A stretch of 64,000 bases of DNA, from positions 101,849 through 165,848 of IMG/VR virus record IMGVR_UViG_3300042549_008312, one strand, 5' to 3'. The notes below the pieces were generated by a model that had not been told where the DNA came from, made no database searches, and was given only the letters and a program-made list of their open reading frames with translations. Positions 1 to 64,000 of this stretch are shown here, piece by piece. Numbering within the stretch: position 1 is the first letter of the stretch; each line of letters starts with the position of its first letter. This DNA comes from a virus. The translations under genes were made by a program, and so were the position numbers.

Positions 1-549
1 AAAATAGGTGTCAAAATTATCCATATTGATCATAACCTTAGCACCTTTTATTGTCAAACACACTTTTGTATTTTCATCCAATAATTGTAGTAAATCACGA
101 TCATTTGTGTAAACAATCTTACTCTCATTAACTGAGTTCATTGAATAGTATGCTATACCGTCATCAGCTTCACATCCATCAATTTCAACCTGTCTAATTG
201 ATAATTCCTCTAGGTATTGTTTGATTCGGATTCTTTGTCGGTCCAAATCGTGTTTTTCATCAATCGTTACTTTATTATCACGGTTTTGCTTGTAGTATGG
301 GTAGTAACCTTGTCTATATTCTTTAGAACCTTTACCTTCCCAAAACACAACAACTTTTGTAACTGCGTAATCTTGATAGAACCTCTTAATGGTATTAATA
401 AAATGGAATATGGTACCAACGCTACCTTCTTTTCCTTGAAGTTGCTTGGTACCATGAAACCCTTGTTTTAGTAAATATTCACCATCTATAAGTAATGAGT
501 TAATAGTAGTATTAACTTTATTACGCCTTATGGGTTTATTAATCTTCAT
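1..549 (-). CDS. 5'-3' exonuclease (flap endonuclease / T4 RNase H type), 3' end outside window
   Basis: Open frame of 183 codons running off the window start, read from an ATG at 549. The product looks like a PIN-fold 5'-3' exonuclease of the Pol I N-terminal / T4 RNase H family, which removes RNA primers and 5' flaps. Visible family features are the first metal-binding Asp in LLIDGEYLL (about residues 19-27), the VVVFWEG strand, the YPYYKQNR helical-arch segment, the CEADD acidic cluster and TNDRDLLQLL with further acidic ligands. The start overlaps the uvsX stop by 11 bases, so it is translationally coupled to recombination. The C-terminal helix-hairpin-helix part is not in view. Family assignment is confident; whether it is closer to T4 RNase H or Pol I exonuclease is open. 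Confidence 0.88.
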   Translation of the reverse strand, partial: MKINKPIRRNKVNTTINSLLIDGEYLLKQGFHGTKQLQGKEGSVGTIFHFINTIKRFYQDYAVTKVVVFWEGKGSKEYRQGYYPYYKQNRDNKVTIDEKHDLDRQRIRIKQYLEELSIRQVEIDGCEADDGIAYYSMNSVNESKIVYTNDRDLLQLLDENTKVCLTIKGAKVMINMDNFDTYF

Positions 550-1555
550 CGGAATAAGAGATTTTTTGGTTAACCTCGTATTCCTCTAACTCAAAGTTAG
601 CATCATCTATTTTACTAGCCCAGTACTCAAAAGTTTCTTTTTTGTACAAGTCTAACGCTACTTTATTATCACGTTTGTCATCTGTGATGAATCCGTGTGG
701 TGTAACAATAATTTTTGAGTCAGCGTAACCAAGACCATTGATATGGTTTTTGTCTACAGTAACTTTGGTTCTTGTTGCAAAGTTAATTTTTCTACCTTTA
801 CTTGTTGCATCAATTTTGTTGATACCACCATCAGCTTCATTACCAAAACGGAAAACTAATGTAGCTGCCTGGTAAATAGCCTCACCACCTTTTGGTTTCA
901 TCTTAGGTTGACCCATTGGTGAATCTGGAAGTCTTACCCATGGTAAGTTACATACAACAAAACCGTTTAAGTATGGTGATGTTTCTTTACGGCTGTTATT
1001 GATTCTTTGGTTAATACCCATATTAATCTTTTCAGCCAACGCACCTGCGGTATGTTGTTTACCACCTTTACCTTCCCATGTCATTTTACATGGTACTGAA
1101 CCAACTGAATCCCAGAAGAAACAAACATCATAAGGTAAATCACCTTTTGCTTGCATGTCTAAAACCTCATTGATGTAATCTGTAACTTGTTCAATGTAAT
1201 TGAAATCGTCACGGTAAAGGAAAAATCCATCCCATTCACCAGTCTCTTCGTTTCTTGAACAATCCAAACCCATAAGTTGGCAGTGTTCAAAACTCCATTT
1301 CTTTTCAGTTACCAAATAAACTGGTAAGATACCCTTTCTTTGGGCATCAACTGACGCTGCAATTAATGCACTTGTTTTACCAGTGTTGGTATGACCAAGT
1401 AACATGTTAATGTGACCCATACACGGACCTGGAACGCCAGATGCCTCTAAAAAGGCTTCACCACAACTCAGAAATAAGTCTGATTTGTATTTAGTTGTCG
1501 TACTCATTTTCTTTTTGAGATCATCAAAAGAAAATTCTTTTTTCTTTACTGCCAT
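539..1555 (-). CDS. uvsX: UvsX/RecA-type recombinase
   Basis: 338 residues with a RecA-fold ATPase core. Walker A is GHTNTGKT at residues 54-61 and the Walker B strand is CFFWDS near residues 145-150. The length is slightly below T4 UvsX (about 390). It should form filaments on single-stranded DNA and drive strand exchange for recombination-dependent replication, working with the gp32-like protein just upstream and the SNF2/UvsW-type helicase at 36,899. The C-terminus is acidic (YSDED), as is common in RecA-like proteins. Upstream lies a strong terminator hairpin, so uvsX and the exonuclease appear to form their own transcription unit. Confidence 0.93.
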   Translation of the reverse strand: MAVKKKEFSFDDLKKKMSTTTKYKSDLFLSCGEAFLEASGVPGPCMGHINMLLGHTNTGKTSALIAASVDAQRKGILPVYLVTEKKWSFEHCQLMGLDCSRNEETGEWDGFFLYRDDFNYIEQVTDYINEVLDMQAKGDLPYDVCFFWDSVGSVPCKMTWEGKGGKQHTAGALAEKINMGINQRINNSRKETSPYLNGFVVCNLPWVRLPDSPMGQPKMKPKGGEAIYQAATLVFRFGNEADGGINKIDATSKGRKINFATRTKVTVDKNHINGLGYADSKIIVTPHGFITDDKRDNKVALDLYKKETFEYWASKIDDANFELEEYEVNQKISYSDED

Positions 1556-1571
1556 ATAATATTTAATGTTT

Positions 1572-1624
1572 AAAAAAAAACATGGACAAGTACTTGGACA
1601 TAATGTCCATGTTAATGTCCATGT
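1572..1624 (-). terminator. Rho-independent terminator after the gp32-like gene
   Basis: On the minus strand, ACATGGACA pairs with TGTCCATGT across a loop that contains a second GGACAT/ATGTCC pairing, and is followed by a run of nine T. It sits between the SSB stop (1640) and the uvsX start (1555). It probably reduces read-through, giving the SSB a higher transcript level than uvsX. Confidence 0.8.
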
Positions 1625-1639
1625 TTATAAGTTTTATTT

Positions 1640-2590
1640 TTAGAATGGTAAATCGTCAATCTTTAACTGACCCGCTGGTGCGCTTTCTTCTTCTTCTTCA
1701 ACACCACCATCAATATCAGTATCTTCTTCAGACATAGCAACTGGTGCTGGTGTCTCATACTTAGCTTTAGGTGTTGGTGCTGAAGTTCCTGTGTAGGTAC
1801 TAACACCATCTTCAACTTTAGCGATAAAGCATTTTTGCTCAGCATCCCACATTGGTTCACTACCTTCCGCAACAATGTTTAAATATTCAACAGATTTTTT
1901 CTTGAAGACATCAGTCCATGCCATTGGATTGCTTAACCACTCAACTGATTGGTTTTCGTCCTCAGACAATTTAGACTCTCTATCAGGGATGATAGATGCA
2001 ACTTTAGTAAAACCAACTTTGCTGTCTTTTGATTTATCTCTAAGCATAGAGATTGTAATGTCGAAACCTTCGAATGGGTTCCAGAATGCACCGTATTTTT
2101 TAACAAGTGGTGCAATTTTGTCCATAATACCTGAACCGTCTTGTACTGCTGGGAATCTCCAGAATTTTACACCTTCATGCTCTTTACCACGTTCGATAAC
2201 ACGAACAATAAAGAACTGGCGTGATTTGTAGTTGATGGCCAATTTCTTGTCTTCTTTGTCCGCACTCTTCATTAAGAATTTGTACATCTCATTCAAAGGA
2301 GATTCGTCACCATCTTGTGATGGATCATAAAGTTTTGTCCATCTCTTACCAATTTTTAGGTTGTGGAAATAACCAACTTTGTACCATTTGGTAGGATCGT
2401 CTTGGTTAGGAAGAATCCTAACTGATTTTTCACCACTTTGTGCACCCTCATCAAGTGCAATTGTGAAATACTTTGTTAAGTCGACAGAACTAGATTGGGT
2501 AGTCTGTGTTGTTTTCGACTTTGCTTTTTCATAGTCGGCCAGAGTGTCTGTTGCGGCCTTGGACCAATCGATTTTTTTGTAGTCAATCAT
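1640..2590 (-). CDS. gp32-like single-stranded DNA-binding protein with SSB-type tail
   Basis: 316 residues from the ATG at 2590 (MIDYKKIDW); an upstream TTG at 2635 would add a hydrophobic, unlikely leader. The core resembles T4 gp32-type SSBs: a basic N-terminal region, a central segment with KSVRILPNQDDPTKWYKVGYF and GVKFWRFPAVQDG, then a low-complexity linker rich in A, P and T. The C-terminus is strongly acidic (EEEEE) and ends in DDLPF, which resembles the DDIPF tip of bacterial SSB proteins that recruits partner enzymes. It likely coats single-stranded DNA at forks and loads UvsX. No clear zinc-binding Cys/His cluster was seen, unlike T4 gp32. Confidence 0.82.
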   Translation of the reverse strand: MIDYKKIDWSKAATDTLADYEKAKSKTTQTTQSSSVDLTKYFTIALDEGAQSGEKSVRILPNQDDPTKWYKVGYFHNLKIGKRWTKLYDPSQDGDESPLNEMYKFLMKSADKEDKKLAINYKSRQFFIVRVIERGKEHEGVKFWRFPAVQDGSGIMDKIAPLVKKYGAFWNPFEGFDITISMLRDKSKDSKVGFTKVASIIPDRESKLSEDENQSVEWLSNPMAWTDVFKKKSVEYLNIVAEGSEPMWDAEQKCFIAKVEDGVSTYTGTSAPTPKAKYETPAPVAMSEEDTDIDGGVEEEEESAPAGQLKIDDLPF

Positions 2591-2611
2591 AAATATATAA
2601 ATTTTATGGTA

Positions 2612-2643
2612 CAATATTAAGAACAAAAAACCCAAAAAACAAA
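2612..2643 (-). promoter_or_regulatory. Bacteroidota-type promoter before SSB gene (candidate)
   Basis: On the minus strand TTTG (2640-2643) is followed after 20 bases by TAATATTG (2612-2619), matching the Bacteroidota consensus TTTG-N19-TAnnTTTG in all but one box position. It lies 21 bases upstream of the SSB ATG at 2590. Confidence 0.5.
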
Positions 2644-2668
2644 CTTCTGGGGAAATATTTTTAAAATA

Positions 2669-2974
2669 TTAGAAAATTGACTTGTACTTTTTGATACCAA
2701 ACACTAATAAACCTCTGTAAACACTAGTAGTTTCATTCAGACTTGCGTTTACCGCTGTAACCTCTAAAGACTGTAATGGTATTTCAATCATACCCATCAT
2801 TGAGAACGTTATGTCATCAACACCGTTAATTGTTGCAACTATTGTATCGTTTGTATTACCTAATGTTATAAAACCGTAATATTCTATTGTATAGTCAGCT
2901 GTATTTACAAAACCAATTGCTGGATCACCGACAGTTAGTTTTTGTGTAATTAATTCTTGTTGTATATTATTCAT
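2669..2974 (-). CDS. Small virion-like protein of unknown function
   Basis: 101 residues, predicted mostly beta from its alternating hydrophobic pattern, with many N, T and G residues and no catalytic motif. It is the last gene of the tail-gene operon running in from 3961 and begins two bases from the stop of the acidic protein upstream (2976). Its composition (Asn/Thr-rich, like its structural neighbours) and its position suggest a small tail or capsid decoration protein, but this is inference from context only. Confidence 0.6.
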   Translation of the reverse strand: MNNIQQELITQKLTVGDPAIGFVNTADYTIEYYGFITLGNTNDTIVATINGVDDITFSMMGMIEIPLQSLEVTAVNASLNETTSVYRGLLVFGIKKYKSIF

Positions 2975-2975
2975 A

Positions 2976-3737
2976 TTAATAATTGCTTACAGGTTTTTCG
3001 TTATTATTAGAATTATAGAAACTATTTTTAATGTCCATTTCATTATAATTGTTCATAAGGTTGTCCATCATAGATAATTTATCTGGTCTATTTTCAAGAT
3101 CAGTTTGTGTTTTTGCTGAGTTTCCACCCATATACTCATCTTGTGTAACACTAAAAGGGTAAGAATCTTTAGCCAAAGCTTTTCTTCTTTCCTCTTCGGT
3201 TGGTGGTCTCATCAACTCAACTTGTTTTGTTAAAGCGTTCATTTGTTGGATAACTGAGTCCATTTTTTGTAAACCCTGTTCAACACCACTAACTTTATTA
3301 ATTATAGCCTCAATTTTAGAACTAGAATCAACAATTTTTTGCATGATACTATCTGTTTTGCCAGCTAATTCCTTGCTTGTATTAACTAAATCAGTCACAT
3401 CAATTTCGGTGTCACCTTCAGCTGCGGCATCTGGAATCATCTCACCACCTTCTGGGGTAACAGGAGCTGCTTCCATACCTGGTTCAATACCCATTTCAGC
3501 ATCTGGAACAGCTGTATCAACACCAACGTCTGTAGCAGGTGCCTCTACACCTAACTCAGCATCTGGAACAGCGGTATCAACACCAGCATCTGTAGCTGGA
3601 TCTTCTTCAGTTGGGGCATCGCCCTCAGCTTCATAGAATTTATAATGATGACCTTCACCCAATTTTTCTTGGTAAGCCATAATGCTATTAAATCTTTTTA
3701 CCTCTTCGGATAATACTTTATCTAAATTTTTGTTCAT
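2976..3737 (-). CDS. Acidic repeat-containing protein, possible internal or scaffold protein
   Basis: 253 residues. The N-terminal 28 residues form a basic amphipathic helix ending in KLGE, which fits the (L/I)-x-E cleavage rule of T4-type prohead proteases. Residues about 35-85 are very acidic and contain two near-identical units around GVDTAVPDAE. Residues about 115-170 are helical with heptad-like spacing (coiled coil likely), followed by a charged region and an Asn-rich tail. The start overlaps the stop of the upstream gene by three bases. Acidic plus coiled coil composition is typical of scaffold or internal head proteins, but no family was recognised. Confidence 0.65.
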   Translation of the reverse strand: MNKNLDKVLSEEVKRFNSIMAYQEKLGEGHHYKFYEAEGDAPTEEDPATDAGVDTAVPDAELGVEAPATDVGVDTAVPDAEMGIEPGMEAAPVTPEGGEMIPDAAAEGDTEIDVTDLVNTSKELAGKTDSIMQKIVDSSSKIEAIINKVSGVEQGLQKMDSVIQQMNALTKQVELMRPPTEEERRKALAKDSYPFSVTQDEYMGGNSAKTQTDLENRPDKLSMMDNLMNNYNEMDIKNSFYNSNNNEKPVSNY

Positions 3738-3961
3738 CTTAAATATGTTTTACGACTGTGACTTATTGGTGATTCTTCTCTTAGTAATTCTCTACCATCT
3801 TCCATCATTAATTTCTTCTCAATCAATGTTCTTTCAATTAAACCGTCTTTTGTTTTTACATAACAAACACCAGTTTTAATATCACAAACTTCTTCACCGA
3901 TTTGTGCCTCTTCAATTTTTTTACCTAAAAATTGGTCTAATTTACTATTAAAATTGCTCAT
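3734..3961 (-). CDS. Small hypothetical protein
   Basis: 75 residues. The first 22 residues form a short helix ending in AQIGE, another possible (L/I)-x-E processing site; the rest alternates charged and hydrophobic residues (VCDIKTGVCYVKTKDG) with two Cys six residues apart. It is first in a three-gene set with the acidic protein and the 101-residue protein, and the set has its own GATATTTATA element 14 bases upstream. Function unknown. Confidence 0.6.
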   Translation of the reverse strand: MSNFNSKLDQFLGKKIEEAQIGEEVCDIKTGVCYVKTKDGLIERTLIEKKLMMEDGRELLREESPISHSRKTYLR

Positions 3962-3975
3962 ACGCTTTTATTTAC

Positions 3976-3985
3976 TATAAATATC
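3976..3985 (-). promoter_or_regulatory. Putative phage late promoter element
   Basis: GATATTTATA on the minus strand, 14 bases before the ATG at 3961. It is part of a larger palindrome AAATATC-T-GATATTT. It belongs to a set found at the heads of structural operons in this window. Confidence 0.55.
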
Positions 3986-3998
3986 TGATATTTTAATA

Positions 3999-4019
3999 AA
4001 AGTTGGTATTACACCAAAC
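3999..4019 (-). terminator. Weak hairpin after the hub gene
   Basis: On the minus strand AGTTTGGT/ACCAACT with one bulge is followed by TTTTATT, 20 bases after the hub stop at 4039. It is a possible partial terminator between the hub operon and the 3961 operon; the stem is imperfect. Confidence 0.35.
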
Positions 4020-4038
4020 TTATTCTAATTACCTTATT

Positions 4039-7000
4039 TTACCATTTTAACTTATCACTTGAGTTATTCATTTGTTTAAGATAATCAACCGCTGTTTCGC
4101 TTCTTACCCATACTTCAAATTGTTCAGCTTTAGCACCAATATGATAATTTTTAAACTGTTCACTCAGGTTGTCACCTTTTTTATCATTACATCCAGCACA
4201 AACCTCAACAATATTAGCAAAAAGAAATGCTGCTAAATAAGCGTTTAATTCTTCTGGTTTTAAATTTGCAACTTTATCACCCTCTTTACCTCTCTTTGTA
4301 ACTTTTGCACCTGACGTATCAATAGTTGACAATTTATTTTTATACGCATCACGGAATCTATCTGTATTGTTTTTCCAAGCACCTTCAGTCATATAAATCA
4401 TCTGTGCAGCTACGGTTAATCCGATAATTTTAAAAGCTTCTTCAGTATCTTTTATTCCACCACCAATATATTTTGCGTTCCATTGTATTAAACCTAAAGA
4501 TGCAAAACCATTTTCATCTTTTGGGTTTGTGGAATATGGGTTAAATGTACCACCAGTTTCTTTATGTATATTACCTAAAACAGCTGCTACCTCAATTTTA
4601 GAAAAACCTTTACCCTTTAGGTAATTTTTAATTTCAATTTTATTAGCCTCAGTTTCAGCAGGTGTTACTGTTTTTACATCAGGGGATGCACTGTTAAAAC
4701 TTAAATAAGATTCTGGGTCTTCATCACCATCTTTATTAATTGCAAAATAAGAATCCTTATTAGTCGCAACAACTTTACGAATTTCAAGATGTAAGTGAGG
4801 ACCAGTACTTTTACCTATATTACCACTTTTAGCTATAATATCACCAGCACTAACAGTGGCACCAGCGCTTGTATTAATTGATGAAACGTGGCCATATAAC
4901 GTTGATATACCTTTATCTTGGTGTGAAATTATAACTACCTGTCCATAACCAGTTGAGTCACCGACATATACCACTTTACCAGGTAAAACTGAGAACACTG
5001 GAGTACCAACTGGTGTGGATAAATCAATACCTCTATGGAAATCTGGTTCACCATTAAGAACCCTATTACCGTAACCAGAACCAATGGTAATAGATTTTAA
5101 AGGATCAACCCATCCACTTACCTTTGTTTTTTTACCGTTTGATAATTTTTTAGTTGGTGGTATATAAATTTCTTTACTAGTAATATCTTTATCAAGTATC
5201 GTATAAGCTTTTGGAAACTCTTTAGTACCCAAAACATCTTTATTAATGTAACTCCTTACAGTTCTTTCTAAAACTATTTTTGATTTTATCTGATCCTCAA
5301 GACCTATGGCTATAAAGCTAATGTATGAGTTACCGTTACTAATAGCACCCAATACATCCGCTTGATATTGTGTGGAGCCAGATAATTCACCAGTTGGTAT
5401 AAAAGGGTCACCATATGTTGTGAGATACTTAAGTTTACCATTAGTATTTTGACTTTGTGTTGTCCCAGTTGCTGTCCCAAAACCAAGTACAACAGGTACA
5501 CTATCATTATTATCCAGATAACCAGTTTTATAATTATTATAGGTGCCAATTTTTTTATAGATACCAAGATTGTTAATAACCCCAATATTATCTCTATCTG
5601 TTGTTACTATAGGATAACCATCTGTTGTGACATAAGGGGTATAAACCTCAACAATCATTTCAGTGGTGTTTTGGAATTTTAAACCATTAACTATTATTTG
5701 TGGTTTTACACCATTATTTCCCACATAAAATGTTGAATACCTCTCTTTTATAGTACCAGAATTAGTAGGTATAGTTGAAGGTTGAACACCTGACTTAAAG
5801 TAAGTACCATCACTACCCTGCAATGGATTATTACCATAATATGATCTACTATTATTAACAGGGCTTTTAATTATTTGATAACCAGAAACCCCATTGTACT
5901 GCGCATCAATAGCTTCATACCTATTTGTGGCACTATTTAAATATTTAACAACAGCAAAATATTTTTGATCAGTTTTAATACCAGTAATTGATGCTGCGTC
6001 AAAATCAACAAATTGATCACCAGGGTTATTTTTTAATAAATTTAACAAGGAAGGGTTTATTTTACTCGGTACTGAACCCTTTGTTTTAAACACATCATTT
6101 GTTAAACGATATCTACTAAAACCTTGTAATTCAGTAAAATTATTTGCTGGTTTATCTGAAACCCAATATGCCGAACCGATAAAATCATTTTTACTTTCAT
6201 TAGAATGTGTACTTGGTATTTCGATATCAGAAGGGTATGTTATGGTTATTCCAGTTATTGTGGCAGTTGCATCTTCGGCTATAACACCACCAGCTGCTGT
6301 TGTAATTAATGTTGTTTTAATACCTGTTAATGGTTGGTCGTGTTCTAAATATTTAAAAACGTTGTTATCACCCCCCTCTAAAGTTGTTTTTGCGAATTCA
6401 GATAGTATTTCTTCATATGCTGTGTTGACTGTTGAGTATTCGCTTAATAAATTATATAATGATGTATCAACTCCTAATTTAACAGACATATCATATAAAA
6501 CAATGTCCATAAAATATTTAATTGCTGTTGCTGGATCTGAACTACCAGATAATGTGTAAGCGTTATTATATAGGTACGCAATTAAAGCTTTTATTAATAA
6601 CTTATTATTCTGATCACCATTTGTCATTAAACGTAGATAGGCAGCTGTTACCCATAAACCGCTATAGTTTACATAAAGGCCAGGATTTGCTGTTGTTGCT
6701 TGTGAAAATATACCATATTCATTATCAGTACCGTTGGTTTCTCTATTGTTATATGCGTAAACTTGTCCACTTGTTGGTACTTGTAATCTACTATTAGGAT
6801 CAATATAACCAGCAGCTTCAGCATTAGCTTGTGCAGTTTTAAGTAATTGTTGTAATATAGAGGTGTTTGCCGTTGGTTTTTTTGATATTGGTTGTCTAAC
6901 ACCTTTAAACGTTGTTGTCATATTATTAGGTGTTATTTTATGGCTTACATTTGTAATCCAATAACTTCCGTAAAATAACGGTACATTTTTAACATAAAAA

Positions 7001-10000
7001 TATGTTAATGGTTGTATACCAGCATTACCTAAACTTGTAACGGTACAAGAATAAGATCTGTTTTCCATTGCGGTAAATAATTTACCGCTTGATAACTGAG
7101 TTATATTATCACTTGATGTTAAACTAACTTGAGTATATATACTTTCTTCTGTATTAGCAAATTCATCCGTTGATAATTGGATGTTCTGGAACATATTTTG
7201 GTTCTTATTTCCAAAATCAACAATGAATGACGAAACATTTGAGTTTACGATGTCATTTGGTATACCCTCATCTAAAATTTTACCTCTACCGTCTGGACCC
7301 AGTTGGGTTGTTTCTATGTCCATACAAAAGGTGTTACTTAAATCAAATTCAGATAAACTATTTTTCTTTTGTTTATTACCCGCAGAAACATTTGATGTTA
7401 ATGAACCTAATTGGAATATAAATGCTGGGTTTGAATCAAACATTTCAAGATTGTTAAAAACACCAAACATATCATGGGCCACTTCAAATGGGTCTTTACT
7501 GTTTTTAACAGCACCGTTTAAGTTAACATAAGATGTTAAAGGTAATAACAGAAACTCATGGTCACTTGCTAAAGTAGATAAAACGGACCACATTGATTTT
7601 GACCTTAATGTGTTTTCAACTTGTGTAACGTTTGTTAAATCATCGGCAATAACCTTTTTAAGTGCATCAATATTTGCTAATACCTTAGTACCGTAATCAT
7701 TATTACCTCTATCAAGAACCGATGCATAATCATAAAGATCTTTTAATTTACCATCAATAAGACTTTTGTCAGCGCTTAATTTTTTATCAATACAATTTTC
7801 ATAATCAGTATCATCAGTCTCAATATTAAAATTGAAGAATAATGGATGATTTAATATATCGCTTACATTTATGGTTGCTAAATCTTTACTTCTTTTTTTA
7901 ATTAATCTACTATCGTTTAGATCTATATTGTTAAACGAAACACTTCTATCATATAAGGTTTTAATCCTATAGTAGGTACCTGTTCTTCTTTCAATCTCAC
8001 CCTTGTCTAAATCTTCTTCATACTCATCAACAGAATTAGAATCTTTTAACGTACTAACTCCATCAATTTTTGATTTTGTTAGTTCTGAAAATTTCTTTAA
8101 ACCCGTGTTAAACGCTTCTATTTGTTTTGTTAAAATATTTTTATTGGTGTAATCAATAAATTCTTTAAGTTTATCAACTGGTTTAAGATCGTCAATGGTA
8201 TTAAATTCATATTTAACCTCTCCAACTTTTGTTAAAACACCACCTATAACTTTATTTGTTATAATAAAATCGTCAATAGTATAATCAAATTCTTTATCAA
8301 CCGCACCTTCAGCTGATGGGAATATTGTTGCATTCCTATTTGCTAAAAAAATAACGCCTGTTGTATATTTACCCCCACTTAGAATCCCAAAATTATTTAT
8401 ATAACTTTTTAAATATGTTAATAATAATTTGAAATTACCTTCGGTAATTTCAATATTTAATGTACTAAAGAATAATCTTGTTAATTCAGGTAATAATGTT
8501 TTACGAAGTTCTGGGTTAACAACTCTTAATCGCCAAACATCCAGATATTTATCAACCAAAGTGTTAAAATTATCTGGTATTGTTTTTACATCATACGGGC
8601 TAATTGGTTGGTCACCAAATAATAATGTTCTAAATAATAACCTATAGTCAAGTTTACTAATAATACTATCAGCTGTTCTTGTTTCACTAGCATACATTAT
8701 TATCGGGTTAAATATGTTAGAATTTAACCTAAGACCTTCTGGGTTATCACCAGTATTATCTACATATAAAGGCCCTGTTGTTGAATAGTTATTGATTGTT
8801 ATTTTTGCGTTCATAAACTCATCAATAACAATTTTAGCCTTATTTTCTTGACCAATTGTTAAAGCGTAGTTTATTATTTTAGATACATCGTTTTTGGATG
8901 CAAACTCAATAAAATCACCAGAATAACCGCATAAAAAAGCTGATATTTCTTCTTTTGTGTATACCCTATCTAATGTAACGCTATCTGGTAAATGTGTATA
9001 ACCAAAAATATTTGTGTGTTTAATTAACGACTGAAAATTAAATGTATTAAATGCTTCTGTAAAATAATTTTTTGTGTCCTTATCAACAAAATTTTTAAAT
9101 AAAGCCCTAAAATCTTCTAATTTATCAACACCAAATATATCAATATATATGTCAATGTCAGACTTATAACCATCGAAATAAAAGGTTCTATCCTTTTCAA
9201 ATTTTGAGTAGTCGTAAATCCAAAGGTTAGACTCAGCATCTAATGGATCACCCCATTCATATAACTGTTTTACGTTATCACCATAGCCATATTGTGCCAC
9301 CTCACGGTTATCAACAACTTTAATATCTTTTAAATGTTCACCATTTTGCGATCTATAAATCTCAGTATACGGGAAAACATTTCTTGTTTGGTCAAACCAA
9401 AATAATTTGGATGTGTTATTAATAAGCGTTCTGTTGTCAAAATATAATTCTTTAACTCCAGATGGATCTGTTGTATTTGCAATAATATACAAGTCATCAT
9501 ATCTATCAAGATTTGACGTTACCATTGGGTTTGTTATATTTGTGGTTATTAAACCAAGACCGTATAAAGACTGGTTATATCTACTCAAAAAGAAATTATC
9601 GTTATCTGGTATTGATTTTGGTACCGTATTCTTTTGCGAATATTTAAGCGTGCTAACTAAACCTTTTAAATTTAAAAACTCAGTAAATGGGTTATTAATT
9701 GAAATGTTGTTTGGTAAGTTACCATAAAAAGTTTTGTAATCAAAATTTAAAGCACTTAATGTATCATTGCTTATATTATCATAATATTTACCATCCGTAT
9801 CAGTATTAGTAAATGATGATGTTGTTAAACCTGTAACATAAGAGTTACTTAAATCAGGTGTTTCTATAAATGTTGATACATTATTTGTTTTATGATAGGT
9901 ATGATTTTTATTTGAAAATAATTCTTTAATATTAATCTCACCACCGCAGCTTGGGTAAACAACATATGTACCTTGTTTATCTAATGGTGATAACCTAGAA

Positions 10001-11454
10001 CCCTTTTCTGTGTTAAATTCTTTTGTCCATAAGGATAATAATAACTTTGAAACTTGTTCGTGTTGTTTTTCCTGGGTTTCTCCTAATATAAATAACAAAA
10101 AATCTATAGTTGTGTAAAGAGTATTTGTTTCATATTCCACAACATTCGTGAATGAATTTGGGTCCACATCATATAAAGATAATACCCTAACTGTTTTGTT
10201 AGGTCTTCTAGAATCTTTTTCAGCACCATCTGGGTAAAAAAGTAAATGTATTAATAATGCGGCAAAATCGGATAAAGGAACGTCATTAGATTTTGCTTTT
10301 AAATTATTAACGGTACATAAATCTTTTATTACTGTGTATAGATAATCTGTTGCGATGTACCCACCAAGATAATTAGCTTTAATTTTTGACAGCATTAAAA
10401 AAAACTCAGTTTTTTTAGGTGATTTTGAAAAAACAAAATTAGTGTCAAGGGTTATTGTTTTTGTTAATGTATCTAACGCTGCTTTTAAACCGTTAAGGTC
10501 ATGTTGAATTTTGGTTCCGTAATTGTTGTATGACGCTAAAAAATTAATTTGAGTGTCGTTATAAGTTTTAAAAGTTTTTAGGTTACCTTTAAAATTACCT
10601 ATAATATGATAAGGTATACCGTTATTATTTCTCGTGTCAGTTATGTCAGTACCACCATCAAGACCTTCCCCAAAAAAGAAATGGGACATCGAATTCATAT
10701 AATTATTCAATACACCGTAACCACTAAATGGCATGTGTGATGAAATATTATTATTTAAAGATAATTCAAGACCATAATTATAATCGTAATATTTTTCTTT
10801 ATAGTTTTTACTAATATTAGTTTTACTAAAAGAATCACTACCATTACCAATCGAGTCATCAATATGCCTTGGGGTAATTGGTTTTACAAATGGTGCTGTC
10901 GCTAAAATAAGGTTTTTATCATCAAACACATAGGTACCGTAATGTTTGTTCTTTACAATAGGGTCATCGAATAAATCATAACCGTTATTTGTTTTTAAAC
11001 CATTTACAATGTCAAGATCAATTTTAGTATCTTTTTCGTAATCATTATAATAATAAAAATCATATATACCACCAATTTTTAATATTGTGTGTATTGGTAA
11101 TTCAACTAATCCTTGTGTTGTTTTAAAAGCTGTTCTTAGGAAAGATGTATCCAAAAAACCAAAAGAACCAAAATTTGATTCACATTTGATGGTATTTAAA
11201 AACATTTGGCCGCTTTTAAAAAATTTACCAGTGGTTGTTTCTTTAACCATGTTTTGTGCAAAAATAGCGTGATTATTCACACCAGCATCTAGCATAGTAT
11301 TTGGGTATGCGTTAGTATCTTCTAATTCTTTTCTGAGTGTTAAAAAAGTTCCATCAATAGTTTCCCCTGTAACACTACTCATCATAGCGTTTATGTCAAT
11401 ATCAGTATTTGATATATATCTTTTATCTAAAAAATTTTGATTATATGATGGCAT
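4039..11454 (-). CDS. Giant baseplate hub protein with M23 peptidase and tail lysozyme domains
   Basis: 2,471 residues. A large N-terminal and central structural part ends near residue 1525 in a phage hub-type domain (the WITNVSHKITPNNMTTTFKG segment followed by VRQPI, seen in many phage hub/late-control proteins). Then comes a beta-rich linker region, a LytM/M23 zinc peptidase at about residues 2110-2230 with HRGID (near 2138) and the HLHLEI motif (near 2219), and a C-terminal tail lysozyme domain from about 2255 with GNIHKETGG carrying the likely catalytic Glu near 2298. The protein probably forms the central spike complex and cuts both the peptide and glycan parts of peptidoglycan during injection. 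T4 splits these roles between gp27 and gp5. It follows the 984-residue gene by three bases. Confidence 0.88.
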   Translation of the reverse strand: MPSYNQNFLDKRYISNTDIDINAMMSSVTGETIDGTFLTLRKELEDTNAYPNTMLDAGVNNHAIFAQNMVKETTTGKFFKSGQMFLNTIKCESNFGSFGFLDTSFLRTAFKTTQGLVELPIHTILKIGGIYDFYYYNDYEKDTKIDLDIVNGLKTNNGYDLFDDPIVKNKHYGTYVFDDKNLILATAPFVKPITPRHIDDSIGNGSDSFSKTNISKNYKEKYYDYNYGLELSLNNNISSHMPFSGYGVLNNYMNSMSHFFFGEGLDGGTDITDTRNNNGIPYHIIGNFKGNLKTFKTYNDTQINFLASYNNYGTKIQHDLNGLKAALDTLTKTITLDTNFVFSKSPKKTEFFLMLSKIKANYLGGYIATDYLYTVIKDLCTVNNLKAKSNDVPLSDFAALLIHLLFYPDGAEKDSRRPNKTVRVLSLYDVDPNSFTNVVEYETNTLYTTIDFLLFILGETQEKQHEQVSKLLLSLWTKEFNTEKGSRLSPLDKQGTYVVYPSCGGEINIKELFSNKNHTYHKTNNVSTFIETPDLSNSYVTGLTTSSFTNTDTDGKYYDNISNDTLSALNFDYKTFYGNLPNNISINNPFTEFLNLKGLVSTLKYSQKNTVPKSIPDNDNFFLSRYNQSLYGLGLITTNITNPMVTSNLDRYDDLYIIANTTDPSGVKELYFDNRTLINNTSKLFWFDQTRNVFPYTEIYRSQNGEHLKDIKVVDNREVAQYGYGDNVKQLYEWGDPLDAESNLWIYDYSKFEKDRTFYFDGYKSDIDIYIDIFGVDKLEDFRALFKNFVDKDTKNYFTEAFNTFNFQSLIKHTNIFGYTHLPDSVTLDRVYTKEEISAFLCGYSGDFIEFASKNDVSKIINYALTIGQENKAKIVIDEFMNAKITINNYSTTGPLYVDNTGDNPEGLRLNSNIFNPIIMYASETRTADSIISKLDYRLLFRTLLFGDQPISPYDVKTIPDNFNTLVDKYLDVWRLRVVNPELRKTLLPELTRLFFSTLNIEITEGNFKLLLTYLKSYINNFGILSGGKYTTGVIFLANRNATIFPSAEGAVDKEFDYTIDDFIITNKVIGGVLTKVGEVKYEFNTIDDLKPVDKLKEFIDYTNKNILTKQIEAFNTGLKKFSELTKSKIDGVSTLKDSNSVDEYEEDLDKGEIERRTGTYYRIKTLYDRSVSFNNIDLNDSRLIKKRSKDLATINVSDILNHPLFFNFNIETDDTDYENCIDKKLSADKSLIDGKLKDLYDYASVLDRGNNDYGTKVLANIDALKKVIADDLTNVTQVENTLRSKSMWSVLSTLASDHEFLLLPLTSYVNLNGAVKNSKDPFEVAHDMFGVFNNLEMFDSNPAFIFQLGSLTSNVSAGNKQKKNSLSEFDLSNTFCMDIETTQLGPDGRGKILDEGIPNDIVNSNVSSFIVDFGNKNQNMFQNIQLSTDEFANTEESIYTQVSLTSSDNITQLSSGKLFTAMENRSYSCTVTSLGNAGIQPLTYFYVKNVPLFYGSYWITNVSHKITPNNMTTTFKGVRQPISKKPTANTSILQQLLKTAQANAEAAGYIDPNSRLQVPTSGQVYAYNNRETNGTDNEYGIFSQATTANPGLYVNYSGLWVTAAYLRLMTNGDQNNKLLIKALIAYLYNNAYTLSGSSDPATAIKYFMDIVLYDMSVKLGVDTSLYNLLSEYSTVNTAYEEILSEFAKTTLEGGDNNVFKYLEHDQPLTGIKTTLITTAAGGVIAEDATATITGITITYPSDIEIPSTHSNESKNDFIGSAYWVSDKPANNFTELQGFSRYRLTNDVFKTKGSVPSKINPSLLNLLKNNPGDQFVDFDAASITGIKTDQKYFAVVKYLNSATNRYEAIDAQYNGVSGYQIIKSPVNNSRSYYGNNPLQGSDGTYFKSGVQPSTIPTNSGTIKERYSTFYVGNNGVKPQIIVNGLKFQNTTEMIVEVYTPYVTTDGYPIVTTDRDNIGVINNLGIYKKIGTYNNYKTGYLDNNDSVPVVLGFGTATGTTQSQNTNGKLKYLTTYGDPFIPTGELSGSTQYQADVLGAISNGNSYISFIAIGLEDQIKSKIVLERTVRSYINKDVLGTKEFPKAYTILDKDITSKEIYIPPTKKLSNGKKTKVSGWVDPLKSITIGSGYGNRVLNGEPDFHRGIDLSTPVGTPVFSVLPGKVVYVGDSTGYGQVVIISHQDKGISTLYGHVSSINTSAGATVSAGDIIAKSGNIGKSTGPHLHLEIRKVVATNKDSYFAINKDGDEDPESYLSFNSASPDVKTVTPAETEANKIEIKNYLKGKGFSKIEVAAVLGNIHKETGGTFNPYSTNPKDENGFASLGLIQWNAKYIGGGIKDTEEAFKIIGLTVAAQMIYMTEGAWKNNTDRFRDAYKNKLSTIDTSGAKVTKRGKEGDKVANLKPEELNAYLAAFLFANIVEVCAGCNDKKGDNLSEQFKNYHIGAKAEQFEVWVRSETAVDYLKQMNNSSDKLKW

Positions 11455-11457
11455 CTT

Positions 11458-14412
11458 TTATATTAATATTTTACTATATTTAGTTTGATCTTTAATTTTT
11501 TTATTAGGTATGAGACCTGGATTTATTGCATCAGTTTTAACTGATATAGCTAAAGCGTTTGAATTTTCTTTATTGGTCGAAACTTTATTGTCTATTTTAA
11601 AATCTAATGGGTATGATTCCACATCCACATCAAATGATTGAAGATAACCACTTGTATTTTTAGTTGGTTTAGTATAATTAGCTTTAATTTCTGCCGCCAG
11701 TGTACTTAGGTTAGGGTCATTACCTTCAATCTGATCATGCATGTTTAAACCGTTAAAAAACACAGCATGTAATCTTTCTGGTGTGTTGGGGTTTTTACGA
11801 CTCTTATATTCTAAAGGGTCATAATCATATAATGTTTTAAACGTTTCTAAATTCGTTGCGCTATTAATGTACCCCTCTATTTTTTGTTTGGTCATATTTA
11901 ACTCAGTAATAGTATATTGCTTATTCAATAATTGTGTTATTTGTACAATTACGTTATTAATGTTATTAACAAGTCCAGTTGAATTTGTATCGCTACCCGC
12001 CATTGTTCTTGCAAAAGCATCGTAATATGTTTCTGTTGTACCAGCAGCTGTTTTTATTTTATTATTTATATTGGTATAAAAAACACTAAGACTTGTTTTA
12101 TCAGCATTTCTAACCGAATCCTCTAACATTGAAAATTCATGTGTGGCCAACATGTCAATTAATTTTGGGTTTATTTTCTCTGTTTCAGTATTTGCAAAAC
12201 CAGAAAATAACATCAATTTATCAACAAACTCATAAACTGTTTCGATTGGGGTTTGTTGTGTATCGTAAGGGTTAAGATTGTTTATGACCAATAACGATGA
12301 TATCAACCCTTTAATTTGATTACTAGCGGTTAAAACCGTTTGATTTCTTAAATTTTCATAGTATATTTGTGTTTGGTTATCGTATGGGTCGATATTGTTA
12401 ATATTCTCACCACCATACACAGTTTTCATTCTTGTTAGTGCACGAAAAATTTCCTCGGTAAACTGAACCTCAAACCAATGTTTTGTATTTTTATTCCCAG
12501 GGTATGTTTTTTTAAAAACGTATGTATTACTTTCAATATCCAATTCTTTTTGAAAATAATTTGGGAATGGGTAGAATTTTTTTATGTCTGGGTTATCAAT
12601 ATCGATTTCATACTCACCAAAAAGTGATTGCATTTTTTCCCTACTATCATCATCTTTAATTTGCCTAAATGAGTTTAATGCCGATAGATTTAATAATGTT
12701 AAGAATACTTGCATGTTATTCATTAAAATACGAATAACATTGTCAATATTAGGTACAAAACCTATTTTTTCTTTTAAATTAAAAAATAACTGATCTTCAG
12801 TAACAGAATCTGCTTTTTCAAAAAAATTAATAAGATTTTTAATTATAATTTTATGTATCTTTTTAAAAAACACCTCACTAAAATACACATTTTTAAGGCT
12901 GTCACTATCCCTCAATGAAGTGTTATTAAACAGTATTAAATCATCATTAAAAATAGTTTTTAAATTACTGCTATTTAGTTTTTGTATATATGAAGTTTCG
13001 TTTTTAAAACCTTTAGCTGCTGTCAACTCTAACTTAATATCATTAATAATATTTTGTTTTAAATTAACGTTTACACCTTCAGATGTTTTATAATCGCTAC
13101 CCGAAAACTTTTCCAGCTCTATAGTGACTGTTTCAGAATACTCTCTTATTAAAAGATACGGATCAATTTTATTGGCGCCAGTCTCATTAGCCATTGTTTG
13201 GTTAGATAGATTGGCAACGGATCCATTATTTAACCTAGACAAAAGATTTTCATTAAGGTAATAATCACCAGTGTTTCTTTTATCTTGTACTAATTTTTTT
13301 CCCCACACTGGTATTTCTTTTCTTATTGCCTGATCAAATTTTTCTTCTAATTTAGCGTATACTTCTAAAGCTACCCCCCTATCTTTATTTGTTTCATTTA
13401 ATTCATTCGCATAAGCCAATTCATTTTTATTTAGAACACTACTTGTTCTAATCATATCTAATATTGATGGGTATTTTACAAATTGGTGTTTTTTAAACTC
13501 ATTTATACTTTTTTCATTTGGTCCAGTTACAACCCAATTACCATCAACAAATTTGGCTGTTACACCATATTTTTTTTCATATTTTTTGTTTTGTTTTTGG
13601 TACAACCCTTTTAATAATCTTTTACCGAGATAATCACCACTATTTGCATCACCAATTTGATACATGTAAGGTGCTAAGTAAGCATATACCATTAAAAAGT
13701 TATTGTATATTGAAAACGTTCTTGATAAGAATTCAGCTCTAATTATGTAATTACCCGTTGATGAGTCAAAAGTTGTTGACGTTTTTGTCATTGACAAAGG
13801 ATATTCAATACCTTTACCGTAATAACCTTTTATCGTTAAACTAAATAAAGGATACGGGAACCTATAAAAAATATTATATGGGTTTGTTGGGTCATTACCT
13901 CTCTCAAGCAATGTTCTACCCTGTACGTCAACGAATTCTATTTTTATGATAGGTGTCATCGATGCGTTATGAGAAACGTCAATGCTTGTTATACCAAATG
14001 TTTCTGGGTCAAAGAAACCTTCCTGATCACTATTTGTTGTAAAAAAATCACTCCAGTCTGTTGTAAAAACACCCTTATTTCTTTTTTTAGAAAAATCTAT
14101 AGTACCATCATTATTTTTTACAGCTCTTTCTAAAGGGTTCATAAAATTAACCCCTATTTGACCAATAGTAATAATTTTAGATTTTTCCCCATCACCATTA
14201 TTTACAATAGCGCTGTCAGGGTTTAAACGAGCGGTAAGATTTGCGTACATTACAAGATCTTCCTGTTTAACATATCTAGGAATAATATTGTTATCGCTAT
14301 TAATTACCTTATTTGGGTCAACTACAAAAATCCCATTAGGTATGGAACTATTTGCTTCAGTTGATCTTTTACCAAAACTGGATAGTATTTTTTCATCATA
14401 CGTATTAGCCAT
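11458..14412 (-). CDS. Baseplate structural protein, unknown family
   Basis: 984 residues, no transmembrane segment or catalytic motif. The N-terminal third carries a beta-rich domain (MTPIIKIEFVDVQGRTLLE, FYRFPYPLFSLTIKGYYGKG), the middle is helical and charged, and the C-terminus ends near DQTKYSKILI. Its place between the LysM-type baseplate protein and the giant hub, with overlap of eight bases upstream and a three-base gap downstream, makes a baseplate wedge or hub-ring role likely. The segment about residues 150-230 resembles domains of phage hub proteins that bind the tube end, but this is a weak impression. Confidence 0.75.
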   Translation of the reverse strand: MANTYDEKILSSFGKRSTEANSSIPNGIFVVDPNKVINSDNNIIPRYVKQEDLVMYANLTARLNPDSAIVNNGDGEKSKIITIGQIGVNFMNPLERAVKNNDGTIDFSKKRNKGVFTTDWSDFFTTNSDQEGFFDPETFGITSIDVSHNASMTPIIKIEFVDVQGRTLLERGNDPTNPYNIFYRFPYPLFSLTIKGYYGKGIEYPLSMTKTSTTFDSSTGNYIIRAEFLSRTFSIYNNFLMVYAYLAPYMYQIGDANSGDYLGKRLLKGLYQKQNKKYEKKYGVTAKFVDGNWVVTGPNEKSINEFKKHQFVKYPSILDMIRTSSVLNKNELAYANELNETNKDRGVALEVYAKLEEKFDQAIRKEIPVWGKKLVQDKRNTGDYYLNENLLSRLNNGSVANLSNQTMANETGANKIDPYLLIREYSETVTIELEKFSGSDYKTSEGVNVNLKQNIINDIKLELTAAKGFKNETSYIQKLNSSNLKTIFNDDLILFNNTSLRDSDSLKNVYFSEVFFKKIHKIIIKNLINFFEKADSVTEDQLFFNLKEKIGFVPNIDNVIRILMNNMQVFLTLLNLSALNSFRQIKDDDSREKMQSLFGEYEIDIDNPDIKKFYPFPNYFQKELDIESNTYVFKKTYPGNKNTKHWFEVQFTEEIFRALTRMKTVYGGENINNIDPYDNQTQIYYENLRNQTVLTASNQIKGLISSLLVINNLNPYDTQQTPIETVYEFVDKLMLFSGFANTETEKINPKLIDMLATHEFSMLEDSVRNADKTSLSVFYTNINNKIKTAAGTTETYYDAFARTMAGSDTNSTGLVNNINNVIVQITQLLNKQYTITELNMTKQKIEGYINSATNLETFKTLYDYDPLEYKSRKNPNTPERLHAVFFNGLNMHDQIEGNDPNLSTLAAEIKANYTKPTKNTSGYLQSFDVDVESYPLDFKIDNKVSTNKENSNALAISVKTDAINPGLIPNKKIKDQTKYSKILI

Positions 14413-14722
14413 AATATTCTACCCTGTTTTTTAATTTTGTTTCATATTCCTTTAAAGTATCTTGCAAAGGGTAAGGTATTCTAAGTGTTGTGTTGTCGGG
14501 TATTTCCCATTCACTAGGTGCCACATCTGGGTTCGCCATTAAAATTAACCAACCATAATATGGTGCAGAATAATATTGTTGACTAATTTTATCCAACCTA
14601 CTTTTACCCGTATTATAAACAGTGAATAAATCGGTTGTTTTTTCAATCAATTTAATAAACGGTGGGGATATGTGCTTTGAATCACTATCTAACGTTTTAT
14701 ATCTATTAAAATATCTAGCCAT
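14405..14722 (-). CDS. gp53-like baseplate wedge protein with LysM-like domain
   Basis: 105 residues. The segment RLDKISQQYYSAPYYGWLILMANPD followed by an Ile/Pro strand ending in TLRIPYP is the LysM-like fold found in T4 gp53 and in many small myovirus baseplate proteins. T4 gp53 is longer (about 196 residues), so this is a minimal version. It overlaps the next gene by eight bases and sits eight bases after the 2,922-residue gene, so the four genes are one operon. Its likely job is to link wedge proteins around the hub. Confidence 0.75.
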   Translation of the reverse strand: MARYFNRYKTLDSDSKHISPPFIKLIEKTTDLFTVYNTGKSRLDKISQQYYSAPYYGWLILMANPDVAPSEWEIPDNTTLRIPYPLQDTLKEYETKLKNRVEYYG

Positions 14723-14730
14723 ATCAATAA

Positions 14731-17700
14731 TTAATTATAAAGCTCTGGGTAAAGCATTGCCAATTGTGTTTCGGTGTTTACTTTAATCGATTCAGCCTCG
14801 TTTGTTGAACATATATTAATAATAGGTTCATTTTTATATTTTGTAAAGAGTTTTAAGTTTTTAATGATCGTACTGTCTAGTTTACTTGTCTCCCTGAATG
14901 TAACCGTATAATCGTCAAAATTACCCTTAATTAACTTATTTTTTATTTCAAATTTGTCTAATACTTTAGCTGAATTATTAACACCAAAAATATTTTTATT
15001 TATATTTTTTATGGTGTTATCATTCAGGTTTGATGTATAGCTAAGCACATCAGCCAAATCAGAGTCGTATTTTTTAACAAAAGTTTCAATAAGTTTGAAC
15101 GCCCCCTCAATTGATTTTTTAATTTTAACCGTTTGGTCTTTTTTGTATTTATCAACCCTTATTGGGTTATTCTTAATACTTGCTGGTGGGTTGATACCAG
15201 TTTTTTCTATTTTAGCCATAATAGCTTCAATATGAACTGATTTACTCACATATAAGTTATATAAAAATTCTATAAATAAAACATCTTGCATTGCTGACAT
15301 TTTTACGGTTTCACCATATGTTATACCAGTTGTTGTACCGCTTGTAGATCCACTGACAAATCCGTTTAATTTAAACTTTTGCTGATCTGGTAGTGAATTT
15401 ACGTATTCCTCTGTTATGGTATAATCATACATCATTAAAGTATTAAGATTTTTTAATTGTGTATTTAATGTAGTCCCTGTTAAATTAGGGTTATTTTCGT
15501 TAAATAAATAATAATTTATATCTTTTATAAAGCTATTTTGTGAATTGGTTTTCTTATTTAAACCGTAGTAAAATAAAACATCTGAGGTTGTTACACCACT
15601 TGTTGAACCCGTTGGGTTTAAAGTTACACCAGTTAAACTATTAATTTGTAAATCAAGCTCATAGTTTGGTGTATAAACTAAATCAATATCATTGTTTTTA
15701 GTTTCAGACTCATCTGATAACATAAACTCTAAAGTTTTATTACTAAAATCTAACAACTCATAATTAATTTTTTCAAACGTGTATTTCATTTGATACTCAC
15801 CTTGTTGGTAAACATTATTTGCTGTATTATTTACAATATTACTACTATCTCTACTAACCAATGCGTATGATGTTGTTTCCAAAGATCTAGCGCTTGAGCT
15901 AGTACCATACTCATAAGGGTTAAGTGAGAAATTCTCGTCTGTTGGGTTTCCGCTTACCGCTGGATTTATTTGACCAAATTTAAAGGTGTTTGCTGTTGAA
16001 ATTGACGCTGTTAAATTATTATTCGTTGGTAAGAAATTATCAAAATCATATTGATTTGGTAAATCACCAACAGTGGTATAACCAAACACTTTACTAATAT
16101 AGGTCATATTTCTTACATACTCTTTAATAACACTATCAGATGTTGTGTTATTTAAATTGTTTTTAAGTTGTTTAAAGAAATACATACCGTTACCAAGTGA
16201 TGCGTATTTATTTATTGTGAAACCACTTGTTTGAATACCGTTCGCTTCAGTTAAAATACCATAAACATCACTTAAACTAATTAATTCACCACCATCTATC
16301 GATAGTTTTTTGTATTTTTCGTATGGGTTGTAACCAAACATGGTACTACCAGTAACTGGTGTGCTTAATTTTTTAGCGTTAGGTATTACTTCGTATAATT
16401 TAGCCCTACCTTCTGAAAGCGTTGCATCGTAACCATACAATGGTAACGATAAACCAGCCAATATAACCGACATTCTTGCGATTGAATCGTTTAACGCTGT
16501 TATTGTTGAATCGGTGTCAGAATCTCTCTTAGAATAGAATGAAACAAATTGTGTATCAATATAACTAGTAAAATCTTTTATGTGACTAGTTTCCAGATTT
16601 TTATAAAAGTTTTTAAACCCTTTTAAATTATCTGTTGTATCAAACCAAAAACCTAACGTGTTTGTCGCAATTTTTGTTCTAAACTCATTGACAAAATTAG
16701 ATTCAATATCCTTATATATTTTTATACCGTTTGTGTCTCTAAAGAAAATACCACCAGTTTCAGAATTACCATCTACATTGTTTGTATAACCGTTTGTAAA
16801 GTTACCTTGGAAATATTTGCTACTTCTACCGTTATTAGTTGCACCTGTTAAAGCTGTGAAATTATAAGGTAAACCTTTACCGTCACCAATTTTAAACATG
16901 TACTCTTGTGGATGTAAATTTAATTTTAAAGCCTCAAAAGGTTCTTCTTTATTATTATTTTTACTTAAAAAGAATGGGTGATATTTAAACACATCACCAA
17001 GTCCAATATATCTTCTTTCATTAGCAACGGTGTTAAAAATTTCGGAATAAGTTAAACCACTAAGATTTGTGTTTGGTAATGTTGTACCAGATATATTACC
17101 GATTATTTCACTAATGGTTGTACCAGTAGTTGATAAAGGTTTTTTATAGTTTTTATTTTTTAATACGTTATTAATTACCTTATATTTACCAATTGTTTTG
17201 TCTTCGGTTTTACCTATGTAATTAGCAAAATTATTTACATAATCACCAAAGCTATAATACAACTCACTAAATAGGTCATAATATTGTATATCATATCTTT
17301 GTAAGTATAATCTACCGTATTCTTGTCTAAATGCAAATTCACCAAAATTAGAGTGGTCTATTGCTGTCCAAGTTGCTGTGTCTGTTGGTAATGTTTTAGT
17401 ATATAAACCATCTGCTATCGGGTATTTTACGTTTTTTCTAACATAGTATTGACCTTGGTATGTAACACATGTTTCCGCTATGTACTCTTTTGTTAGGTCA
17501 AATGTTGCTGCACCAGTTAAATTATGGTAATACGTACCACCAGCCAATTTTGGTAACAATCTCTCACTAATAACCCCAATAGTACCATAAGGTATTGGTA
17601 AACCTTCTGTTGAAGGTGTTATTAACTCAGCTGCCGCAACGATTGGTATTAAATCCAACGAATTTTCAGCAAAGAAATCTTGTTCAAGATTTATTAAGTC

Positions 17701-20700
17701 CCTTTCTCTTCTATCTGTATTAGCAAATGTTCTTTCATCGTAAACATCTGTGTTACCGTAATAGTTAAATGTTAATGCATTCTGTAATTGATCAACGTAT
17801 CTTCTTAAACCTTGTCCACCAATATATTTAAATGAAATATTAACTTTTGCTAGCATTGGTTGTACACCAATACCTTCAGGGTTTAAATCCCATAATAATG
17901 GATCATAACTAATATTTAAACTATTAATGATGATTTTTGTGTGGTAAAAATCTCCGATTCTTAAAACAGATACAGGTGGTCTACCAAACGCTGTATTCTT
18001 AGCGTCACAGCCAGAAACACCAACGTCCTTAGTGATTGTATCACCAGGTCTCATACATTGCTGTAAAAAGGTTAATCTAGCGTTTAACCCTTCAGGTGTC
18101 ATTGCATGGAATGCTGGGCTAAAATATTTTAATTTTTGTTTTAAACTATCAAAAATAATTGGTGACTCTTTTGACAAATATTCAAAATAATCACATTCTG
18201 TTAATAATTTATTAAGTATTCTTTGTGCAATCTCTCTTTTTGTTACATTGGTTGTTGGGACCTGCTCTTCAACATATAATGGTGGTGTTTCACCTGGCGG
18301 ATTTTTTCTTTCCAATGGGATTTCCTTCGGTATTAACTTTGCTTCAATCTCAACCCTTCTCGCAAATGATGCAATTGGGGACAAGCTACCACAAATAACG
18401 TCCGCTTCTCTGGTCTCTGGTCGCTTTCCATTGCTTAGTATAGCTACACAAGTACCAATATATTTACTTTTTATTGGTGTTGTAATACCTTTTGGTACAG
18501 AAGGTATAAAAGTAGTTTCATCAGGTGACCCAGCTACTATAAGTTTATTAAACTCATCATATGTTTTAACCATATAATAAGTTTCATTAGCACCATAACT
18601 TATAGGAAAATACTCAACACCAGAGGTTGCTCCTGTAAGTGGTCTACCGAATAAACTAGTATACTGATTCCTATCCCGAATAACATCAACTGGGGTGGTT
18701 GATTCTGGATTTTTTTGAAATAAATCATTAATATCTTGGCCTCTTGAAACAATATTAAAACTAATTTCTTGTCTTGAATTAAGGTCACCCCTTAATATTG
18801 TAATTGATTTAGATATTTCTAAATCACCATGTAATTTATCAACATCCTCTACTGATTTTATTTCTTGGTTACCTAATGTATAACATTTAATTTCACCATT
18901 ATCACCAGGAGATTTCAGTACATTAAGTATTAACCATTTTGTAACTGAAACAAATCTTCTTGACGCTAATTTATTGTTATACTCTTTTAGTGCTGCATCA
19001 TTGCTACCAGGTGCTGAAGGTGATGCATGCGCAACCATTGCAAATCTTAGGTTATAGTCTTTAACACTAGCATATTTGTCTGCTGAATATTCTAAAGCAA
19101 TGCTTTCATACTGTTGTTCATACCCATATGATTCTTTATCATATTTTACCCTATCTTTTGTAAAGAAATGTTGGTTATCTGCTGGTGCATTTTCACCTAT
19201 AGTATAATCATATCTAATCCAATTCGTTCTTCCAGATTCACTTAAACCAGAGTTACCACCTACAGCTAATTCTTGAAACTCTGAATTTTGATTCAGATTT
19301 TTACCTCTAGCTAAATTAGCGTATATATTGTAATATGTATCATACCCAGCCACATTAAAAGGTGTTAGAGGGTTTTTATAAGAATCTTTAGGTAATGGTA
19401 TATCGTTTTCGAAAAATAAATCAAATTTAGTTAATGGTACTATCTGAAGCCTTGGTGTTTCAATTTTAACACCTTCTTGTTGGAAACTACCTGATGACTC
19501 AACTTTACTTCTAATTTTATCATTTGGTAATCTAATATCTAAATCTGATATAACCTTTTTAAAATACTCAATATCACTATCACTAAATACACCCCAAATT
19601 CTAGCCAATTCAAAAATGTCGTAATCCAAACAACCAGCCCAGAAAGCCGCCAATAATTCATCAACTTCACCATCTGTTAAAGCTGCAAATTCTTTATCCA
19701 CCAATAAGTTCATTATTGTTGGGTGATCGACAACAATATCCCAAGATAATGTTCCAGATCTTTCGGTGTTGTTATATGTATATATTGCCTCTGGTCTACC
19801 TAAGAATTGGTGTGTTGTCCAGTTTGTTGTTGTATCGTCTGTAAATCTTATGTTATATGGTGGGAACCACATAATTCTACCACCGTTAGAACCTTTTTCA
19901 CAAGGTGGTAATTCGTTAAACTGTGCAGAATCTCTCCAAGCTAAGTTCTCAAGTGAGAACATATATTTTCTAGCTCTTTTTTCACCAAAAGCTTCAACAA
20001 CAGCGTCACCCAATCCATCGCCTAATCTACCGTAACCTTCGTTAACGTTAAGTGCTGATGGGTGTATATTTAAGTTTCCGTATCTATCCAATACAGAGTT
20101 TCTTTCTTTTCTATTTAATTCTTTCCATCTAATAAGATCTGTTATTTTTGAGAATGGTTTTGCTTTTGTCCAAGCTCTACATAACTCAACCTCATTATAC
20201 ATTCTATTATCATCTCTTTTACCACCTTTATCTAAACCTGGTACTAAATAGTTATAACCCGTAACTTCACCCTTTTTGTTTTTTCTTTCAACTTTAAAAG
20301 GTGTTATCACACCAGAACTTTTTGGTGCAAAACTATAACCATCAAAAAATTTAGTTTTAGTTTGGTCGATAGATCTAATCGCTTCATTTCTTTCACCTGC
20401 TTCCAATAATTTCTGTGTAACATCTAGTATTGAGCAATCTCTAAAACGATTTGTAGAATTGTTTGATAAACTATTTTGGTTTTTAATCCTACTATCCCAG
20501 TTGTCAATTGTTGATTGTTGATTTACTGGATCCATAAAACGTTCATTGGTCGCACCTCTCCAAATAAATGAAGTTTGTACTGACCCATATTTTGAAACAT
20601 CCTCAACACCTGGTTCAGTGTAATAATTTTCAGTACCATCTTCACCTATTCTAATGGCTCTGGTTAATTCACTATTAGATTTAACCTGCAAACCATTGTC

Positions 20701-23499
20701 ATCTTGTAATAAATGGAATATACTAATATTTTTACCAGCTATAATGTATGGGGTAAAAACAACATCTTCAGTACCCCTTTGAGCTTTAGCCGCTCTTCTA
20801 AATAACCTATTATCAGCATCACTTAATTTGGTTTGATAATCTGGTGAATACTTGTTAATACCGAGATTTGAAAATAAAAAAAATCTTTGTGCTCTTCCAG
20901 TTTCATCTAATCTACTAATAACTCTATGTTCTAATTTATCTTCTATTTGAGAATCACCAAAACATGTTGGTCTTAAAATAATAGAATCGTCTTTAAAGAA
21001 AGCGGATGTTAAACCACCTAAACCGCCAATATCTGAAATAAAGCTAGCTAATTTACCTAAACCACCTTTAAATGTTGTGATGTCAGCATTACCTCTTTCA
21101 AGTATTGAGGCAGGGTTTTTAATAAATTCAATAACTTTCAATGGGTTGGTTAACATATCATCAATGGTTGTTAAACCAGCGACTTCTTGTGCAGCTTTTG
21201 CTAACAATCTTGTGTTTAAATTAAATTTTAACTGTAAAGCACCTATTTGTGCTAATAACGTATCATTTTTTAAACCAGGTTCAGTTAATAAATTTGCAAT
21301 ATCTAAATCAGCACCCAACAAAGCACTCAACGGAGTTGATGCCGTAGGTATGTTTAAAAAATCACCCATTCTTATTTCTGTTGGATCAGCATTACTTAGC
21401 TTATCTTCAGTAAGATATGGGTTTTGCGGTGTGTTTGGTGTTTGATTTAATAATAAATTTTCTAAAATTTCATAAACAACAGTGTTTTCAGCACCATATT
21501 TATTGGTTGTTATGTTAGTTGTGTAGCTTGGTGTTAAACTAGATAATTGAGTTTGGTTAGGTATAATAAAATCGTTTATTAAGGTTGCTGTACCAACTGG
21601 TATAGCACCTGGATTAGCCAACGCAAAAGCATCTGTTGGATCTGTTGGATCCTTTGCCATGTTTTTGTTAAACAAACTGATCATTATTGGACCAGCTAAT
21701 GTAACAACATCCCCAGGGTTAACATTTGCGAATGTACTTATTTGTGCCAATGTACCTCTACCAGCTAAATACTGAGCAGCAATGGACGCACTTGGTGACA
21801 ATGTGGTAATACCAGCAGCAACATCAACTGGCGTGTTTAATGTCATTGAAAAATTTAAATTTCTTGGTGTTACGGCTTGTGTAACAACATCACCAGGGTT
21901 AACAACATTAAAGTTATTAATTGTTGTGTCTAAACCTCTACCACCTAAGTATTGTGATGCAATTAAAGCTGAAGGTGTTAAATTAAGAATACCAGCGGTA
22001 ATATCAGCTGGGGTATTTAAATTTTTTGAAAGATCTAATGTTCTTGGTGCAAATGAATCAGTAACAACATTACCAGGGTTTACGTTAACATAATCATTAA
22101 TAACACTATTTAAACCTCTACCAGCTAAATATTGTGCGGCAAAAGCACCGCTTAAATTTGTTAGTCCAGCGGTAATATCAACAGGTGTGTTTAATGTGCG
22201 TGCAAAGTTTAAATTTCTTGGTATTACAGAATCTGTTACAACATCACCAGGATTTACGTTAGGTAAAGTTGTAACCGCAACAAACGATCCCCTACCAGCT
22301 AAATATTGTGCGGCAAAAGCACCGCTTAAATTTGTTAGTCCAGCGGTAATATCAACAGGTGTGTTTAATGTTTGAGCAAAGTTTTGTATTCTAGGTGTTA
22401 CAGCCTCACTTAATACGTCACCAGGATTTACATTAGGTGAAGTTGTGATCGCAACAAATGTACCCTTACCTGAAAGGTATTGTGCTGCCAAAGAAGCGTT
22501 AGGTGACAAATTATTTACACCAGTGGTAATATCAACAGGTGTGTTTAATGTTTGAGCAAAGTTTTGTGTTCTTGGTGTTATTGCATCTGATAAAACATCA
22601 CCAGGGTTAACAACATTAAATGTATTTATAACGCTAAATGTTCCAAGACCAGCTAAATATTGGGCAGCGTAAGCAGCATTAGGTGTTAAATCATTCACAC
22701 CAGCGGTAATATCCGTTGGGGTACCAATGTTCATTGCAAGATCTAAAGCTCTTGGTACAACCGCATCGGTTAATACATCACCAGGGTTTATATTTGCAAA
22801 TGTATTAATTACGGTAAAAGCACCTTTACCAGAAAGATACTGAGCAGCGTATGCTGCGTTAGGTGTTAAATTGTTTACACCAGCGGTTATGTCCGTAGGT
22901 GTGTTTAATGTCATAGCAAAATCCAAATTTCTTGGTGCTACGGCATCTGTTAGAACATCACCTGGGTTTACATTCACAAAATCATTTACAACGCTAAACG
23001 AACCTCTACCTGAAAGGTATTGAGCCGCAAACACAGCGTTAGGTGTCAAATCATTTACACCAGTGGTAATATCTGTTGGGGTATTTAATGTGTGTGATAA
23101 ATCCAAATTTCTTGGTGCAACAGCTTCTGTTAGCACATCGCTAGGATTTACGTTTGAAAAATCATTTATTACTGTTAATTGACCTTTACTATTAACCAAA
23201 GAAGCTACATAAGCAGCGCTTGTGGTTGTGTCAAGTAAACCAGCGTTAATATCAGCTGGTGTGTTTAATGTTTTATTAAGGTTTGCTATTCTTGCTGGAA
23301 TACCGTCAGTATCAACATCACCAGGGTTTTGTACATTATAAAAATGTATCGCAGCGTCTTGTCCTAACGAACTTAAATACGCATTAACTGTCACTGAATT
23401 TGTTAAATTAACCAAACCAGTTACAACATCAGGTGGTGCCTGTAAATTTAAATTAAGGATTACATTTCTAAATTGTCCCGATATACTATTTAAGCTCAT
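14731..23499 (-). CDS. Giant baseplate/tail protein with ten N-terminal repeats
   Basis: 2,922 residues. Residues about 20-600 hold ten imperfect units of 56-59 residues marked by PRNLDL, LNTPxDITAG, AAQYLxGxG and NVNPGDV. Central parts contain a structural segment (MWFPPYNIRFTDD near 1200; DPLLWDLNPEGIGVQPMLAKV and FKYIGGQGLRRYVDQLQNAL near 1850-1920) of a kind common in large myovirus structural proteins. A segment around residues 1460-1530 (NNKLASRRFVSVTKWLI) faintly recalls OmpA-like peptidoglycan-binding domains. The C-terminal third is Asn/Thr-rich. It probably builds the baseplate wedge or a peripheral baseplate layer. The start is the ATG at 23499, with no ribosome binding site. Confidence 0.8.
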   Translation of the reverse strand: MSLNSISGQFRNVILNLNLQAPPDVVTGLVNLTNSVTVNAYLSSLGQDAAIHFYNVQNPGDVDTDGIPARIANLNKTLNTPADINAGLLDTTTSAAYVASLVNSKGQLTVINDFSNVNPSDVLTEAVAPRNLDLSHTLNTPTDITTGVNDLTPNAVFAAQYLSGRGSFSVVNDFVNVNPGDVLTDAVAPRNLDFAMTLNTPTDITAGVNNLTPNAAYAAQYLSGKGAFTVINTFANINPGDVLTDAVVPRALDLAMNIGTPTDITAGVNDLTPNAAYAAQYLAGLGTFSVINTFNVVNPGDVLSDAITPRTQNFAQTLNTPVDITTGVNNLSPNASLAAQYLSGKGTFVAITTSPNVNPGDVLSEAVTPRIQNFAQTLNTPVDITAGLTNLSGAFAAQYLAGRGSFVAVTTLPNVNPGDVVTDSVIPRNLNFARTLNTPVDITAGLTNLSGAFAAQYLAGRGLNSVINDYVNVNPGNVVTDSFAPRTLDLSKNLNTPADITAGILNLTPSALIASQYLGGRGLDTTINNFNVVNPGDVVTQAVTPRNLNFSMTLNTPVDVAAGITTLSPSASIAAQYLAGRGTLAQISTFANVNPGDVVTLAGPIMISLFNKNMAKDPTDPTDAFALANPGAIPVGTATLINDFIIPNQTQLSSLTPSYTTNITTNKYGAENTVVYEILENLLLNQTPNTPQNPYLTEDKLSNADPTEIRMGDFLNIPTASTPLSALLGADLDIANLLTEPGLKNDTLLAQIGALQLKFNLNTRLLAKAAQEVAGLTTIDDMLTNPLKVIEFIKNPASILERGNADITTFKGGLGKLASFISDIGGLGGLTSAFFKDDSIILRPTCFGDSQIEDKLEHRVISRLDETGRAQRFFLFSNLGINKYSPDYQTKLSDADNRLFRRAAKAQRGTEDVVFTPYIIAGKNISIFHLLQDDNGLQVKSNSELTRAIRIGEDGTENYYTEPGVEDVSKYGSVQTSFIWRGATNERFMDPVNQQSTIDNWDSRIKNQNSLSNNSTNRFRDCSILDVTQKLLEAGERNEAIRSIDQTKTKFFDGYSFAPKSSGVITPFKVERKNKKGEVTGYNYLVPGLDKGGKRDDNRMYNEVELCRAWTKAKPFSKITDLIRWKELNRKERNSVLDRYGNLNIHPSALNVNEGYGRLGDGLGDAVVEAFGEKRARKYMFSLENLAWRDSAQFNELPPCEKGSNGGRIMWFPPYNIRFTDDTTTNWTTHQFLGRPEAIYTYNNTERSGTLSWDIVVDHPTIMNLLVDKEFAALTDGEVDELLAAFWAGCLDYDIFELARIWGVFSDSDIEYFKKVISDLDIRLPNDKIRSKVESSGSFQQEGVKIETPRLQIVPLTKFDLFFENDIPLPKDSYKNPLTPFNVAGYDTYYNIYANLARGKNLNQNSEFQELAVGGNSGLSESGRTNWIRYDYTIGENAPADNQHFFTKDRVKYDKESYGYEQQYESIALEYSADKYASVKDYNLRFAMVAHASPSAPGSNDAALKEYNNKLASRRFVSVTKWLILNVLKSPGDNGEIKCYTLGNQEIKSVEDVDKLHGDLEISKSITILRGDLNSRQEISFNIVSRGQDINDLFQKNPESTTPVDVIRDRNQYTSLFGRPLTGATSGVEYFPISYGANETYYMVKTYDEFNKLIVAGSPDETTFIPSVPKGITTPIKSKYIGTCVAILSNGKRPETREADVICGSLSPIASFARRVEIEAKLIPKEIPLERKNPPGETPPLYVEEQVPTTNVTKREIAQRILNKLLTECDYFEYLSKESPIIFDSLKQKLKYFSPAFHAMTPEGLNARLTFLQQCMRPGDTITKDVGVSGCDAKNTAFGRPPVSVLRIGDFYHTKIIINSLNISYDPLLWDLNPEGIGVQPMLAKVNISFKYIGGQGLRRYVDQLQNALTFNYYGNTDVYDERTFANTDRRERDLINLEQDFFAENSLDLIPIVAAAELITPSTEGLPIPYGTIGVISERLLPKLAGGTYYHNLTGAATFDLTKEYIAETCVTYQGQYYVRKNVKYPIADGLYTKTLPTDTATWTAIDHSNFGEFAFRQEYGRLYLQRYDIQYYDLFSELYYSFGDYVNNFANYIGKTEDKTIGKYKVINNVLKNKNYKKPLSTTGTTISEIIGNISGTTLPNTNLSGLTYSEIFNTVANERRYIGLGDVFKYHPFFLSKNNNKEEPFEALKLNLHPQEYMFKIGDGKGLPYNFTALTGATNNGRSSKYFQGNFTNGYTNNVDGNSETGGIFFRDTNGIKIYKDIESNFVNEFRTKIATNTLGFWFDTTDNLKGFKNFYKNLETSHIKDFTSYIDTQFVSFYSKRDSDTDSTITALNDSIARMSVILAGLSLPLYGYDATLSEGRAKLYEVIPNAKKLSTPVTGSTMFGYNPYEKYKKLSIDGGELISLSDVYGILTEANGIQTSGFTINKYASLGNGMYFFKQLKNNLNNTTSDSVIKEYVRNMTYISKVFGYTTVGDLPNQYDFDNFLPTNNNLTASISTANTFKFGQINPAVSGNPTDENFSLNPYEYGTSSSARSLETTSYALVSRDSSNIVNNTANNVYQQGEYQMKYTFEKINYELLDFSNKTLEFMLSDESETKNNDIDLVYTPNYELDLQINSLTGVTLNPTGSTSGVTTSDVLFYYGLNKKTNSQNSFIKDINYYLFNENNPNLTGTTLNTQLKNLNTLMMYDYTITEEYVNSLPDQQKFKLNGFVSGSTSGTTTGITYGETVKMSAMQDVLFIEFLYNLYVSKSVHIEAIMAKIEKTGINPPASIKNNPIRVDKYKKDQTVKIKKSIEGAFKLIETFVKKYDSDLADVLSYTSNLNDNTIKNINKNIFGVNNSAKVLDKFEIKNKLIKGNFDDYTVTFRETSKLDSTIIKNLKLFTKYKNEPIINICSTNEAESIKVNTETQLAMLYPELYN
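21700..23440 (-). repeat. Ten tandem coding repeats of about 168-177 bp
   Basis: Ten diverged in-frame copies in the 5' part of the giant baseplate gene, each encoding a unit closing in NPGDV (NPSDV and NPGNV in two copies). Two neighbouring copies near 22,100-22,380 share a long almost identical stretch (including TTTGTTAGTCCAGCGG), which suggests recent duplication or gene conversion. Confidence 0.9.
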
Positions 23500-23503
23500 A
23501 TAT

Positions 23504-23513
23504 TATAAATATT
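23504..23513 (-). promoter_or_regulatory. Late promoter-like element close to start
   Basis: AATATTTATA on the minus strand, only four bases before the ATG at 23499. If it works as a -10 element the transcript would be leaderless or nearly so; it could also be a chance match in AT-rich sequence. Confidence 0.35.
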
Positions 23514-23536
23514 ATTCAAACTGTTTTTTTATTAAA

Positions 23537-26383
23537 TTAAGCAAGTGGCTCAACGAAAAAATCACTAGTATAATTCGCAGTACCATTGTCGGTTTGTGAC
23601 ATTGTTTTTTTAAGCCACGCACCCGCCATAACAGGATCTGAACCAAAAAATTCTTTTGCACTTATTTTTTGGGTACCATTTTTAGTTTTTGCTTCAATTT
23701 CTCCGTTTATCACAACTGTGATTGTTTGGTCACCACCATTTGTATTAGAATTTGCATATTTATTAGCATTTAATTCTGATATCATAGCCATACCTTGTCC
23801 AGCACCACCATTTGTATTAGAATTTGCATATTTATTAGCATTTAATTCTGATATCATAGCCATACCTTGTCCAGCACCACCAGACCATTCTGTTCCGTCA
23901 GAAAATCTAACATAATCCTGTACGTTTTGTGTTGGTAGGTATTCCATGTCATATACATCTCTAGCCCAAGCACCATTATTACCAATACCTTGACCCTTTA
24001 CAGCGTTATCAATAATTGATGATTCAAGACTACCAACACCAATACCACCAGTTTGTAAAGATGCTAAAGCGTCTATTGTTCTAGCCCCACCAATACCTGT
24101 TCTGGCGATACCAGCTGTAAGATAATCACTGTTACCAAATGCGGCTGGAATTAAACCAATAACCGATTCAGCGGCACCACCAATTACATTTAAAAGACCA
24201 CTACCAAAACCAATCGCTGAATCACCAGGCCCCATATACAAAGCATTTTGCGCTACATTACTAATTTTTTTATCAATTAATTTTTGATTATCAATACCCA
24301 TTTTTTGGCTTATAGCCTTTGTTTTGGCATCACCTTCTTCTAATTGTAATGCCGCTGATAACATAGCATCTCCAACACCAAAAGGTAAACCTTGTAAAGC
24401 TTTAAATATTTCAGCAAAAGCTATCTTAATAAAAGGCATTACACCATCCATAAAAAAACCACCTATTTTTCCAAAAACTTCACTGATCCTATTCCAAAAA
24501 GGTGTTTTTTCATTACCCATAATAGCTTTAATTTCACCAAGAAAATCCGTAAAACCTTTTAAAAACATATCAAGACCCTTACGTAATGGACTATCTGCGT
24601 TAAATAAGTCTGTAATCATCGGTATTAATTGTGACGCAATAGTTTTGCCCAATTCTTCAACTTTTTGTAAAAAACCAGAATTTGATAATAACTCGTCTAG
24701 CTTGGTAAATAATGGTGTTAAACCAATTGCAAATCTATCCAAAACATTATTAAGTCTTTCTTGAAGGGTTAATCTTTGTTTTGCCGCATCTTCATTTGCT
24801 TTTCTTTGTGATAATATATTTTTTAACTGATCTTGACTTGTGATATTACTAACTAATTCACTAACACCGTTAGGCATTTTAATTTCATATTGACCTTTTT
24901 TATTTATAGTCATTAGGTTAGCCAACGCTTGTTGGTCGTCATCAGTAATACCAATTAAAGAGCCAGCGCTTTTGCTTAGCGTATTCATCTTATCAGCTGT
25001 CCTAGCTTGTTCAATGCCAGCGTTAACTATTTGATCGTAATTTTGACCTAAGGCTTCCGCTGTTTCCTTTAATATTTGACGTTGAGCTGGTGGTATAATA
25101 AAATCACCATTTTTGTTTTTAATCGCTAAACTCTTTGCGGAATTTATTAATTTTTCAGCCATACCATCCGCATTATTCATTGAGTCATACATTAACTGGA
25201 ATGGATCCCCAAACATTTGCGCAAACTCACCACCAAGTACTTGTATCTTAGCAGCGGCTTCTACAGCTTTTTCTGGACTAAAGAAAGCGTCTTTAAAAGA
25301 TTTTATTGATTCACCTAAGTTAAATCTTAATGATTCAGCTTTAGCGGCCAATTTTGTTAAACCCTCAACGCTTCTACCAAAACCAGATCCTGTTAAAGCT
25401 TTAACAACTTCTGTGGTTGTTTGTAATAATTTTGTTTGGTTAATATTAAATCTAGCAGCTTCGTTTCTACCTTTTTGAGCAACTTTAAGTGTTGTGCTTA
25501 AAGAATAACCTAAGTTATCAAATTCTGCAACCATCTTAGTTGCACCTTCAACAGCCAATCCAGTGTTATTACCTAATTTAACAATATCGGTAATTTCTTC
25601 AGCGCTAAAAATTCTATTCTTACCAGTTTCATCACTAAATCCTTTTATGATTTTACCAATATCTTCAATCTTACCACCATACCCAAGTATTTCATTGTAT
25701 ATTGTTGGCATCATATTTAATAAGTTTCGGTACTCAATAGCTGTCATACCAATATCAGCTGATAATGCACCAACAACTTTTTGCATTTCAAGAAATAACT
25801 TATAAGCTTTTTCGATAGGAAAAATAATTTTAAGTAACCCTACGCCAATATCAAAAGCCGCACCCAATATACTACCAAATACACTAAATAAACCACCAAA
25901 ATTTGATGATAAGAATCCACCCACTTTACCAAACATATTAAGGGCTTGACCCATTTTACTAACCGAAGATTTAGCTGTTTGATAATTTACTTCTTCTATC
26001 TCTTTTTCAACCTGAAGTTGTTCTTTTTTCTTTTTAACTAACGCAGCCGCTTCTTTGTTACCTCTTCTTGTAAGTTCATCGGCAACCTTGCCCATGTTAA
26101 CAATATCATCTTCGGTTTTTTTAAGACTTTTTTTGGCTTTTTTAAGGTTTTGAGCATCTTCAGCCATTTCTTTACCAAATCTTTTTAAGTTTTGATAAAC
26201 CGATTGTGTTTTTAAATCCCACTCTCTACCAATCGCTTTTTTTTCGTTAATAGCATCGTACATTGACAACATACTATTAACGTGTTCCTCTTCTTGTTGG
26301 GCTGATATGATACCAGCTTTTTTTAGCGCATCAAGTTTCTTTTGTGCCCCTTCTAAATTACCAAAAAAATCTGCTTGTCCCAT
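23537..26383 (-). CDS. Tape-measure-like tail protein, copy B
   Basis: 948 residues. The first 130 residues are charged and coiled-coil-like, followed by a hydrophobic Gly-rich stretch (FGKVGGFLSSNFGGLFSVFG onward) that may be membrane-active, then a long helical region. Residues about 195-560 match the neighbouring gene in order and spacing: LFLEMQKVVGALSAD, GNNTGLAVEGATKMV, FDNLGYSL, SFKDAF, LGGEFAQMFGDPFQLM. A second hydrophobic Gly-rich area lies at about 760-800, and a perfect duplication of 24 residues near the C-terminus. These are the traits of tail tape-measure proteins, which set tail length and help DNA entry. T4 gp29 is only 590 residues. It is preceded by a late promoter-like element. 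Confidence 0.78.
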   Translation of the reverse strand: MGQADFFGNLEGAQKKLDALKKAGIISAQQEEEHVNSMLSMYDAINEKKAIGREWDLKTQSVYQNLKRFGKEMAEDAQNLKKAKKSLKKTEDDIVNMGKVADELTRRGNKEAAALVKKKKEQLQVEKEIEEVNYQTAKSSVSKMGQALNMFGKVGGFLSSNFGGLFSVFGSILGAAFDIGVGLLKIIFPIEKAYKLFLEMQKVVGALSADIGMTAIEYRNLLNMMPTIYNEILGYGGKIEDIGKIIKGFSDETGKNRIFSAEEITDIVKLGNNTGLAVEGATKMVAEFDNLGYSLSTTLKVAQKGRNEAARFNINQTKLLQTTTEVVKALTGSGFGRSVEGLTKLAAKAESLRFNLGESIKSFKDAFFSPEKAVEAAAKIQVLGGEFAQMFGDPFQLMYDSMNNADGMAEKLINSAKSLAIKNKNGDFIIPPAQRQILKETAEALGQNYDQIVNAGIEQARTADKMNTLSKSAGSLIGITDDDQQALANLMTINKKGQYEIKMPNGVSELVSNITSQDQLKNILSQRKANEDAAKQRLTLQERLNNVLDRFAIGLTPLFTKLDELLSNSGFLQKVEELGKTIASQLIPMITDLFNADSPLRKGLDMFLKGFTDFLGEIKAIMGNEKTPFWNRISEVFGKIGGFFMDGVMPFIKIAFAEIFKALQGLPFGVGDAMLSAALQLEEGDAKTKAISQKMGIDNQKLIDKKISNVAQNALYMGPGDSAIGFGSGLLNVIGGAAESVIGLIPAAFGNSDYLTAGIARTGIGGARTIDALASLQTGGIGVGSLESSIIDNAVKGQGIGNNGAWARDVYDMEYLPTQNVQDYVRFSDGTEWSGGAGQGMAMISELNANKYANSNTNGGAGQGMAMISELNANKYANSNTNGGDQTITVVINGEIEAKTKNGTQKISAKEFFGSDPVMAGAWLKKTMSQTDNGTANYTSDFFVEPLA
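23731..23874. repeat. Perfect 72-bp tandem duplication
   Basis: Two identical 72-base units (23731-23802 and 23803-23874) plus eight bases of a third, inside the C-terminal part of tape-measure copy B. The unit encodes 24 residues including GQGMAMISELNANKYANS. Perfect identity implies a very recent event. Confidence 0.97.
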
Positions 26384-26411
26384 ATATTAAATTTAATGAT
26401 TATTGTTTAAC

Positions 26412-26421
26412 TATAAATATT
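26412..26421 (-). promoter_or_regulatory. Putative phage late promoter element
   Basis: AATATTTATA on the minus strand, 28 bases before the ATG at 26383 of tape-measure copy B, in the 53-base gap between the two paralogues. Confidence 0.45.
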
Positions 26422-26436
26422 AAACATTCTATTTTA

Positions 26437-29151
26437 TTATGCATTATAGGCCATTTGGTTTATAATTTGTTTGGATACGATATTTGTTGCATCTTTAATA
26501 CCATTGTCATCTAAATCATGTTGTGTCATATCAATTGTACCTGTTAAGTTTAAGGTAACAATAGGTTTTTTAATTGATAAATTATCTTGGGCGCTTTGTG
26601 TAGCTTTTTGGTCAAAAAGTAATAAAGCGTCATCTTTTCTACCTTTTATGATTTTATCTTCTGTTTTTATCATTAAACCATCTTTATTGATAACATTATC
26701 ACCACTAGAGTAATCTATGTAAGCGTTAGTGGCATCTAAACCTATTGATACCAATGTACCGACACCAGGAACGGTTGATGCTATACCAGATGCTAAGGCT
26801 ATTGTTGCTTGCCCATAGTCACCATCCATAGCTTGGCCTATAGCATCAAAAACACCAATAGCTAAACCAAGACCTGGTATTCTTTTACCAACGGTTTTAA
26901 AAGCGTTTTTTTGCATATTTTTTGCAATTATATGGGCACTAGCTTCAATCATTTTTGCACCTGACTTATTAGTTAAACCTGTCATGTCCATACCACCATT
27001 TTTTTCATTGTAGATGGTTATTTTTTCTACAAGATTTTCTTGTTGGGTTTTAAATAAAACACTGTCTTGACCTGCGACTATAAGAGCGTTTTTTTGCATT
27101 TCTAATCCACTTTTTTCAAGTGACGTTACACCTAGTGTGGCATTATCTATTAGTTTACCAATTTTTTCAAGAAGGAAACCACCAGCAAATTTTAATATTG
27201 GTTTAAAACCAATATCAAGTCCATCAAGGAATTCGTAAATTGTTTCACTAAATTTTTCACCAAATTCTTTTTTAGGGTCTTTCCAAATACTAAGGATTTT
27301 ATCCATAATAATAGACATTGTGTTAAATATTTGCATTAAATTTTGACGAAAAGACCCCCCTTCAGAAAAAGCTTTATCTAAAAATATTATCATCTCGCTT
27401 GATATAGCTTTAACTGTTTCATCTAAATTGTTTAATGTGTTATGATTAGTTAGTAGATTGTTTAATTCAACAAAAACTTGAGAAAAAGCTGTTGTAAATC
27501 TATCCACAACAATACCTATTCTTTCAGCTAACGAGTTTCTTAATAATGCTGATTGTTGATTTTTTCTTTCTTGGTTAAGAATAGCGTATATTTCCGTATT
27601 ACCAGGTATATTCTCTAATCTTTGTATTACACCGTTTGATAACCTTATACTGTAAGAACCATCCTCATTTAATGTCATTAAATTTGTTAATAATTCATTT
27701 TGTTCATCAGTTAAACCAAATGTTGATACATTTCTTTTTCTTAACGCTTCAATTTTATCTGTATATTTAGCATCTTCAATAGCTGCATTAAATAACTCAT
27801 CAGCATCTTGACCTATTGACTTAGCAAACTCTCTTATTAATTCACGATCAGCTGGTGATATTTGAAATCCGTTTCTACCTTTAAATGCTTTACCTTTAAC
27901 AACTTCCATTAAATCAGCTGTTAGTTGTAAAGGATCTTCAATACTTTTAGCCATTAACATAAAAGGATCACTAAAATAAGTGGCAAATTTACCGCCAAGT
28001 AACCTAGCTGTTGCCGCAACTTCTATTGCTGTTTCTGGGTCAGTAAAAGCATCCTTAAAGGCACCCACACTTTTTTTAACATCAATTCTAGCTTTTTGCG
28101 TTTTAATAACTAATTTTACCATACCCTCTAAACCTTTTTCAATACCAAAACCAGTTAGTTCAGTTATTGTCTCACTGGTTTTTTTAAGAACTTTTGTTTG
28201 GTTTTGAGAAACGGCCATGGTTTTATCTCTAACAAAACTTGTAAATTTTAATGTTCTATCTAAAGAATAACCAAGGTTTTCAAAATTACCAACAAGTTCA
28301 CTAGCGGCACTAACACCAAGTCCAGTACCTAAACCAAGTTCGATTATTGATTTAAATTCAACACCACTAAAAACTCTATTTCTGTTTGTTAATTTGTTAT
28401 AACCTTCATATGCTTCACCAACTTGTTCAATACTACCACCAACATCTAAAACTTCTTGCATTATCATCGGCATTTTATTTAAGAATTTAACGGATTCTTG
28501 TGCCAATAAACCAGAGTCGGCCGAAATACCACCAACAAGTTTTTGCATTTTTAAAAATTTTTCATATACAGCACTAAAACCAAAATCGGCACCAAGTATA
28601 TTACTTAAAAATGAAAAACCTACTTTAACAATACTAACAGCAACATTAAATAACATTTTTGCTGCGCCAATAATAACACCACCAACCACCATTATGGCAG
28701 CTAAATAAGGGTTACCAGATTTTGCGCCAGTTTCAACTGTATCAGCAACACTATCCATAGCCTCTTTAACATTTTTTTCAATTTCTAGTTGGGCTCTTCT
28801 TTTAAATAATGCTTGTCCTAACTCATTCTTATGGTTATTTATCGCTTTATTTTCTTTTTCTTTATAATGATTTATTTGTTCTTCAAGAAATTGTATATTA
28901 TTTTTTCTTTTTTGACGTTCTTTATAAATCTTTTCCTTTTCTTTTTGTACTCTTTTAAAATACCCCCATAAACTTTCGTTTTTGGCATCCCATTGATACA
29001 TTTCTTTTTTTTGGGCAATAGCATCGTTATACGTATCAATTACATTTTGTACGTGCCCTTCTATTATTTGTTGTGAATTGGCCGAAGCTGCTGTATTAAC
29101 TTGCAGCTTTTTTACCATTTCATCTATTGCTGATGCTATATCTCCTTGCAT
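26437..29151 (-). CDS. Tape-measure-like tail protein, copy A
   Basis: 904 residues, paralogous to the gene at 23537. A coiled-coil N-terminus (many K/E, about residues 50-125) is followed by a hydrophobic stretch (NPYLAAIMVVGGVIIGAAKML), then the shared region: KFLKMQKLVGGISADSG, LGTGLGVSAASELV, FENLGYSLDRTL, AFKDAF, LLGGKFATYFSDPFMLM. A second hydrophobic Gly/Ala-rich segment (GLALASG-type, TIALASGIASTVPGVGTLVS) lies near 810-830. It starts two bases from the stop of the upstream gene at 29154. Either copy could be the true ruler; the other may be a second inner-tail protein. Confidence 0.78.
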   Translation of the reverse strand: MQGDIASAIDEMVKKLQVNTAASANSQQIIEGHVQNVIDTYNDAIAQKKEMYQWDAKNESLWGYFKRVQKEKEKIYKERQKRKNNIQFLEEQINHYKEKENKAINNHKNELGQALFKRRAQLEIEKNVKEAMDSVADTVETGAKSGNPYLAAIMVVGGVIIGAAKMLFNVAVSIVKVGFSFLSNILGADFGFSAVYEKFLKMQKLVGGISADSGLLAQESVKFLNKMPMIMQEVLDVGGSIEQVGEAYEGYNKLTNRNRVFSGVEFKSIIELGLGTGLGVSAASELVGNFENLGYSLDRTLKFTSFVRDKTMAVSQNQTKVLKKTSETITELTGFGIEKGLEGMVKLVIKTQKARIDVKKSVGAFKDAFTDPETAIEVAATARLLGGKFATYFSDPFMLMAKSIEDPLQLTADLMEVVKGKAFKGRNGFQISPADRELIREFAKSIGQDADELFNAAIEDAKYTDKIEALRKRNVSTFGLTDEQNELLTNLMTLNEDGSYSIRLSNGVIQRLENIPGNTEIYAILNQERKNQQSALLRNSLAERIGIVVDRFTTAFSQVFVELNNLLTNHNTLNNLDETVKAISSEMIIFLDKAFSEGGSFRQNLMQIFNTMSIIMDKILSIWKDPKKEFGEKFSETIYEFLDGLDIGFKPILKFAGGFLLEKIGKLIDNATLGVTSLEKSGLEMQKNALIVAGQDSVLFKTQQENLVEKITIYNEKNGGMDMTGLTNKSGAKMIEASAHIIAKNMQKNAFKTVGKRIPGLGLAIGVFDAIGQAMDGDYGQATIALASGIASTVPGVGTLVSIGLDATNAYIDYSSGDNVINKDGLMIKTEDKIIKGRKDDALLLFDQKATQSAQDNLSIKKPIVTLNLTGTIDMTQHDLDDNGIKDATNIVSKQIINQMAYNA

Positions 29152-29153
29152 TA

Positions 29154-29972
29154 TTAAAGAGTGACAATTATTTGTTTACCACTTTTTTCTATTTTTACAA
29201 TGTCTTTTGATAAAGCATTGTTAACAAATTTTAAATTATTTTTATCATTAAAATAGGTTATAATCTTATCAATTGTTGTTGTTTTTATATTATTAAACTC
29301 AATTTTTTTTGTTTCTGGTGGGTTTTGTTTATCTACATACACAACAACCGTATTATTATCAGTGGTTAATATAATTTTGTTAGGGTCATTTGGATCTATC
29401 TGTTGAGTAACATTTGTTTTTATAAAACTATCACCTTTTAAAATAGCAGATAAATTTTTAGCGTTTAAAAAAACTAAATTTGCGCTATAGTTAATTTTAA
29501 TGTCATTATATTTTTGTAAGTCCTCAAAATACGCCATTGTTAATATAATTAAAGCTACATCTTCTGCATGACCTAAAACACTATTTTCGTATTTAAGTGA
29601 ATACGATCTAATAGGTCTATAATTTTTACCAACAATTTTTAATAAACTACTTTTAGCGTTGTCAAGATTTCTTTCGGCACTATTAGCTGAAACATTAGCC
29701 GCAACATTTGACTTTACATCGTTTGCTACAGCATTTGGGTCTTTTTTAGCATCTTCTTCAGATTTTTTTAAAAACTCTGAAAAACTTAAAGGTTTAATAC
29801 TTTCAGCATAATCTTTATTGTTATCATCATCACTTTTATTTGGATCTGGATTTGGGTTTTTAAAATCGGGTGATTTAGAAAATTTAACTTTATCACTACC
29901 AAATGGCCATATCTCATCCAACTTATTGACAAGCTTCTCTAATTGAGCTTCTGTTATAATATATTTTTTCAT
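29154..29972 (-). CDS. Protein of unknown function with possible N-terminal targeting peptide
   Basis: 272 residues. The first 20 residues (MKKYIITEAQLEKL onward) end in KLDE and look like a short helical peptide with a possible (L/I)-x-E processing site; starts of the form K-K-x-I-x-T-E-x-Q-L recur in Bacteroidota phage proteins as I know them. Residues about 25-75 are an acidic, Asp/Asn/Pro-rich low-complexity stretch. The rest is alpha/beta with no known catalytic motif. It has its own GATATTTATA element and lies between the gp26-like pair and the tape measures, where T4-like phages keep tail assembly genes. Function unknown. Confidence 0.65.
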   Translation of the reverse strand: MKKYIITEAQLEKLVNKLDEIWPFGSDKVKFSKSPDFKNPNPDPNKSDDDNNKDYAESIKPLSFSEFLKKSEEDAKKDPNAVANDVKSNVAANVSANSAERNLDNAKSSLLKIVGKNYRPIRSYSLKYENSVLGHAEDVALIILTMAYFEDLQKYNDIKINYSANLVFLNAKNLSAILKGDSFIKTNVTQQIDPNDPNKIILTTDNNTVVVYVDKQNPPETKKIEFNNIKTTTIDKIITYFNDKNNLKFVNNALSKDIVKIEKSGKQIIVTL

Positions 29973-29985
29973 AACTGTGTTTTAA

Positions 29986-29995
29986 TATAAATATC
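29986..29995 (-). promoter_or_regulatory. Putative phage late promoter element
   Basis: GATATTTATA on the minus strand, 13 bases before the ATG at 29972, and directly downstream of a terminator that ends the previous operon. Confidence 0.6.
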
Positions 29996-30003
29996 GAATA
30001 AAA

Positions 30004-30031
30004 CAAAAAACCCACCTTGATAGTGGGTTTT
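30004..30031 (-). terminator. Rho-independent terminator after gp51-like gene
   Basis: On the minus strand ACCCAC, an eight-base loop, GTGGGT, then TTTTT. It sits right after the stop at 30034 and separates the gp26/gp51-like pair from the gene at 29972. Confidence 0.85.
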
Positions 30032-30033
30032 AT

Positions 30034-30282
30034 TTATCTTCTTCCAGCTTTCGCCTTATTCATCTCTCTTTCTCTTGCTTCTTTTATCTTATCATTTTCT
30101 TCCATCAAGATATCAATAAATTTCCTTCTCTCAAAAACTGGCATTGCCATTACGTCAGCATAGGTAAAATTAGCATGTTTAACCAGGATATATGATTCAT
30201 ACATCATCTGGTTTCTATAATCAAACGTAAGGCCAAAGAAATTTGGCTGTAATAGGAAGTTCACCAAAAAAAAACTCTCCAC
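30034..30282 (-). CDS. gp51-like baseplate/tail assembly partner, overlapping frame
   Basis: Open frame of 82 codons whose first 21 codons overlap the end of the gp26-like gene in the +1 frame. The conserved-looking part is DYRNQMMYESYILVKHANF, then TYADVMAMPVFERRKFIDIL and a charged helix; this pattern (aromatic, M-P-V/I-x-x-R-R) recurs in small baseplate-assembly proteins after gp26 in T4-like phages. Translation could start at the ATG at 30207 (57 residues), at a GTG at 30282, or by a +1 frameshift from the upstream gene (GTT TGA T at its stop; a run of nine T further upstream). The homologous-looking residues begin before the first ATG, which favours frameshifting or a non-ATG start. Family assignment moderate. 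Confidence 0.68.
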   Translation of the reverse strand: MESFFLVNFLLQPNFFGLTFDYRNQMMYESYILVKHANFTYADVMAMPVFERRKFIDILMEENDKIKEAREREMNKAKAGRR

Positions 30283-30979
30283 TAGGAGCCTGTATATTAA
30301 TGGTCAAATCAAGACCTGGTTCGTTGTCAGATAGATGCTTCCTGAACTCCGCTGAATCCATTGGTGACATGGTGTCAATAAATTGTGCAATAGCAACTTT
30401 TTCTCTAATACCATCTATTTCAGTAATTTGGGTTTGTAACCTAAGAGTCATAACTTGACTAATAGCATTTGAACCCATTTTTTTGGTTCTTGATTGATCT
30501 TCTTTAACCAACTTATCATCTTCATCAGATGTTAAATATTTAAATTTAACCGTTTTCTTGCATTTTGGTAAAGTAAATGAACACTCACCGTTTTCATCTG
30601 GTTGTAGAACATTCTCTTTCATTGGTAATTGACTAATATCAATATCCTCTGTAAATTTTTCACCTGTTTTAGGATCAGTTAATTCAACTGGGTATATTTC
30701 ACCGTATCCTGTTGCTCTTAAAAAGAAAATGATAGCGTTTCTATCACCTGGTAATAATTGACCAGCTTTGATATCTTTATCTAAGATCTTTTTTTCTAAT
30801 AAAACATCCAATACCTTACCGTTTTGTAATAAGTTTGGGGATGTTAAAATGTTCTCATCAGACGCTGTCATATAAGCAACCTTGATAGTATCTTTTTTGT
30901 TTTTGTAAAATTTACCACCTGAAGGTAAGCTAATCACGTCATGTGCTGGCTCAAAGTAAACTTGTTGTCCGTTATCCAT
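30221..30979 (-). CDS. gp26-like baseplate hub/assembly protein
   Basis: 252 residues, resembling the T4 gp26 baseplate family (Pfam T4_baseplate). Family traits: LPSGGKFY near residue 19, a TASDENILTSPNLL segment, a LLPGDRNAIIFFLRATGYG helix, a metal-site-like stretch with single Cys residues (GECSFTLPKCKKTV), and the C-terminal LPITAKFLWP ending. T4 gp26 is 208 residues. It should help assemble the central hub or chaperone tail proteins. It faces the plus-strand Vsr-like gene across a 116-base divergent gap. Its TGA stop sits in a GTT TGA T context discussed in the findings. Confidence 0.82.
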   Translation of the reverse strand: MDNGQQVYFEPAHDVISLPSGGKFYKNKKDTIKVAYMTASDENILTSPNLLQNGKVLDVLLEKKILDKDIKAGQLLPGDRNAIIFFLRATGYGEIYPVELTDPKTGEKFTEDIDISQLPMKENVLQPDENGECSFTLPKCKKTVKFKYLTSDEDDKLVKEDQSRTKKMGSNAISQVMTLRLQTQITEIDGIREKVAIAQFIDTMSPMDSAEFRKHLSDNEPGLDLTINIQAPSGEFFFGELPITAKFLWPYV

Positions 30980-31056
30980 ATTTTTTATTTATTTAAATTA
31001 ATTATAGTATATTATTAAATAGTGTAAACAGTATTTTTTTTAAAATTTACCGTTTA

Positions 31057-31072
31057 ACCGTTTTTTGACGGT
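31057..31072. promoter_or_regulatory. Small inverted repeat in a divergent gap
   Basis: ACCGT-TTTTTG-ACGGT lies between the divergent gp26-like (start 30979) and Vsr-like (start 31096) genes. It could be an operator or a transcript hairpin; no clear promoter boxes were recognised here. Confidence 0.35.
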
Positions 31073-31095
31073 ACTTATCATAATAATACACACAT

Positions 31096-31497
31096 ATGGC
31101 TAAAAAGAAAAGTAAAATAGGAAAATTATTTAAAAAAATGGGTGGAACTTCTAACCTTGAAGTATCTTTTGCTGAAATACTTACAAGTTTGGGTGTAAAG
31201 TTTGAACAACATTTTGTCTTTAAAAAACGAGAATTTGATTTTTTGTTGACTGAACATAACATTTTGGTTGAAACTCACGGTTGTTTTTTCCATTGTTGTA
31301 AGAAACACAACCCAGAGGCCAAATACGCCTTTCAAAGACGAAACTTAAAGAATGATCAGTACAAGGTTAAAATCGTCAAATTTGACCCCGCATACACCTT
31401 AATGGTAATTTGGGAACATGAGTTGGAAACTCAAAACGTATTAACTGAAAAAATTAATACTTTCATTGGAAAATACAGCAAATTGCTTAATGGATAA
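31096..31497 (+). CDS. Vsr-type endonuclease, probable free-standing homing-like nuclease
   Basis: 133 residues of the very-short-patch-repair (Vsr) superfamily. Seen: an N-terminal SNLEVSFAEIL helix with acidic residues, FDFLL with the catalytic-type Asp, VETHGCFFHCC (Vsr: GCFWH) and LMVIWEHEL (Vsr: VIWE). Vsr enzymes nick beside mismatches; Vsr-like proteins with an E-D-x-H-D pattern are also known as phage homing endonucleases. The Cys residues of the Vsr zinc site are only partly present. It is on the plus strand inside a minus-strand tail region and is closed by a bidirectional terminator, which fits a mobile single-gene insertion. No dcm-like methylase is nearby, so mismatch repair is less likely. 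Confidence 0.85.
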   Translation: MAKKKSKIGKLFKKMGGTSNLEVSFAEILTSLGVKFEQHFVFKKREFDFLLTEHNILVETHGCFFHCCKKHNPEAKYAFQRRNLKNDQYKVKIVKFDPAYTLMVIWEHELETQNVLTEKINTFIGKYSKLLNG

Positions 31498-31527
31498 AAA
31501 AAGGGGACGCTATGCGATCCCCTTTTT
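31498..31527. terminator. Bidirectional terminator between convergent genes
   Basis: AAAAAGGGGA-CGC-TAT-GCG-ATCCCCTTTTT, starting one base after the Vsr-like stop and ending 20 bases before the tail tube stop. The A and T arms give a U-run on both strands. Confidence 0.9.
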
Positions 31528-31547
31528 GTAAATAGTAATTGTAAATC

Positions 31548-32036
31548 TTAGTAGACCAATATACAACGGTCCATTCTCAATGTCACGGTGATATCTGCGA
31601 TTTCATCATCGCTGTATTCTAACGATCCAAAATCAGCATTGGTTATAAATGTACCTTGAAGGATCCATTTTTCTACAACAACACCTGTTGGATCAAGCAT
31701 TTCTAATTCAATATCTTTTTTATAACCAGCAGCATAACCCATTCTTCCTGTTACTGATTCAGCATGTAAACGAACCCATTCCATTAATGCTTGTGAAGCA
31801 GAAGGACCAATTGGATCTTTAAACGTAACGTCAATAGCATCCCAAGTAAATCTACCAGCTACCCAGGTAGAAGTATTTAAGAACGGAATCTCAACTTCGT
31901 TTATTGCGATTTTTGGTCTTGACGTAGAGATTACAAACCACTCGTTAATACCAAGTGAGCTTGGAAATCTTAAAATAAACCTGTTCTTTCTTTTTGGTTC
32001 GTAAGGAACAGGCATTTTCATTAGTAAGTTAGCCAT
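31548..32036 (-). CDS. gp19: Tail tube protein (gp19 family)
   Basis: 162 residues, the same size as T4 gp19 (163). It has the family's pattern: N-terminal NRFILRFPSSLG, an IPFLNTSTWVAGRFTWDAIDVTF strand pair with the GRxxWxxIxVTF motif, DPIGPSASQALMEWVRLHAES, and a C-terminal beta strand ITVTLRMDRCIL. It stacks as hexameric rings to form the inner tube. It lies downstream of the sheath gene but has its own late promoter-like element 36 bases before the ATG, in keeping with the need for many copies. Confidence 0.93.
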   Translation of the reverse strand: MANLLMKMPVPYEPKRKNRFILRFPSSLGINEWFVISTSRPKIAINEVEIPFLNTSTWVAGRFTWDAIDVTFKDPIGPSASQALMEWVRLHAESVTGRMGYAAGYKKDIELEMLDPTGVVVEKWILQGTFITNADFGSLEYSDDEIADITVTLRMDRCILVY

Positions 32037-32072
32037 ATTTTTTCTTTATTTAATTTTGTTTTATTGTTTATT

Positions 32073-32082
32073 TATAAATATC
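32073..32082 (-). promoter_or_regulatory. Putative phage late promoter element (tail tube)
   Basis: GATATTTATA on the minus strand, 36 bases before the tail tube ATG. Confidence 0.6.
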
Positions 32083-32129
32083 TTTGTTTTTGCTTTTGTA
32101 CACCTTTTTAAAAAAATATTTCAAAATAC

Positions 32130-32160
32130 TTGACTTTTACAGTTTTTTATCTTATTTTTG
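32130..32160 (+). promoter_or_regulatory. Host-like promoter pointing into intergenic region (candidate)
   Basis: TTG (32130-32132), 20 bases, then TATTTTTG (32153-32160), a full match to the TAnnTTTG box. It would transcribe about 150 bases of non-coding plus strand toward the sheath gene's 3' end. Confidence 0.35.
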
Positions 32161-32266
32161 TTAAGGGTCTTAACCAAAGTACTCTATTATTATAGTACTA
32201 TAATATAATACTAATAATATTCTATTATATATATGTACTATATATTATTTTTTCTTTGTTACTTTC

Positions 32267-32304
32267 TTTTTTACCGCTAACGTAAATCTACCTACGGTAA
32301 AAAA
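32267..32304. other. Perfect 10-base-arm inverted repeat
   Basis: TTTTTTACCG and CGGTAAAAAA separated by 18 bases, just beyond the sheath terminator. It could form a second hairpin on either strand, as a back-up terminator or RNA stabiliser. Confidence 0.55.
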
Positions 32305-32307
32305 TAT

Positions 32308-32332
32308 GGGGGTACTTTTAAGGCACCCCCAG
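32308..32332 (-). terminator. Rho-independent terminator after the sheath gene
   Basis: On the minus strand GGGGGTGC, a short loop, GTACCCCC, then ATATTTTTT. It begins six bases after the sheath stop at 32338. Confidence 0.8.
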
Positions 32333-32337
32333 TATTA

Positions 32338-35300
32338 TTATATATTATCAAATAGTACGTTTTGTGGAGTTACTGTAAATTCAAGTTCAATGAATTCCAA
32401 AGTAGGTGTTGGTTTGATAAAGATTTTACCTTTTAAAGTATTTCTATCGTTATCTTCAACGTCCATCGCAACGCTAACTCTAAAGTCTGTTAAACCTCTT
32501 TCTTTTCTAATGTTATCCAAAATTGGGTTAACCAATGACAAGAATTGATTTCTAACTGTGGTATCGTTTGGATCAAATAATAATCTCTTAGATACACTCA
32601 TAATCAATCTTCTTGCTTGTAATAACAATCTTCTAATGTTAAGTCTATCAAGAGCGCTTGATTTAATTTGCAAGTTTCTGTTACCCCAGATAACAACACC
32701 AATGTCTGAATAAGTTGCTAATGGGTTAATTCTTCCTGGATATAAAACATCTCTAGCTTCTTGATCAAGAACAATACGAGCTCTATTACATTTTACTAAA
32801 CCTCTATTGTAACCAGCAGTTGCAAACCAAGGGAACGCTACGTTATCAGTATAAGCCATATTTCTTACTACCTCAGCAGTAGGTGGAATATACAAGTTTG
32901 CGTTATTCTCTGTATCTGTGATTTGAATCCAAGGGTAGTAAACCGCAGTGTAGTTAGAATCAATATCAGTGTTTTCTAATTCACTAACGATATCTTCAGC
33001 ATAGTACCAACTTTCAGTATCTGAAGGGTTGTTATTGTTTAACAACTTGATATCAGGTAATGTTGGTAAGTAAATAGCATCCAATCTCTTCTCTTCAACA
33101 ACTTCAATAGCGTCTCTAACCAAGTCAGTATTATTTAACACGTCAATACCAGGTGTAGCCAAGATATTGATAGCTGTTTCTTCAGGGTTTTGGAATGTTT
33201 TGATACCATACATTGTAGCGTAGTAATCAGAAGTACCGAATAATTCAGCGTATTCAACGTTTGTAAATGTATCAAATGTACCAGCTACGAAACCAGTTCT
33301 ACCGATTTTATAATCATCCGTATTCGTTCTGTTAACTCTATATTCATCCCAACCATCAAAACCACCAGAAAATAACGTTGTGAATTTTCTTGTTCTCATG
33401 TTATTATATGGGTGAGTTGATGTTCCATCAACAACGATAGCATCAACGAATGAAGCAACACCAACAGCAAAAACTTGTTCACCAGTTACGGAATCAATAA
33501 CACTGCTTGCGTTAATATCCATGTGGAAACCTTTTGTTTTAGTTGTGTAATCATCACCAGTATTATAAGCGTTATCACCTATTGTGCTGATCTTACCTTT
33601 GAATAACAATAAATCTCTATCAACACCAAATTGACTTGAGAAACCTAAGTAATGTTTTCTTATTACATCACCACTAGAAACCGTAGCATTAGCAAATGGT
33701 GGGTTGTAAATCGTATCACCAGGTGCATAATATTTAAGTTTGTATGGTATTTCTGGAACAGCTGTTGCTGTGTAACCAGTTAAAGCGTTTGTTCTAAATT
33801 CATAACCTTCGAAACCAGCTGGAACACCATCTGTAGGTGCGTTTATAGCCATTTCAAGTACAACGTAAGAACTCTTAAGTGGGTATTTGTTATCAATTGT
33901 ACCGATTTTTCTACCAACAAAGTTATCCAAACTTTCATCCATTGTACAATCAACAAATTTTTCAAGTATAGAAACGTTTGCATCGGTATCACTGAATAAT
34001 CTAACGTAGATATCAAATGTTTTCTTAGATAAGTCAACATTAGTGATTGAAGCTTTAATTTCAGTATTAGCGTTAGCACCATCAGAGATTGAAATTAATC
34101 TAAACAATCTTTGTGGTAAACCACCTCTTAATTCAGATACAAAGAAAGGTGTTACAGGTGATTGATATTGGAATCTATAGTGATCCCAGTTATTAACAGA
34201 TGTTAATTCACTGTATAAACCTTTAATTTTACCGTTTAATCTACCAAATTTTAAAGAAGCATCGTAAACATCCTCAACATAGATATAAGAATCTTTATTG
34301 TTAGGTGTTGTACCAATTACTTTTTTAATGTAGTTAGATTTTGTGCTATCTAAAGAAACTGTGTACGTAAATGTGCTACCAGTTGGGTTTGCGGTTGTAC
34401 CAGTTAACTCAAAAGCTAAATAAGGATCATTAACAATGTCTGCTGGAGCAACCATATCTAATGTATTAACTTTATAACCTAATATATCTGAAGTATAAGT
34501 ACCTCTGCTTCTTATAGTAGCAACGTTTTTATTGTGACCATCTATAAATGGATCAACCGTTAAATCAACATTGAATAACTCTAAAACACCATTAATTTTT
34601 TGTGCACCAGCAGATGTAAATGTATGACAATATAAAGCAAATGAAGGCCCGTTATATGTTTGAGTGGCTGTGTTATACGCTAACTCATTGTTTAATATAA
34701 AAGCATCTCTATCAGCAGTTGGAACACCAAATGGTAATTCATATGCATCAATGTAAGTTGGTGTTAAACTGTTTGTGGCTGCATCAACTGTTAAATCAGT
34801 GTCCATATCATCGGTCAAAAGACCCCAATATAAAGCGTTACCAATATAAAAATCTTGTGTGTTATAACCACCGATACTTGTGAAGAATTGATTAAATACT
34901 GTATCAAAATCAGTTGCAGCAACACCAGTTGCGGTAGCAATATAATCAATTAAATCTGTGTTACCAGAACCACCAGTAATATAGAAAGTATTATCATCAG
35001 TATCAAATTGAAAATTAATTGTTGTTTGAGTAACACCAGTATGTGTTAACGTTGACTCATCACACGCACCTAATGTTTTAATAACCCAAGCCATACCAGC
35101 ATCGTAGCCAGATAAACCCAAAAGTCTTGTTACATACATTTGGTTTGATTGTGTTAAATACTGTTTTGCTATGTATGGTAATTCATACTTTACAATTTGT
35201 GTATTTTTAAATTTTTCTGGATTAGTACCACCAAAAGTAGTCTTAAATTCATCAAAATTTCTGATGAACATTGGTTGGAACGCTGGACCCTTTAAGGTTT

Positions 35301-35403
35301 CACCCACTACACCTAATGTTGTAACACCAACTGTCTCAGTTGTAAATGTTAAATCTTTTTCGGTTGTGTAGACACCTGGAGACGCATAAACTTTGTTTGC
35401 CAT
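32338..35403 (-). CDS. gp18: Tail sheath protein (gp18 family), enlarged
   Basis: 1,021 residues against 659 in T4. The N-terminus ANKVYASPGVYTTEKDLT and the C-terminal domain (PWFATAGYNRGLVKC, ARDVLYPGRINPLAT, GVVIWGNRNLQ, RRLLLQARRLI, LLFDPNDTTVRNQF, then FRVSVAMD) are classic sheath features; these conserved ends contract around the tube. The added length lies in the middle (about residues 120-650), probably as surface-exposed insertions. A late promoter-like element is 36 bases upstream and a strong terminator follows, so the gene is a unit of its own. Confidence 0.95.
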   Translation of the reverse strand: MANKVYASPGVYTTEKDLTFTTETVGVTTLGVVGETLKGPAFQPMFIRNFDEFKTTFGGTNPEKFKNTQIVKYELPYIAKQYLTQSNQMYVTRLLGLSGYDAGMAWVIKTLGACDESTLTHTGVTQTTINFQFDTDDNTFYITGGSGNTDLIDYIATATGVAATDFDTVFNQFFTSIGGYNTQDFYIGNALYWGLLTDDMDTDLTVDAATNSLTPTYIDAYELPFGVPTADRDAFILNNELAYNTATQTYNGPSFALYCHTFTSAGAQKINGVLELFNVDLTVDPFIDGHNKNVATIRSRGTYTSDILGYKVNTLDMVAPADIVNDPYLAFELTGTTANPTGSTFTYTVSLDSTKSNYIKKVIGTTPNNKDSYIYVEDVYDASLKFGRLNGKIKGLYSELTSVNNWDHYRFQYQSPVTPFFVSELRGGLPQRLFRLISISDGANANTEIKASITNVDLSKKTFDIYVRLFSDTDANVSILEKFVDCTMDESLDNFVGRKIGTIDNKYPLKSSYVVLEMAINAPTDGVPAGFEGYEFRTNALTGYTATAVPEIPYKLKYYAPGDTIYNPPFANATVSSGDVIRKHYLGFSSQFGVDRDLLLFKGKISTIGDNAYNTGDDYTTKTKGFHMDINASSVIDSVTGEQVFAVGVASFVDAIVVDGTSTHPYNNMRTRKFTTLFSGGFDGWDEYRVNRTNTDDYKIGRTGFVAGTFDTFTNVEYAELFGTSDYYATMYGIKTFQNPEETAINILATPGIDVLNNTDLVRDAIEVVEEKRLDAIYLPTLPDIKLLNNNNPSDTESWYYAEDIVSELENTDIDSNYTAVYYPWIQITDTENNANLYIPPTAEVVRNMAYTDNVAFPWFATAGYNRGLVKCNRARIVLDQEARDVLYPGRINPLATYSDIGVVIWGNRNLQIKSSALDRLNIRRLLLQARRLIMSVSKRLLFDPNDTTVRNQFLSLVNPILDNIRKERGLTDFRVSVAMDVEDNDRNTLKGKIFIKPTPTLEFIELEFTVTPQNVLFDNI

Positions 35404-35439
35404 ATTTAGTTAATTTTATTTATTTAATTTTATCTTATT

Positions 35440-35449
35440 CATAAATATC
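35440..35449 (-). promoter_or_regulatory. Putative phage late promoter element (sheath)
   Basis: GATATTTATG preceded by CC on the minus strand, 36 bases before the sheath ATG, the same distance as for the tube gene. One mismatch to GATATTTATA. Confidence 0.5.
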
Positions 35450-35506
35450 GGATTTTTTACCAAAAAACCAGAATACCACTTCATTTTTAAAATTCTTTAT
35501 TTATTT

Positions 35507-36274
35507 TTAAATATTTTCTGTTATTGTAAAAGTTCTACTAATCGCTGGTGTTACAATATAATCGTCTGGATCTGATAAAAATCCTTGTAAATTAAAATTG
35601 TACAGTTGCACGTAAAACCTTTTATTATTAAGATCAGTCACTTGACTTTCATCTGAAGAATCTTCTAAAACAATTGGAATATAATGTCCATTAACCACCG
35701 TATAAGCTTGTCTGCTTTGGAAATTTTTTAAAACCGTGGCGTTAAATTTATTAAGTTCTTGTTGTCTGTAAGCAAAAATTCTAACATCATAAGTTATATC
35801 AACAGGTATTGGTTGTGGTATTTTATAAACGTCAACACCAATTTTATTACCATCCCAAGTTGGAACTTCAGCATATGTGTAATGTTTTCCTGTTGGTATG
35901 TTATAAATTAAAGATGGGTTTGTACCATATTTTGTATCTGGATTTCTAACAATATTAACAAAAGGTATTTTTAAATTTTTATATTCATCTGAAAATTTCC
36001 ATGTTTGTGAAAACTCATTCCATTTTTGAATACCCATCATAAACACAGGGACTTTTTCACCGTCAATAGAAATAGCTAATTCGTTAGTAATAAAATCTTT
36101 AAAACCTCTATCTAAATCAATGTGCATAACACCTTTTGGTAAATAAGTGTCTTTATTGATAATCATATCTTTCATATTTTCAGCCGCACCGCTTTGCATT
36201 GAGTAAGGATACTCGATGTTAGCACGTTGTTGTGTTAGATTGATTTTCTTTTTGAATGAACCTGGTAAAGCCAT
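35507..36274 (-). CDS. gp15: Tail sheath terminator/stabiliser, gp15-like
   Basis: 255 residues, near the 272 of T4 gp15. The order of motifs follows gp15: KVPVFMMGIQKWNEF (gp15 has FMMKLNKW), a Pro-rich PIPVDITYDVRIFAYRQQEL strand pair (gp15 PSPIKMIYELSIFTRY), a YIPIVLEDSSDES stretch, then RFYVQLYNFNLQGFLSDP (gp15 RIEWSLTFEVNGWMYPP). gp15 caps the finished tail and binds the head neck. It follows the gp14-like gene with a two-base gap and precedes the sheath, the T4 gene order. Confidence 0.78.
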   Translation of the reverse strand: MALPGSFKKKINLTQQRANIEYPYSMQSGAAENMKDMIINKDTYLPKGVMHIDLDRGFKDFITNELAISIDGEKVPVFMMGIQKWNEFSQTWKFSDEYKNLKIPFVNIVRNPDTKYGTNPSLIYNIPTGKHYTYAEVPTWDGNKIGVDVYKIPQPIPVDITYDVRIFAYRQQELNKFNATVLKNFQSRQAYTVVNGHYIPIVLEDSSDESQVTDLNNKRFYVQLYNFNLQGFLSDPDDYIVTPAISRTFTITENI

Positions 36275-36276
36275 GA

Positions 36277-36798
36277 TTATACTCCCTTAAATACGTTAGG
36301 ATCAACGTTTGTACATTTTATTCTTCTAAAATAACCAGAATAACCAAATTGAGTACTTGGATTATCCGTATTTACTTTATCATCGTCAAAAACGGTAAAA
36401 TATTTTAAATTGTTTTGTTTATCCGAATAACCAACAATATCCCCATAACTTATTTCAGTATTTTTTTCATTAAGTTGTTTTTGTAAAACCATAAACTCAA
36501 GATTACCATAATCTTGATACCTTAAATTACCGTTTGGTGAATATGATTTATTCTCACCGTTTTCAAGTTTAAGAATAACCTTTAACTCAACGGGTGATAA
36601 AAATCTGACATCATTTACATTACTTTCACCGTAAACGTCATCCATTTGGGTGTTAACTCTGTCAACTCTAAATAAAACAACAGTAAAATTCATATCCCCC
36701 TCAATAAGCTCTGTCGCCATATCAAGCTCTAGTTGAAAATCCTCTTCATCATAAAACCTATTCAACCTTGTATTTGGTATTCTAGTTTTTCTTTCCAT
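36277..36798 (-). CDS. Neck protein, gp14-like
   Basis: 173 residues from the ATG at 36798 (MERKTRIP); an upstream alternative start would add an unlikely Tyr/Ile-rich leader. The segment VVLFRVDRVNTQMDDVYGES is typical of head-tail connector proteins near gp15 in T4-like phages (T4 gp14 has a similar Asp-x-x-Tyr-Gly-Glu), and LEFMVLQKQLNEKNTEISYGDIVGY is a connector-like strand-helix. It has a late promoter-like element 11 bases upstream and is head of the gp14-gp15 pair. The link to gp14 rests on short motifs and gene order. Confidence 0.65.
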   Translation of the reverse strand: MERKTRIPNTRLNRFYDEEDFQLELDMATELIEGDMNFTVVLFRVDRVNTQMDDVYGESNVNDVRFLSPVELKVILKLENGENKSYSPNGNLRYQDYGNLEFMVLQKQLNEKNTEISYGDIVGYSDKQNNLKYFTVFDDDKVNTDNPSTQFGYSGYFRRIKCTNVDPNVFKGV

Positions 36799-36809
36799 TA
36801 TTGTTTTTA

Positions 36810-36819
36810 TATAAATAGT
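36810..36819 (-). promoter_or_regulatory. Putative phage late promoter element (neck operon)
   Basis: ACTATTTATA on the minus strand, 11 bases before the ATG at 36798. Two mismatches to GATATTTATA, in the first two bases. Confidence 0.4.
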
Positions 36820-36851
36820 TTGATTTATTAATGAATTGACTTTGTCATAAA

Positions 36852-36880
36852 AATTTATTATTATTGAGTAATAATAAATT
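36852..36880. promoter_or_regulatory. Perfect 12-base-arm inverted repeat between divergent genes
   Basis: AATTTATTATTA, TTGAG, TAATAATAAATT, centred between the neck gene start (36798) and the helicase start (36899). Its position in a divergent promoter gap suggests an operator or an RNA hairpin in the helicase leader. Confidence 0.5.
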
Positions 36881-36898
36881 AAAGGAAAACAAACATAA

Positions 36899-38677
36899 AT
36901 GCAGTTACCCATAGAAAAGAGAGCGCTGGATATATTAAAAACATATAAAGGGTCAAATGATTATATATTGGGTATACAAAACACATACTTTACGAGTAAA
37001 AGTTTTATACCAACAAAAAACCAAAGCGATTATGTTATTAAAAACGGTAATGTTGACCCTGTTGTCGTTAATAAATTATTCGATATAAGTAAATCTTGTA
37101 GACCTTTTATCGCTGAACAATTAAAATTAGATTTTATACCAGATAAAATATTCATTAATAAATTACTTAGTAGAAAAGAAAATTTTTTACATATTTACGG
37201 TTGTTTTGAAGAAGGTTGTGACCAATACTATACATTTTACATTTCAAAAGAGTGTGTAAAAGTTAGTCGCCCTGAACCAGAAATTGACCCAACAAAGTAT
37301 GAAAGGGATCCAAAACCACATCAAATAACAGCAATTAAAAAATTATTGACAAACGATAAATTTATATTGGCTGATGAAATGGGTCTTGGTAAAACTACAT
37401 CCGCTATCATTGCGGCCATAGAAGGTCAATTTAAAAAAATATTGATTGTTTGTCCAGCATCACTTAAACTTAACTGGAAAATTGAAATTTCAAACTATGA
37501 TTCCCCAGATAATATTAGCGTTGTTGACGGAAGTAACCTTACTGTAAAGAAATGGACAATCGTAAACTACGATATTCTTAAGAATTTTCACCATTTACCT
37601 AGACGTGGTGTTAAGACAGCTGATTTACCCGTGTCACCAATTGATTACCATAAGTTTGATTTGGTAATTGCGGATGAAGCTCACTACCTTAAAAACGCTG
37701 CGTCAAACAGAACTAAGATCTTTAATGATTTTGCAATGAAAATACCAGTAAGGTGGTTATTGACAGGTACACCAATCACAAATAAACCGATTGATTTCTA
37801 TAATCTTTTGTATTTGTGTGATTCACCTGTTGCTTCTAACTGGGTTGGCTATGTTAAAAGATATTGCGCTGGTAGACAATTCAACCGTAAAGGTACCAAA
37901 CAAAAGTATTGGGTTTGTTCAGGATCTTCAAATCTTGAGGAATTAAAAGATTTCTCTGCTGATGTTATCTTAAGGAGAACTAAGAGTGATTCTATTGATT
38001 TACCACAAAAGACTATTAAACCTGTATATCTACCATTGGAATTCTCAACCAGTTACAACGCTTATATTGATGAATATGAAGCTTGGATTGAGGAAATGGA
38101 AGCGGCTGGTGAAAAACCAACAATTACAGATCACTTAACAAAACTTATTAAAGTTAGACAATTATTATCCTACGATAAAATAGCCCACACAATTGAAATG
38201 GCTGAAGAAATGCTTGAGAATGATCAAAAGGTAATTATCTTTAGTTGTTTTACAAACACAATTAAAGAATTGCAAGCTCATTTTGGTAAAAAGTCAGTAA
38301 CGATTGACGGGTCTGTTTCAAAAGAAAAAAGACAACAAGCTGTCGAAGCATTCCAAAATGATAACAACATCAAAGTTTTTTTAGGTAATATTGTTGCGGC
38401 TGGCGTTGGTTTAACACTTACTGAAAGTAGCGTTGTAATATTCAATGATCTGGATTGGACACCAGCTAACCATATGCAAGCTGAGGATAGGGCTCATAGA
38501 ATTGGTCAACAAAATCAAGTCCATATTATATACCCATTGTTTGCGGACACTTTAGACATGATCATGTATAAAGCACTTCAAAGTAAAATGAAAATTATTA
38601 GCACGATTATGGGTGATAACCCATCAGAAGAACAAATTTCTGTTGGTAAAGAAGTTATTATGCACCTTAGACGTTAA
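36899..38677 (+). CDS. SNF2/UvsW-type DNA helicase
   Basis: 592 residues of superfamily 2. Seen: Walker A in DEMGLGKTTSA (near 158), motif Ia ILIVCPASLKLNW, DEAH box in VIADEAHYLKN (near 258), motif III LLTGTPITN, and the second RecA lobe with VIIFSCFTNT, DGSVSKEKRQ, AGVGLTLTES and the AEDRAHRIGQ motif VI typical of SNF2 enzymes. The RIGQ and GTPI motifs place it near SMARCAL1-like annealing helicases. In T4 the equivalent job (branch migration, fork regression, R-loop removal) is done by UvsW. The first 130 residues are a less conserved N-terminal domain. Its stop overlaps the stop of the opposing GP88-type gene. Confidence 0.93.
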   Translation: MQLPIEKRALDILKTYKGSNDYILGIQNTYFTSKSFIPTKNQSDYVIKNGNVDPVVVNKLFDISKSCRPFIAEQLKLDFIPDKIFINKLLSRKENFLHIYGCFEEGCDQYYTFYISKECVKVSRPEPEIDPTKYERDPKPHQITAIKKLLTNDKFILADEMGLGKTTSAIIAAIEGQFKKILIVCPASLKLNWKIEISNYDSPDNISVVDGSNLTVKKWTIVNYDILKNFHHLPRRGVKTADLPVSPIDYHKFDLVIADEAHYLKNAASNRTKIFNDFAMKIPVRWLLTGTPITNKPIDFYNLLYLCDSPVASNWVGYVKRYCAGRQFNRKGTKQKYWVCSGSSNLEELKDFSADVILRRTKSDSIDLPQKTIKPVYLPLEFSTSYNAYIDEYEAWIEEMEAAGEKPTITDHLTKLIKVRQLLSYDKIAHTIEMAEEMLENDQKVIIFSCFTNTIKELQAHFGKKSVTIDGSVSKEKRQQAVEAFQNDNNIKVFLGNIVAAGVGLTLTESSVVIFNDLDWTPANHMQAEDRAHRIGQQNQVHIIYPLFADTLDMIMYKALQSKMKIISTIMGDNPSEEQISVGKEVIMHLRR

Positions 38678-39849
38678 TGTTGTAGTAAATAACTACCTTT
38701 AACATCTTTTCTTTGAGCTGCAATATCACTGTCACCAGTTGGCAATACAATAACATTGTATTTAAATGCTTCACCTTGTGTTGTTGGTAACTCATCCGTA
38801 TAAACAATTGATTCGTATGGTATGTTATATTTAATACTAACACGATTTTTTAATGTTTCTTTAGCTTCATCATCAATAAAGGTTGCTTTTTCTTTTTCAT
38901 CCTTAACATAGTGAGGACCTTTTTTAACAAAAATATCTTTAAATAACTCTTTTGGTACTATCTTAGAAATTTTAACTGTATCTGTATCAACTTTAGCTGT
39001 TTCTTTTTTATTCGCATCATCAGAAAAATTCATAACAAAATTTGGATCCGCTATGTTTGCAATATCACCCATCTTTGTATATGCATAAGATTCAATATTA
39101 TAGCCATCTTTAAGTAACTGGTTTGTAACACTAATTGCTATATCATAATATTTTTTAGCAAAAAAATCACCAGCATCATTCCATCTAATAATTAATTTAA
39201 TGTCAATACCTTCTTTTTTTGATTGTCTTTTTATACTATAAGCTAAAGGATCTAACTCATCCATTATAATGTTTTCATACATTTCAGGATCATTTAATAA
39301 TAGATTAACTCTTTGTGTATATTTTAAATTTTTACCATCACTCATAATATAACGACCTTTTCTAGCGTAACATCCAACCGCACATGAGCCAGCCCCAGGA
39401 CAAGTATTTATGGTATAAAATTTACCTTGCTCTTTATCATAAAGAATACTTCTTAACGCTGGTATACCCGTATTAACAGTATATTGCCCACCACCCCTGT
39501 CACCTTTTTCCATTTTAGGGTTTCTATCAAATATCAATTTAGGTAAAGCCGTAATTTGTCTAATAAAATGGTTAATATCAATTTCACCCTCTTTATCCAT
39601 TGGTATATTATTACGACTAATTATAGGTGTATTAGCGTCAATTTTCTCCCTATTTTTTTCTGGTGAATTTAATCTATCTATTTGTGAGTTTAGCATACCA
39701 ATAACAGATTCTGGGGACAAGCAAGTTTTTTTAACATCACTAAAATCATTTTCCCAATCAACCTCAGATATATTTGTGGACTCATTTAAACGAAAACCGA
39801 TTAATTCTTTTGTTCTGAGTATTGCGTTATTAAATTTGTTATTAGTCAT
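38674..39849 (-). CDS. GP88-family protein with Cys motif
   Basis: 391 residues from the ATG at 39849 (MTNNKFNN); upstream alternatives add an unlikely membrane-like leader. The core matches the phage Gene Product 88 family: SILYDKEQGKFYTINT, then C-x5-C-x3-CYA in CPGAGSCAVGCYARKGRY (near 150), RVNLLLNDP, and IRWNDAGDFF. The Cys pattern suggests a metal or iron-sulfur site; the family's activity is unknown to me. The N-terminal 23 residues end in FRLNE, a possible capsid-targeting peptide. It has its own divergent late promoter-like element, so it may be a late, possibly packaged, protein. It lies alone on the minus strand between plus-strand genes. Confidence 0.75.
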   Translation of the reverse strand: MTNNKFNNAILRTKELIGFRLNESTNISEVDWENDFSDVKKTCLSPESVIGMLNSQIDRLNSPEKNREKIDANTPIISRNNIPMDKEGEIDINHFIRQITALPKLIFDRNPKMEKGDRGGGQYTVNTGIPALRSILYDKEQGKFYTINTCPGAGSCAVGCYARKGRYIMSDGKNLKYTQRVNLLLNDPEMYENIIMDELDPLAYSIKRQSKKEGIDIKLIIRWNDAGDFFAKKYYDIAISVTNQLLKDGYNIESYAYTKMGDIANIADPNFVMNFSDDANKKETAKVDTDTVKISKIVPKELFKDIFVKKGPHYVKDEKEKATFIDDEAKETLKNRVSIKYNIPYESIVYTDELPTTQGEAFKYNVIVLPTGDSDIAAQRKDVKGSYLLQH

Positions 39850-39868
39850 AATATTCCCGTATTTAAAA

Positions 39869-39886
39869 GTATTTATAATAAATATT
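39869..39886. promoter_or_regulatory. Overlapping divergent late promoter-like elements
   Basis: AGTATTTATA-like sequence (GTATTTATA at 39869-39877) faces the plus-strand neck gene, 15 bases from its ATG, and AATATTTAT (39878-39886, minus strand) faces the GP88-type gene, 28 bases from its ATG. Both genes share a 43-base gap. Confidence 0.45.
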
Positions 39887-39892
39887 AGGCAA

Positions 39893-40984
39893 ATGAGAAT
39901 AAATCCAATCGAAAAGCAAAAAATATACAAACAAGCTAAACACAGACTTGGTGCCCCTATTAGAAAGATTCAATTAGAGGATGAGCAAATGGACTCTCTT
40001 CTTGAAATCGCAACAGAAGATTATGTTGAGTTTATTAACAACTGGTTAATTGAACACCAATGGCCAAGTTTGATTGGTTTAAGTGTTAGTGAGGCTGACC
40101 TAACAAGGGCTTTTATTTATAGAAGCTTTGATTTGGTTACTCAATATACCTATTCTTACTCAAAAATCGTTGGTTTAGGTGCTGGTGAAGGTGGTTATGT
40201 ACTTAAAAAAGACTATGTTGAATTATCTAAAGGACAACAAATATATGAAATTCCAGCGAATAGGGAAATAAATGAGGTGTTATGGTTTACCCCAGCTTCT
40301 TTAGATCAATCTGTAATTGACCCATTCTTAGGTGTTTGGAATAATCAATTTGGTGCCGAATACATGGGTTTAGGTAGTTATTATATTCTACCAGCCTTTG
40401 ATATCTTAATGAGAACAACGGATAGAAACCTTAAAAATAGAATGATTCGCTCTGAGTTAATATATAAGATTACGAATGCACCTGATGGTAAAAAATATCT
40501 TCATTTAATGAATACCCCAGGTGGTAAGTTTGATTTTAGGGGTTCAATGCTTGACCAGGGTAAATGTTGGTATTGGTATTACGATATTAACCCATTAATT
40601 AAAGACGATTGTTTAGCAAAAAACAAAGATATTATTAAATCACCTTCTGATGTTCCGTTGGATAATATTTCATTTGATGATTTAAATGATCCAGCTAAAG
40701 TTTGGATCAGAAGATATTTTATTGCATTATGTAAAGAAACTTTAGGTAGGGTAAGAGGTACATTTGGTGGTAAAATACCAGTTCCAGATGCAAATATGGA
40801 AATTGAATACCAATCGCTTTTATCAGAAGGTAAAGATGAGATGGTTACACTTAAAAAAGAATTAGAGGATAGAATGTTTAAATTAAATCCAATAGAAATT
40901 CTTAAGAGAATGTCTTCTGAGGCTGAAGAAATTAATAAAGCCCTTAAATTTAGAGCATTCCAAAAACCAATTAAGATTATATAA
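39893..40984 (+). CDS. Neck/head-completion-like structural protein
   Basis: 363 residues from the ATG at 39893 (MRINPIEKQ). The opening HRLGAPIRKIQLEDEQMDSLLEIA resembles the start of connector proteins in T4-like phages (a LGAP-hydrophobic-acidic pattern followed by a helical EALE-like segment), and KVWIRRYFIALCKETLGRVRGTFGG near residue 275 is a pattern shared with neck proteins, gp13 being the best guess. The C-terminal ELEDRMFKLNP is helical. It is followed directly (ATG overlapping TAA) by the collagen-like fibre gene. Assignment to gp13 is tentative; a structural role is likely. Confidence 0.6.
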   Translation: MRINPIEKQKIYKQAKHRLGAPIRKIQLEDEQMDSLLEIATEDYVEFINNWLIEHQWPSLIGLSVSEADLTRAFIYRSFDLVTQYTYSYSKIVGLGAGEGGYVLKKDYVELSKGQQIYEIPANREINEVLWFTPASLDQSVIDPFLGVWNNQFGAEYMGLGSYYILPAFDILMRTTDRNLKNRMIRSELIYKITNAPDGKKYLHLMNTPGGKFDFRGSMLDQGKCWYWYYDINPLIKDDCLAKNKDIIKSPSDVPLDNISFDDLNDPAKVWIRRYFIALCKETLGRVRGTFGGKIPVPDANMEIEYQSLLSEGKDEMVTLKKELEDRMFKLNPIEILKRMSSEAEEINKALKFRAFQKPIKII

Positions 40985-42684
40985 TGTTTTATACAGCCCT
41001 AGATAATAGTGATTATTTTGATTTAGTTGTCACAAAAGATTGTCGTGATTTTTATCGTAATTATAGTGAATGTAATTTAATAAACATTAATATTACTGAA
41101 GATCTATGTTCAACCCCTGGGAGTGTTCAAACAGAAGAAGTTGAATTAAAGAATATAACCCTTACTGGTTATGATAACTTTTTTATACATAATGGTGAAA
41201 TATCTAACATTAATAATTTCACTGGTGATACAATAGGGTATACGGTTAATCAAGATATTGTTATTGATGTCGATAAAAATTTAACATATGTGGTCGAGAC
41301 TGGGGATACATTCTGTTTTCATGAAATATCAGGTTATAGTGGTAATTATTGTTATGAGATCGATCATTTAAACCTTGATAACGGTGTTTACTACAACAAA
41401 TTAAACGGTGGTTTTTACCAAGGCTTTTATAAAATATTTGGTGAGAACGTTGAATGGTATCCAGCCAGAGCAAAAATGGGTTGGACCGTTGACATGGTTG
41501 TTCATTTTCCTATGGACGTAACAGGTTCAACTGGAACTAGTGGTACTTCAGGAACATCTGGTTCTTCTGGATCTAACGGTACTAATGGAACTATTGGTAC
41601 TTCAGGAACATCTGGTTCTTCTGGGTCTAACGGTTCTTCAGGATCTAACGGTACTAATGGCACTTCAGGAACATCTGGTTCTTCTGGATCATCAGGGAGT
41701 TGTGTAACTTTGAACGAGGTTTACCCAAATAATAGTGGTTTTATTTTTTATTTAGGAACAAGAGCTGAAAATAAATTTGCTGATAAGACTGACATTGAGA
41801 TACAAAAATTTGAAAATAACTATGAAATCTTACCGTTAAACACAACAAACTTATTCACCTATAATAATTTAATAAGTTTAGATGGTTTAACCAATTACAT
41901 TGGTTATTTTAACTATTATAATGGTTTAATGTATACTGGTAGAAATTACACAACAGATTCTCAACCTTTACAATATCATCAGGAATATAGCGATTTAACT
42001 TATAATGCATTTGGTATAAGAGTTACCAATGATGGTAGAATTGGTTATAGAACAATATACCCAACTGACATATGTTACACTGGGGCGACACAAGAAGTAA
42101 GCGGTATAACAAACAACTCATTTATAATGGAACCCGATGATCCTTGTGTTAGTCATACAAAAGCTCTTATTATTACAAAATACTTTACCATTGAAGAATG
42201 TTATACAAAAAAACCAGTTATCAATGTTAATGAAAAAAAGTTTTTAAATATAACTGGAGTGTTTGAAAGGGATTTTGGATATGGTGATAATTGCCAGTTA
42301 AAATACGGTGACTATAAAAAAGGAACCTTCTCAATTTACCTAAACGGATTTCTAGTTTTTAGAAATAAAAAATTTGTTGAGGTTATACCACATGAATTAG
42401 ATACCGATGCGAAATACCAAGAAGGTGTACCGTTTAATATTTCATTTGGTGGTGGTACCCAAAGTTTAATTGATGCTGTTGTGTTTGATAAGACAAAAGT
42501 ACTTGGTACCGTTTTAGAAAGATTTTTTGCTGGAACATTTTTAGGTGGTGTTAAATCATTTAAAATGTATTGTGTACCTTTGTATACTGTTGAAGTTAAA
42601 AAAGAACTTAGAAGTATTGCAGGTATATATAACTTACCAATAATAAACGGTGGAAGACAAATATTTATAAAAAACCTATTCTAA
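40984..42684 (+). CDS. Collagen-like fibre/tail protein
   Basis: 566 residues. Residues about 180-240 are a Gly-X-Y tract made of GTSGTSG, GSSGSNG and GTNGTSG units, a collagen-like trimeric stem found in phage fibres. The N-terminal 175 residues (LDNSDYFDLVVT onward) probably attach to the virion; the C-terminal 325 residues are beta-rich with laminin/lectin-like concanavalin features (GTFSIYLNGFLVFRNKKF), a candidate receptor-binding head. It overlaps its neighbours by one base at each end, so fibre, neck and the next small gene are one operon. Confidence 0.78.
   Translation: MFYTALDNSDYFDLVVTKDCRDFYRNYSECNLININITEDLCSTPGSVQTEEVELKNITLTGYDNFFIHNGEISNINNFTGDTIGYTVNQDIVIDVDKNLTYVVETGDTFCFHEISGYSGNYCYEIDHLNLDNGVYYNKLNGGFYQGFYKIFGENVEWYPARAKMGWTVDMVVHFPMDVTGSTGTSGTSGTSGSSGSNGTNGTIGTSGTSGSSGSNGSSGSNGTNGTSGTSGSSGSSGSCVTLNEVYPNNSGFIFYLGTRAENKFADKTDIEIQKFENNYEILPLNTTNLFTYNNLISLDGLTNYIGYFNYYNGLMYTGRNYTTDSQPLQYHQEYSDLTYNAFGIRVTNDGRIGYRTIYPTDICYTGATQEVSGITNNSFIMEPDDPCVSHTKALIITKYFTIEECYTKKPVINVNEKKFLNITGVFERDFGYGDNCQLKYGDYKKGTFSIYLNGFLVFRNKKFVEVIPHELDTDAKYQEGVPFNISFGGGTQSLIDAVVFDKTKVLGTVLERFFAGTFLGGVKSFKMYCVPLYTVEVKKELRSIAGIYNLPIINGGRQIFIKNLF
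41542..41687 (+). repeat. Nucleotide repeats in the collagen-like stem
   Basis: Three nearly identical 29-base units (41542-41570, 41596-41624, 41659-41687; the third has one change) encode GTSGTSGSSG, spaced 54 and 63 bases. They allow stem length to change by in-frame recombination. Confidence 0.85.
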
Positions 42685-43085
42685 TGATATTCAGTATAAG
42701 ACAAAACGCGACATTACCTATTTTGAAAATGAAAGTTTTCAGAGATGGCCGCAACGATTTTAGACGTTTCGAAGAGTTAATCGAAAATTGTGTGGTAACA
42801 TTTGCCATGAAAGATGAAAAAACTGGTATATACAAAGTTGCAAATAAAGCGGCAAATGTTGTACTTGAAAATCCTTGTGACGAAAATGGTTACAAAAACT
42901 ATATCATAACATACCAATTTACAAAAGACGATACCGACAAACCTGGGGTGTTTCTTGGTGAATTTAAATTAACCTTGTTTGATCTAGCCGACCCAACTGA
43001 AGTTTATGGTGAGTTAATAGCACCAATTCAAGAGGAATTATACATACACATCCTCGATTCATTCGTAAAAACAGATATTATTTAA
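42684..43085 (+). CDS. Small structural protein near fibre, beta-sandwich like
   Basis: 133 residues. The strand pattern LPILKMKVFRDGR, CVVTFAMKDEKTGIYKV and IITYQFTKDDTDKPGVFLGEFKLTLFD resembles the N-terminal domains of phage baseplate upper proteins (BppU-like) and capsid decoration Ig folds. It is coupled to the fibre gene by an ATG/TAA overlap and is the end of the operon. A role in fibre attachment is inferred from position only. Confidence 0.6.
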   Translation: MIFSIRQNATLPILKMKVFRDGRNDFRRFEELIENCVVTFAMKDEKTGIYKVANKAANVVLENPCDENGYKNYIITYQFTKDDTDKPGVFLGEFKLTLFDLADPTEVYGELIAPIQEELYIHILDSFVKTDII

Positions 43086-43091
43086 CCTTTT

Positions 43092-43122
43092 TTTGTTTTT
43101 TTAAGTTTTATACTTATATTTG
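43092..43122 (+). promoter_or_regulatory. Bacteroidota-type promoter before DNA polymerase
   Basis: TTTG (43092-43095), exactly 19 bases, then TATATTTG (43115-43122): a perfect match to TTTG-N19-TAnnTTTG. It ends 17 bases before the polymerase ATG. It is the strongest sign that host RNA polymerase of a Bacteroidota species reads the replication genes. Confidence 0.75.
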
Positions 43123-43139
43123 TGCCAAAATAACGAATT

Positions 43140-46100
43140 ATGGCCGAATACAAAATTTCCCTTGAAGAAATAGAAAAATTTTTAAATGGACACAATGATG
43201 AGAAATACATTGTGAATGTTGAGTACGATGCCGAAACTAATCTAATCCATAAGGTTAAACAAGATCCTGAAAGAGGTAACTATGTCGAAACAGAACCGTT
43301 ACTCGCTTTCATGTGGATTAAAAATCTTAATAAGATTAAGGAATTAACCAATTTTTATGGTAATAGCGATTCAAAGATTAAATCTGCTAGACAAAGATTT
43401 GGTATTGAAATTAAATCTTTAGGTGGTGATCACCCAAAACTACTTGAGGGTTATAGATACTTGGTCACTTGTAATCAAGGTAATAAAAGAATGTTAGATT
43501 TCTTCAGAGAAGGTGGCATCTATGTCTATGACACAAGAAACGATATTAGATCACACTTTTTAATGATATCACCTGTTGAACAATACTTTATACACACTGG
43601 TAAACGTTTGTTTAAAGGGTATGAAGAATATGATGATATTCATAAATTTATATTTGACTTAGAGACAACAGGTTTAGATCCACATATCAATAGGATATTT
43701 TTGATTGGTGTCTATACTAATAAAGGTGTTAAAGAAATTATACCAGTTGAGGATGATGATGAATCTGAAAGACAAGCAATTACAAAATTCTTCGAGGTTA
43801 TTAATGACATTAAACCAACAATTATTGCTGGTTATAATAGCGCTAACTTTGACTGGGATTTCTTTTTTGTTCGTTGTCAAAAACTTGGATTAAATATTCA
43901 AGATATAGCTATAACACTTAAACCAGGTGAGCTTATCCAAAGAAAAGAAAAAAGCGTACTTAAACTTGGTAATGAGGTGGAAGAATATACACAAACTAAT
44001 ATGTTTGGTTATAGTGTTATTGACATTATCCACTCAGCTAGGCGTGCACAAGCAATTGATTCAAGTATGAAGTCAGTTGGTTTAAAGTATGTTTGTAAGT
44101 ATAACAAGATTGCCAAAAAGAATCGTGTTTACATTGTTGGTGATAAAATTGGTAATACATGGTACTCAAAGGATAAATTCTATTTTGACGATAGAACTGG
44201 TTCGTACACTAAAACAAAACCAGCTTTAGAGTTTATGGATTACATTCGTAGAGAAGACATCCAAGCTAATCCAGATAAAATATTTGTTTTTGGTGATAAC
44301 ATGACGAGGCAAGGACTTGGTGGTCAAGCAAAAGAAATGCGTGGTGAACCAAATGTTATCGGTGTTGTAACAAAACATTCACCAGAATCAACACCTGAAT
44401 CTTATTTTAATGACAAAGATTTTGATTCCATTAAAAAATATATTGATACTGATATTAATCAGATAATTGAAAAGATTAAAGAAGGTAAAACTATTGTGTT
44501 CCCTAAAATGGGTATTGGTACAGGTTTGGCTCAGTTAGATATGAGAGCACCAAAAACTTTTAAATATCTAATAGATTTATTACGTGCATTACGTGATTAT
44601 ATTAACACCTTCCAAGAAGTTGACGGTAAATATATTGTTGAGCGTTACTTGGTTGATGATTTATGGGAAACCATGGAAGTTGATGCCGTTTATAATCAAT
44701 CATCATTCTTGTTGGCTAAATTGGTACCGACAACGTACCAAAGGGTATCGACCATGGGTACAGCTGGGTTATGGAAGTTATTGATGATGACATATTCATT
44801 TGAAAATGATTTAGCGATACCTGTATCAGATGTTAAAAGAGATTACACGGGTGGTTTATCAAGGTTATTTAAAGTTGGATACTCAACCACTTTAAGAAAG
44901 ATGGACTACAATTCACTATACCCAGCTATTCAATTGGCTCATGATGTATTTCCGAGTGTTGATGTTAACGGTGCAATGAAATCGATGTTAAAGTATTTCC
45001 ACACTGAACGTTTTAACGCTAAGAAATTATCTGACAAGTACAAAAAAGAGGGTAATTACCAATTAGCTGACAAATATAAACGTAAACAGTTACCACTTAA
45101 GATCTTTATTAACTCGATGTTCGGTGCCCTTGGAGCACCAATGGCTTTCCAATGGGCTGAAATTGATGTCAGTGAACGTATTACATGTACGGCAAGACAA
45201 TACCTTAGACTGATGGTTACATTTTTTGTTAAACGTGGTTACACACCTTTGGTACTTGATACGGATGGTGTGAACTTTATGGCCCCTAAAAACGGTGAGC
45301 ACTATACATATATTGGTAAAGGATTAAACGATGAAGTTGAAGCTGGTAAAGAATATACAGGTGTTAAAGCTATAGTCGCTGAATTTAACGATACGTACAT
45401 GCGTGGTGAGATGGGCCTTGGTTTGGATGGTATTTGGCCAGCAACCATAAACCTATCAAGAAAAAACTACGCTTTATTAGAAGATGATGGATCAATTAGT
45501 TTAACTGGTAATAGTATCAAGTCAAAAGCTATGCCTGTTTATATTGAGGAGTTTTTAGCTAAAGGCATGAAAATGTTATTAAACGGCCATGGTTATGATT
45601 TTGTTCAATATTACTATGAATACGCTGAAAAGGTTTATAATAAAGAGATACCGTTAGCAAAAATTGCCACAAAATCTAGAGTTAAGAAATCAATAAACGC
45701 TTACATAAATCGTGGTGGTGATAAAAATGGCAGACAATTGGCTAAACAAGCTCACATGGAGTTAGCGATTAAACATGATATTGATGTTAATCTTGGTGAT
45801 ACAATTTATTACGTTAATAACGGTAAAACAAAATCGCATGGTGATGCTCAAGAAGATAAACACGGTGAAATGTACGCAACATTAGTACCAAATGATATTA
45901 TTGAGAACCAACCAGATTATATTGGTGAATATAACGTACCAAAATATTTGGAAGCCTTAAATAAAAAGGTTGAACCGCTATTAGTTGCTTTCTCTCTTGA
46001 TGTTAGAGATAAAATTTTAATTAAAAAATCTGGTGAAAGAACAATGTTCTTAAGATCTGAATTAGATTTAGTAAATAACCAGCCAACCGATATTGAAGAC

Positions 46101-46241
46101 CAAGACACCTTGGAAGAATTTTTCACACCATCCCCAATGGAAAAAGAATTCTGGGCTAAAATGAAATATGAATCTGATTATTGGTTTTCAGATGAAATAA
46201 GATTTAAAATACCTGGTCTAGATGAAGAATTTACGGTTTAG
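43140..46241 (+). CDS. Family B DNA polymerase with a macro-like domain inserted in the exonuclease
   Basis: 1,033 residues. Proofreading motifs: Exo I FDLETTG (near 170), Exo II YNSANFDWDF (near 232), Exo III in RYLVDDLWETMEVD (near 502). Polymerase motifs: A in MDYNSLYPAIQ (near 588), B in KIFINSMFGALG (655-664), C in LDTDGV (near 706; the usual form is DTDS). Between Exo II and Exo III, residues about 364-487 hold a separate domain: IFVFGDNMTRQGLGGQA, GEPNVIGVVTKHSP and IVFPKMGIGTGLAQL, the pattern of a stand-alone macro-like phage/bacterial domain (I know it as DUF7831-like). No intein splice motifs are visible at its edges. The gene has a host-type promoter and is alone in its unit. Confidence 0.95.
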   Translation: MAEYKISLEEIEKFLNGHNDEKYIVNVEYDAETNLIHKVKQDPERGNYVETEPLLAFMWIKNLNKIKELTNFYGNSDSKIKSARQRFGIEIKSLGGDHPKLLEGYRYLVTCNQGNKRMLDFFREGGIYVYDTRNDIRSHFLMISPVEQYFIHTGKRLFKGYEEYDDIHKFIFDLETTGLDPHINRIFLIGVYTNKGVKEIIPVEDDDESERQAITKFFEVINDIKPTIIAGYNSANFDWDFFFVRCQKLGLNIQDIAITLKPGELIQRKEKSVLKLGNEVEEYTQTNMFGYSVIDIIHSARRAQAIDSSMKSVGLKYVCKYNKIAKKNRVYIVGDKIGNTWYSKDKFYFDDRTGSYTKTKPALEFMDYIRREDIQANPDKIFVFGDNMTRQGLGGQAKEMRGEPNVIGVVTKHSPESTPESYFNDKDFDSIKKYIDTDINQIIEKIKEGKTIVFPKMGIGTGLAQLDMRAPKTFKYLIDLLRALRDYINTFQEVDGKYIVERYLVDDLWETMEVDAVYNQSSFLLAKLVPTTYQRVSTMGTAGLWKLLMMTYSFENDLAIPVSDVKRDYTGGLSRLFKVGYSTTLRKMDYNSLYPAIQLAHDVFPSVDVNGAMKSMLKYFHTERFNAKKLSDKYKKEGNYQLADKYKRKQLPLKIFINSMFGALGAPMAFQWAEIDVSERITCTARQYLRLMVTFFVKRGYTPLVLDTDGVNFMAPKNGEHYTYIGKGLNDEVEAGKEYTGVKAIVAEFNDTYMRGEMGLGLDGIWPATINLSRKNYALLEDDGSISLTGNSIKSKAMPVYIEEFLAKGMKMLLNGHGYDFVQYYYEYAEKVYNKEIPLAKIATKSRVKKSINAYINRGGDKNGRQLAKQAHMELAIKHDIDVNLGDTIYYVNNGKTKSHGDAQEDKHGEMYATLVPNDIIENQPDYIGEYNVPKYLEALNKKVEPLLVAFSLDVRDKILIKKSGERTMFLRSELDLVNNQPTDIEDQDTLEEFFTPSPMEKEFWAKMKYESDYWFSDEIRFKIPGLDEEFTV

Positions 46242-46261
46242 TTGAAATATTACTCAAATCA

Positions 46262-46285
46262 CCGATATTTATAGTAAAATATCGG
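46262..46285. promoter_or_regulatory. Late promoter element inside a perfect palindrome
   Basis: CCGATATTT, ATAGTA, AAATATCGG: perfect nine-base arms ending at the ATG at 46286. It contains GATATTTATA (46264-46273). The palindrome could also be an operator or could hide the start codon region in an RNA hairpin. Confidence 0.6.
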
Positions 46286-46858
46286 ATGAACACTAATAAA
46301 GATATAAACGAATTTATTGATGCAGATGGTGATATAATTAGTGGTGATAAAAAATACATTAATTACGTTAACACCACTCATGATACAACTGATGCTACTA
46401 TTTTAAAAACTAGACAACCGTTTGTTTTTCAAAACTATAGAAGATATTACGGTGAATCTGTATTACCTTTTAATAACGAAGCAGATTATTGTAAAAGCAA
46501 CCCTAAGAAATTCTATGAATTTTTGGGTAAAAAAGGTATGGAACATACTTTTGAGGATTATTTTACTGAAGTAAAACAAAGAAAAGATGTTAAACCTGTC
46601 ATTGACCCCAAAGATAAATTAAAAGAAATTGCCAAAGAAAAAGCGTTTAAAATGCTTGAGGATCTTATTTCAAAAAGAACGGACAATGATTACCTTATTT
46701 CAAAGAATATGCCAACGAGTATAGAGGAAGTTAAAGATAAAGAAAAATTGCTTTTTGATAAATTTGACAAAATTCTTGAATTTTTTAAGAACAACTTAAA
46801 TGAAGGTGAGAAAAAATTATTAATGTCTTATTTTGAAGACTCATTAAAAAATGGATAA
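46286..46858 (+). CDS. Hypothetical protein, first gene of a late operon
   Basis: 190 residues. The N-terminal half holds RQPFVFQNYRRYYGESVLPFNN and YCKSNPKKFYEFLGKKG; the C-terminal half is highly charged and helical (coiled coil likely). No signal peptide, membrane segment or known catalytic motif. It is followed with an eight-base overlap by the next unknown gene. The operon continues to the holin-like gene. The late promoter-like element suggests a virion or assembly protein. Confidence 0.65.
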   Translation: MNTNKDINEFIDADGDIISGDKKYINYVNTTHDTTDATILKTRQPFVFQNYRRYYGESVLPFNNEADYCKSNPKKFYEFLGKKGMEHTFEDYFTEVKQRKDVKPVIDPKDKLKEIAKEKAFKMLEDLISKRTDNDYLISKNMPTSIEEVKDKEKLLFDKFDKILEFFKNNLNEGEKKLLMSYFEDSLKNG

Positions 46859-47345
46859 AAATTCAAAATTATATGAGGTAAATTCAAAACTTATCGGTAT
46901 GACTTATGACATACCAGATGAGGTTTTGATTCATATTAAAAATACATTAAAAAAATTTAAAGACCACAAAACAGTTAAAGGTTATAAAAGAGCTAATTTT
47001 TTGGTGAATAACCCAAATCAACCGTATGTTAATTTAGCTATGATTAAATCATATTTTGATAACGTAAATAAAGATGAGGTTAATCCAGTTGAATACGCTT
47101 TAAACGGTGGTGATGTATTAAATGTTTGGGTTCAGGATCTCATAAAAAGAGAAAAAGAAAGAGTTCAGGGTAATAAAGTTGCTAGGACAAATGCTGGTAT
47201 GAACGGTCAGTTTAGAAAAGATTCTGAAGGGGATGATTTTAATACCGATTTACCAAATAACGTAATGGATACGCCAGACATAATGTTTAATAGCGCATTA
47301 CTTGAAGATATAACTAGAATAAAAAAATTAATAAATAAAATATAA
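46851..47345 (+). CDS. Hypothetical protein
   Basis: 164 residues, mixed alpha, with DIPDEVLIHIKNTLKKFKD, YVNLAMIKSYFDNVNKDE and a Lys/Arg-rich helix VQDLIKREKERVQGNKV, which could bind nucleic acid. The helix-rich, basic character and the place before small structural genes would fit a small terminase subunit, but no winged or coiled motif is strong enough to name it. Overlaps the upstream gene by eight bases. Confidence 0.6.
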   Translation: MDKNSKLYEVNSKLIGMTYDIPDEVLIHIKNTLKKFKDHKTVKGYKRANFLVNNPNQPYVNLAMIKSYFDNVNKDEVNPVEYALNGGDVLNVWVQDLIKREKERVQGNKVARTNAGMNGQFRKDSEGDDFNTDLPNNVMDTPDIMFNSALLEDITRIKKLINKI

Positions 47346-47347
47346 TC

Positions 47348-47611
47348 ATGGCAGATAACATTTTAAAAGTACCAGCATCCACACAATTAAGACAGGTTGC
47401 TGATCAAGAACTAAACGGTAAATTAATACCAGTTAATGAGTATAAACCAAACTCTTTTGAGTATAGCTCAACAAACCCTAACGCACTTAGTGGTGACGCT
47501 AAGGGTAAAGGTGATATCGGTAACACCACTGATGTTGAAGAAAGATCAAAATTGGTTGCTGTTAACAATTATAAAGACAGTAATACATATCCAGATTCAT
47601 CTGTAGTTTAA
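47348..47611 (+). CDS. Small Asn/Ser-rich protein, probably virion component
   Basis: 87 residues of low hydrophobicity (NPNALSGDAKGKGDIGNTT), starting two bases after the previous stop. It has no recognisable domain and looks largely disordered. Composition and operon position suggest a minor virion protein; function unknown. Confidence 0.55.
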   Translation: MADNILKVPASTQLRQVADQELNGKLIPVNEYKPNSFEYSSTNPNALSGDAKGKGDIGNTTDVEERSKLVAVNNYKDSNTYPDSSVV

Positions 47612-47623
47612 TTTTTTTTATTT

Positions 47624-48259
47624 ATGCTTATTATTGAAAACACAAGTGGTAACAAACTCGACATATTAAAATACGCAATTGAAAATAAATATTCAATTGT
47701 ATTTTGGTATAGAGGTGTTAAACTAGGTGACCCAAATGAAAAAGGTTATACACGCCAAAATTATAGACGTGTTGAACCCGTGGCTTTGGGTAAAAGTGAT
47801 AAAACAGGTAAAGACATGTTAAGAGCTTTTCAATATAATGGTGCGACAAATACTAAAAACCAAGTTTATAAAACATTTATTGTAGATGAAATAAAAGATG
47901 GTAGTATACAAATGGTTTACGATTCAACAGGTAAGCAATTAAGAACCTTTGATACTAATAACCAAAGATATACAGATAAAAACGGAAATAGCGCTGAATT
48001 TAGGTCAAATGGTAATGATTTAAAAATGGCTTCTGGTAGATCAGAAAAATATGTAGATACTAGCAAACCAGCTGGACCAACAGACCCTAAATACGCTAAC
48101 ATGAATTATAAAGAACCAGAAATAAAAAATAAACCAGAACAAAAACCAGTGGAACCCCAACCTCAAGGACAAAATGTCCCTGAGAACCCAAATGACAAAG
48201 AGGTTGTAACTGAACATAGTTCTGGATTCTTAAAATGGATATATAACATATATGGATAA
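47624..48259 (+). CDS. WYL-like domain protein
   Basis: 211 residues. Residues about 10-90 follow the WYL ligand-sensor fold: LKYAIENKYSIVFWYRGV, NYRRVEPVALG, MLRAFQYNG and YKTFIVDEIKDG, with no helix-turn-helix before it. The rest is Pro/Lys/Gln-rich and probably disordered, ending in a hydrophobic tail SSGFLKWIYNIY. WYL domains normally sense nucleotides or single-stranded nucleic acid in transcription regulators and defence proteins. In phage operons of late type they have no set role. The stop overlaps the next start by eight bases. Confidence 0.6.
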   Translation: MLIIENTSGNKLDILKYAIENKYSIVFWYRGVKLGDPNEKGYTRQNYRRVEPVALGKSDKTGKDMLRAFQYNGATNTKNQVYKTFIVDEIKDGSIQMVYDSTGKQLRTFDTNNQRYTDKNGNSAEFRSNGNDLKMASGRSEKYVDTSKPAGPTDPKYANMNYKEPEIKNKPEQKPVEPQPQGQNVPENPNDKEVVTEHSSGFLKWIYNIYG

Positions 48260-48860
48260 TCAAGATAAAGCAGCGTTATTAGCACAAGGAATTGCTAAAG
48301 CAAGAATAGTAATGGAAAAAGTTGAAGCCAATACTGGCGGTAAAATGGCACAAGATAGAGGTATGTCGGGCATGAATAGAGAAGTTTATTCAGACAACTA
48401 CCAAGAACGTGAACCAGAATATTTAACCGAAGAGCAAGTTGCAGCTAGAACAAGAAATGCTGGTGGTGGTGTACCTAAAAACACTATGAAAAACCTGTCA
48501 TCATCAAAAATGCCTAAAGAAATACTACAGTCGTTCATCGATAATCCGATTGTTGACCCAACGGTACCAGTTGGTATGGATAATTTAATGGAGCAAATCG
48601 CTAAAGCACAACCTAAAATTAGACAAATTGATGAAGTTGTACAACCAAGATCAGTTGCACCAGCTCAATCAGCCCCAGCTTTAACAATGGATAGGGAGTT
48701 AATTGAATACATTATCAAAAAAACCGTTGAGACTGTTCTTGAAGAACAAGCTAAAAAAACTAGTATTGATGAGAATTTTCAAATTAAAATAGGTGACAAA
48801 ATATTTGGTGGTAAATTAAATGTTTTAAAAGAAAATAATAATAAATCAGTTAAAAAGTAA
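48252..48860 (+). CDS. Hypothetical helical protein, possible head core/scaffold
   Basis: 202 residues, helical at both ends. The N-terminal helix ALLAQGIAKARIVMEKVEA is followed by a disordered stretch, a helix MDNLMEQIAKAQPKIRQIDE, then a helix ELIEYIIKKTVETVLEEQ and a short beta segment FQIKIGDKIFGGKLNVL. The last part recurs as a module in some phage structural proteins I recall, without known function. It precedes the holin-like gene by four bases. Confidence 0.6.
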   Translation: MDNQDKAALLAQGIAKARIVMEKVEANTGGKMAQDRGMSGMNREVYSDNYQEREPEYLTEEQVAARTRNAGGGVPKNTMKNLSSSKMPKEILQSFIDNPIVDPTVPVGMDNLMEQIAKAQPKIRQIDEVVQPRSVAPAQSAPALTMDRELIEYIIKKTVETVLEEQAKKTSIDENFQIKIGDKIFGGKLNVLKENNNKSVKK

Positions 48861-48864
48861 AATT

Positions 48865-49026
48865 ATGAAAAAAGAACAAGTATTAGGAATCGTAAGACAC
48901 GTATTGACGTTTGTTGGCGGTATTTTAGTAGCAAAAGGTTTGGCGACAGATGTTTTGTCTAATGAATTAATTGGCGCTGCCATGACATTAGTTGGTGGTA
49001 TATGGTCAATCACCTCAAAAAAATAA
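48865..49026 (+). CDS. Small holin-like membrane protein
   Basis: 53 residues (ATG 48865, stop ending 49026). Layout: KKEQVLGIVRHVLTF, a Gly/Val-rich membrane span VGGILVAKGLATDVL, a second span LIGAAMTLVGGIWSI and a short basic tail TSKK. This matches the small phage holin-like family (Pam3 gp28-type) in size, start and GGILVAKG motif. It would make pores in the inner membrane at the end of infection. Two hydrophobic helices with a Lys-rich end fit that role. The only other wall enzymes in the window are in the tail hub, so the free endolysin is not in view. Confidence 0.75.
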   Translation: MKKEQVLGIVRHVLTFVGGILVAKGLATDVLSNELIGAAMTLVGGIWSITSKK

Positions 49027-49046
49027 CTCTTTAAATAAATAAACAA

Positions 49047-49235
49047 ATGAGTAATAATATAATAAAATTTTGTAAAAACAAATGCTGTCCAGTTATTGAG
49101 GTTCAAGAAAACGCAATTGTATTGGGTGATAAAGAAGGACCAGAAGGAATAACAACATGGACTAAAACCCAATTTGCTGACTTTGTTGAAGCGGCTAAAG
49201 AAGGTAAATTTGACGAAATTGTTAACGAATCTTAA
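49047..49235 (+). CDS. DUF397-like small protein
   Basis: 62 residues: CCPVIEVQENAIVLGD, KEGPEGITTWTKTQFADF and VEAAKEGKFDEI follow the DUF397 plan (C-V-E-V, D-S-K-x-P-x-G, F/W-T-x-x-x-W-x-x-F, K-x-G-x-F-D). DUF397 is best known from actinobacteria, next to helix-turn-helix regulators. It is the last gene before a terminator. Function unknown; the resemblance rests on pattern only. Confidence 0.6.
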   Translation: MSNNIIKFCKNKCCPVIEVQENAIVLGDKEGPEGITTWTKTQFADFVEAAKEGKFDEIVNES

Positions 49236-49266
49236 AATTAAGGTTCATACTAAGAAAAAATAAATT

Positions 49267-49296
49267 ATGGGGAATTTAATATTCCCCATTTTTTTT
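49267..49296 (+). terminator. Rho-independent terminator at end of late operon
   Basis: ATGGGGAAT, TTAAT, ATTCCCCAT followed by a run of eight T. It closes the operon that starts at 46286. Confidence 0.92.
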
Positions 49297-49297
49297 G

Positions 49298-49305
49298 TAC
49301 TTTTG
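49298..49305 (+). promoter_or_regulatory. Host-like -7 box before the glycan island (candidate)
   Basis: TACTTTTG matches TAnnTTTG; 19 bases upstream there is TTTA rather than TTTG, inside the terminator hairpin. It lies 53 bases before the ATG at 49358, the first glycan-island gene. Confidence 0.35.
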
Positions 49306-49357
49306 TTTGATTTTTAAACCTTTTTTCCTATTATTATGGAAACATAATATAAAACCT

Positions 49358-50578
49358 ATGAGTAAAATTAATATATTAGTACAACCAAACGATAGAGCTG
49401 GTTCAGGTAAATATCGATGTGTAGACCCACATGTAACACTACAGAATAATAACGCGGATGATTTTTTTGTTGAGATTAATGAAAACGTTAATTTTAATGA
49501 TGATGGTTACCTAAAAAAATTCCAGTTGTTCTTTTTCCATAGAGCCCCAGGTGGTAATTATTTACAAGGTGCTGAAATCATCAAAAAAATTAAATCATTT
49601 GGTGGTAAAGTTATTATTGACTTAGATGATCACTGGGATTTAGATCCATCACATGGTTTATATCAAACAGCAAAAAAAAATAATATACCAGGCCACACGA
49701 TTAATATCGTAAAAGAAGCTGATTTAGTAACCGTGTCAACGCATTTTTTACAAAAAGAGGTTTTAAAATATAACAAAAAATGTGTTGTTTTGGCTAACGC
49801 AATAAACCCAAATGAAACACAATTTAAACCAAAACCAAGTGAGTCAGATAGGTTAAGATTTGGCTGGTTAGGTGGCTCATCACACGCTAAAGATATCGAG
49901 TTATTAAAAGGTGTACCTCAAAGGTCAAATGAGTACGGGGATAAGATGCAAATTGTATTATGTGGTTATGACACAAGAGGTACTGTTAGGGCTCAAAACC
50001 CTGAAACAGGTGAAATGATGGAAAGACAAATGCAACCTGTTGAAACAACTTGGTTTATGTATGAAATATACCTAACCGATCATTTTAAAACGATTAAAGA
50101 TCAGGAATATATTAAACATTTGTTGAAATTTGAGCAAGACCTAAATTACGATGATACAAATATGCCATATAGAAGAATATGGACTAAGCCAATTGATACA
50201 TACGCAAAGGGTTATAATGAATTTGATGTGGCTTTAGCACCGTTAAATGATAGTTCTTTTAATAAATATAAATCCCAGTTAAAGGTAATTGAGGCTGGGT
50301 TCCATAAAAAAGCTATAATAGCTCAAAATTATGGGCCTTACACCATTGATTTGGTTTCTGCAATTGAAAAGGGTGGCGGTTTTAATTCAAAAGGTAACTC
50401 TTTATTAGTTGAATCAAGTAAAAACCACAAACAATGGAGTCAACACATTAAAAGGTTAATTGATAACCCAAATCTTGTTGAAGATCTTGGTGAAAAACTA
50501 TATGAGACCGTTAAAGACAGGTATGATATAAATCACGTAACAAAATTAAGAGCTGAAATTTATAAAACATTAATATAA
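49358..50578 (+). CDS. Glycosyltransferase, GT-B type
   Basis: 406 residues from the ATG at 49358 (MSKINILVQP); an upstream start would add a hydrophobic run from the leader. An N-terminal domain (NDRAGSGKYRCVDPHVTL, IIDLDDHWDLDPSHG) and a C-terminal domain with LRFGWLGGSSHAKDIELL and FDVALAPLNDSSFNKYKSQLKVIEAG, the donor-binding pattern of GT4-like enzymes, are visible. It would transfer a sugar from an NDP-sugar. First gene of the glycan island; the dUTPase gene follows one base later. Confidence 0.8.
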   Translation: MSKINILVQPNDRAGSGKYRCVDPHVTLQNNNADDFFVEINENVNFNDDGYLKKFQLFFFHRAPGGNYLQGAEIIKKIKSFGGKVIIDLDDHWDLDPSHGLYQTAKKNNIPGHTINIVKEADLVTVSTHFLQKEVLKYNKKCVVLANAINPNETQFKPKPSESDRLRFGWLGGSSHAKDIELLKGVPQRSNEYGDKMQIVLCGYDTRGTVRAQNPETGEMMERQMQPVETTWFMYEIYLTDHFKTIKDQEYIKHLLKFEQDLNYDDTNMPYRRIWTKPIDTYAKGYNEFDVALAPLNDSSFNKYKSQLKVIEAGFHKKAIIAQNYGPYTIDLVSAIEKGGGFNSKGNSLLVESSKNHKQWSQHIKRLIDNPNLVEDLGEKLYETVKDRYDINHVTKLRAEIYKTLI

Positions 50579-50579
50579 T

Positions 50580-51167
50580 ATGAGTAACAACAGATTAGAA
50601 GATTTAAACATGGATGATCTTTTTGATGATGAAACAAAAAATGAGTTGGATAGTATTCTAAAAGAAACCCAGCACATGATGGGTGATTGGGATTATGATC
50701 CAGCTACAATGACAATTAAATTGAAGGTTTCTTTCATTAACAAATCGAATAACCCAGACCCTACTTATGAAAAAGAAGGAGATAGTGGTTTTGACATCAG
50801 AGCTTTTATTGGTAACCCTGTTGATATTGAGCCAGGTTGTAGAGCTTTAATAAAAACAGGTTTGTATTTTGAAATACCTTTGGGGTATGAATTACAAATT
50901 AGATCTAGAAGTGGTTTAGCTTTAAATAACGGTGTTATGGTTTTAAATAGCCCTGGTACTGTTGATTCTGGATACAGAGGTGAGATTGGTATTATTTTAC
51001 ACAATACGGATAAATTAAACCCGTTCTATGTACACAATGGTGATAGAATAGCACAAGGTGTTATTGCCGCTGTACAAACAATGGGTAAAACTAAATTTAT
51101 AAAAACAAACGAACTATCAAGTAGCGATAGAGGTGCTGGTGGTTTCGGTTCAACTGGGGTTAGTTAA
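50580..51167 (+). CDS. dut: dUTP diphosphatase with N-terminal extension
   Basis: 195 residues with all five trimeric dUTPase motifs: I GDSGFDIRA (near 67), II RSRSGLA, III NSPGTVDSGYRGEIG, IV GDRIAQGVI, V DRGAGGFGSTG. About 40 acidic residues precede the core. It hydrolyses dUTP to dUMP, keeping uracil out of DNA and feeding thymidylate synthesis. Placed within the glycan island, one base after a glycosyltransferase and overlapping the next gene by one base. Confidence 0.95.
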   Translation: MSNNRLEDLNMDDLFDDETKNELDSILKETQHMMGDWDYDPATMTIKLKVSFINKSNNPDPTYEKEGDSGFDIRAFIGNPVDIEPGCRALIKTGLYFEIPLGYELQIRSRSGLALNNGVMVLNSPGTVDSGYRGEIGIILHNTDKLNPFYVHNGDRIAQGVIAAVQTMGKTKFIKTNELSSSDRGAGGFGSTGVS

Positions 51168-51472
51168 TGATAGTATTTAAAGACCAAATAAAAGCTTATA
51201 AAGCAATCACAAGTGATATCTTAAACCAAATAGAATATAAAACTGTTTGGTCAGGTAAAAGAATTGATATTGGTGATAAAGTTTTATATGCGTTTGTATA
51301 CCCTTTAAATTCAGAGGATTATAAATTAGCAACGTTTCTTGAACGTGAATTAGGTGAAGTTAATCAAATGTTTACCTATCTTCAAACAATAAAAGGTATT
51401 ATACCAGTATTAAAATATAAAAATGATAATCTGGTAAGAGATTTAATCATAGAAGAAGAGAATGAGTCATAA
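51167..51472 (+). CDS. Hypothetical protein
   Basis: 101 residues, alpha/beta with DKVLYAFVYPLNSEDYKLA and a helical region LERELGEVNQMFTYLQTIK. No motif recognised. Start overlaps the dut stop by one base and its 3' end overlaps the next glycosyltransferase by 11 bases, so it is co-translated with both. Confidence 0.6.
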   Translation: MIVFKDQIKAYKAITSDILNQIEYKTVWSGKRIDIGDKVLYAFVYPLNSEDYKLATFLERELGEVNQMFTYLQTIKGIIPVLKYKNDNLVRDLIIEEENES

Positions 51473-52898
51473 AATAAGCGTTGTTTTCTCAACAAGAAAG
51501 ATAGATGAAAATTTTATTGAGCATGTTAAGAAAACCTGTATGTATAAAGGTGTTGAAGTTTTACCATATGAAAATAATGGTGAATATTCTTTAACGGAAA
51601 TATACAATAAAGGTTTAAAAGATGCGTCAAGCGATATTATTATTTTTTGTCACGATGATATCCTGTTTGAAACAAAAAATTGGGGTGAAAAGGTTTTAAA
51701 AGCTTTTGAAAAAAACCCCGAATACGGTATTCTTGGCGTTGCTGGGACAAACCATATGGTTAGTGGTATGTGGTGGGAAGTACGTAGTGCAATGCATGGT
51801 ACAGTAAAACATACTGACGGTACAAAGGTATGGGCAAACAAATACTCCGAAAATTACGGTAATCAATTAAAAGAGATGGTTGCTGTGGATGGTTTATTTA
51901 TCGCTGTTGACAGAACCAGAATAGAAAATATTTTTGATGATCGATTTAAAGGTTTTCACTTTTATGATATATCATTTTGTTTATCAAACTATATTAATGG
52001 TGTTGATATTGGGTTAATATCAAACATAACAATATTACATAAGTCTGTTGGTCAGGTTAATGAACAATGGGTTGAAAATAAAACTTTATTTGAAGAAATA
52101 TATGGTGGGGAATTACCAATTTGTTTAAATGAGAATAATAAACATATTCTTTTTGATAAAGATTTACCAAAAATTGATATGTATGTTCTTTGCTGGAACG
52201 AAGAAAAAATTATACCTTACTTTTTAAAGCATTACGAAAATTATGTTTCAAATATATATGTCTATGATAATAAATCAAACGATGGTGGTACCAAATTATT
52301 AAAATCACACCCAAAGGTTACCGTAATACCATATGATACCAAAGGTGAGATTAGGGATGATACTTATTTACAGATAAAAAATAATGCCTGGAAAAACTCA
52401 ATTGGTAAGGCAGACATTGTTATTGTCTGTGATATGGATGAATTTTTACATAGCGATGATTTAAAAAAATCGATCATTAAGTTTTATGAAAGTGACTCAA
52501 CTATCATTAAACCAACTGGTTATGACATGATTGTAGATGAGTTTGAATTTAATTATGGTGATGAATTAACTAATCTTGTTAAAACTGGATATAAAAACCA
52601 ACTATTTGATAAACTAGTTATGTTTAAAACAAAAAATATAACTGAAATGAACTATAACGGTGGTTGTCATGTTGCAGCACCAAGAGGTAATAAAGTTAAA
52701 TTATTTGAAGGTGAATTTTTACTTTTACATTATAAAAGACTTGGTTTAAAATATTTTTTAAATAAAATGTCACTTTATAAAAAAAGGTTAAGTGAGTTTA
52801 ATAAAAAATATAAACTTGGTTATGAATATGAGTTTAATAAAAATAAACACACTGAAGATTTTAATGAATCTTTGGGTAAAATATCTGATGTTATTTAG
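51462..52898 (+). CDS. Double glycosyltransferase (two GT-A domains)
   Basis: 478 residues with two fused GT-A (family 2-like) halves. Half one, residues 1-220: KISVVFSTRK, GLKDASSDIIIFCHDDILF with a DxD-like HDD, and DGLFIAVDRTRI. Half two, from about 225: DMYVLCWNEEKIIPYFLKHY, YVYDNKSNDGG and DIVIVCDMDEFL with a DMD metal site, as in the Glyco_tranf_2_4 group. Each half could add a different sugar, so the protein may build a disaccharide step. Part of the glycan island. Confidence 0.85.
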   Translation: MSHKISVVFSTRKIDENFIEHVKKTCMYKGVEVLPYENNGEYSLTEIYNKGLKDASSDIIIFCHDDILFETKNWGEKVLKAFEKNPEYGILGVAGTNHMVSGMWWEVRSAMHGTVKHTDGTKVWANKYSENYGNQLKEMVAVDGLFIAVDRTRIENIFDDRFKGFHFYDISFCLSNYINGVDIGLISNITILHKSVGQVNEQWVENKTLFEEIYGGELPICLNENNKHILFDKDLPKIDMYVLCWNEEKIIPYFLKHYENYVSNIYVYDNKSNDGGTKLLKSHPKVTVIPYDTKGEIRDDTYLQIKNNAWKNSIGKADIVIVCDMDEFLHSDDLKKSIIKFYESDSTIIKPTGYDMIVDEFEFNYGDELTNLVKTGYKNQLFDKLVMFKTKNITEMNYNGGCHVAAPRGNKVKLFEGEFLLLHYKRLGLKYFLNKMSLYKKRLSEFNKKYKLGYEYEFNKNKHTEDFNESLGKISDVI

Positions 52899-52930
52899 TT
52901 TTCATAACTATTTAAATTAAAAAATATTAT

Positions 52931-53926
52931 ATGGGATTTTTTAGGATTAAAAAAACAACAAAAGATAGTGATAACAATCAGGTTATTTATGATAAAACAG
53001 ACAATTTTATAAAAGAGGAAAGATTGTCCGACACAGAAAAAACAACAATAAAAAAAAGCTATGTGGATACAAATAAAAGTGAGTCGTATATGATAAAAAA
53101 AACAGTAGTTAAAAAAAATAATCTTGTTGACGTAACAAAATATTTTGAAAAAAAAGAACTTGTGGTTGATTACTCTTTACCAGAAGTTACAGAAAATTTT
53201 GGTATTATAGACAATATTAATACAATCACACCTTTCCCTTTTAGACAAAAAAAATTGGCTGTTTTTATCCATATGTTTTATCCAGATCTATGGAGTACCT
53301 TAGATAGTTATTTAGATAACATTAAATGTAAGTTTGATTTATATATTAACGCTGTAATAGATAACTATGATAAAGATGTTATACATAAGATAGTTGATAA
53401 ATATCCTAACGCAAAAATTATTAAAAATATTAATAAAGGTAGAGATATTGGTGGTTTAATAACCATGTCAAAGTATATAATAAAAAATCAGTACGATTCC
53501 GTTTATTTTATACACACAAAAAAAAGCCCACATTTAAAAAGTGGTAACACTTGGAGAAATGATATGTTAATAGCGTTAATGGGTGATGAAAACAAAGTTA
53601 ATAATCTTATTAAAGATATAAGGTATTATGAGTTTGGTCTGATAACTCCAGGTTTATATAAAACAAATTCCATGGGTAGTAACCACAATAATTTAAGAAG
53701 ATTGATGCAGTTATATAAAATTGATTATGACTTAAAACAATTAGAATTTTCAGCTGGAACATTTTTTTTATGTAGTGCGGAATTAATTGAACAGATAGGT
53801 ATGCTAACGGATTTATCATATTTTGAAGATGGTTCTGATCTTGATGGGCAAATGGCTCACGCATTTGAAAGATTTTTACCTATTTTAACAATAAAAAAAT
53901 TAAATAAAACTATTAAATATGTCTAA
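52931..53926 (+). CDS. RgpF-like (rhamnan synthesis protein F) glycan protein
   Basis: 331 residues. The first 95 are charged and unrelated; from about 110 the sequence KLAVFIHMFYPDLWSTLDSY, KIIKNINKGRDIGGL, YDSVYFIHTKKSPHL and TWRNDMLIALMG follows the RgpF family, members of which act in making rhamnose-containing polysaccharides. GRDIGG and the HTKKS/HK motif are the hallmark. It overlaps the WbsX-like gene by eight bases. Sugar identity cannot be told from sequence. Confidence 0.85.
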   Translation: MGFFRIKKTTKDSDNNQVIYDKTDNFIKEERLSDTEKTTIKKSYVDTNKSESYMIKKTVVKKNNLVDVTKYFEKKELVVDYSLPEVTENFGIIDNINTITPFPFRQKKLAVFIHMFYPDLWSTLDSYLDNIKCKFDLYINAVIDNYDKDVIHKIVDKYPNAKIIKNINKGRDIGGLITMSKYIIKNQYDSVYFIHTKKSPHLKSGNTWRNDMLIALMGDENKVNNLIKDIRYYEFGLITPGLYKTNSMGSNHNNLRRLMQLYKIDYDLKQLEFSAGTFFLCSAELIEQIGMLTDLSYFEDGSDLDGQMAHAFERFLPILTIKKLNKTIKYV

Positions 53927-55001
53927 ACCAAAAATTATTTGTTTTTACCTTCCGCAATTTCACCCTTTTGCTGAAAACGATCAATTCTGGGGTCGTGGTT
54001 TTACTGAGTGGAATAATTTATATGATGTAAAAATATTCCATAAAAACCAAAGATTTATAAGGACATCATCCGAATTTGGTGATTATGATTTACGGAGCTA
54101 TGCCGTAAGAAAAAGACACGCTGAGTTAGCTAAAGAACATGGTATAGACGGGTTTTGTTTATATCATTATTGGTTTTATGGTCACCCAGGTAATAAAGTT
54201 ATGTATGAAGTTGCTGAAAGAATGCTTGAGGATGGTGAACCTAACATTAATTTTTGTTTTGAATGGGCTAATGAACCCTGGACAAGAACTTGGGATGGTA
54301 TGGAAAAAAACTACCTAATAAAACAGGAATATGGTACTGAAGAGGATTGGACAGAACATTTTAATTATTTATTAAAATTTTTTAAACACAAGAATTACAT
54401 AAAAGTTGATAATAAACCGATGTTTCTTGTTTATAGAATGGGTCATTTTAAAGAGTTCGATAAATTTAAAAAACATTTTGATGATTTAGCTAAGAAAGAA
54501 GGTTTTGATGGTATTATTTTTTCACAAACTTTAAACCATTTTAATGAAGATGGTAGTAATGATGGTGTTAATAAAAATGCTGATGCGTATATTGAGTATC
54601 ATCCAATGTATGTTAATAGGTTTTCTGAACCAGAACCAGAAAGTAATGATAATGTAACCATATTTTATGCACCTAAAAAATGGGAAAACATAACTAACCT
54701 AAAAAAACCAAATGATGTTGGTATTAAACCTTATATTCGTGGTTTTTATAGTGGTTGGGACTCATCCCCAAGAGCTAAAAACAGAGCATCAACAATTGAT
54801 TTATACAACGACCCAAAAAACTTTGAGTTTTATTTAAAGAAACAATTAGAAAATGTTGTTAATGATAATAATGAACCGTATAATTACTTATTTATTTTTG
54901 CTTGGAATGAGTGGGGTGAGGGTGCTGTAATTGAACCAAGTGATCTGTATGGTAACCAATATTTACTGGCTATAAAAGACGCATTAAATGGTATCAAATA
55001 A
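53919..55001 (+). CDS. WbsX-like glycan protein
   Basis: 360 residues, close in plan to WbsX (Glyco_tran_WbsX, a GH99-like barrel often found in O-antigen clusters): FYLPQFHPFAENDQFWGRGF, TEWNNL, GIDGFCLYHYWFYG, NFCFEWANEPWTRTWDG, and the late FAWNEWGEGAVIEP motif with acidic residues. It covers the whole family length. It is translationally coupled on both sides (overlaps of 8 and 14 bases). Whether it makes or trims glycosidic bonds is not settled for the family. Confidence 0.88.
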   Translation: MSKPKIICFYLPQFHPFAENDQFWGRGFTEWNNLYDVKIFHKNQRFIRTSSEFGDYDLRSYAVRKRHAELAKEHGIDGFCLYHYWFYGHPGNKVMYEVAERMLEDGEPNINFCFEWANEPWTRTWDGMEKNYLIKQEYGTEEDWTEHFNYLLKFFKHKNYIKVDNKPMFLVYRMGHFKEFDKFKKHFDDLAKKEGFDGIIFSQTLNHFNEDGSNDGVNKNADAYIEYHPMYVNRFSEPEPESNDNVTIFYAPKKWENITNLKKPNDVGIKPYIRGFYSGWDSSPRAKNRASTIDLYNDPKNFEFYLKKQLENVVNDNNEPYNYLFIFAWNEWGEGAVIEPSDLYGNQYLLAIKDALNGIK

Positions 55002-55629
55002 AGTTTGTATAATAGCTTTAAAATATTTAGAGTCATACTGGGAGTCAACACAAAAAGATATAGTTGATTCAAATTTACCTGTTATATATGTTGATAGGGA
55101 AGGTGTTGGGTCTATGACAAAAGCTTTTAATTCAGCTATACCAGAATTATATAAAAATTTTGGGGATAACCAACCTGAATATTTATTTTTTGTAACAAAT
55201 AATAATTTTACCACAGCTACTGTTAATAGGCTAATAGACTCAATGGATAAAACTAATTTTGCTGCAATACATCCGTCACATAATAGTGACCATCCTTCAC
55301 ACAAAAATAATAAATCTGATCAGGTTATTGAAACAAAATATATTGAGTGGACCTCACCAATTGTTAAAACTGACCTGTTTTTAAAATATCCTTTAAATGA
55401 AAATTATTATTATTGGTTTTTTGATCTGGTTTGGAGTTATGAAATCAAAGCGCTTGGCCACAAAATTGGTGTCGATCATGGTGCTTTTGTGGATCATAGG
55501 TATCTTGTAAAAGATTTATCAGATCCAATATCAAAAAAAAGAAAAGAATTAAGAGATACCAGAAATGTGGTAGAACATCAAATATTAAACGAAACCTATG
55601 GGAATAACTGGCAATCAATTTTATTATGA
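54988..55629 (+). CDS. GT2-like glycan-island protein
   Basis: 213 residues. Seen: KVCIIALKYLESYWEST, LPVIYVDREGVGSMTKAFN, YLFFVTNNNFT in the DxD place, WTSPIVKTDLF and FFDLVWSYEIKALGHKIGV. The order fits a small GT-A-type glycosyltransferase, but the usual DxD metal triad is replaced by TNN. It could be a degenerate or non-metal enzyme. It overlaps both neighbours. Confidence 0.6.
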   Translation: MVSNKVCIIALKYLESYWESTQKDIVDSNLPVIYVDREGVGSMTKAFNSAIPELYKNFGDNQPEYLFFVTNNNFTTATVNRLIDSMDKTNFAAIHPSHNSDHPSHKNNKSDQVIETKYIEWTSPIVKTDLFLKYPLNENYYYWFFDLVWSYEIKALGHKIGVDHGAFVDHRYLVKDLSDPISKKRKELRDTRNVVEHQILNETYGNNWQSILL

Positions 55630-56069
55630 TTAATGAAGTAACTAAAATATTAATAGATTTTGATGGTGTACTAACCGATGGTAAAATATATTATACCCAT
55701 AACGGTGAACAATTTAAAGGTACTAACACACGTGATGTTAGGGCTATTAGAGAATTAATATCATATGGTTATGATGTTATCATATTAACCGCAAGTAATT
55801 GGCCAGGTTCAGAAACTTTTGCCAAAAAAACTGGATCAGAGATTGTTATATCAAAGGATAAAAAACTTTTTGCTGATCAACTAAACGAAAAATTTATTGC
55901 TATTGGTGATGATGTGTGGGATCTTGGTTTAATAGAAAAATCAGACAGATTCTTTGCACCAAAAGATTGTGATAGAGCGATTCGTTATAATAGTGATAAA
56001 ATTGAAATACTTAATAGTAAAGGTGGTGAAGGTGTTATAGCCGAGTTAGTATGGTTATTATGTAAATAA
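55626..56069 (+). CDS. KdsC-like HAD phosphatase
   Basis: 147 residues of the HAD superfamily, capless KdsC type. Motif I is DFDGVLTDG (residues 11-19), motif II ILTAS, motif III a Lys in KDKK, motif IV GDDVWDL. Family members remove phosphate from Kdo-8-P or related nine-carbon acid sugar phosphates. KdsC-type genes in glycan clusters often serve Kdo or sialic-like acids; partner enzymes (aldolase, CMP-sugar synthetase) are not in this window, so the phage may feed a host pathway. Confidence 0.88.
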   Translation: MINEVTKILIDFDGVLTDGKIYYTHNGEQFKGTNTRDVRAIRELISYGYDVIILTASNWPGSETFAKKTGSEIVISKDKKLFADQLNEKFIAIGDDVWDLGLIEKSDRFFAPKDCDRAIRYNSDKIEILNSKGGEGVIAELVWLLCK

Positions 56070-56082
56070 ATAAATCAAATAT

Positions 56083-56847
56083 ATGAATACAAGACAAACA
56101 AAAACAGCAACTAGAAAAACAAGAAAAAGATTAACGCCCGAAGAAGAGAGTGAAGCTTTTGAAGAAATTAATAAAGCTCATATCGGTAATGTTCTTGATA
56201 AGATGAAAGTTGACATCAAGTATAAAACACAAAATCAAAAAAAATTAGTCACTGAGATAAAAAATAAGGAAATTGTTATTTGTTCTGGGTTACCAGGTAC
56301 AGGTAAAACCTTCTTATCTTGCGCTGTAGCGTTAGAACTTCTTAAAAGTGACCCAAGATACCGAAAAATTGTTATCGTTAAATCTGTGACAACTTTAAAG
56401 GATGAAGAGATTGGGTTTTTAAAGGGTACCATGAAAGAAAAGATGGAACCGTTTATGTATTCTTTTATGCATAATTTTGAAAAGGTAATTGGTAAACACA
56501 ATGTTGAGCTTTTAAGAGCTAACAATATGATCGAAGAAATGCCAATTGCATATATGAGGGGTATTAACATTGATAATTCAATTACAATCATCGATGAAGC
56601 TCAAAATATCTCTATTGACAATATTAGAACAATTATGACTAGACTTGGTGAAAACTCTAAAATGATATTTTTAGGGGATGAAAACCAAATTGATATGAAA
56701 AAGAAGGGTGAAAGCTCTTTAAATTTTATCATTAAAAAGTTTAGTGATTTTGATGAGGTTGGAACAATCACATTGGGTGAAGATGATGTTGTTAGAAACC
56801 CGTTAATCAAAAAAATCGAAAAAATATTCAACGAAAATAAAATGTAG
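56083..56847 (+). CDS. phoH: PhoH-like ATPase
   Basis: 254 residues, with Walker A GLPGTGKTFLS (near 68), Walker B ITIIDEAQN (near 168), a TRLGENSKMIFLGDENQID sensor segment, and the VKSVTTLKDEEIGFLKG and GEDDVVRNPLI motifs of PhoH. The ATPase is common in marine and large phages; a role in RNA or nucleotide metabolism under stress is proposed, not proven. It begins 13 bases after the phosphatase gene. Confidence 0.93.
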   Translation: MNTRQTKTATRKTRKRLTPEEESEAFEEINKAHIGNVLDKMKVDIKYKTQNQKKLVTEIKNKEIVICSGLPGTGKTFLSCAVALELLKSDPRYRKIVIVKSVTTLKDEEIGFLKGTMKEKMEPFMYSFMHNFEKVIGKHNVELLRANNMIEEMPIAYMRGINIDNSITIIDEAQNISIDNIRTIMTRLGENSKMIFLGDENQIDMKKKGESSLNFIIKKFSDFDEVGTITLGEDDVVRNPLIKKIEKIFNENKM

Positions 56848-56900
56848 ACTTTATTTTAGACCAAGATCATGTTATTTTTATACAAAAATAATAAATAACT

Positions 56901-57536
56901 ATGGTAATAGGTATTACAATAAATAACATTCTAAGAGAACATATTAGTAAGTTAATGGATTTATATGAATTTGAGTTTGAAAAAGAACCCATTTTACCTA
57001 TAAATCCTTTTGACTTATCCAAATCGTTCCCAGACATCGAAGGGGAGATTATTGACACTAACTTTGAAGTTGATAAAGAGTTAGAGTTATCTGAAAATAA
57101 AAAAGACGCTTCTTTTAACCTAAGTAGGTTTATGTATGAAGATGCGTGTTTTGAGGTATTTGGTCGGGTTGAGGAAAGTCAACCTGGTATTATTAAACAA
57201 ATATGCGACTTCTCTAACAAAAACAAGATTAAAATCGTTTTATTAAATAATGAGAGTCAAAGATCTAAGTCAGCAACATTATTTTTCCTAAGTAAAAATT
57301 ACTACAACCTAGAGCAAATAATCTTTCCAAGTAAATGGAAGGATTTTTGGTTGTATTGTGATATTTTGGTTACTGATAATCCTAAACTATTAAAAAACAA
57401 ACCAAAAAATAAGATATCAATAAAACACAAAAATGATTTTAATGTTGATATTAAGTCAGATTATACTATAATTAACAATGAAGAATTATTTAAAATCCTA
57501 AAAAAATTAAAGAAAGAACAAAATGGAAAAAACTAA
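56901..57536 (+). CDS. Degenerate HAD-like protein
   Basis: 211 residues. The start GITINNILREHISKLMDLY occupies the place of the HAD motif I (normally DxDxV/T), but the nucleophile Asp is Thr and the second is Asn. Later KIKIVLLNNESQRSKSATLFF resembles motif II (Ser/Thr then helix) and LYCDILVTDNPKLL motif IV (D-I-x-V-T-D). The middle is variable. A pseudo-phosphatase that binds but does not cut a phospho-ligand is my reading. It overlaps the next glycosyltransferase by 14 bases. Confidence 0.6.
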   Translation: MVIGITINNILREHISKLMDLYEFEFEKEPILPINPFDLSKSFPDIEGEIIDTNFEVDKELELSENKKDASFNLSRFMYEDACFEVFGRVEESQPGIIKQICDFSNKNKIKIVLLNNESQRSKSATLFFLSKNYYNLEQIIFPSKWKDFWLYCDILVTDNPKLLKNKPKNKISIKHKNDFNVDIKSDYTIINNEELFKILKKLKKEQNGKN

Positions 57537-58605
57537 CGAAATAGTTAAAAACATTGAATCAGCTATAAGTAAGATTCAAAACAAAGAACAAAAAATTGTT
57601 TTTTTGGTGCCAGACACTAAAGGTAATGCTAAATCAAGTGTTATTCATCTGTATAAACAAGCGCTAACACTTAAAAACTTGGGTTATAGCGTTAGTATGT
57701 TACACGAAAAAAACGATTACATTAAAGTCGGATCATGGTTAACACCAGAATGCGATGAATTAGAACATTTATCGATTGAGGATAACAACCTTGTTGTAGG
57801 TGCATCAGATTTTATTATTGTACCAGAAGTGTATGGTACTGTATTTGAACAAATTGAAAAAATGCCCATTGAGAAAATTGTCTACGTACAATCATTTGAT
57901 TATATGCTTGAGGCTTTTGCTCCTGGTAAATCTTGGGCTGATTTAGGTGTTGAAGAGTGTATCACAACATCAAACTCACTTAAAACAATGATTGAAGATA
58001 CTGTACCAGTTGAAGATGTTCAATTTATCGAACCAACTATTTCAAATGAGATGTTTACTTTAAATGATAAACCACAAAAACCTATCATTGCAATATATTG
58101 CCGTGAAGCTAGAAAGGCTGCTAAAATGATTAAATCGTTTTATTTGAAATATCCAATCTACAGATTCGTATCCTTTAAAGATATGCATACAATGCCACAA
58201 GATACTTTCGCTAAGAATCTAAAAGAATGTTGTGTTTCTATATGGATTGATGACGACTCATCATTCGGTAGATACCCAATTGAATCTATTAAGTGTAACG
58301 TACCTGTTATTGGTAAAGTACCTAATATCATCCCAGAATGGATGACAGATGAAAACGGTGTTTGGGTTTACGATGAAAATCAAATACCAGAGATTTTATC
58401 TAGCTACATTAAAAACTGGTTAGAAGATACTTTACCAGAGAATCTATTAAATGTTTCAAAAACAGTTGAGGGTAAATACACCGAAGAGATTTTCGAAAAA
58501 AATACTAAAGAAGTTTATGAATACCTTTTTAATAAAAAGATCTCAAAACTAGAAACAATAAAAGAAAATTTTAAAAAAGAAGTAGAACAAAATGAGCAAA
58601 ACTAA
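57523..58605 (+). CDS. Glycosyltransferase, GT-B type
   Basis: 360 residues. Features: KIVFLVPDTKGNAKSSVIHL, LKNLGYSVSMLHEKNDY, DFIIVPEVYGTVFEQI, KIVYVQSFDYML, and a C-terminal donor domain with PIIAIYCREARKAAKMI, CCVSIWIDDDSSFGRYPIES and IKCNVPVIGKVPNI, which parallels the GT4 FGxxxxEA motif. It likely adds a sugar to the same glycan as its neighbours. Start and end overlap neighbours by 14 bases. Confidence 0.82.
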   Translation: MEKTNEIVKNIESAISKIQNKEQKIVFLVPDTKGNAKSSVIHLYKQALTLKNLGYSVSMLHEKNDYIKVGSWLTPECDELEHLSIEDNNLVVGASDFIIVPEVYGTVFEQIEKMPIEKIVYVQSFDYMLEAFAPGKSWADLGVEECITTSNSLKTMIEDTVPVEDVQFIEPTISNEMFTLNDKPQKPIIAIYCREARKAAKMIKSFYLKYPIYRFVSFKDMHTMPQDTFAKNLKECCVSIWIDDDSSFGRYPIESIKCNVPVIGKVPNIIPEWMTDENGVWVYDENQIPEILSSYIKNWLEDTLPENLLNVSKTVEGKYTEEIFEKNTKEVYEYLFNKKISKLETIKENFKKEVEQNEQN

Positions 58606-59422
58606 TTTAACCGTTATAATTCCCGTACATTCAGTTGCTGATATCGGGAAACAAAAATTTGATGATTTATTCGATATCGCATTATCATCAATTAGTAGAA
58701 ATGAAGTTAAACCAGAAAAGGTTTTAATCGTAAGATGTAATTGTATTGAGGTTGACGCTAAATTAGAGTCAATGGACCTATCAAAATACGGTTTAAATGT
58801 TGAGATCATAGTAAACGATGGTGATACCGACTACCAAAACCAAATAAATTACGCAGCAAAACATGTTGACACCGAATACATGTCAATTTTAGAGTTTGAT
58901 GATGAAGTATCAAAAACATGGTACGGTAATGTTAAAACTCATGTTGAAGCGTATCCAGAAGTTGATATGTTTTTACCTATTGTTAATGATGTTTCTGAAG
59001 ATAACGGCTTTATAGGGTTATCAAATGAAGCTATTTGGGCTTATAACTTTAGTGAATCACTTGGTAATGTTGATTTAGAGTGTTTATTAGAATATCCTAA
59101 TATTAGCCCTTGTGGTATGGTTATTAAAACAGCTATTTTTAACGAGATTAACGGTTTTAAACAAATCAAATTAACATTTAACTATGAGTTTTTATTACGT
59201 TTTCATAAAAACGGTTACAAATCAATGGTTATACCAAAAATTGGTTACAAACACGTTAACATGAGAGAGGAATCCTTGTTCTGGTTATATAAAAATAGTG
59301 AAGCTGTTGAATATAAGATGAACCCTAAACAGGCTTTATTTTGGATGGAAACCGCTAAAAAAGAATATTTGTTTAACAATGATAGGTATATAATATATGA
59401 GGAAAATGACGTTAGTGAGTAA
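58592..59422 (+). CDS. Glycosyltransferase, GT-A (family 2-like)
   Basis: 276 residues with LTVIIPVHSVADIG at the N-terminus, EIIVNDGDTDYQNQIN, YAAKHVDTEYMSILEFDDEV (metal site FDD) and SPCGMVIKTAIFNEINGFKQ, all typical of GT2. It ends the glycan island and shares one base with the sigma factor start. Confidence 0.87.
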   Translation: MSKTNLTVIIPVHSVADIGKQKFDDLFDIALSSISRNEVKPEKVLIVRCNCIEVDAKLESMDLSKYGLNVEIIVNDGDTDYQNQINYAAKHVDTEYMSILEFDDEVSKTWYGNVKTHVEAYPEVDMFLPIVNDVSEDNGFIGLSNEAIWAYNFSESLGNVDLECLLEYPNISPCGMVIKTAIFNEINGFKQIKLTFNYEFLLRFHKNGYKSMVIPKIGYKHVNMREESLFWLYKNSEAVEYKMNPKQALFWMETAKKEYLFNNDRYIIYEENDVSE

Positions 59423-60135
59423 TGGCAAAACAGAAAAAAGATCGCAACTACTATGGCGTAGAGCAAGAGAAAGCGGTGGTCATGTTTCTGGAAGCTAAAA
59501 CGGTTGGCGAAAGAGAAAAAATTTATAGAGAATTCTTACAAGAACCTATCAATACTATGATAGAAAGTATTATTAGAACCTATAAATTATATAGACAATC
59601 ATACGAATTCCACGATTTACATGCTGACACTCTGTCATTTTTAATGACAAAATTTGATAAATTTAAACCTGAAAAGGGTAAAAGATCATTTTCGTATTTT
59701 GGTACGATATGTAAAAATTACCTTTTTGGTGAAATGGTTAAAGAATATAAGAAAACAACATCTATTGTTGATATTGATCAACATGAAGGTGATATTTTAA
59801 AAAGAGACGAATTATTATATCGTATTGATAATGAAGATCTTGACTTAACAATTTTTATTGAAACTTTAACCACCAATATAAAAGATGAATTAAAATCAGA
59901 CGATTTAAATGAAAATGAATTTAAAGTTGGTCATTCTCTGGTAAAGATACTTGAAGAGTGGCGTGAATTGTTTTCACAAGTTAATGAGGGTAAAAATTCA
60001 CCAAAATTCAATAAAAACTTAATATTATTGTATATCCGTAATATGACTGGCCTAAATACCAAAGAAATTAGGAACAGTATGAAAAGATTTAAGTCATTAT
60101 ACCGTATTTTTAAGGACAATTATTTAGATGGTTGA
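59422..60135 (+). CDS. Late sigma factor, gp55-like
   Basis: 237 residues. Residues about 35-120 look like sigma region 2: EPINTMIESIIRTYKLYRQ, HDLHADTLSFLMTKFDKFKP, KRSFSYFGTICKNYLFGEM, where F-x-Y-F/x-Y-F-x-x-I-x-x-N-x-x (FSYFGTICKNYL) is the promoter-melting helix. T4 gp55 has the same size (185) and lacks region 4, and so does this one: the C-terminal 90 residues have only a helical tail (LYIRNMTGLNTKEIRNSM) that may be an HTH-like remnant. It would direct the host polymerase to late promoters, plausibly the GATATTTATA elements. Confidence 0.75.
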   Translation: MAKQKKDRNYYGVEQEKAVVMFLEAKTVGEREKIYREFLQEPINTMIESIIRTYKLYRQSYEFHDLHADTLSFLMTKFDKFKPEKGKRSFSYFGTICKNYLFGEMVKEYKKTTSIVDIDQHEGDILKRDELLYRIDNEDLDLTIFIETLTTNIKDELKSDDLNENEFKVGHSLVKILEEWRELFSQVNEGKNSPKFNKNLILLYIRNMTGLNTKEIRNSMKRFKSLYRIFKDNYLDG

Positions 60136-60143
60136 TATTTATA
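60134..60143 (+). promoter_or_regulatory. Putative phage late promoter element
   Basis: GATATTTATA on the plus strand, 16 bases before the ATG at 60160, at the head of the following tail operon. It lies 1 base before the sigma-factor stop. Confidence 0.6.
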
Positions 60144-60159
60144 TTAAATAACATTTATT

Positions 60160-60543
60160 ATGATACCAAAAAAGAAAAAAGTTGACGTTTCAGAAGATAG
60201 CATGAAAGAGCTTATGCAAGAGACTTATAATGAAATTGTTGACGAAAGAAATAGAGCTTTAACAGCCTATAAAAAATTTACAAAAGATATTAACGAAAAT
60301 TCTGATATCGCTTTGGTTGGTAAAATCACTAATGATTTATTAAAAATAATCGATTCATCCATTGAAAAAAAACTAAGGTTAATCAAAATACAGGGTGATA
60401 TTCTATATAAATCTGGTAGACCATCTGATGCCGCTGCTGGTAATATGACAATTACCGATGATGATAGAAAGTGGGCTGAGGATTTTATCAAAAGTCAAGC
60501 AACTGCAAGTGAATCGGATACGAATGAAAAAGAGTATGAATAA
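60160..60543 (+). CDS. Small helical protein, first gene of tail operon
   Basis: 127 residues, almost all helix, with a disordered charged C-terminus (ASESDTNEKEYE). The segment MKELMQETYNEIVDERNRALTAYKKF and the helix KIIDSSIEKKLRLIKIQGD give a coiled-coil profile. It could be a small terminase subunit or a scaffold-like assembly protein; nothing decides. It is followed by a two-base gap. Confidence 0.55.
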   Translation: MIPKKKKVDVSEDSMKELMQETYNEIVDERNRALTAYKKFTKDINENSDIALVGKITNDLLKIIDSSIEKKLRLIKIQGDILYKSGRPSDAAAGNMTITDDDRKWAEDFIKSQATASESDTNEKEYE

Positions 60544-60545
60544 TA

Positions 60546-62450
60546 ATGGGTTCACAAAGCGAAATATTTTCAAGATATAGGTCACTCGTGGTTTCTAATA
60601 ATCAGAAACCATACGCTACCGATGCACAAAAAAAATTAGATAAATTAGAGTTTGTTGACTTTTTAGTTGAGTTAGTAAAATCAACCAGAGGCCAAAAAGA
60701 ATTTAAAAGTCTAATATTAAAAGGTAGTTTATCCCAATTAAAAAAATTCGATGATATTAATAAGATTATTATTGATAATTTTATTGCTTTATTTGGTTGT
60801 GACACTAATTTAATAATCCCACAAAAGTATACAACATTAGCAGTCGGTGGTATAGAAATGACCAAACAAGAAATTGATTCTTTTGGTTTGTTAAATATTG
60901 ATCCAGATAGTAGGACTGGTAAATTAATGTATGAGGGTAATGATATTACCAAGCACGTAAATTATTTTTTTAGTAAATCACAAATTGCTATAAGCGACTC
61001 ACCTTTAGTACTTAAAAAAGGTAATAGAGTATTATTTACTATACACGCAAAAGATTCATCAACATTCGTATTTAAATTTGGTGAATTTTACTCAAAAAAA
61101 TTATACGGTGATTTTTTAAATGACTACATGGGTGTAGTAACACCAGTATTTAACTTTCCTAATTTTATGGCTATATTAATGGACATATTAACTGGATCGG
61201 TATCCACCAAATCAAAGTTAAATAAAAAAATCATAGTTAAACAAAGCGCTTTAATTAAAGGGTTAAAAAAAATGTTTGGTTTTTGTAATGAAAATGATGA
61301 TGAAAAGCCAGATGCATCAAATAAAAATTTCCTAGATAAAGAGTTTAACCCATCAGACGCACAAAAAAACGGTGAAGATAGTGGTGTTTTAAACGCTGAC
61401 GCTGATTTTGATAATGTTTTTAATTTTAATAAAAAAGAATTAGATGATATTGAAAACACTGGTAATCTTAGGGCGAATGGTTTTTTAAGATTTTCTTCAT
61501 GTGGTAATCTAGATATTGCCATAAATGCAGATGATATTATAAATTCTTTAGAGGAATTATTTAATAATAGCCAGGGTGACAGATTAATCTTTCCCAACGA
61601 AAATCCGCAAAATGTTACACCGCAATCAAATACCAGTACAATAGATAATTCTAAAAAGATACCAAGCTTAGATCAAGCATCTGATGTATTAGATAGAGCC
61701 TTAAAAAACGGTATTAATGATGTTGTTAATTCAGGTGAAATAAATGCAGCAATTAATTTACCTAATATAAACGCTGAAATTCAATTAAATATTTTAAAAG
61801 CAATACCATATGCTATTATGCAAATGATTATGACACCTAAATTATTGGTGGTGCCTAAATTATACTTGGTTTTAAAAGGTGATAACACAAAAAAATCACC
61901 AGAAGAAATGATATCTTTTATGAGACCTTTAGTTAAAAAAATCGGTAGTTTTGTTACAGATTTATTAATTAAAAATATTTTTAATATGGTAAAAAAAGAT
62001 TTGATTGGTTTAGCTAAAAAAATTAGCGCTGATTTCTTAAAACAAAGAGGTCTTGATTACATATCTTCATTAAAAAGTTTATTAGCTCTTTTAAACGCTT
62101 TAAAAGGATTCAAAGTAGGTGGTTGCCAATCAATAATTGATCAGATACTTCGTTTACTAAAGTTATTGAACGTTGTACCTATGCCGCCAATACCACCACC
62201 GTTAGTTTTACTCGGGGGTGCTTTAAAACCAGGTTTAAATCACGTATCTATGATAAATGACCTTAAATCTAATTTAGGTGAAAAGGGTATTGAAACAGCG
62301 GCAACTTTTCCAGACGGAACACCAAATCATCTTATCATTGCTTTGGAAGAAACAATGAAAATTATGGTTTCAAACATAAAAACAAACGCAAAGGTTGAGG
62401 TAACAACAGTAGGTGTTGGTTTTACAACAGGATTTGGACAAATACAGTAA
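60546..62450 (+). CDS. Baseplate/tail structural protein
   Basis: 634 residues. The N-terminal 230 residues are alpha/beta; the middle is polar and Asn/Asp-rich; residues about 405-560 are long amphipathic helices (PNINAEIQLNILKAIPYAIM, FMRPLVKKIGSFVTDLLIKNI) with a Pro-rich hinge PMPPIPPPLVLLGGALKPG and a C-terminal repeat-free beta tail. Large helical-tail proteins of this pattern occur among T4-like baseplate proteins. No catalytic motif. Position before an OB-fold-like hub protein supports a baseplate role. Confidence 0.65.
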   Translation: MGSQSEIFSRYRSLVVSNNQKPYATDAQKKLDKLEFVDFLVELVKSTRGQKEFKSLILKGSLSQLKKFDDINKIIIDNFIALFGCDTNLIIPQKYTTLAVGGIEMTKQEIDSFGLLNIDPDSRTGKLMYEGNDITKHVNYFFSKSQIAISDSPLVLKKGNRVLFTIHAKDSSTFVFKFGEFYSKKLYGDFLNDYMGVVTPVFNFPNFMAILMDILTGSVSTKSKLNKKIIVKQSALIKGLKKMFGFCNENDDEKPDASNKNFLDKEFNPSDAQKNGEDSGVLNADADFDNVFNFNKKELDDIENTGNLRANGFLRFSSCGNLDIAINADDIINSLEELFNNSQGDRLIFPNENPQNVTPQSNTSTIDNSKKIPSLDQASDVLDRALKNGINDVVNSGEINAAINLPNINAEIQLNILKAIPYAIMQMIMTPKLLVVPKLYLVLKGDNTKKSPEEMISFMRPLVKKIGSFVTDLLIKNIFNMVKKDLIGLAKKISADFLKQRGLDYISSLKSLLALLNALKGFKVGGCQSIIDQILRLLKLLNVVPMPPIPPPLVLLGGALKPGLNHVSMINDLKSNLGEKGIETAATFPDGTPNHLIIALEETMKIMVSNIKTNAKVEVTTVGVGFTTGFGQIQ

Positions 62451-62453
62451 AAT

Positions 62454-62672
62454 ATGAATAACCCAAAACTAAAAGAGATTTTTGAAAACGTTGATAAAAA
62501 GTCAAATAAAGATTTGGCAACACTATTGGTTGCCCTAAAAAATGATTTCGAGGATGTTAAAGAAACCGTCCTAAGATTAACAACAACAATGGAAGAAGTT
62601 GAAGTTACTTATGATAAAGTTTATAATGAATTAAAACAAAGATTAAAATTCGAGGATAAAAATGAAGGCTGA
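62454..62672 (+). CDS. Small coiled-coil protein
   Basis: 72 residues; heptad spacing of hydrophobics over DLATLLVALKNDFEDVKETV and TYDKVYNELKQRL. It overlaps the next start by 11 bases. A bridging or chaperone role between its structural neighbours is possible; unknown. Confidence 0.6.
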   Translation: MNNPKLKEIFENVDKKSNKDLATLLVALKNDFEDVKETVLRLTTTMEEVEVTYDKVYNELKQRLKFEDKNEG

Positions 62673-64000
62673 GTTTAGTTTAGGTATTTGTTTTAACAAT
62701 GGTGATCCCTTAAATTTTGGGAGAATACTTGTTGCCTCATATGAGGATTACAAGGGACACGTTTCCTATACATCTATTGAGAATGCAATTAGTTTATTAA
62801 ACATAGGTTCAGTAAAATACGATAAATGGAGTGATAGGGGTGGTGTTACCAGTAAAATTGGTGATCCATATCTAGCGTCACCATTTTTGCCTAATCAAAT
62901 ATCAGTTATACCTAAACCTGGTCAGGTTGTTAGATTAATTAAATTTGATGATGGTACTGTTAATTATATTGGTCCTGTAACACAAAATCCTTTAAAGCTA
63001 AACACAACATATTTTGAGGAAACTAGTAGAAGAAAATTTCCTGTATCCGATGACATTTCAAATAACGTTAACGACACAGTCTTTTCTGGTTTTAATAATG
63101 AACAAGTTTCTTTAGGTAATGACAGAATTCTACTTAGATTAGATCACATAGATAACCAGGATAGAAAAAAAACATACCCAGTATTTCAAATATCAAAATT
63201 TACAAAAACAACAAATTATACTGTTAAAGATGTTACTGAAACAAAAAAACCAGATGTTTTTTTGGATTATATCGTTGAAATAACATTTGATTATACTAGA
63301 AAGGAAGCTCTTGACAGTAAAAATATTGTATGTAACATAAACTTATATAGCACTTTAGATATTGTATCAAAAATTGTTAGAGGTTTAATGAAAAAAGATT
63401 ATAATAGCTTTCAAAACTATACGTCTGGTACAAACTATAATCAATATATTGTTAATCACACGTTAGAGTTTAATGATATCGAATCAATGGATAAAACTAT
63501 TGAAGATATTATTTCAGCTTACAAAACAAAAAAGATTAAATTTTATAACCCACAAACAGTTGGCTCACAAAGAATTGAATCCGCTAGTAATATTATAAGT
63601 TTAGTTAATAGGATACCTTTTAGAGCGAATAGTTCTGGGGCAAACCATGATACACCAGATGAGATCTCTGATTTAAAAAACTTTGTTGTTAGGATAAATC
63701 CATACAACAGGGATACGTATACAACACCTAGTATTGAATTACAAACCCAACTTGGTATACCAGCAACACAACCAACAGATTCAACATCATTGGATTATGT
63801 TAGATTTAAAGAATTTAACACTTTTATAAGTAAAATTAGAAAGTACAATAACGCTAGATTCTTAGGTGATCAGGAATTACAAGCACCTGTTACAACAACA
63901 ACTAAACAAACACAATCTTCCGTAAATGATAAAGAGGTTACAGTAAATGTTAATTATGCTGATAAATTTTTATTTTTAAGCAGTATTAACTCAAGGGATT
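62662..64000 (+). CDS. Baseplate/tail protein with OB-fold-like start (3' end outside window)
   Basis: Open frame of 446 codons from the ATG at 62662 (KAEFSLGICFNNGDPLNFGRI) that runs past the end. Residues about 60-110 (DPYLASPFLPNQISVIPKPG, QVVRLIKF, VNYIGPVTQNP) fit the OB-fold pattern of T4-like baseplate proteins, where a YIGP motif is common. A later part (RILLRLDHIDNQDRKKTYPV) is beta-rich and then Asn/Thr-rich. It probably belongs to the baseplate or tail tip. Start chosen because it overlaps the preceding gene by 11 bases and keeps the full frame. Confidence 0.75.
   Translation, partial: MKAEFSLGICFNNGDPLNFGRILVASYEDYKGHVSYTSIENAISLLNIGSVKYDKWSDRGGVTSKIGDPYLASPFLPNQISVIPKPGQVVRLIKFDDGTVNYIGPVTQNPLKLNTTYFEETSRRKFPVSDDISNNVNDTVFSGFNNEQVSLGNDRILLRLDHIDNQDRKKTYPVFQISKFTKTTNYTVKDVTETKKPDVFLDYIVEITFDYTRKEALDSKNIVCNINLYSTLDIVSKIVRGLMKKDYNSFQNYTSGTNYNQYIVNHTLEFNDIESMDKTIEDIISAYKTKKIKFYNPQTVGSQRIESASNIISLVNRIPFRANSSGANHDTPDEISDLKNFVVRINPYNRDTYTTPSIELQTQLGIPATQPTDSTSLDYVRFKEFNTFISKIRKYNNARFLGDQELQAPVTTTTKQTQSSVNDKEVTVNVNYADKFLFLSSINSRD

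Follow-up and report, generated by a model that had tools for sequence, protein, structure and literature searches.

Few phage proteins are as highly conserved as the replicative polymerases, and it is unusual for the proofreading half of such an enzyme to contain an accessory domain that was acquired. The locus described here, a polymerase gene with an additional domain inside its exonuclease, raises the question of what this domain is, how it came to be there and what it may do beside replicating DNA. The gene lies in a window of 64,000 nucleotides (positions 101,849–165,848 of IMG/VR record IMGVR_UViG_3300042549_008312), and coordinates below are those of the window unless another source is named.

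The polymerase and its inserted domain

The polymerase gene, with the motifs and segments described in this section, occupies positions 43140–46241 of the plus strand and encodes 1033 amino acids in a reading frame that is open throughout. The product matches the Pfam families DNA_pol_B_exo1 (E = 4e-11) and DNA_pol_B (E = 5e-9), as well as phrog_262 (E = 3e-44). It contains the full set of motifs of a family B DNA polymerase with a 3′–5′ exonuclease, with key residues that vary little or not at all among relatives. The exonuclease part comprises Exo I (FDLETTG, residues 172–178, 43653–43673, with D173 and E175 invariant in the alignment), Exo II (NSANFDW, residues 233–239, 43836–43856, with F237 and D238 invariant), and Exo III (YLVDD, residues 503–507, 44646–44660, with Y503, D506, and D507 invariant), so the exonuclease motifs are intact on both sides of the additional domain, as had been noted in a preliminary description of the sequence. 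In the polymerase part, motif A (MDYNSLYP, 44901–44924) has invariant D589, L593, Y594, and P595, and motif C (DTDG, 45258–45269) has invariant D707, T708, D709, and G710. The best structural matches of the AlphaFold2 model of the full 1033-residue protein (pLDDT 87.2, pTM 0.78) are archaeal PolB enzymes (9N, KOD, and Pyrococcus abyssi). The Exo III segments align, with that of the window polymerase falling on the Exo III helix of Pyrococcus PolB. However, the archaeal enzymes have only a short segment before Exo III, whereas the phage model contains an ordered domain.

This domain (residues 364–479, 44229–44576) belongs to the Pfam family DUF7831 (PF25176). The match scores 149.8 bits (E = 3.7e-44; the gathering cut-off is 27 bits) and covers positions 2–117 of the 118 profile positions, and the insert also matches phrog_2072 (E = 4e-15). 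The preliminary description had placed a second, complete domain between Exo II and Exo III at 44231–44600, in good agreement with the Pfam boundaries, and all the motifs that it quoted (VFGDN, GGQA, GVVTKHSP, and GIGTGLAQL) are present. In the alignment with relatives that lack the insert, the whole segment that stands in place of their short loop extends over approximately residues 357–489 (44208–44606). The FGDN and GxGGQAKEMRGE motifs (residues 384–403, 44289–44348) are 93–100% conserved in 44 non-polymerase members of the family and presumably form a ligand or active site; within the GIGTGLAQL motif (residues 458–466, 44511–44537), G460 and G462 are 98–100% conserved in the same members. 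When the insert alone was modeled with AlphaFold2 on 49 DUF7831 sequences, a compact domain with four strands and three main helices was obtained (pLDDT 93.2), i.e. the insert is predicted to fold separately.

Elsewhere, DUF7831 is found as a separate gene of ∼125–210 codons, normally ∼130, or as a part of a very large protein, whereas here it is located inside a DNA polymerase. The stand-alone phage proteins (PF25176; phrog_2072; for example from Caulobacter, Rhizobium, Sinorhizobium, and Ruegeria phages) contain the same domain over its full length, are 40–50% identical to the insert and have the conserved motifs and predicted fold in common with it, in line with the initial view that the domain is usually a separate, uncharacterized phage protein. 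They start a few residues before and stop a few residues after the segment that is homologous to the insert, so the polymerase loop holds the sequence of an entire small protein. The family is widespread, giant viruses of eukaryotes included, and it also occurs within very large proteins, stretches of which resemble DarB-like antirestriction proteins, virion RNA polymerase (L248, with marginal scores), and internal virion protein families (L239). A literature search returned no paper that names DUF7831 and none that describes such a polymerase insertion. The architecture is real and is not described in the literature searched.

Insertion site and phylogenetic distribution

The insertion site is a length-variable loop of the proofreading domain, directly before the Exo III helix. 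The polymerases without the insert that were compared (L025, L026, L028, L030, L033, L034, and L132–L199, and the more distant L266 from a Paludibacteraceae MAG) have at this position only a short, variable stretch, with a conserved ‘NRVYVxGDKI...G.Y’ segment before it and the Exo III helix after it. In L132–L199 and in Salinibacter phages, which have the same polymerase and exonuclease motifs as the window, the loop measures roughly 10–45 residues, compared with ∼130 in the window polymerase. Insert-bearing polymerases have about 130 residues at this site, and their flanks stay in register with those of the relatives. Identity to the window polymerase is about 46–50% for L132–L199, the relatives from IMG/VR, and about 25% for the Salinibacter phages. 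On Pyrococcus PolB, the site falls in the short stretch that leads into the Exo III helix from its N-terminal side. An alignment of related polymerases, which had been suggested as a check, thus revealed an insert that is shared within one clade and precisely absent at the same place in relatives.

Exactly one DUF7831 domain, always in the polymerase, was found in all 31 sampled IMG/VR contigs of the insert clade, which come from many metagenomes, and none was found anywhere on the 19 sampled IMG/VR contigs of insert-less relatives, many of the contigs being fragments. The recurrence of the insert at one place in all 31 contigs goes well beyond what chance would give. In a maximum-likelihood tree of 47 polymerases, calculated with the insert columns removed, a branch supported at 100/100 separates all 14 insert-bearing representatives from the rest, and the presence or absence of the insert requires one change of state. 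Because the insert-bearing polymerases are monophyletic, one acquisition accounts for the pattern, and we infer from these sequence comparisons that the insert was acquired once, in the ancestor of the clade. The fused architecture was present in no phage record in a protein search of INPHARED, and no polymerase of a cultured phage in that search has the insert. A polymerase search of bacterial genomes returned distant relatives only; the best one, insert-less, was located in the Paludibacteraceae MAG, which is a suggestion, though no proof, that the host belongs to the Bacteroidota.

In a tree of DUF7831 sequences, the polymerase inserts group with one domain of the 1954-residue protein of L248 (100/91, from few columns). 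This protein (L248, 3493–9354) has marginal similarity to DarB-like proteins and virion RNA polymerase, and its DUF7831 copy is the one nearest to the polymerase inserts; the L248 lineage is a possible donor. One insert-bearing lineage, L008, falls into the group of the window polymerase in the polymerase tree and next to L009 in the insert tree (AU test, p = 0.003, 131 columns). Members of the clade may have exchanged insert alleles, or the conflict may be a long-branch effect.

Several relatives have interruptions of another kind. In the insert-less L033 and L034, an intein-like insertion of ∼340 residues splits motif C (D-TDG, at the equivalent of residue 707); in L033 it has no Pfam intein match at E ≤ 0.001, and splice-like blocks were recognized in it by eye. 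The L035 polymerase is of the same length as that of L033 and is likewise without an uninterrupted DTDG. In two further polymerase relatives (L036, 5001–9577; L037, 4892–9512), the coding sequence is distributed over several open stretches, which may represent split genes, introns, or sequencing errors.

Conservation and loss of residues in the insert

Selection on the insert was assessed with a set of 25 family-conserved columns, defined as those at least 93% conserved in the 44 non-polymerase DUF7831 members. The insert of the window and those of its near relatives keep all 25 residues (including FGDN, GxGGQAKEMRGExN, TK, P, and GxG), and 23–25 are kept in the other intact lineages (L008, L021, L049, L050, L129, L213, L219, and L224), the inserts of which are only 40–49% identical to that of the window at the remaining columns, a range that applies to every lineage except the window's close relatives. 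In contrast, 16–19 of the 25 are left in L009, L013, L014, and L016. The residues lost there include G385, G395, and A397, and the replacements differ between the two sublineages (G385D and G395Q in L009, G385S and G395E in the L013 group), while their exonuclease and polymerase parts stay conserved. The DUF7831 score is also weaker in 7 of the 31 insert-clade contigs (103–118 bits, compared with about 148–156 bits). The dN/dS of the insert is mostly above that of the flanking exonuclease and polymerase parts, yet well below 1, and where residues were lost it is still less than 1, although many of the underlying dS values are near saturation.

This pattern argues for strong purifying selection on the family-conserved residues in most lineages. 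Since these residues are kept there, the domain probably does something of its own. Their site would then be selected in most lineages and dispensable in the two in which the polymerase nonetheless stays conserved, and the insert appears to have a function that is selectable but dispensable.

Gene neighborhood and possible roles of the fused domain

Hints at this function come from stand-alone copies. Five uncultured phages (L053, L067, L069, L098, and L106) have a gene for nicotinamide phosphoribosyltransferase (NAMPT) no farther than about 2.1 kb from their stand-alone DUF7831 gene. An NMN-adenylyltransferase-Nudix-like gene goes with it, and the genes are not arranged in one and the same order throughout. 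The same pair is found about 2.5 kb from a stand-alone DUF7831 gene in an isolate, Mesorhizobium phage Cp1R7A-A1 (MT188704.1, 49239–54593), so that in all six phages the pair is no more than about 2.6 kb away. Since four of the five uncultured phages have further neighbors in common, the independent cases number perhaps about three, with the isolate included. A survey of 48 loci, from which 13 were left out and in which genes shared within one phage lineage were set aside, yielded one other recurrent neighbor, a YspA-type SLOG gene (three loci, two of them from the same phage), and no conserved partner beyond this gene and the NAD-salvage pair. Taken together, the neighbors of DUF7831 and the large proteins that contain it point to host takeover, counter-defense, or nucleotide handling, and the handling of an NAD/ADP-ribose-type nucleotide is hinted at, but only hinted at. 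NAMPT is absent from the record that contains the window and is present in only one of 23 insert-clade records, so any connection of the fused form to NAD is indirect.

The preliminary description had called the domain macro-like, and this is the part of it that did not hold. The Pfam Macro HMM (PF01661) matched none of 49 DUF7831 members at E ≤ 1. It also had no match in a set of 50 phage records, of which about half have the insert in the polymerase and most of the others a stand-alone or embedded DUF7831. The hhalign comparison of the two families gave a probability of 0.2%, with a Macro profile that is thin (two sequences only, YmdB and DR_2288); a scan of viral sequences for further YmdB relatives found none. 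The structure prediction and fold search that had been proposed gave a separable, compact predicted fold and revealed no macro resemblance. A Foldseek search of the PDB with the insert returned no match at E ≤ 0.001 and no Macro domain among the 50 best matches, and no solved structure is credibly akin to the insert (triosephosphate isomerase, at E = 0.05, is probably a chance match). Against viral models, nine matches at E ≤ 0.001 were obtained, none of them listed as a Macro domain: six proteins named DUF7831, two other large proteins of uncultured phages, and one further match. The predicted domain also has four strands, compared with six in the Macro core (PMC9503650). The likeness is confined to glycine-rich motifs (FGDN, GGQA, and FPxxGxGTG) and an alpha/beta make-up that are alike by eye, with no similarity found in sequence, profile, or fold. 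Membership in the Macro family was rejected on these grounds, and it is very improbable, even with the NAD-salvage neighborhood of the stand-alone copies in its favor, that the insert is a genuine macrodomain acting as a reader or eraser of ADP-ribose. A further reading, in which DUF7831 senses or acts enzymatically on a nucleotide of the NAD/ADP-ribose type (a soluble signal or a DNA adduct) and is placed by the fusion at the replication fork, where it would, for example, remove defense-made adducts from the template or tune proofreading to the state of NAD-based host defense, is also improbable, if less strongly so; the loss of residues in two sublineages with a conserved polymerase speaks against a clade-wide sensor.

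An ordinary subdomain of this polymerase clade without a separate origin, an intein, or an assembly chimera would be consistent with the fixation of the insert in the clade and with nothing else, and such an origin can hardly be right. Like the PolB inteins, with which the intein-like insertions at motif C of L033–L035 may be compared, the insert is an in-frame insertion into a phage polymerase. However, it lies in the exonuclease domain and is homologous to a stand-alone protein, it has no intein family match at E ≤ 1, and its junctions lack splice motifs on inspection, as the preliminary description had also remarked. The homologous stand-alone proteins, the empty sites in relatives, and the recurrence of the same insert in 31 contigs from many metagenomes led to the rejection of all three variants.

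The explanation that we favor, with a probability of roughly 0.38 for the whole of it, is that the ancestor of a clade of uncultured large phages gained a complete DUF7831 domain in a single event. The domain would have landed in frame in the length-variable loop before the Exo III helix, and the exonuclease and polymerase motifs are intact. The insert would work as an accessory module that is tethered to the polymerase and has its own small-ligand or catalytic site, a reading that follows from the strong purifying selection on the family-conserved residues. It is probably not needed for polymerization, because two sublineages lost conserved residues and yet keep the domain. Its most likely role, suggested by the gene neighborhoods, would be to bind or process a nucleotide, possibly one derived from NAD or ADP-ribose, beside replicating DNA, and a counter-defense or nucleotide-handling activity would thereby travel with the polymerase. 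Against this explanation stand the lack of a related solved structure, the rarity of NAD-salvage genes in insert-bearing phages, and the dispensable site in L009 and L013–L016. Alternatively, the insert could be a structural or interaction module that no longer needs a ligand. It would then present a rigid surface to which DNA, the clamp, or some other protein of the replisome binds, or would guide the primer strand toward the exonuclease site. The insert adjoins the Exo III helix, and all members found have retained it, including those that lost family-conserved residues, in which dN/dS is still below 1. However, a structural module leaves unexplained why 23–25 of the 25 residues, common to stand-alone proteins that are not part of any polymerase, are kept in most lineages, and we regard it as unlikely. 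Passive cargo, i.e. a mobile small gene or fragment that is tolerated in a permissive loop, would account for the variable loop length among relatives, for the faster evolution of the insert relative to its flanks, for the conserved residues missing from it in two lineages, and for the hint of allele exchange in the conflicting trees. It is difficult to reconcile with the retention of the insert, in an intact reading frame, in all 31 contigs and with the purifying selection that acts on family-conserved residues in every other lineage, and is doubtful.

The fusion is a concrete hint at the site of action of DUF7831, which, at least in these phages, works, or once worked, as a physical part of the replicating enzyme. 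Polymerases that lack the insert, have it intact, or have a residue-depleted version of it form a natural test set that can be compared for fidelity and escape from defense.

The surroundings of the polymerase gene in the window (36899–62447) contain genes for a SNF2-type helicase, a GP88-like protein, and a dUTPase, and a run of glycosyltransferase genes.
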